From a virus, in the IMG/VR virus record IMGVR_UViG_3300042902_000155, positions 1 to 22,034 of that record: a stretch of DNA of 22,034 nucleotides; one strand, 5' to 3'. A model generated the notes under the pieces. That model made no database searches and had not been told where the DNA came from. It saw nothing but the letters and a program-made list of their open reading frames with translations. A program made the position numbers and the translations under genes. Shown here piece after piece: positions 1-22,034 of this stretch (positions within the stretch are counted from its first letter, which is position 1; every line of letters begins with the position of its first letter).

Positions 1-1780
1 TTTGTGCTTTATCGTATTCTTCTTTATCCACAGGAGTGCCATCTTTGTTTAATCTTGTATCATAGTTAACAGGGTATTCGTATTCTTCTTCTCCTATTTT
101 TAAATTTACATCATTAAATACATTAACTCCCTTATTAGGAACAATTGTAATTCCTGTTCCTTGTATTAATTTTGATATTTCAGCAGCAGCTTCCTTGTCT
201 TTTAAAGGTCTATTTCCTCCTCTTCCTTTAATTATTGAAGACATACCTGTTTTTACTTTATTGCTAAATTCAATTTCAGGGTCTTTAACAGCGGTTCTTC
301 CGGCTTTAACACCTTCGAAGTTTTTCTGAGAAGCACCCATTTTCATATTAGGGTCTCCACCTTTGTTACGTTTCATTGTCTCAGCTACGTTATCAACACC
401 GTGAACCTCATTACCAAGTTCATTCCATTGTCCTAATGTAATTGCATTAGGGTCATAATCAAGTGTACGATTTAGGTCAGGGTCTTTATACTTGAATGTT
501 AATTTACCCGGAACACTTGTATCAATATCTAACAATCCTCTTGATTGAGATAATTGAGAACCAAGTATAGAGTTAATTGCGGCTATCTTATCGGCAGGCG
601 TTCCTGCTTTAAATACATCTCCCCAAGTTCCAAGAGCATTGTCTTTCTCTTTCTCTTCTTTTCTTGCTTTAACAGCATCTTGAGACTCTTCATCTCTTGA
701 TACAGCACCTACAGCACTTGCCTCTTCTTTGTAATCGTACTGAGACCTCATTTGGTTTCTAATAAACTCTTCAGCATCTTGAGTTTGCTCATCAGTAAAT
801 ACAGGGTCGGATTGACCTGTACTCGGATTTATTATTTCTAATATTAAATTAGGGTTTTTCTTAGCCTCTTCAGGGTCATCTGTTACATCATAAGGCTTTC
901 CATTTGGGGCTACAGGTATAGAGTCCAAAAGTACACGCAATTTATTAATAGGCGGTCCTATAATGGTTTCAATCATTCCGTTTTCAGAATTAATAAATTT
1001 ATATAATTTTTGTTTATCATCCTCAATTATATCTGTTCTTCTTGTAATATCTTCAATACTTGTTATTTTACCTTGTTTTGTAATACCTCCAAGTATTACC
1101 GCAGTTGTCTTTTCTTCTCCTAATGCATCAACAAATCCTTTTATAGGTGTTGCGTAGTCGTATTTATCCCACTCGCCTACAATCATAGTATTTATTTGGT
1201 CAACACTTGCCATTTTACCGGGTGTGTCATCCATAGTATAGACTGTTTTACCATCGATAACTTTTTCAGTCTTCATAGCAGACATAACTTTACCATTAGT
1301 AGGATTAATATATAAAGCTGCTTTATTAAAATCTCCAAAACCTTCTGCTTTTTGTCTTTGACGAGTCTCATATAAAGAAGCCTTTCCATCTCTATACCTT
1401 TGCATTGTATTACCATAATTAGCTTGATAGGCTTTCAATGCGTTAAACGCTAATTCAGTACCATCATTAATATTTTGTCTATTAATGGTATATTCTTTTA
1501 ATGATATTTGACCTCTTTTTAAAAGGTTTTCTTGTATTCTAACGTAGTTTGATGCTTGGTCTGCAAATTCTAATGCGGCTGTTCTCGCTCCTTTATGTTC
1601 TCCATTAGGGGATGTTGCCAACTCGTTCATTGCCTCACGAGTAGCTTGGTCAATTGCGGCTTTCTTTTCTTCCCGAACACGGTTAGTTTCGGCAAGCATA
1701 TCACTCATATTCTTACCGACCTCTGCCCAATTTACCTGCGAGTCCGCTTCCCGCTCTGCATATTTATAGTATGTTGCCAT
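1..1780 (-). CDS. Long internal virion (ejection-type) protein, C-terminus cut by window edge
   Basis: An open frame runs from an ATG at 1780 (MATYYKYAEREADSQVNW) to the left edge with no stop, giving 593 visible codons; the C-terminus lies outside. It begins one base after the stop of the preceding 259-aa gene, so the two are probably translationally coupled. The visible part is hydrophilic and rich in Lys, Glu, Asp, Asn and Gln, with a helical N-terminal ~100 residues and a strongly charged stretch near residues 360-390. No signal peptide, membrane segment or enzymatic motif was seen. Its place at the end of the tail-assembly operon, after a short hydrophobic/coiled-coil protein, matches the internal or cargo proteins that podoviruses eject with DNA. 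That role is inferred from position and composition. A peptidoglycan-degrading or other domain could lie in the missing part. Confidence 0.6.
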   Translation of the reverse strand, partial: MATYYKYAEREADSQVNWAEVGKNMSDMLAETNRVREEKKAAIDQATREAMNELATSPNGEHKGARTAALEFADQASNYVRIQENLLKRGQISLKEYTINRQNINDGTELAFNALKAYQANYGNTMQRYRDGKASLYETRQRQKAEGFGDFNKAALYINPTNGKVMSAMKTEKVIDGKTVYTMDDTPGKMASVDQINTMIVGEWDKYDYATPIKGFVDALGEEKTTAVILGGITKQGKITSIEDITRRTDIIEDDKQKLYKFINSENGMIETIIGPPINKLRVLLDSIPVAPNGKPYDVTDDPEEAKKNPNLILEIINPSTGQSDPVFTDEQTQDAEEFIRNQMRSQYDYKEEASAVGAVSRDEESQDAVKARKEEKEKDNALGTWGDVFKAGTPADKIAAINSILGSQLSQSRGLLDIDTSVPGKLTFKYKDPDLNRTLDYDPNAITLGQWNELGNEVHGVDNVAETMKRNKGGDPNMKMGASQKNFEGVKAGRTAVKDPEIEFSNKVKTGMSSIIKGRGGNRPLKDKEAAAEISKLIQGTGITIVPNKGVNVFNDVNLKIGEEEYEYPVNYDTRLNKDGTPVDKEEYDKAQ

Positions 1781-1781
1781 T

Positions 1782-2561
1782 TTAATTTACTTTAGGGAAT
1801 AATGAGCCATAGATGTTGTTTAATTGGTCTTTTGGTAGTCCTGACATAAAATCAGTAAAGTCAGCTCCTTTCATTCCTCCTACAGATGATAAATTACCAT
1901 ATCCTGACTGTGTAGATAAACCTGCTACTTTGTCTTGAAAGGCTTGCTGAGATAAACCTCCGGCTTTAGCACCCTCTTCAATTTTGCCAAATGCTTTAGC
2001 TGAACCTGATTTAGCAAATAAAGGAACCATAGCTAACCCTTGTTGAAGAGTTGATGATAGTCCTTGAAAGCCTTCAGATGTTGATTGAGCAGCTGCTCTT
2101 TCTGCATCTCCTGCTGCCTTCTGAGCACCTTCTGCTTCTCCCAAATCTAATTGAACTCCTAAGTCTCTTAAACGACTTTGCTCTGCTATTTGTTTGTTTT
2201 CGATGTCTGTCATTTCAGCACCCATAGCTGTACGGATACCTCCTTGAGCTTCATTTTGTGCCATTAAGACCTTGCCCGCCATAGTAGCTGCCCCTCTTTC
2301 GGATTCAACACCTGCTTGAATAGCTTGAGCTCCTGCTGAAAGCATAGCTTCCCTCTGAAGTTCATAAGGCTCTTTTTTTATCGCCATTTTATCAGTAAAA
2401 TTAATTTCAAGTTTTTTACGAGCCTCTGCCATTGCTTTTGCTGCTTCTGCTTCTGCTTTTCTTTGCTTTGATTTTTGCTCTCCTGCTTGAACAAAAGACA
2501 TTGCTGTTGTACCTGCTGATATTGCTAATCCACCTATCGCTACTGCTGTTGCTACTCCCAT
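1782..2561 (-). CDS. Putative internal virion/ejection protein with glycine-rich hydrophobic N-terminus
   Basis: This 259-aa protein starts with a Gly/Ala-rich hydrophobic stretch (residues 2-26) that could insert in a membrane. It continues with an Ala/Lys/Glu/Gln-rich helical or coiled-coil region (about 28-165) and ends in a Gly/Ser-rich low-complexity tail. The same layout, a hydrophobic glycine-rich head followed by long helices, is seen in small ejected core proteins such as T7 gp14, which help build a channel through the host envelope. The resemblance is in architecture only; no sequence family was recognised. The gene starts one base after the stop of the GNAT-like gene and ends one base before the long ejection-type gene. 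Minor capsid or tail-assembly protein remains possible. Confidence 0.55.
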   Translation of the reverse strand: MGVATAVAIGGLAISAGTTAMSFVQAGEQKSKQRKAEAEAAKAMAEARKKLEINFTDKMAIKKEPYELQREAMLSAGAQAIQAGVESERGAATMAGKVLMAQNEAQGGIRTAMGAEMTDIENKQIAEQSRLRDLGVQLDLGEAEGAQKAAGDAERAAAQSTSEGFQGLSSTLQQGLAMVPLFAKSGSAKAFGKIEEGAKAGGLSQQAFQDKVAGLSTQSGYGNLSSVGGMKGADFTDFMSGLPKDQLNNIYGSLFPKVN

Positions 2562-2562
2562 A

Positions 2563-2973
2563 TTATAATATTTTTATCATTTCACTTGTGTACCCGCCAC
2601 CTTTAGACCAACCAAGGTCGGTATAGGTTTTGATTAAACTTTGGTTCTTAATTAATGCGTATCCATATTTGCTACCTGTATTTTTACAAATATTAGTAAG
2701 AGACTTTATTAATAATCTTATTGCCTCTCTTCTTTTGTCTTTTATTCGGTATTCTTTATTAGAAACAATCCAATCTACCCAAGCTACTTTTGAATTTGTA
2801 ACATATATAAAACCTGCACATATTGGCGTATCTCCATCATAAACTATAACTCCACCTTTTCCATCATCAGGTAAAAAATCCTTAGTAGGTGGCTCCCAAT
2901 TCCATTGCTTCCACCATTCTACAAGAATCTCTTCATAATCAGTGTCGCAAAGATTTCTAATTTCTAATTCCAT
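2563..2973 (-). CDS. GNAT-like N-acetyltransferase, degenerate acetyl-CoA loop
   Basis: The 136-aa protein has the order of a GNAT fold: an N-terminal strand/helix (residues 1-25), a central hairpin with VIVYDGDTPICAGFIYV (42-58), the V-shaped strand VAWVDWIVSNKEYR (63-76), an acetyl-CoA helix (80-95), and the C-terminal motif around N110 and Y117 (NQSLIKTYTDLGW) that usually ends the fold. Members of this superfamily transfer an acyl group from acyl-CoA to an amine. The pyrophosphate loop, normally R/Q-x-x-G-x-G/A, reads RIKDKRR here and lacks the glycines, so catalysis is uncertain. The Trp-rich stretch EWWKQWNWEPP (19-29) is distinctive. The gene sits inside a cassette of virion proteins, suggesting a particle-associated or late function; the substrate is unknown. 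Confidence 0.68.
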   Translation of the reverse strand: MELEIRNLCDTDYEEILVEWWKQWNWEPPTKDFLPDDGKGGVIVYDGDTPICAGFIYVTNSKVAWVDWIVSNKEYRIKDKRREAIRLLIKSLTNICKNTGSKYGYALIKNQSLIKTYTDLGWSKGGGYTSEMIKIL

Positions 2974-2980
2974 ATTGATA

Positions 2981-2988
2981 CAAAGATA
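2981..2988 (-). promoter_or_regulatory. Weak candidate -7 element before the GNAT-like gene
   Basis: The minus strand reads TATCTTTG, matching the Bacteroidota -7 consensus TAnnTTTG, in the 21-base gap before the ATG at 2973. No -33 TTG was found at the usual distance. A start 5-7 bases downstream would leave an almost leaderless transcript, so a chance match is quite possible. Confidence 0.25.
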
Positions 2989-2994
2989 TTAAAA

Positions 2995-3807
2995 TTAAGG
3001 GAAACTTTTCATTACATTAGTCTCAACTGCAAATAATTCAATTTTGCTGTTATAATTATTTGAAAGTGTAGTTACACAATAGTGTCCTAAAACCCCGTGA
3101 GACTCAGCTACAGAATTTTTAACGTATAAGAAATAATTAACATTCCCGGGTATTGGAGTAGTTATTGGAGACAACATATTATTGTTTACAATTATTCTAT
3201 TTATACCTGCCGGATAATCAACTATAACATTAACTACAGTTCCTGCAAATTGAGCATTTGTTCCGAAATAAACATAGTCTCCAATACTTATAATATTTCC
3301 TATAGATACTAATGGGTTTATGCTAAAGTTAACTTGAGCGGTATTAGTACCTGCACCTGTAACCGTTAAACTATTTCCTATACCATTCAAACTTCTAAGA
3401 GCAAATTCTCCAATACTGTTATTTCTAACAAATGCAAAATAAGATGCTTCTTTCTTTTCAAACCAAGAACTTTCAATGAATCCTGATACTTGTAAATCAG
3501 TCGCCAACTGAACATCCCAAATTGAATCTCCTTCTAAATTTATTGTTTTAAATAATTTATTTTCAAGAGCAGCATTATTAAATACAGTTTCAATCGTTGT
3601 TGGTTTAAAAGCATTCGTAGGCTGTCCTAATTTAACCCACCAAGGTTCGTAAAACGTATTACGTGATTCATTTACATTATGCTTGTAAATATTTCCTCCT
3701 TTGAAAGTATAGAAATAATTATTCATTCCAATCATCCAATCAGGATAATAAGAATAAAAAGACACCCAACCTGCAACTCCTTCAGAGTATGATAATGTAT
3801 AATCCAT
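2995..3807 (-). CDS. Phage virion protein, tail-associated, function unassigned
   Basis: This 270-aa protein is probably structural. Its N-terminal half (residues 1-130) is rich in aromatic residues and carries WVSFYSYYPDWMIGMNNYF, NNAALENKLFKTIN and SWFEKKEASYFAFVR, a pattern I associate with a conserved virion protein of Bacteroidota phages. This is recognition from memory and was not searched. The middle (about 166-231) looks like a small beta-barrel insertion (SIGDYVYFG ... FAGTVVNVIV ... YFLYVKN), and the protein ends with KIELFAVETNVMKSFP. No signal peptide or catalytic motif was found. It lies between the 318-aa modular protein and the GNAT-like gene, in the run after the muzzle gene, so a tail-tip or tail-periphery location is the best guess. 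Confidence 0.6.
   Translation of the reverse strand: MDYTLSYSEGVAGWVSFYSYYPDWMIGMNNYFYTFKGGNIYKHNVNESRNTFYEPWWVKLGQPTNAFKPTTIETVFNNAALENKLFKTINLEGDSIWDVQLATDLQVSGFIESSWFEKKEASYFAFVRNNSIGEFALRSLNGIGNSLTVTGAGTNTAQVNFSINPLVSIGNIISIGDYVYFGTNAQFAGTVVNVIVDYPAGINRIIVNNNMLSPITTPIPGNVNYFLYVKNSVAESHGVLGHYCVTTLSNNYNSKIELFAVETNVMKSFP
3115..3312 (-). other. Small beta-barrel-like insertion in the 270-aa virion protein
   Basis: Residues 166-231 show the pattern GDxVxFG, then GTVVNVIV, then RIIVNNN, then PGNVNYFLYVKN. The order (GD-strand, turn, V-rich strand, threonine/proline turn, closing Y-x-Y/V strand) resembles segments of the capsid protein and the 310-aa ring protein in this window. Comparison was by eye only. 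Confidence 0.35.
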
Positions 3808-3833
3808 ATTTTTTTAATTTATCAAGGAACAGG

Positions 3834-4790
3834 TCATATGCAATTAGTAATTGCAACCACTACTCCGTTTTGAACTTCTATTACTTTATTTGGTGGAACA
3901 CCTGCTACATTATCTACTAAATAGAAATCATCAACTAAAGGTGTAACTCCATTTTCGTCTTGAAAAACATAATCATATATACCAATAAAAGTGTCATTAG
4001 CAGTATGAACTTTTGCAAAGTAATATGTTTCACTTAAAACAGTTGAACACTGAATATTGTCATTATTAAAAACAGTTGAACTATTAAATGATGGTAACGC
4101 TACAGGACAAATTGCGCCAAAACTCCATCCTGTGCCTGTACAAGGACCAATAATCTCTATAAATAAACTACTTGGAGTTGCATTTACTTTTGGTATTACT
4201 AATTTACAATCGCCCCAAGAGTTAGCTGTTATAGAAAAATCACCAACTGCGATTACAGTTGTCTCGGTATTTCCCGTATTGTCAAAAGAAGATGTTGCAG
4301 GGTTGTATAAAAAAACTGATTGAGTAACAGTCCCTCCACTAGGATACCAAGCTGAACAACCTCCGGTATTACCTGAAGTGCCTACAATTGTAAAATTATT
4401 AGCATTAGGGCTTTCAAAAACACCATTGACAGGAGAGCTTAGTTTGTTGTAAACTACTCCATCGTAAGTAGCTCTTATTCCATCCGGAACTTGCGCAACG
4501 TTAAAGGTAACAATTATAGCTCCTGTAGATTCAGGAGTTCCTCCTACATTTAAATATATTTGATACACCCCACTTCCCCCGGAACCGCTTATAGATGTTC
4601 CACAAGGAACAGGACAAGGACTTGGACAAGCTTCGGAAGTAGATAAAACTCCTAGTATTTGCTGTCTTGATACTGTTCCATCAGAATAAGCTCCATCAGG
4701 AGCTTTATTTGTTAATGAAACATCTGTATATACCGCTGTAGCAGAAGTTAAATCTGCTGCGTTTAAAAAATATGTTGAACTTACTGCCAT
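3834..4790 (-). CDS. Modular virion surface protein with two copies of a small C-terminal-type module
   Basis: The 318-aa protein starts 12 bases after the muzzle gene. Residues 6-63 (TYFLNAADLTSATAVYTD ... APDGAYSDG ... CPSPC) form a compact module closely resembling the C-terminal end of the muzzle protein. A CPSPCPVPC and GSGGSG linker follows, then a beta-rich Ser/Thr/Gly/Asn central part (about 75-250). The C-terminus (255-318, TYYFAKVHTANDTFIGIYDY ... GVTPLVDDFYLVDN) looks like a diverged further copy. No enzyme motif was seen. Composition and position suggest an exposed tail component, perhaps receptor-facing. Cysteines at the module ends could form disulfides or bind metal. A tail-fibre adaptor, knob or adhesin are all plausible. 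Confidence 0.55.
   Translation of the reverse strand: MAVSSTYFLNAADLTSATAVYTDVSLTNKAPDGAYSDGTVSRQQILGVLSTSEACPSPCPVPCGTSISGSGGSGVYQIYLNVGGTPESTGAIIVTFNVAQVPDGIRATYDGVVYNKLSSPVNGVFESPNANNFTIVGTSGNTGGCSAWYPSGGTVTQSVFLYNPATSSFDNTGNTETTVIAVGDFSITANSWGDCKLVIPKVNATPSSLFIEIIGPCTGTGWSFGAICPVALPSFNSSTVFNNDNIQCSTVLSETYYFAKVHTANDTFIGIYDYVFQDENGVTPLVDDFYLVDNVAGVPPNKVIEVQNGVVVAITNCI
3837..4028 (-). repeat. Module copy 3 (diverged), C-terminus of the 318-aa protein
   Basis: Residues 255-318 share the pattern of an initial TYYFAK strand, IYDYVFQDENG, then a turn with LVDDFYLVDN, and a final NCI. It resembles the other two copies in order of motifs but is more diverged and lacks the central RQ-type basic stretch. 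Confidence 0.4.
4614..4775 (-). repeat. Module copy 2, N-terminus of the 318-aa protein
   Basis: Residues 6-59: TYFLNAADLTSATAVYTD, then SLTNKAPDGAYSDGTVSRQ, then GVLSTSEACPSPC. It aligns by eye, nearly ungapped, with residues 1470-1522 of the muzzle protein: TYYLNAPFASSTSIFVD, LTIFAANGFYSYEGQVR, GTLLPLQLCAAC. Confidence 0.65.
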
Positions 4791-4802
4791 TTTTATATTA
4801 AA

Positions 4803-7800
4803 TTAAATTACACAACCACAACAAACATCGTATGTATCAACTCCGAAACACAAAGTAACTTCAACACCGCACGCTGCGCAAAGTTGCAAAGGTAATAATG
4901 TTCCGTTAACTAACTCTCTAACTTGACCTTCGTATGAATAAAATCCATTTGCAGCAAATATAGTCAATTGTTGGTCAACAAATATTGATGTTGAACTTGC
5001 AAATGGAGCGTTAAGATAATAAGTATCTTCTACACACTCACAACAAGCGTTAGCTGCTGATATATTAGAGAAACATAAAAGCGTAGGAATTGAATCTCTT
5101 AAATCCCAAATTAAATAAAGGTAGTCTCCATTTGATTGTGCAGGAACAGTAAAGTTAGCATAATAAGTTGGGTCTGAACCAAGATTAGGAGTAGCAATAG
5201 TAGATGCTGCTAATAAAGCTTGAATCTCAATATCATTATTATTATACAATGTTGAGCTCCTCAAATACCTAAATTTATCCTGAGCTATATTAAATACATA
5301 GTTATCAGGAACTATTTTGTTTGATATTAATTCCATAGTACTAAACTCAGGAGGGAAACCACCGGCACCTACAAATCCTGATACAATATTATATCTTGAC
5401 ACAAGAGGCACATTTGAACCGCTTTGAAAAAGAACCAAATTAGATAAAAGAGGTCCTACAAAAGACCCATTAATATATCTATATTGACTGTGTATTGTTT
5501 GTCCTACCTCAGATGCGTTAGTTATTACAACTTCAACAATATCCATTGTAATAGCACTACAACAATCAGCAAGTATATCTACAACCATATCTCCTGTGTA
5601 TGTAAGAGTTATGGCTGCTGTTTCAATTAAGACGTTGTTCTTATTAAAGAAAATACTTCCGTCTAAATTTGTTGGTCCTGAAGTTACAATAGTTCCATTA
5701 TAATCTACGCTTACAGAAAGAGTTTTTCCTGCTTCTATAGATGAGAACGCCCAAGCAATTTCAGTACTACCCACAAGAGGACCTAAGTCAACACAGTAAG
5801 ACAGTGATTTGCTTACTTCATTTTCCACAGATAATGTAAATGTTTGAGATATACCGCAATTTAAACACTGAGGGTTTAATGGTAGTGATTGGTTGTTCAT
5901 AGACAATACATACTCATTCATATAAGGGTCAAAACCTCCAAGTTTTTGGTAATTAAATGATGAGTTAAATTCATCTCTAAACCAAGTCCTCATATTTTGT
6001 TCTGATATAGCAACCAATTGTTCGTTTTGACTATCTCCTCCTTTTAATTGAATAACTGCGCCCCGCTTGGCATCTGCAAAATATCTGTCAAATCCCCATT
6101 GAACATAACTTTCAGGATTAAAACTTATACCGTACTTTTCAGTACGTGCTATTTGAGTACCTAAAACCTGTGGTGTGGCTGTAATTATACCTCCGGCACT
6201 TGCATCTGACAATAAATTTTTCTCCGCTAAAACGTAAGATATTTTATCTTCTTGTAATGTTAAAATATCTGTATTTCTTCCATCTAATAATTGTATAGCT
6301 CCAAATGATGCTTCGCAATTTTTAAAATTAGATAATCCTTTATTAAACTCATTTAATTTATTGATATTTGATTCTGCATTATAGACACCACTATATGTAA
6401 TGTCAGCAAATCTATCAGCAGACTTATAATCTTGTTCAGCAACTGTTGTTACTCTTTGACCTAAATTAAATGACTTTCCAATAATAGAATCACGTATTTT
6501 ATAACTTTCTACTCCATTTCCAAAAGAAAAACAATTGAAAAAATTAGTGTCAATTATAGCAGGAATTAATGATGCAATATCTTGGTCTTGAACATTTCCT
6601 GAATGATTTCCATCTAAATCAATAGCAAAAGACAAATTATTTTCAAAAAATATATCAGGTAAAGAATCACTTGGCTGAGTCTCAAAGATGATAGTATTAA
6701 GTGCTCTAAAAACTTGAATATCAGAAGTAACACAATATTTTCTTGAGTTAGGATAGCCTACTCCTGTACAGCTTTTACCCGTTGACATTTGAAGTATTAG
6801 TTCATTTGTAGTAGGGTTTCTATAAAACTGAAGATACATTATTTCAAAGTCTATGCTAGTCAAGATTCCGTTTGTTGGTATATATTCTAACTCAGTACTA
6901 TCGTCTTTAGAAGTACCTGAATTTAGTAAATTGGATACATTATCTCCATTCCACCAATCCTCAAAATTATCATAATTAGTAGTAGATGATAACCTTCTTT
7001 TAAAGGAATACCCTCTTGCTTCACACTTGCTTCCAACACCTGCTCTGTTCCAATCAAAATCTAAAGTAATTATACTTCCCGCAGGAACTGAATAGTCTAA
7101 ATACATTCCCGGATTATCGGGGTCCTCTTTATTCACAGTATATTTTAAAATAGCATAATTACCTCCTCTTTTTGCACAAGCTGATTCGTTTCCTAATAGA
7201 ATAACAGCGTCAGGCTCTGCAACAGCAGAAAAGGTATTTGGATTTATTTTTAAATATAATCCCGAAGGAACTAATACGTTATCTATAGGCTCTATAAAAC
7301 CCTCTGCTTGAGCTTGTTTATCTAAAACTGTAGCATAAGCACAACTTCTTCTAGGTCCATCAGTGTCTGCCTTAACTATAAATTTATCTCCAATCTCTAC
7401 TTTTCTTGTGTTCTCTCCTTCTAAATAAAACCAAACTGCATTTGAGGCAGGGTCAGTAAAGAATAAATTACAATAAATTGTTTCATAATTCTCTTCGTCA
7501 GGTTTAATTACAAACTTATATCGCTTAGCCCATTTTGGCGCTCTTTGAGTAATTGGTATAGTTACCTGTATAGAGTTTTTATTTGAAGATAGTCCACAAG
7601 GGATATGCACAGTGTTTTGTTGGCTAACTAAAGCTGTTGAAGCTCTATTGTATCCATCCATATATACTATACCTATTTCATAACCTCTATTGCTATGTAA
7701 ACTTTTTGGACTTGCTATATCCTGAAAAATAGCCTGTGCAAAAACCACTTCGTAATATTCATACACAGATTCGACAATAACATTAGGGTCATCTACATAT

Positions 7801-9431
7801 TGCATAGCAATAATCTGAAAACCTATTTGAGAACTTGAAGGAGAAGTTATTATATTAATAGGCTGACCATTTTGTGTTACTCCGCTTGCTACTTTTTGTA
7901 AGCTATCTAAATTTTGAGGTAAAGCACAGTTTAATAAATCTGTAAAAGTACCACCATCGCAAGATGTAGGATTTCCGGGTGTCGCATCATATACAGGTAA
8001 TATTGTTGCAGCAGTACCTACCGCTTCTTGAAACTCAATACTTGTTGCTAAAGCATATACTGATGTATAATCTTTACCTAAAAAATAATCAAAAGAGAGT
8101 TCAGTGTTATCAGTTGTTTCAGTAGGGAAAGGATTTGTTCCTGTAAAACCACTATGAGATATAGTAATGTTCAAACTTATAAAAGCACCTGAAATAAGCT
8201 CAATACCATCTAAATCAATATAAACTGCTGAATTTGCTACTGAATTAAATCCATTAATACTATAGTTTGATGACTGAACAGAATCGGGAACATTAGTTAA
8301 TCCTATTTCTTGAGTAATTACATCAGTTGAATATTCTATCTTAATAGGAATACCATTTTTATCAATTAAATCATATCCTTCTACATAATTACCATACATA
8401 AGCCTATTGCCCATAATAGTTTGAGCTTTAGCAAAAAGAGGTACGTTATCATAAAGTCTTAAAATTTCAGCTTCATTTAAAACGGTAAATATTTTACTAT
8501 TATTAAATGAGAATTGATATACATTATTGTCAGCAAGACCTAAATTACTTTTATTTAATTTATCAATAATTTTAATTATATTCTTATTTCCTTCTTTAAA
8601 TAATAAATCAATCCCAACAACTAAAGGTCCACCTGAATTATAGCTAACAATAACTGTATTAACAAAATTTGTCATACCTTCATTTAACATACTATTTACA
8701 CTAAATTCAAAAGGTTTTGGTGTAAAAGCAATATCAGACCACTGAGATGTAGCAGAGTACTCCCCATTCTCATATTCATATCTATATGCAAATGAAATAA
8801 ATCTTTCTTCTAAAAAGTTTTCTTGACCCCCTGTTTTAAAAAATGTAAAAGTAGGAGATTCCGTTGGTGGTTTTTTTATAACAGCAATTGAATCAGGCAG
8901 TAATTGGTCTATGTTGTTTATCGGATTTGAATAATTTTTTTTAATATTAATAACTCTTGGAGCATTATAATCATCTGTAAAAAACAATAAGTTTTCAATT
9001 AAGTTTACTCCTGTAATAAGATAACTTGAATTAAAATTCAAAACAGTATCAACACCTCCTCCATCATCAATACTGATAATGTGGTATGTTAGTATGTTTG
9101 TTAATACGTTATAAGAGACAATTAAATCAAGCTTCCCTGTAGCTCCAATAGTAAATGCAGGGTCGTGAACAAACCAATATATTGTTTCATTAGCACTATC
9201 TGCAATGGCGCCAATACATCTTGCCTGAGTACTTAATGGAGTTCCATTTATATATGCCAAAGCAGTAAATGGTAAATTACCTTTTGTATTAGTAATAACC
9301 CCTACTTCAGACTTTTCAGTTGAGCCCATCCTAACATTCATAGCATCAACATATTCGCCATCAGGGAGCAATCGTTGGTCAACGACTTTATTCATTCTAC
9401 CTGCTAAAAAATTTCTTGTCAAATTTGCCAT
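4803..9431 (-). CDS. Tail nozzle / muzzle (stabilization-type) protein, very large
   Basis: At 1542 aa this is the largest gene in the window. The N-terminus (RNFLAGRMNKVVDQRLLPDG, then EYVDAMNVRMGSTEKSEVGV) is the hallmark opening I associate with the tail stabilization or muzzle protein of crAss-like and related phages, equivalent in place to T7 gp12 and P22 gp10. The body is beta-rich throughout, as expected for a beta-propeller nozzle with inserted beta domains. It closes the tail tube and is bound by the ring proteins encoded just upstream. The last 80 residues are cysteine-rich (CCEC, CAAC, CCGC) and contain a module shared with the next gene. The gene starts one base after the stop of the 307-aa ring protein, so coupled translation is likely. 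The family call rests on length, N-terminus and context. Confidence 0.75.
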   Translation of the reverse strand: MANLTRNFLAGRMNKVVDQRLLPDGEYVDAMNVRMGSTEKSEVGVITNTKGNLPFTALAYINGTPLSTQARCIGAIADSANETIYWFVHDPAFTIGATGKLDLIVSYNVLTNILTYHIISIDDGGGVDTVLNFNSSYLITGVNLIENLLFFTDDYNAPRVINIKKNYSNPINNIDQLLPDSIAVIKKPPTESPTFTFFKTGGQENFLEERFISFAYRYEYENGEYSATSQWSDIAFTPKPFEFSVNSMLNEGMTNFVNTVIVSYNSGGPLVVGIDLLFKEGNKNIIKIIDKLNKSNLGLADNNVYQFSFNNSKIFTVLNEAEILRLYDNVPLFAKAQTIMGNRLMYGNYVEGYDLIDKNGIPIKIEYSTDVITQEIGLTNVPDSVQSSNYSINGFNSVANSAVYIDLDGIELISGAFISLNITISHSGFTGTNPFPTETTDNTELSFDYFLGKDYTSVYALATSIEFQEAVGTAATILPVYDATPGNPTSCDGGTFTDLLNCALPQNLDSLQKVASGVTQNGQPINIITSPSSSQIGFQIIAMQYVDDPNVIVESVYEYYEVVFAQAIFQDIASPKSLHSNRGYEIGIVYMDGYNRASTALVSQQNTVHIPCGLSSNKNSIQVTIPITQRAPKWAKRYKFVIKPDEENYETIYCNLFFTDPASNAVWFYLEGENTRKVEIGDKFIVKADTDGPRRSCAYATVLDKQAQAEGFIEPIDNVLVPSGLYLKINPNTFSAVAEPDAVILLGNESACAKRGGNYAILKYTVNKEDPDNPGMYLDYSVPAGSIITLDFDWNRAGVGSKCEARGYSFKRRLSSTTNYDNFEDWWNGDNVSNLLNSGTSKDDSTELEYIPTNGILTSIDFEIMYLQFYRNPTTNELILQMSTGKSCTGVGYPNSRKYCVTSDIQVFRALNTIIFETQPSDSLPDIFFENNLSFAIDLDGNHSGNVQDQDIASLIPAIIDTNFFNCFSFGNGVESYKIRDSIIGKSFNLGQRVTTVAEQDYKSADRFADITYSGVYNAESNINKLNEFNKGLSNFKNCEASFGAIQLLDGRNTDILTLQEDKISYVLAEKNLLSDASAGGIITATPQVLGTQIARTEKYGISFNPESYVQWGFDRYFADAKRGAVIQLKGGDSQNEQLVAISEQNMRTWFRDEFNSSFNYQKLGGFDPYMNEYVLSMNNQSLPLNPQCLNCGISQTFTLSVENEVSKSLSYCVDLGPLVGSTEIAWAFSSIEAGKTLSVSVDYNGTIVTSGPTNLDGSIFFNKNNVLIETAAITLTYTGDMVVDILADCCSAITMDIVEVVITNASEVGQTIHSQYRYINGSFVGPLLSNLVLFQSGSNVPLVSRYNIVSGFVGAGGFPPEFSTMELISNKIVPDNYVFNIAQDKFRYLRSSTLYNNNDIEIQALLAASTIATPNLGSDPTYYANFTVPAQSNGDYLYLIWDLRDSIPTLLCFSNISAANACCECVEDTYYLNAPFASSTSIFVDQQLTIFAANGFYSYEGQVRELVNGTLLPLQLCAACGVEVTLCFGVDTYDVCCGCVI
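4866..5024 (-). repeat. Module copy 1, C-terminal end of the muzzle protein
   Basis: Residues 1470-1522 of the muzzle protein: TYYLNAPFASSTSIFVD, AANGFYSYEGQVR, LPLQLCAAC. It matches the N-terminus of the 318-aa protein encoded next in position and spacing of YxLNA, the A/S-rich turn, NG-Y-S, a basic residue and the closing CxxC. Confidence 0.65.
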
Positions 9432-9432
9432 A

Positions 9433-10356
9433 CTATTTGATTATCTTATCCATACCTCTTAAATTCATTAAGAGTCTTCCCGGATGAATGTTACTGATTC
9501 TTATTTTTGCATTTGACAACAAAGCTCTTCTATCTTTTCTTGCACGTGCTATTATATATTCCTGAACACCAAATTTAGAGTTTAATATCTCATATTTTAT
9601 TGCTGCATAAACATATTGTTCAAATAACTTATTAACGGTAATTAATGAATTATCCCCTCCTTCCATACCATCAGATATATACTCAAGAATACAAAGTTCC
9701 CCTGCCATACTTGAGTCAAAATTTATAACCCCTGCTTTTTTATCAATCTTAAAAGTAGGATTAAAATTTGCAGTTTCAGTATTTAATCCAAAAGCAGCTC
9801 CAATTCCATAATCAAAATACCACATCCCATCATAATTCCAACCATATTGCCCACTAAATTGGCTTCCTTGATTTAGATAAATGCTTTTTTTAGTTTGCAT
9901 AAGTCTATCAAAATCTATAATAGAATTTTGTGGCTGAAGTATATTACCATTTTGGTCAAATAAAATATTCCCTCGATTATCTTGTAAATAAGCATTAGAA
10001 GACATTATTTGAATATTCTCAGTTAAAGGTCTTAACAAGCCATTTTTATATAATGAAATACGAACCCAACTCACATAGTCCGATGGAAGCACATATCTTA
10101 ACGAATCAGCTACGCTTAGTTCTAATACCTTGATTTCCTTGAAAGCATCGTAATTAAGCTCTTGTATGGCTCTTTTTGCGTGAAAAATTATCTTATATCT
10201 TTCTTCATTATTAACCAATGAATGATTTCCTGAATACATCAATAAAAAATTATTGACTATATCATCTAAACTAACATATTGGTAAGAACCCCAATTTGCA
10301 TCTTGAGGTGTGTTACCATTATTGTCGTAATATTCATATTGCGATATATATGCCAT
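9433..10356 (-). CDS. Head-to-tail connector / tail ring protein (second of two)
   Basis: This 307-aa protein has an N-terminal helical part (residues 30-75). A beta region follows (80-230) with GVINFDSSMAGELCILEYIS at 209-228. The C-terminus is helical and basic (241-295: YAAIKYEILNSKFGVQEYII, then RARKDRRALLSNAKIRISNI). The pattern of an 'LEYISDG' strand followed by a helical, Arg-rich end is one I associate with connector or tail-tubular proteins in Bacteroidota phages and T7-like gp11 equivalents. It contains an internal duplication, DNRGNIL / DQNGNIL at 126-140, probably two turns of a beta-hairpin loop. It lies between the other ring gene (15 bases away) and the muzzle gene (1 base away), fitting a stacked ring between portal and muzzle. 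Confidence 0.68.
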   Translation of the reverse strand: MAYISQYEYYDNNGNTPQDANWGSYQYVSLDDIVNNFLLMYSGNHSLVNNEERYKIIFHAKRAIQELNYDAFKEIKVLELSVADSLRYVLPSDYVSWVRISLYKNGLLRPLTENIQIMSSNAYLQDNRGNILFDQNGNILQPQNSIIDFDRLMQTKKSIYLNQGSQFSGQYGWNYDGMWYFDYGIGAAFGLNTETANFNPTFKIDKKAGVINFDSSMAGELCILEYISDGMEGGDNSLITVNKLFEQYVYAAIKYEILNSKFGVQEYIIARARKDRRALLSNAKIRISNIHPGRLLMNLRGMDKIIK

Positions 10357-10371
10357 TTCTCGTTGTTTTTA

Positions 10372-11304
10372 TTATTGATTATTTTGCTGTTCTTGAATCA
10401 TACCAAATTGAGCAACTTCAGTTTCACGAATTGAAATACCACAATATTGAAGTATATTCATTACTTTTATATAATTATCTGAAAAAGGAAGTTCAAAGTC
10501 TTGATAATCGGGCTGTGATTGGTCAAATGCCGGTTCCCCGCTTACCAATGTAATATATGTCCATTTTGGAGTTTTAGGGTATCTAAAATAAACACATTCA
10601 ACTTTTCCTTTAGCATCTATAGTGTCGGGAAATAACTTAATTGTTTCTTCCTCAAGAGTATATGATGGATAAAATTCAGTTGGACTTGTTAGGCTCGATG
10701 CATTAAGCATTGTTATTTTTCCAACACTAACTTTGTCAGCTTCTTTTACTGCTTTTGAGTAAATATTATAAATTTGTCCTGCTGCTGTAAAAATATTTGA
10801 GCTTAATGCTATTAAAGTATTTGAAACAACATTTGTTATAGTAGATACAGCTCCTGTATTTCCATTCACAACAACATCTCCTGCTGTTAATCCATCAGAT
10901 AAAAATGTTGCTGTAGAATCTACAAGTGTATTTGCACCTGCTGCTGTAGTCAATCCTGATTTTAAAATTTTTGTATGACAAAGCATTTTAAGAATATAAT
11001 AATCATCATCTCCTGTTGTAGTAAGAGATGGTGCTGAGTATCTATTTGAACCCAAATGCGATAAGTAATTTGTAACTAAAAAACCTTCAAGCGTTTCAGC
11101 AATAGGACCTTCAATTTCAGCATAATCACTCCCGGCTGTACGTGCATTTTCAGCATTTATAGCCTTGTTATAATTTTTGAAGTAATCTTCAAATATCTCC
11201 ATCTGTGCATTTTCAGCAAATAAATTGAAGTCTGATGGAGAAATATACCCATAATTATTTTTATTTAATACGGATAGTACTGTATTTCTAACTTCGTTTA
11301 TCAT
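10372..11304 (-). CDS. Head-to-tail connector / tail ring protein (first of two)
   Basis: The 310-aa protein opens with a helical segment (NEVRNTVLSVLNKNNYGYIS, residues 3-22, then FNLFAENAQMEIFEDYFKNY, 26-45), a pattern I associate with the R1-type ring protein of crAss-like phages. A compact beta insertion (about 115-183) is followed by a beta core (215-250: EETIKLFPD, KVECVYFRYPKTPKWTY) and a helical end (270-310). The ring is expected to dock on the portal and form the adaptor for the tail. It is the first gene after a terminator-promoter joint, so it heads the tail-assembly operon. Family membership is from pattern and context; numbering of the ring is not assignable from sequence alone. 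Confidence 0.66.
   Translation of the reverse strand: MINEVRNTVLSVLNKNNYGYISPSDFNLFAENAQMEIFEDYFKNYNKAINAENARTAGSDYAEIEGPIAETLEGFLVTNYLSHLGSNRYSAPSLTTTGDDDYYILKMLCHTKILKSGLTTAAGANTLVDSTATFLSDGLTAGDVVVNGNTGAVSTITNVVSNTLIALSSNIFTAAGQIYNIYSKAVKEADKVSVGKITMLNASSLTSPTEFYPSYTLEEETIKLFPDTIDAKGKVECVYFRYPKTPKWTYITLVSGEPAFDQSQPDYQDFELPFSDNYIKVMNILQYCGISIRETEVAQFGMIQEQQNNQ
10756..10962 (-). other. Small beta-barrel-like insertion in the first ring protein
   Basis: Residues 115-183 read as a self-contained strand set: LVDSTATF, GLTAGDVVVNGNTGAVSTI, NTLIALSSNIF, AGQIYNIYS. This 'GD-V-V ... V-T-V ... T-L ... AG-x-Y-x-I-Y' pattern is like SH3-type decorations of phage proteins, and the capsid protein has a comparable segment. 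Confidence 0.45.
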
Positions 11305-11320
11305 TTTTCAAATCTTTTTA

Positions 11321-11328
11321 CAAATATA
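11321..11328 (-). promoter_or_regulatory. Promoter -7 element for the tail-assembly operon
   Basis: The minus strand reads TATATTTG, an exact TAnnTTTG match, 17 bases upstream of the ATG at 11304 and directly after the terminator T-tract at 11332-11338. An A-rich leader with no Shine-Dalgarno follows. No clear -33 TTG was found at the usual spacing, so a phage-modified polymerase or extra factor may be needed. Confidence 0.55.
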
Positions 11329-11331
11329 CAT

Positions 11332-11358
11332 AAAAAAAGCACAGAAATAAATCTGTGC
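11332..11358 (-). terminator. Rho-independent terminator after the 247-aa gene
   Basis: On the minus strand a 7-bp perfect stem GCACAGA / TCTGTGC (arms 11352-11358 and 11339-11345) with a 6-nt loop is followed at once by seven T residues. It lies in the gap after the 247-aa gene and ahead of the next promoter. Confidence 0.8.
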
Positions 11359-11393
11359 TACTTTTCAACTAAGGGCATCTTAATTAGATTGTA

Positions 11394-12137
11394 CTACTGA
11401 TGGAGGTTAGCCTCTAACATTTTAAGGGAGTCTATACCATCATCGCTTGATAAAAAATAACCTGCTATGTCATAAGGGTCTTCTCCAAATGGTACGGATA
11501 CCATTTTTTTCTTATTTGTTGGTGTATTAAACCAAACCTCTTTATCTCCGTTGCGTAATGCTAATAGTTTTTCTTCAAAGAATTTGCGAACTTTAGCTTG
11601 AAACTGTAGTTCAGGGTCATTCAATGTAGCCAAGAATCCACTTGGGTCATTTTTAGCAAACACTAAAATATCTCGTTTTAATTCTGCTGTTGATATTGTT
11701 GAAGGGTCTTTTCCGAACATAACTCTAGTAAGAGTTTCTATCTGCTCAAGAGAAAGTTTTCTTGCTTCAATTAACGCATCAATTTCAAGGTCAAAGCTTT
11801 CAACCTCGTATGCAGCATCTTTTTCTTCATCTACTTCAACGAAAACTCTTCCGTTTAATGGGTGGTAGTGTAAAAAGGCTTGAAGCGCAGGATTAGTTCT
11901 TGGAACGGATAAAAATCCATCCTCAAACATAATTGGTTCAATGATTGCATTTCCATCTTGCTCATCCTCAAAAGGGGACTTTTGATTTATTGCATACCTA
12001 AGAGCACGATTCTGATTCTTTTTTTCATCATACCACATTAGTGGGAATCTTGGATGATTTCTTGCCGCTAAACTATATGAAAGCGGATTACATGTTGTTA
12101 ATTTATAGACTTTGTCTACTGAAACTATTGTTGCCAT
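11394..12137 (-). CDS. Unknown phage protein, monocistronic, between capsid and connector genes
   Basis: A 247-aa acidic protein that I do not recognise. The N-terminal half (1-110) is mixed and aromatic, with FLHYHPLNGRVFVEVDEEKD at 88-107. Residues 115-195 are predominantly helical and charged. The end is YDIAGYFLSSDDGIDSLKML. No signal peptide, membrane segment or catalytic motif was found. It stands alone between two terminators, with its own A-rich leader and a degenerate promoter element, so its expression is separable from both the capsid and tail genes. The place after the major capsid gene is where decoration, head-completion or head-fibre proteins often sit; any of these would fit. 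Confidence 0.7.
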   Translation of the reverse strand: MATIVSVDKVYKLTTCNPLSYSLAARNHPRFPLMWYDEKKNQNRALRYAINQKSPFEDEQDGNAIIEPIMFEDGFLSVPRTNPALQAFLHYHPLNGRVFVEVDEEKDAAYEVESFDLEIDALIEARKLSLEQIETLTRVMFGKDPSTISTAELKRDILVFAKNDPSGFLATLNDPELQFQAKVRKFFEEKLLALRNGDKEVWFNTPTNKKKMVSVPFGEDPYDIAGYFLSSDDGIDSLKMLEANLHQ

Positions 12138-12153
12138 TTTTATTAATGATTTA

Positions 12154-12170
12154 ATTTAATTTAATTTTTT
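12154..12170 (-). promoter_or_regulatory. AT-rich leader element shared with the scaffold gene
   Basis: The 17-mer AAAAAATTAAATTAAAT on the minus strand occurs here and again at 14792-14808, each just downstream of a -7-like element and upstream of a late gene start. It probably acts as a translation-enhancing leader in a host group that lacks Shine-Dalgarno use; that role is inferred. Confidence 0.4.
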
Positions 12171-12177
12171 AAATATA
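12170..12177 (-). promoter_or_regulatory. Degenerate -7 element before the 247-aa gene
   Basis: The minus strand reads TATATTTA, one base off TAnnTTTG, directly after the T-tract of the capsid-gene terminator. The arrangement matches the joints at 11321 and 21568, which have the full consensus. Confidence 0.35.
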
Positions 12178-12207
12178 AAAAAGAGAGTGTCTTTAAAGAC
12201 ACTCTCT
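12177..12207 (-). terminator. Strong rho-independent terminator after the capsid gene
   Basis: A perfect palindrome AGAGAGTGTCTTT / AAAGACACTCTCT (12182-12207), with an effective stem of 10-11 bp, is followed by six T residues on the minus strand. It lies 14 bases after the capsid stop codon. On the plus strand it is preceded by A residues and has no T-tract, so it works for minus-strand transcription. Confidence 0.9.
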
Positions 12208-12220
12208 AATTAATTATATA

Positions 12221-13651
12221 TTATCCAAAACGGAATAATACGAAGTTGTTTGCACCAAGAGTACATACACATCTTTCAGACAAGAAGTTTACCTCCATTG
12301 CATCCAAGTCGCTTGTGGCAGCACCACCGGCAGAACCTGTAATCCAAGTTTTGTATCTTCTATCTTCAGCCTCAGATGCACGGTATCTCACGTGTAAGAA
12401 AGGTCGTTTTGCGTTTTTACCCATAATTTGGTCATACACTGAAGTAGAACCTGCAGGAACCATAAGACCTGTGATTGTACCTGTTGCAGTAGCAGCAGTA
12501 TTGTTCAATCCACCTCTCATAGTTGGGTCATTTAGGTATTTCCAATCAGATTTGTAGAAATCATAACCTCTACGGAATCCTGTGAATCCTAAGTTCAAAG
12601 CCATATCAACATCATTGTCGAATAAACCGAAAGATGCAGATTGAGCAACACCACCTGAAGTATAACCATTCAATGTAGCTAACATATTGTCGATGTCAAA
12701 AGATAGTCCACGGTTAACAAACACTACGTTTTCTTCAATAGCTCCTTGTTTGTCCAAACGAGAAACAATAGAATCCCAATCAGATAAAGAAGTTGGTGTA
12801 CCACCACCCCAAACATTTCCTCTGCTATTTACAACATAGAAGATACCTTCAGACCCACCTTGACCATTTCCTCCAAGTACAGCAGCTGCACCTGAACCAT
12901 TTTGAGCAGGAACTGCTTCAATCATAGATGTTTCAATGTAGTCTTCAAAACGTAAACGAGTTTCGTGCTCTGATTTCAAATACCACAAGTAACCTGTTGC
13001 ACCATTTTCAGTAGTAACTTCAACCCATCCAATTTGAGCCATATCAGAACCATTAACTGAATACTTATCCTTCAAGATAATAGGCTTGTTAGAATAAATT
13101 TCATCTTCCGCTTCTAATGAACCAACCATTCCGTTAGTTCCTTTTTTAAACTCAGAACCGTAAATGAATACAGTACATTGAGTAGCTACAGCAAAAGCTT
13201 GACCTGCTGCTTCGTAATAAGCTACTGTAAAAGTAGTTGCCGAAGGTACTGCAGTAACAATTCCTTTGTTATAAACACCTGATGCGTTGTTTTGAATCAT
13301 TACAGTTTGACCTACTCTGATTGCAATATAAGTAACACCTGCATCTGCTACAGTAAAAGTAGCAGTATTTGCTGCTAATGCTGCTGCTGAAGTACAGTTT
13401 GTGTACTTAATGTGAAGACGACCTTGTTCTGCCCATTTGATTTGGTCAGAGTTAGAAGGCATCTCTGCACCTACCATTCTCAAGAATGATGCGATGGTTC
13501 TATTACCATAACGCTCAAACTCTTTTTCATAAGTATCAGGAAGATACTGATTCAAAAAGTTGAAGTTAGTAATATAATTTGTCTGTAACGCTACCTGCTC
13601 CGCTGAGGGTTGTAATGCATAAGTAGGGTTGTTTAATAATGCACTTGCCAT
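12221..13651 (-). CDS. Major capsid protein
   Basis: The 476-aa protein opens with an arm and helical region (residues 20-83: YITNFNFLNQYLPDTYEKEF, YGNRTIASFLRMVGAEMP, IKWAEQGRLHIKY), which I associate with capsid proteins of crAss-like and related Bacteroidota phages (HK97 fold). A beta insertion at about 84-166 follows. Next is EFKKGTNGMVGSLE, and the C-terminal half carries the RFEDYIETSM helix, GYDFYKSDWKYLNDP and the final LGANNFVLFRFG strand. Context supports the call: scaffold candidate and portal upstream, strong terminator 14 bases downstream. No obvious N-terminal propeptide or cleavage site was seen, and no capsid protease gene is in the window. Confidence 0.85.
   Translation of the reverse strand: MASALLNNPTYALQPSAEQVALQTNYITNFNFLNQYLPDTYEKEFERYGNRTIASFLRMVGAEMPSNSDQIKWAEQGRLHIKYTNCTSAAALAANTATFTVADAGVTYIAIRVGQTVMIQNNASGVYNKGIVTAVPSATTFTVAYYEAAGQAFAVATQCTVFIYGSEFKKGTNGMVGSLEAEDEIYSNKPIILKDKYSVNGSDMAQIGWVEVTTENGATGYLWYLKSEHETRLRFEDYIETSMIEAVPAQNGSGAAAVLGGNGQGGSEGIFYVVNSRGNVWGGGTPTSLSDWDSIVSRLDKQGAIEENVVFVNRGLSFDIDNMLATLNGYTSGGVAQSASFGLFDNDVDMALNLGFTGFRRGYDFYKSDWKYLNDPTMRGGLNNTAATATGTITGLMVPAGSTSVYDQIMGKNAKRPFLHVRYRASEAEDRRYKTWITGSAGGAATSDLDAMEVNFLSERCVCTLGANNFVLFRFG
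13154..13402 (-). other. Beta-insertion domain in the major capsid protein
   Basis: Residues 84-166 interrupt the capsid core with a Thr/Ala/Val-rich strand set: TATFTVADAG, RVGQTVMIQNNASG, GIVTAVPSATTFTVAYY, QCTVFIYGS. Capsid proteins of this group commonly carry such surface insertions; a decoration or stabilising role is inferred. Confidence 0.45.
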
Positions 13652-13670
13652 TTTTTTTTGATTTTAAATT

Positions 13671-14777
13671 TTACATTCTTTTTATACTGCGAATCTTTAG
13701 ACCTCTACCTGAATCAGGATTTATCGCTTTTACCTGCATTCCCTCCGTTGCTTTTGTAATTTCAGGAGCTCTATTTGCTGACATTTGAATATTTTTAATG
13801 CCTTTCATAGTACCTTCCGTTGCATCTGATTGCCCTTGTTCGTAAAAAAACTTGGCAAATTTTTCAGGATTCATAGCAATTGATAATGACCTATGATAAC
13901 CTTCTGCATCTTTAATTAACCCTTGCTCATCTAAATACTTATTAATAAAGTTTGTAGGTGTGGCTTGAGCCTTTTTAAGTTCAGAAGCGTCTCCGGGATT
14001 GAAAGTGATTCGTTTGTCATTAACATTGAACTCAAAACCTTTGAACTCTCTGCTAAATACTTCATCAGTCTTTTGGTTAAACCAATTTCTTTTTCTTTCA
14101 TTCTCTTCGTCAATAGTCTTCGCTTGCTTGGTATATTGCTTGTAGCTTTCGTAAACTTCTTTTTCATCATCAGAAATAAATCCCGCACTTGACTCAAGTG
14201 GAATTTTATAGTTTTCTTTTTGATTGTTAAAAAATTTTCTTGCTTCTGCAACTGCCTTTTTTGTTGTAATCTTAATTCTTTTAATTTGCGACTCGTCATC
14301 AACGTCTTCGTCATAACGATAATCATCCATTAAAGAATCTATATCATCAGCATCAAGTCCTTCTTGAGTTGCTGATAAATAATTTTTAAGTAAACTTTCA
14401 GGTTCCATTGAGTCAAAATCTTTTTTAAGACTTAAAAAATCCTCAAATCCTCTTCCTGTTTCCTTCTTGTATTTCATATAAGCAGCAACATCTTCAGGTA
14501 AAGCCTCAGCTTCTTCCCTTTGAGCTGTTAATTCGTCTAATGAATTAATCTGCCTATTATATCTTTTTCCAATATATGAAATAACTTGTTCTTCACTTAA
14601 TTCTGTAGTAGTATCAACAACAGGTGATTCAACTACGGGTATCTCAACTACAGGAATATCTTGTCCGGGAACTCTAACATTATCAAATTGTTGTTCGTGT
14701 TTCTCAAGTAACTCTTGTTCAACTTGAGCAGTTCCTTTTTCTTCTATACCATCTAATAACCTTACTTTCATTTCCAT
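13671..14777 (-). CDS. Putative capsid scaffolding protein
   Basis: This 368-aa protein lies between portal and capsid genes, the usual place of a scaffold. It is highly charged and mostly helical, with long acidic stretches (for example DADDIDSLMDDYRYDEDVDD at 141-160). A Lys-rich region follows. The C-terminus is basic (SGRGLKIRSIKRM), as needed to bind capsid shells. The N-terminal low-complexity linker has three tandem PVV(E/D) units at 42-55. Scaffolding proteins rarely share sequence, so the call is based on composition, size and position. No protease motif was seen, so the protein is not obviously a self-cleaving scaffold-protease fusion. A minor head protein is the main alternative. 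Confidence 0.58.
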   Translation of the reverse strand: MEMKVRLLDGIEEKGTAQVEQELLEKHEQQFDNVRVPGQDIPVVEIPVVESPVVDTTTELSEEQVISYIGKRYNRQINSLDELTAQREEAEALPEDVAAYMKYKKETGRGFEDFLSLKKDFDSMEPESLLKNYLSATQEGLDADDIDSLMDDYRYDEDVDDESQIKRIKITTKKAVAEARKFFNNQKENYKIPLESSAGFISDDEKEVYESYKQYTKQAKTIDEENERKRNWFNQKTDEVFSREFKGFEFNVNDKRITFNPGDASELKKAQATPTNFINKYLDEQGLIKDAEGYHRSLSIAMNPEKFAKFFYEQGQSDATEGTMKGIKNIQMSANRAPEITKATEGMQVKAINPDSGRGLKIRSIKRM

Positions 14778-14791
14778 TTGATTTAATTTTG

Positions 14792-14808
14792 ATTTAATTT
14801 AATTTTTT
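14792..14808 (-). promoter_or_regulatory. AT-rich leader element of the scaffold-capsid transcript
   Basis: Second copy of the 17-mer AAAAAATTAAATTAAAT, followed by a further AAATCAAAATTAAATCAA run before the ATG at 14777. No Shine-Dalgarno sequence is present. Confidence 0.4.
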
Positions 14809-14809
14809 A

Positions 14810-14817
14810 CAAATCTA
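14810..14817 (-). promoter_or_regulatory. Promoter -7 element for scaffold and capsid genes
   Basis: The minus strand reads TAGATTTG, matching TAnnTTTG, in the 59-base gap after the portal gene and 32 bases before the ATG at 14777. There is no terminator here, so this promoter would add to read-through from the packaging operon and raise scaffold and capsid output. No TTG lies at the usual -33 spacing. Confidence 0.5.
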
Positions 14818-14836
14818 TACAAAATATTTGACATTT

Positions 14837-17272
14837 TTAACGTGGGTCAAATTCCCCTAAATCAAAACCATCTAAGCTATCTTCATTTGATTCAAAAATT
14901 AATGGAGGTAAGTTATTTTTTCTTTGATTTATAAGTTTGGATTGTTGAGTATTTTGAAGACTAATACGCTTATCTTTAGCATCTTCTTTTAATTGTTCTT
15001 TTTCAACTATTTTTCCGCCCTGCATATTATTTAATTCTAAAGTATAATTAAACTCCTCAGCCATTAAATGAGATTTTAACTCAGCCTCTACTTGCATAGT
15101 CTTAATATTATACTGAGTCTCCATTTCCTTTAATTGCATTTTCATATCCAATTGAGACTGCATATTTTGCATAGCTGTTTGCGCAGCCATTTGCTGAGAC
15201 TGAAGTTGTTGCTGAGAGACCATTGCTTGCTTCTGCATTTGCATCTTCTCTTCTCTATCTTGCTTCTTAATTCTCTTTTGTTTTAATAATTGATTTGCAA
15301 GTTTAAGATTTCTAAGTTCACGAATATCAATAGCATCTTCAAGATTAATATCTCCTTTAGATAATGCCATTTGAACATTGCCTTCAAGTTGTGCTTTTTG
15401 TTCTTCATCAGGTGCAACTTCAATAAAAATACCAAAATCATATATATATAAGTCAGAAATATCATTTAATATAGAAACGTTATATCTACCTATTTGATTT
15501 ATAAACTCATCTTTAAAGTCTGAATATTCTAAAATATCTCCAATTCTGTATGTTAATGCCTCAGCCATTGAGCGAAAAATAAATAGTCCACCTTCAAGTA
15601 TGTGTCGAGTAGCTGTATTTGAGTTCAAAGCTGCTAACTTTTGTAAGCCAACTAATGAATTAGGGTCAGGAGTAGAACCATCTCTTGCTTCGTTAAGACC
15701 TGTTACAGTTCTAATCATATCCATATAATGATTGTAATTTGTAATAAGCATTTGAGTCTTTCCTGTTCCATTATTAGAGTTTAACTGAGTAATTGGAACT
15801 TTAGCATTATTAAAATCTCCATCTTGAGTAAAACTTCTTCCAACAACAGAACCTGTTTGGAAATAAAGTCTTAAAGCATCTTCGGGATTATAAGCTGCTC
15901 CATTTCCTAAATCAACCTCATTAAGTCCATCTGCATCAATAAATACACCATCAGGAACTACTCTATTAATTACTTGTTGAAGTTTCAAATGAGTAAGTTG
16001 AATAAGGTCAGCAAAAGGTATCATTCTACGAACTAAAGACTCTATAGCTCCTTTGTACATCCTTGGAGCACAAGCTATATAGTTTGGCAATGCGTGTTGT
16101 GATGCGGATTTTGGTCTAACCATATTCTCGGACATTTTCCATTGCAAAAGAATATTGGTTCCCATTACCATAATACCTTCATACCATACATCAATAGTTT
16201 TTTCAATCTTTTCAAAATTACCTTCTTCCATCATTTGCGTTGGAGGGTTGAAAGTATCGTCTTTTTCTATTACACGAGAACCGCCATTTTCAAGTATTTT
16301 CTTTTTATAAACTATTTTTTTAGTAGTTTTATAATTAAAGTACATTAATGTACAAGTGTCTCTTGAGAATACACTATTTTCATAAAATTGAGCTACATTA
16401 AAATAATCATACCACGATTGGCTATATTGAGTTATTTCTTGTAAATCTTCTTTAGTAAGTTTTTGGTCAATCTTCATTAACTCAGTTATCGCCATAGTTT
16501 TAATCTCTCCCCAATAGAAACAGTCTCTGAAATAAGGGTCTTCAGTATAGCTATAGACAACATTTGCAGGGTCTACATAAGATATTTTAACTCCTGTTCC
16601 TTGAAGAAATTCGTGTTTTGATATTGATATACCAAGAACAGTAGCGTCATAATCAAGTCGTTTGCGAATCTCATCATAATGATTAACATCAAACATTGTA
16701 TTTAGAGCTTCTTCTTCAGCAATTTCAATAGCCGGTTTATAATTTAATTGCATATATAATGCTAATTCTTCATCAGTATTCGGCAATTCATCAGGGTCCA
16801 TAACAAAAGGGTCAACGCCTGATAAGTCTTTAATCTTTGTTAAGATTTCTTTACCTGCCATTTGAGACTCCATCATCTCCTGATATTTATTTCTTTTAGC
16901 TTGAGACATAGCATCTTGTGCGTATGCTTTAACCTTGAATAATCTTTCAGACATTCCATTAACAACAATGTCAACAAATTTAGGAATAATAGGAACAGGG
17001 GTCCAATCTAAGTTTAAATATGATAAATCGCCATCAATAGCTAATTCATTTTTATATTTACCCACTCCTTGTTCTCCTCTTGCATATAGTCTTAATCTAT
17101 GAAATTCTTTCCACTGACCATAATATCTGCAATTATTTCCATCTTTTCTAAACCACTCATATTGAATAGCCTGACCAACTTGTAATCCAAATTGTTGAGA
17201 TGCTTTTTCTGAATCAGTAGCTAGCTGACTTGGAAAGGCTGACGATGTAATATCTATTGTTACGTTTTTCAT
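14837..17272 (-). CDS. Portal protein
   Basis: The 811-aa protein directly follows the large terminase, overlapping it by four bases (ATGA), so the two are translationally coupled. The portal-like core includes the N-terminal wing (40-115: WKEFHRLRLYARGEQ, then VPIIPKFVDIVVNGMSERLF). The long central helix at 410-440 (AIESLVRRMIPFADLIQLTH) leads to VVPDGVFIDADGLNE, and the crown approach is at 520-580. After residue 660 comes a Gln/Met-rich, probably coiled-coil extension (about 663-740) followed by a charged helical tail, resembling the C-terminal barrel of large podoviral portals such as P22. The protein forms the dodecameric vertex through which DNA passes. The size fits the ~800-aa portals of crAss-like phages. 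Confidence 0.92.
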   Translation of the reverse strand: MKNVTIDITSSAFPSQLATDSEKASQQFGLQVGQAIQYEWFRKDGNNCRYYGQWKEFHRLRLYARGEQGVGKYKNELAIDGDLSYLNLDWTPVPIIPKFVDIVVNGMSERLFKVKAYAQDAMSQAKRNKYQEMMESQMAGKEILTKIKDLSGVDPFVMDPDELPNTDEELALYMQLNYKPAIEIAEEEALNTMFDVNHYDEIRKRLDYDATVLGISISKHEFLQGTGVKISYVDPANVVYSYTEDPYFRDCFYWGEIKTMAITELMKIDQKLTKEDLQEITQYSQSWYDYFNVAQFYENSVFSRDTCTLMYFNYKTTKKIVYKKKILENGGSRVIEKDDTFNPPTQMMEEGNFEKIEKTIDVWYEGIMVMGTNILLQWKMSENMVRPKSASQHALPNYIACAPRMYKGAIESLVRRMIPFADLIQLTHLKLQQVINRVVPDGVFIDADGLNEVDLGNGAAYNPEDALRLYFQTGSVVGRSFTQDGDFNNAKVPITQLNSNNGTGKTQMLITNYNHYMDMIRTVTGLNEARDGSTPDPNSLVGLQKLAALNSNTATRHILEGGLFIFRSMAEALTYRIGDILEYSDFKDEFINQIGRYNVSILNDISDLYIYDFGIFIEVAPDEEQKAQLEGNVQMALSKGDINLEDAIDIRELRNLKLANQLLKQKRIKKQDREEKMQMQKQAMVSQQQLQSQQMAAQTAMQNMQSQLDMKMQLKEMETQYNIKTMQVEAELKSHLMAEEFNYTLELNNMQGGKIVEKEQLKEDAKDKRISLQNTQQSKLINQRKNNLPPLIFESNEDSLDGFDLGEFDPR

Positions 17273-19548
17273 TTGATTAATTGACTTGTTGAACCATCAT
17301 TAGAATACCTTGCGAAGTTAATACTTATTTTTGAATCTTTTTTCTCAGGCATATATAAATGCTTCTGATTAGCCATAATAGCTAATCCTGAACTTATAGA
17401 CGCATCAAATTTAGTTCTGTCATTTATATCAAACTTTGCCCAATCTTCTAATGTTCTTGTAAAAGGCATAGTACCCATATCTCCTCCATCTCTATAATCT
17501 CCTGTAAAATCTATACCAACATATTTTTCTATGTAAGATTCAATTGCAGATGCGTGAGATTGTTTTACATCTTCGGATGAGTTTGGTATTCCTCCAAGTT
17601 CACGTTCAGTTTTTGTTAGTTTATTGTATTGTTTATCGGGTCTATTTAGACAATAATGCCTATACCCTCTATTTTTAAAGTGATAAAGTAATCTAGGTTT
17701 ATTGTTCTCAATTAAAATTGGCATACCATAAAACACACAAGCCATCAAAACTTCTTCAAAAAATATTTCGGCAGTTTGAGGTCTTGCAACGTATTCTAAA
17801 AAAAACTCATTTGAAGGAGCATCATCCATATTAAATTTAGTAAGTCCGTGTAAAGCACCATTAGAGCCTCTGCCACCAACTACTGCTGATATGTCATAAC
17901 TATCGCATCCAAATGACCCAATATGTTCATTTCCGGGATGTTTTACTCCATTTCTAAAATGAATATTATTTTGTAAATGTTTCGCAGGGGTCCAAGCAAC
18001 TACAAACCTACCCCTTATATCAGGAGTGAATACAACTTTAGTGTCTTTCATACCATCTCTCCAATGAAAAGACCCACGAGTAGTGAAGTGTTCTTTTATT
18101 AGACTATCGTTATAATCAATTTGTTGGTATATTTTAGTAAGGTTAAATAGAGATTGTTTACTTTCATCTCTAAATGCGTGAGATTCAGTTCTTGGAAATT
18201 GACGATAAAATTCATTTAATGCATCAGCATCATTTTTAAGAGAATCTACTTCAGCTTCCCAATAATTTATAGCTCCATTCTTTATCATCATATTATCTAC
18301 CCCTATAATAGAAGATTCAGGTTTGTAAAAAACAGGCATACCGTATCTATCTATAAACCCCTCCATATTCCATTCCATAGGTATAAATAAAGCATACAGT
18401 CCACTTTTAGTTTGACCATTTGCATTACGATTTTTAACATTGGAATCTTCAAACATATCTTTATAATTCTGACCTCCTTTTGATAATGCATTTGAAGTTG
18501 AGCCCATCATACATTTTCCAATAATTTTAGACCCTAAACGCAAACAAGTTTTAGTTACTCGCCAATTCTCTTTAATGTTATTTGGCTTGGTCCATTTTCC
18601 TGACTCATCGTGAGCTAAAAATAATAACTTTTCTCCATCATAGGAGTTGTCTTCTGTGTTTTTCCAATCTATTGATGTATCTAATCCCTCTATGATTTCA
18701 TTTTCTGTGTCATACATATTTTTCTTTGTAATCTTAGAAGCAGGGACACGGAAAGCTAGTTCTGTCTTTGGCTTATCCATACCATCCATAATAGGTTTAA
18801 AGAAAAATGGAAGTCTGCTATTTATAGGAACTACTTTATCAGTAAACATTTTTTTAGCATCAGACCCGGTCTTTGACAAAATACCAATCCTTGCATCACG
18901 AGCAAGAGTACCTACGTTTACACATTCAGATGAAGACATAAATGAGAATCCTGAACGTCTAATCTTTAGGTATATCATACCAAAACTTCTTGAGTCCGCT
19001 CTACAGGCTTCCCAAAAAATCCAATATATTCTATTTGCTTCACGAAAATCAGGATAACCAATATCAATACTCGACCATTGAAGATACATATAGTGAGAAC
19101 CTGTTATGTATGTAGGGACTCCATTATTCATAAACCACACTCCATTTTCTCTACAATCAAATTCATTTTCAATATAATCAACCCATCTATTCTTAAAATC
19201 AGATGGCATTTCATTCCATTGAAATATTGATTGTATTCTTAAAAGTTGTTTTGGAAGTAATTCTCTTTCCCAATATTGTTCAGCTTTTGAATTGTGTCTT
19301 TGAAGACACTTTTTTGGAGTAGGCGGCAATGCAATATAAAGACCTGCAATACATACAACATCTCCTATCTGTCCTGTTTTAGATATTACTATAACATCAT
19401 ATTTATCATTATAACCATATATCCAAGATTTATTACCATTCTTTTTAGTAATAGAATGGGCAGGTATGTAATCCTTAACTACAGTATATAAACTATTTAG
19501 ACCTTCTTTCTGCAAACCCTTGTTTTGTATCAGTTTTACTTCCTCCAT
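17269..19548 (-). CDS. terL: Terminase large subunit (packaging ATPase-nuclease)
   Basis: The 759-aa motor of DNA packaging. Numbering from the ATG at 19548: an atypical Walker A-like segment KIRRSGFS (195-202), Walker B LLFLAHDE (308-315, catalytic D314/E315), and a coupling motif GSTSN (349-353). The C-terminal RNase-H-like nuclease has FGCDSYD (546-552, D549), E614 in LIENN, and a late acidic DGGD (687-690). The frame continues upstream to a TTG at 19563, but the ATG at 19548 is the better start. Either start overlaps the end of the 94-aa gene by at least 56 bases, out of frame. It ends in an ATGA junction with the portal gene. Confidence 0.95.
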   Translation of the reverse strand: MEEVKLIQNKGLQKEGLNSLYTVVKDYIPAHSITKKNGNKSWIYGYNDKYDVIVISKTGQIGDVVCIAGLYIALPPTPKKCLQRHNSKAEQYWERELLPKQLLRIQSIFQWNEMPSDFKNRWVDYIENEFDCRENGVWFMNNGVPTYITGSHYMYLQWSSIDIGYPDFREANRIYWIFWEACRADSRSFGMIYLKIRRSGFSFMSSSECVNVGTLARDARIGILSKTGSDAKKMFTDKVVPINSRLPFFFKPIMDGMDKPKTELAFRVPASKITKKNMYDTENEIIEGLDTSIDWKNTEDNSYDGEKLLFLAHDESGKWTKPNNIKENWRVTKTCLRLGSKIIGKCMMGSTSNALSKGGQNYKDMFEDSNVKNRNANGQTKSGLYALFIPMEWNMEGFIDRYGMPVFYKPESSIIGVDNMMIKNGAINYWEAEVDSLKNDADALNEFYRQFPRTESHAFRDESKQSLFNLTKIYQQIDYNDSLIKEHFTTRGSFHWRDGMKDTKVVFTPDIRGRFVVAWTPAKHLQNNIHFRNGVKHPGNEHIGSFGCDSYDISAVVGGRGSNGALHGLTKFNMDDAPSNEFFLEYVARPQTAEIFFEEVLMACVFYGMPILIENNKPRLLYHFKNRGYRHYCLNRPDKQYNKLTKTERELGGIPNSSEDVKQSHASAIESYIEKYVGIDFTGDYRDGGDMGTMPFTRTLEDWAKFDINDRTKFDASISSGLAIMANQKHLYMPEKKDSKISINFARYSNDGSTSQLIK

Positions 19549-19777
19549 TTTCGGCAATATCAAGACTTTCTCTTTCAGATTCTATTCTACTAAGAATCTC
19601 AAACGCATCAAATATAGCTAATTTTTTTGTAGCCGCTGCGTTCTTTAACTTATCCGCAGCCAAGTCATCTCCATCCATATCAGGATTCAATATAGATTCT
19701 TCGGCAACTTTTATAAGTTCCAATACTGCTTTATGACCGGCAGCAATAATTTTTAATTTTGTTTCTTTAGGTGTCAT
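19493..19777 (-). CDS. Small conserved-looking protein, candidate terminase small subunit
   Basis: This 94-aa protein is largely helical: residues 8-30 (LKIIAAGHKAVLELIKVAEE), an acidic loop DMDGDDLAADK (33-43), and a second helical region 44-70 (LKNAAATKKLAIFDAFEILS). The tail is polar and basic (QGFAERRSK). It sits directly before the large terminase and overlaps its start by 56 bases, and starts four bases after the oxygenase stop. Small terminases are short, helical and often precede the large one, so the role is plausible. No helix-turn-helix DNA-binding motif was confirmed, so the call stays tentative. Confidence 0.6.
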   Translation of the reverse strand: MTPKETKLKIIAAGHKAVLELIKVAEESILNPDMDGDDLAADKLKNAAATKKLAIFDAFEILSRIESERESLDIAENGGSKTDTKQGFAERRSK

Positions 19778-19781
19778 ACGA

Positions 19782-20348
19782 TTATCTATAAAACATTACA
19801 TACACCATTCTGCCTTCTTTCCAACCCGTGTTTGGATATTTACTATGAAAGTAATTAGAAGGATACATAAGTGCACGATTAGGTCTATATCCTACTACAG
19901 AATGTAAATCCCAATTATCTAAATTATTTGCTTCTTCTGAAAGAAACCTATCGGCTTCTTCGTTAGACACATCTAAAGGCATCTCATAACCTATATCTTT
20001 ATGCTTCCAAAAAGCGGTTCCGTGGAGCCCTTCTTTTGTTGATGGAGATATATATAGCACGAGTGCTCTTTCAGGTCTAATATCGCCTACTTTTGAGTCT
20101 GCGTGTATTCTCCAATCAGTATCGAACTCTTCAGTTGCTACTCTAAAGAAACCTAAAAGACACTCTCTTTTAGTTTTGTCTATATCGCTTAATTTATTGA
20201 TAATAAAATTATCAAATTCTTTATTGCTATATTGAACCCAAAACTTCTTATCCCCAACTTCAACTTCTTGAAATTGATTACTCGTCAAACTATTATAGAT
20301 GTAGTTATAAATATCTTCATTTAAAAAATCATCTACAATATTTATCAT
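19782..20348 (-). CDS. 2-oxoglutarate/Fe(II)-dependent oxygenase (prolyl-hydroxylase-like)
   Basis: The 188-aa protein has the complete metal triad of a 2OG-Fe(II) dioxygenase: H82 and D84 in RIHADSK and H168 in SNYFHSKYP, plus R180 in GWKEGRMVYVMFYR as the expected 2-oxoglutarate anchor. The N-terminus (INIVDDFLNEDIYNYIYNSL) is the usual helical opening, and RALVLYIS plus HGTAFWKHK form core strands. Such enzymes hydroxylate or demethylate proteins, nucleic acids or small molecules; the substrate here is not predictable. The gene overlaps the GroES-like gene by four bases (ATGA) and precedes the terminase genes, placing it in a late packaging operon. Related oxygenases are known in marine phages. 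Confidence 0.82.
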   Translation of the reverse strand: MINIVDDFLNEDIYNYIYNSLTSNQFQEVEVGDKKFWVQYSNKEFDNFIINKLSDIDKTKRECLLGFFRVATEEFDTDWRIHADSKVGDIRPERALVLYISPSTKEGLHGTAFWKHKDIGYEMPLDVSNEEADRFLSEEANNLDNWDLHSVVGYRPNRALMYPSNYFHSKYPNTGWKEGRMVYVMFYR

Positions 20349-20908
20349 AGCTTCATTGTTATTTGATGGTCATACATACGGTATAGCTTTTCTCCATCAA
20401 CAGTAAACTCATATTCGCTGTCGGGAGAAAAACAAACATAATCGCCTTTTTTAATTCCTTTATTTAATAGATACTCATTTGGATATACCATCTGCCCCAT
20501 TAAAGGTTCTTCAGCTAAAAATTTTTCTATGTAATATTCTGTAGCAGAAATTGGTCTAACAAAACAATACTTGTCGTAAGCATTCCAAGTAGACCCTTTT
20601 TTATACATAAAGAATTGGTCTGTCTCTATAAAGAATAAATCATCTTTAAAGAAACTCTTTCCGCTTTTTTGACGACCTCTCATATCATTATAATACTTAA
20701 AAGCATTATGATGTACAAGAAGTGTGTCTCCTATTGATATAGGACCGTTGTAGCTTATGGGAAGCTCGACAACCTCGGCATATCTATTAGAGAATTTATA
20801 ATCCTCTTCTGAAGTACTGACTATAAAATCAACCACTCCTATATCTCTTGTGTTATCGTATCGCTTTCCATTCGTAGGTTTTACTATGAAGTAGAATGGA
20901 GATTTCAT
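20345..20908 (-). CDS. Putative tandem GroES-like co-chaperonin
   Basis: The 187-aa protein contains what looks like two GroES folds in tandem. The C-terminal half (114-187) shows the classical order: YCFVRPI strand, a loop (121-136) where the chaperonin-binding mobile loop sits, MGQMVYPN, then IKKGDYVCFSPDSEYEFTVD and GEKLYRMYDHQITMKL. These match the GroES pattern of a GKV strand, V-x-x-GD-x-V-x-F, then a dG-E-x-Y/L strand and the final D-I-L segment. The N-terminal half repeats it: FIVKP, loop (12-40), RYAEVVELP, ISIGDTLLVHH, KDDLFFIETDQFFMYK. Co-chaperonins cap GroEL; phage versions such as T4 gp31 help fold capsid protein. The assignment is by pattern, not search. It overlaps its neighbours by 1 and 4 bases. 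Confidence 0.58.
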   Translation of the reverse strand: MKSPFYFIVKPTNGKRYDNTRDIGVVDFIVSTSEEDYKFSNRYAEVVELPISYNGPISIGDTLLVHHNAFKYYNDMRGRQKSGKSFFKDDLFFIETDQFFMYKKGSTWNAYDKYCFVRPISATEYYIEKFLAEEPLMGQMVYPNEYLLNKGIKKGDYVCFSPDSEYEFTVDGEKLYRMYDHQITMKL

Positions 20909-21132
20909 TAAAAGTCTATGTTATATTCAATTGAAATTGGCATAGGAGCAGTAAACTCTTTCCAAAGAACTACTTCTTCTTTTATATTTATAATATAAAT
21001 TAGCACGGAGTTAAATTCATTTCTCTTAATAAGATGAATTAAATTTGAATCCCCAAGTATTTTTTGACCAACTATGTAGTGCATAGCACCACTTTTGTAG
21101 TCAGGACCTATTGATATTTTACGAATATCCAT
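20908..21132 (-). CDS. Small hypothetical protein (74 aa)
   Basis: I do not recognise the function. The protein opens MDIRKISIGPDYKSGAMHY, then alternates short strands (VLIYIINIKEEVVLW) with polar turns and ends FTAPMPISIEYNIDF, suggesting a small beta-rich fold. It shares one base with both neighbours (TAATG junctions at 21132 and 20908), so it is translated together with the 136-aa protein upstream and the GroES-like protein downstream. No signal peptide or metal motif is present. Confidence 0.72.
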   Translation of the reverse strand: MDIRKISIGPDYKSGAMHYIVGQKILGDSNLIHLIKRNEFNSVLIYIINIKEEVVLWKEFTAPMPISIEYNIDF

Positions 21133-21542
21133 TATTCTTTTATAACTAAAAAATCATATAGATATACGACTTCTGAATTACTTAGACCTCTTGTATATAT
21201 TGAAAAATCTTCTTCATCAATTTTGTTAGTATATTCAATAGGGTATTCAGTTTTTGCTAATTCAGCTAAAGCAGCATTAATGACTTTCTGTGAGTCTTCG
21301 GTTTTATCTTCCCAACTGTAGTATTTTGAACCTTCTTTTTCTACTTCAGATACATCTAATGCTTTAAAAATCTCTGATTGTTCATCAAAAAAATTTTTAA
21401 TAGAAGCTTGAATTGATTTTATTAATCTAATTCCTGAAATTATTGTAGTAGAACTTTTTAAATCTTTATCATTTTTACACTTACTAAGTAATTGCGCCAA
21501 TGCTGTTAATTCATTAATTGTGTAACCTTTTACTTTTTTCAT
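21132..21542 (-). CDS. Hypothetical protein (136 aa), first gene of the packaging operon
   Basis: No family was recognised. The N-terminal half is helical (INELTALAQLLSK, IRLIKSIQASIKNFFDEQ) and the C-terminal part has VVYLYDFLVIKE as a final strand or helix. The frame stays open upstream to a GTG at 21608, but that region holds the terminator and promoter. The ATG at 21542 is therefore taken as the start; it follows an A-rich leader and gives MKKVKGYTINEL. It is the promoter-proximal gene of the operon and ends in a TAATG overlap with the 74-aa gene. Confidence 0.72.
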   Translation of the reverse strand: MKKVKGYTINELTALAQLLSKCKNDKDLKSSTTIISGIRLIKSIQASIKNFFDEQSEIFKALDVSEVEKEGSKYYSWEDKTEDSQKVINAALAELAKTEYPIEYTNKIDEEDFSIYTRGLSNSEVVYLYDFLVIKE

Positions 21543-21567
21543 TTTGATTAAATTTAATTTGTTTATG

Positions 21568-21575
21568 CAAATATA
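21568..21575 (-). promoter_or_regulatory. Promoter -7 element of the packaging operon
   Basis: The minus strand reads TATATTTG, an exact TAnnTTTG match, one base after the terminator T-tract and 25 bases before the ATG at 21542. The leader contains AAATTAAATTTAATC, similar to the other late leaders. A TTG exists upstream but only 9 bases away, too close for a normal -33. Confidence 0.55.
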
Positions 21576-21576
21576 T

Positions 21577-21607
21577 AAAAAATGCAAGACTTTGTTGTTG
21601 TCTCGCA
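21577..21607 (-). terminator. Rho-independent terminator after the 72-aa gene
   Basis: Minus-strand arms TGCGAGAC (21600-21607) and GTCTTGCA (21583-21590) enclose the loop AACAACAAA and are followed by T6. The stem contains a G-U pair that exists only in the minus-strand transcript; on the plus strand the same position is a mismatch. Flanking AAAAG can pair with part of the T-tract. Confidence 0.8.
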
Positions 21608-21614
21608 CTTTTCT

Positions 21615-21833
21615 TTATTTTATAGCTTCTAATTCTTGTTTTTGAACTTTGCTTAGTCCACTTAAAAACCATTCTTTAGCAAGCATAATCTCTATATGCT
21701 GAATATTTCTATTCTTTGAATCGCTTTCTTCTTCAGTTAGCGTTTCTTTTGAATTTAATTCATTAATTAAATTTACCGAATCGTAAGTAGCAGAGATACT
21801 TTTTTCTATTTGTTCTTGTGTTAATTCTTCCAT
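21615..21833 (-). CDS. Small acidic hypothetical protein (72 aa)
   Basis: The protein is helical and acidic (MEELTQEQIEKSISATYD, then a Glu-rich linker TLTEEESDSKN at 31-41, then HIEIMLAKEWFLSGLSKVQ at 46-64). No known domain was recognised. It follows the appendage-protein gene by 29 bases and ends just before the terminator at 21577, so it is the last gene of the upstream operon. It could be an assembly chaperone for the appendage protein before it, as small helical genes often are; that is conjecture from position. Confidence 0.65.
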   Translation of the reverse strand: MEELTQEQIEKSISATYDSVNLINELNSKETLTEEESDSKNRNIQHIEIMLAKEWFLSGLSKVQKQELEAIK

Positions 21834-21862
21834 TTTGTTTTTGTTTTTTTGTTTTTTTGTTT
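21834..21862 (-). promoter_or_regulatory. A/C-only leader before the 72-aa gene
   Basis: The 29 bases between the stop of the appendage-protein gene and the ATG at 21833 consist of A runs broken only by single C residues (AAAACAAAAAAACAAAAAAA and onward). It has no Shine-Dalgarno and no hairpin, and fits the A-rich, unstructured leader that favours translation in Bacteroidota. Confidence 0.45.
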
Positions 21863-22034
21863 TTATATAGCCGTTGCTGTAATAACTCCTGCATTACTAA
21901 CTGTTATTTTATATGAAGTTCCATTTGGAGATTTTAATACTACTCCTGCTCCTGCGCCTCCAACATATAATGCGGTAGTGCTTGTGTTACCAATCCTAGC
22001 AGTATTGCTACCCTCTCCTATAGCGGTGTGACCT
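21863..22034 (-). CDS. C-terminus of a tail-fibre-like appendage protein, cut by window edge
   Basis: Only the last 56 residues are visible, ending in TAA at 21863-21865. The visible part reads GHTAIGEGSNTARIGNTSTT, then ALYVGGAGAGVVLKSPNG, then TSYKITVSNAGVITATAI. The AIGxGSxTAxIGN spacing resembles YadA-type or tail-fibre beta-helix repeats, and the closing SPNGTSYKITVSNAG segment resembles the end of many phage fibre proteins. It is probably the distal or trimerising end of a fibre or spike; the receptor-binding and N-terminal parts lie outside. The plus-strand frame across this stretch is a shadow. Confidence 0.6.
   Translation of the reverse strand, partial: GHTAIGEGSNTARIGNTSTTALYVGGAGAGVVLKSPNGTSYKITVSNAGVITATAI

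Follow-up and report, generated by a model that had tools for sequence, protein, structure and literature searches.

A tailed-phage protein with two GroES domains in tandem, a likely Cpn20-type co-chaperonin

The window analyzed here, a 22,034-nucleotide (22 kb) fragment of a tailed-phage genome whose host is probably a member of the Bacteroidota, encodes a protein with two GroES domains arranged head to tail in a single chain. Structure and profile comparisons make this tandem architecture very probable. The protein is likely to serve as a double GroES (Cpn20-type) co-chaperonin, acting as the lid of a chaperonin cage. The coordinates of the gene, its domains and its conserved neighbors are given in Table 1.

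Table 1. Features of the tandem GroES gene and its surroundings (positions in the window)
Feature	Position	Strand	Basis
Tandem GroES-domain protein, 187 aa	20345..20908	-	PHROG match, AlphaFold model, structure searches, purifying selection
N-terminal GroES domain, residues 1-106	20591..20908	-	AF2, Foldseek, VIA, hhalign
N-domain mobile-loop region, residues 12-41, with hydrophobic triplet	20786..20875	-	Alignments; low pLDDT at 31-40
V-H-H-N motif, residues 65-68	20705..20716	-	N-domain conservation in the family
C-terminal GroES domain, residues 107-187	20348..20590	-	Profile against host GroES and PDB GroES; VIA Z
C-domain loop, residues 121-136, shortened mobile-loop remnant	20501..20548	-	Alignment, clade comparison
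Terminase large subunit, downstream, marks the packaging operon	17269..19563	-	PHROG_6681, E 7e-182
Upstream conserved partner ORF, 74 aa, 1-nt TAATG overlap with the tandem gene	20908..21132	-	Synteny

The family itself is not new. It is abundant in phages and already carries the name 'co-chaperonin GroES', the annotation of PHROG_13932, which matches residues 1-179 of the window protein (E 4.1e-22). Members of this PHROG include gp89 of Cellulophaga phage phi38:1, gp101 of phi19:3 and gp33 of the Flavobacterium elemo phages, and relatives in the elemo and Cellulophaga phages are labelled either 'co-chaperonin GroES' or 'chaperonin cpn10'. The window protein shares with these members both the family over its full length and the position upstream of the terminase, but they are annotated as GroES/Cpn10 only, and the two-domain build is absent from those annotations. 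New in the present analysis are the tandem build and the finding that viral records with this gene mostly encode GroEL and a single GroES as well. Double GroES proteins of this head-to-tail kind were previously described for the plastids of plants and parasites; no description of a tandem GroES in phages was found in the open-access papers searched. Searched alone against Pfam, NCBIfam and the PDB sequences, the window protein gave nothing above cut-off; PF00166 exceeds the Pfam cut-off in phi19:3, phi38:1 and locus L089, while the window protein falls below it.

The gene is under strong purifying selection, with dN/dS values of 0.04-0.11 between the window and eight relatives. Together with the presence of related proteins at no fewer than 594 stretches of viral contigs, this identifies the ORF as a real gene.

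Two GroES domains in one chain

The full-length AlphaFold model (pLDDT 78.5) found its best PDB matches by Foldseek in algal chains that carry the names Cpn20 (E 6e-5) and chaperonin 23 (Cpn23, E 6e-4). By VIA, the Cpn20 chain 7ekq_R aligns with residues 1-187 of the model at Z 10.1, with an rmsd of 5.1 for 158 residues. Among viral proteins whose structures had been predicted independently, four match over their full length, including the 'chaperonin cpn10' of phi18:3 (E 8e-13), and rank ahead of single GroES domains. A GroES beta-barrel is predicted in each domain, in models as opposed to solved structures. An internal-repeat comparison of the N and C halves gave a weak similarity that is not significant by itself.

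The C half is clearly GroES-like by sequence. Its profile matches host GroES with an E-value of about 2e-10 (hhalign, profile against profile), and the family profile matches thermophilic GroES chains in the PDB over residues 115-186 (E 9e-5). In a survey of 296 Bacteroidota genomes, the family profile matched host GroES genes across the phylum, finding GroES-length genes through its positions ~105-186. Structural alignment agrees, with Z 8.3 to 1wnr (VIA).

The sequence signal of the N half is marginal. Its hhalign comparison with GroES is collinear over residues 1-104 at E 0.009, and the score of 19.9 was reached by none of 200 column shuffles (mean 11.0, s.d. 2.2). The N-half profile found no GroES in the PDB by HMMER, and evidence from the fold was therefore needed. 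Residues 1-107 modelled alone (AF2, 65 sequences) reached a pLDDT of 83.7, and the 19 best PDB matches of this model were all GroES/Cpn10 (Foldseek; best E 0.014, probability 1.00). In VIA-align the 15 best rows were likewise all GroES, in register from one end to the other with Z 6.0-7.7, followed by the GroES-like domain of dehydrogenases; T4 gp31 is among the matches (1g31/2cgt, Z 7.0-7.1, rmsd from 1.8). Z values up to 7.7 are modest, and chance matches occur in this range; what counts here is that the matches are so uniform and keep the same register. On this modelled evidence, the N half is GroES-like by fold.

These results bear on an earlier note, made from the letters alone, that had proposed a tandem GroES as in Cpn20. 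The 187-residue ORF is present at 20345-20908, and its strand, which that note did not give, is minus. The GroES strand order proposed for both halves is seen in the AlphaFold models, and fold searches of the PDB return GroES/Cpn10; structure prediction and structural search of the whole protein and of its halves gave the GroES beta-barrel in each. The G-D motifs lie at residues 60-61 and 155-156, as read, and the likeness to Cpn20 is borne out by the tandem Cpn20 being the best solved-structure match of the full-length model. Other points held in part. A profile search with both halves succeeded clearly for the C half, but for the N half was marginal by hhalign and empty by HMMER; the terminal E-x-L/F strand is inexact in the C half, which ends in DHQITMKL although it follows the GroES strand order. 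Of the two mobile loops proposed, the one in the N domain (12-40) is full and sits at the mobile-loop position with its hydrophobic triplet, while that in the C domain (121-136) is shortened and has lost T-x-S-G-I.

Mobile loops, roof and conserved motifs

Across 66 diverse sequences, the loop of the N domain is long and has, at the position of the GroES mobile-loop motif, a hydrophobic triplet that is conserved: FIV in the window protein and LIL or LIV in relatives, these three versions accounting for most of the set. Residues 31-40 have low pLDDT in both the full-length and the N-alone models. Compared with GroES, the C-domain loop has lost about six residues; in the alignment the T-x-S-G-I part is deleted, and the remnant aligns with what remains of the GroES mobile loop.

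This short C-domain loop is found in three clades, namely those of the window, of the elemo phages and a large marine clade. A long loop is present in phi19:3 (SLIYIPEDNKEK), in loci L089 and L090 (GSIIVPNSGETHKG and similar), in phi38:1 and in L344. The loops of phi19:3 (SLIYIPEDNKEK) and L089 (GSIIVPNSGETHKG) resemble that of the host (GIIIPDTAKEKP), and of the records in which no GroEL was detected these two are the longest. A link between loss of the C loop and possession of a phage GroEL is suggestive, comes from two lineages only, and is not claimed here.

The segment of the roof hairpin is absent from both domains in the alignments, which leave no room for a hairpin. Within the V-H-H-N motif of the N domain, N68 is invariant in the family and H66-H67 are conserved at 90% or more; nothing in host GroES corresponds to this motif. 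In the marine clade (L186, L262-L341), the tandem proteins also have a conserved extra C-terminal tail, approximately KYEYQGxExEYNPSW, that is missing in the window clade.

Genomic company and neighborhood

GroEL is also encoded in 26 of the 31 viral records that carry the tandem gene, and a separate single-domain GroES lies elsewhere in 29 of them; some of these records are fragments, so the absences are not firm. Both genes are present in all nine window-clade records of at least 59 kb (near-full-length). This association is not a background effect, since a search with the elemo phage GroEL as query found a GroEL in just 253 of 50,697 phage records, 68 of which are elemo isolates. The 22-kb window contains no GroEL, but a fragment of this size is too short to inform on its absence. 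In the near-full-length record of the relative L003, the tandem gene lies ~13 kb from groEL. The dedicated single GroES adjoins GroEL in these phages, and the GroES-docking residues of the phage GroEL are, on inspection, partly changed.

The late packaging operon that the earlier note had described is indeed the setting of the tandem gene, which shares its strand with the genes for terminase, portal and virion structural proteins and lies directly upstream of them. Wherever the sequence of a representative extends far enough, the large terminase subunit is found downstream, and the order small ORF, tandem gene, terminase is kept in nearly all of 65 representatives. The small upstream gene encodes ~72-84 residues with the motif RKISIGxDYK...AMHYxVGQ, and in most representatives the two genes share the 1-nt TAATG overlap. 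Its 74-residue version in the window matched no PHROG, Pfam or NCBIfam family.

Two further ORFs lie between the tandem gene and the terminase on the minus strand. One, of 188 residues (19782-20348), encodes a minor-coat-like protein (DUF6445/PHROG); its absence from the relative MW202828 points to an insertion in the window's lineage. The other, just upstream of the terminase (19493-19777), encodes 94 probably helical residues and occupies the position expected for a small terminase subunit, with no clear family match.

The tandem gene also occurs in assemblies labelled as archaea (L173, CP070801.1, an archaeal MAG chromosome), Aliivibrio, Nitrosomonadaceae and others (MAG loci L174-L187). 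These are most likely phage contigs mis-binned into MAGs, as the survey of 296 Bacteroidota genomes found the full-length protein only in the MAG in which it was already known; all other matches there were GroES-like and fell in the C half.

Proposed role, alternatives and known systems

As a co-chaperonin, the protein would assemble into a ring-shaped lid, either by itself or together with the single-domain GroES of the phage; three tandem chains and one single chain, for instance, would supply seven domains. The putative docking elements are the N-domain loops, which would bind the phage (or host) GroEL. Such a lid could enlarge or specialize the folding cage for late structural proteins, a candidate substrate being the 476-aa virion structural protein at the capsid position, comparable to gp23 for T4 gp31.

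The main argument for a different role is the near-constant synteny. It raises the idea that this GroES fold no longer serves GroEL and instead helps, along with the small upstream gene, to assemble heads or package DNA, whether as an assembly factor, say, or as an adaptor ring at the terminase or portal. The gene order and overlapping start and stop codons in the 65 representatives would fit such a role, as would the dedicated GroES already present beside GroEL, the degenerate loop in most clades and the near-invariant HHN motif that GroES lacks. We nevertheless regard this as unlikely, given that the mobile-loop triplet of the N domain is kept across clades and that co-occurrence with GroEL is near-obligate. 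Capsid-folding chaperones may moreover adjoin head genes for reasons of timing, and the phi38:1 protein lacks a virion label while its neighbors are labelled structural by similarity to phi18:1, which is a weak point.

Two other readings have far less in their favor. A GroES fold confined to the C half, with an unrelated look-alike beta domain as the N half, would account for the failure of the N-half profile to match any GroES by HMMER, the hhalign E of just 0.009 and the weak similarity between halves. It sits poorly with the GroES/Cpn10 identity of the 19 best Foldseek and 15 best VIA matches of the N-alone model, with a collinear alignment over 1-104 that scores above all 200 shuffles and with the full-length match to Cpn20; we consider it highly improbable. 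The algal Cpn11/20/23 complex sits on chloroplast ClpP (PMC8889267), and it is from this ClpP-bound complex, 7ekq, that the top-scoring Cpn20 chain comes, which could hint that the phage protein caps or inhibits a ring-shaped protease of the host, ClpP for example. No tandem GroES chains other than those of 7ekq are among the matches, however, so they would come out best whatever the function, and no pointer to ClpP was seen in the phage genomes. This role is hardly credible.

Under the favored co-chaperonin reading, a more specific scenario can be offered tentatively. Phages may have independently built the chloroplast-type trio, with single and tandem GroES co-assembling in mixed seven-domain lids in which some domains have no functional loop; the resulting cage would be asymmetric, without a roof and adapted to capsid proteins. 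The tandem protein may also be redundant or have another job, as these phages already possess a single GroES. The gene sets suggest that such phages bring all the folding machinery that their head proteins need.

Among known systems, T4 gp31 has no roof and a long mobile loop (PMC6318259). The window protein resembles it as a likely phage co-chaperonin, roofless and of GroES fold, although only its N domain has the long loop. With its one domain, gp31 works on the host GroEL, whereas here the domain is doubled and the phages mostly have their own GroEL. Phages EL, OBP and AR9 likewise encode chaperonin systems, but those of EL and OBP reportedly function with no co-chaperonin, while here GroEL is accompanied by two kinds of lid.

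The closest counterpart is plastid Cpn20/Cpn21/Cpn23, which shares the two GroES folds and a chain of ~190 aa and gives the best full-length structural match. Plastid Cpn20 is used beside a GroEL-type chaperonin and a single Cpn10, and the phages carry the corresponding genes: GroEL, single GroES and tandem match chloroplast Cpn60, Cpn10 and Cpn20. In plastids, Cpn10 and Cpn20 combine into seven-domain rings that contain both (PMC5780408). The phage protein differs in lacking the roof, in its shortened C loop in most phage clades and in an identity to Cpn20 of only ~15%, which makes an independent origin more likely; the phage tandem is probably a separate fusion. An abundant phage family, cultured and uncultured, with its own GroEL and single GroES would offer a bacterial model for mixed-lid assembly. 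Tandem GroES proteins, descriptions of which come mainly from plastids, are the case for asking how lid domains that come in even numbers can match the seven-fold GroEL ring.
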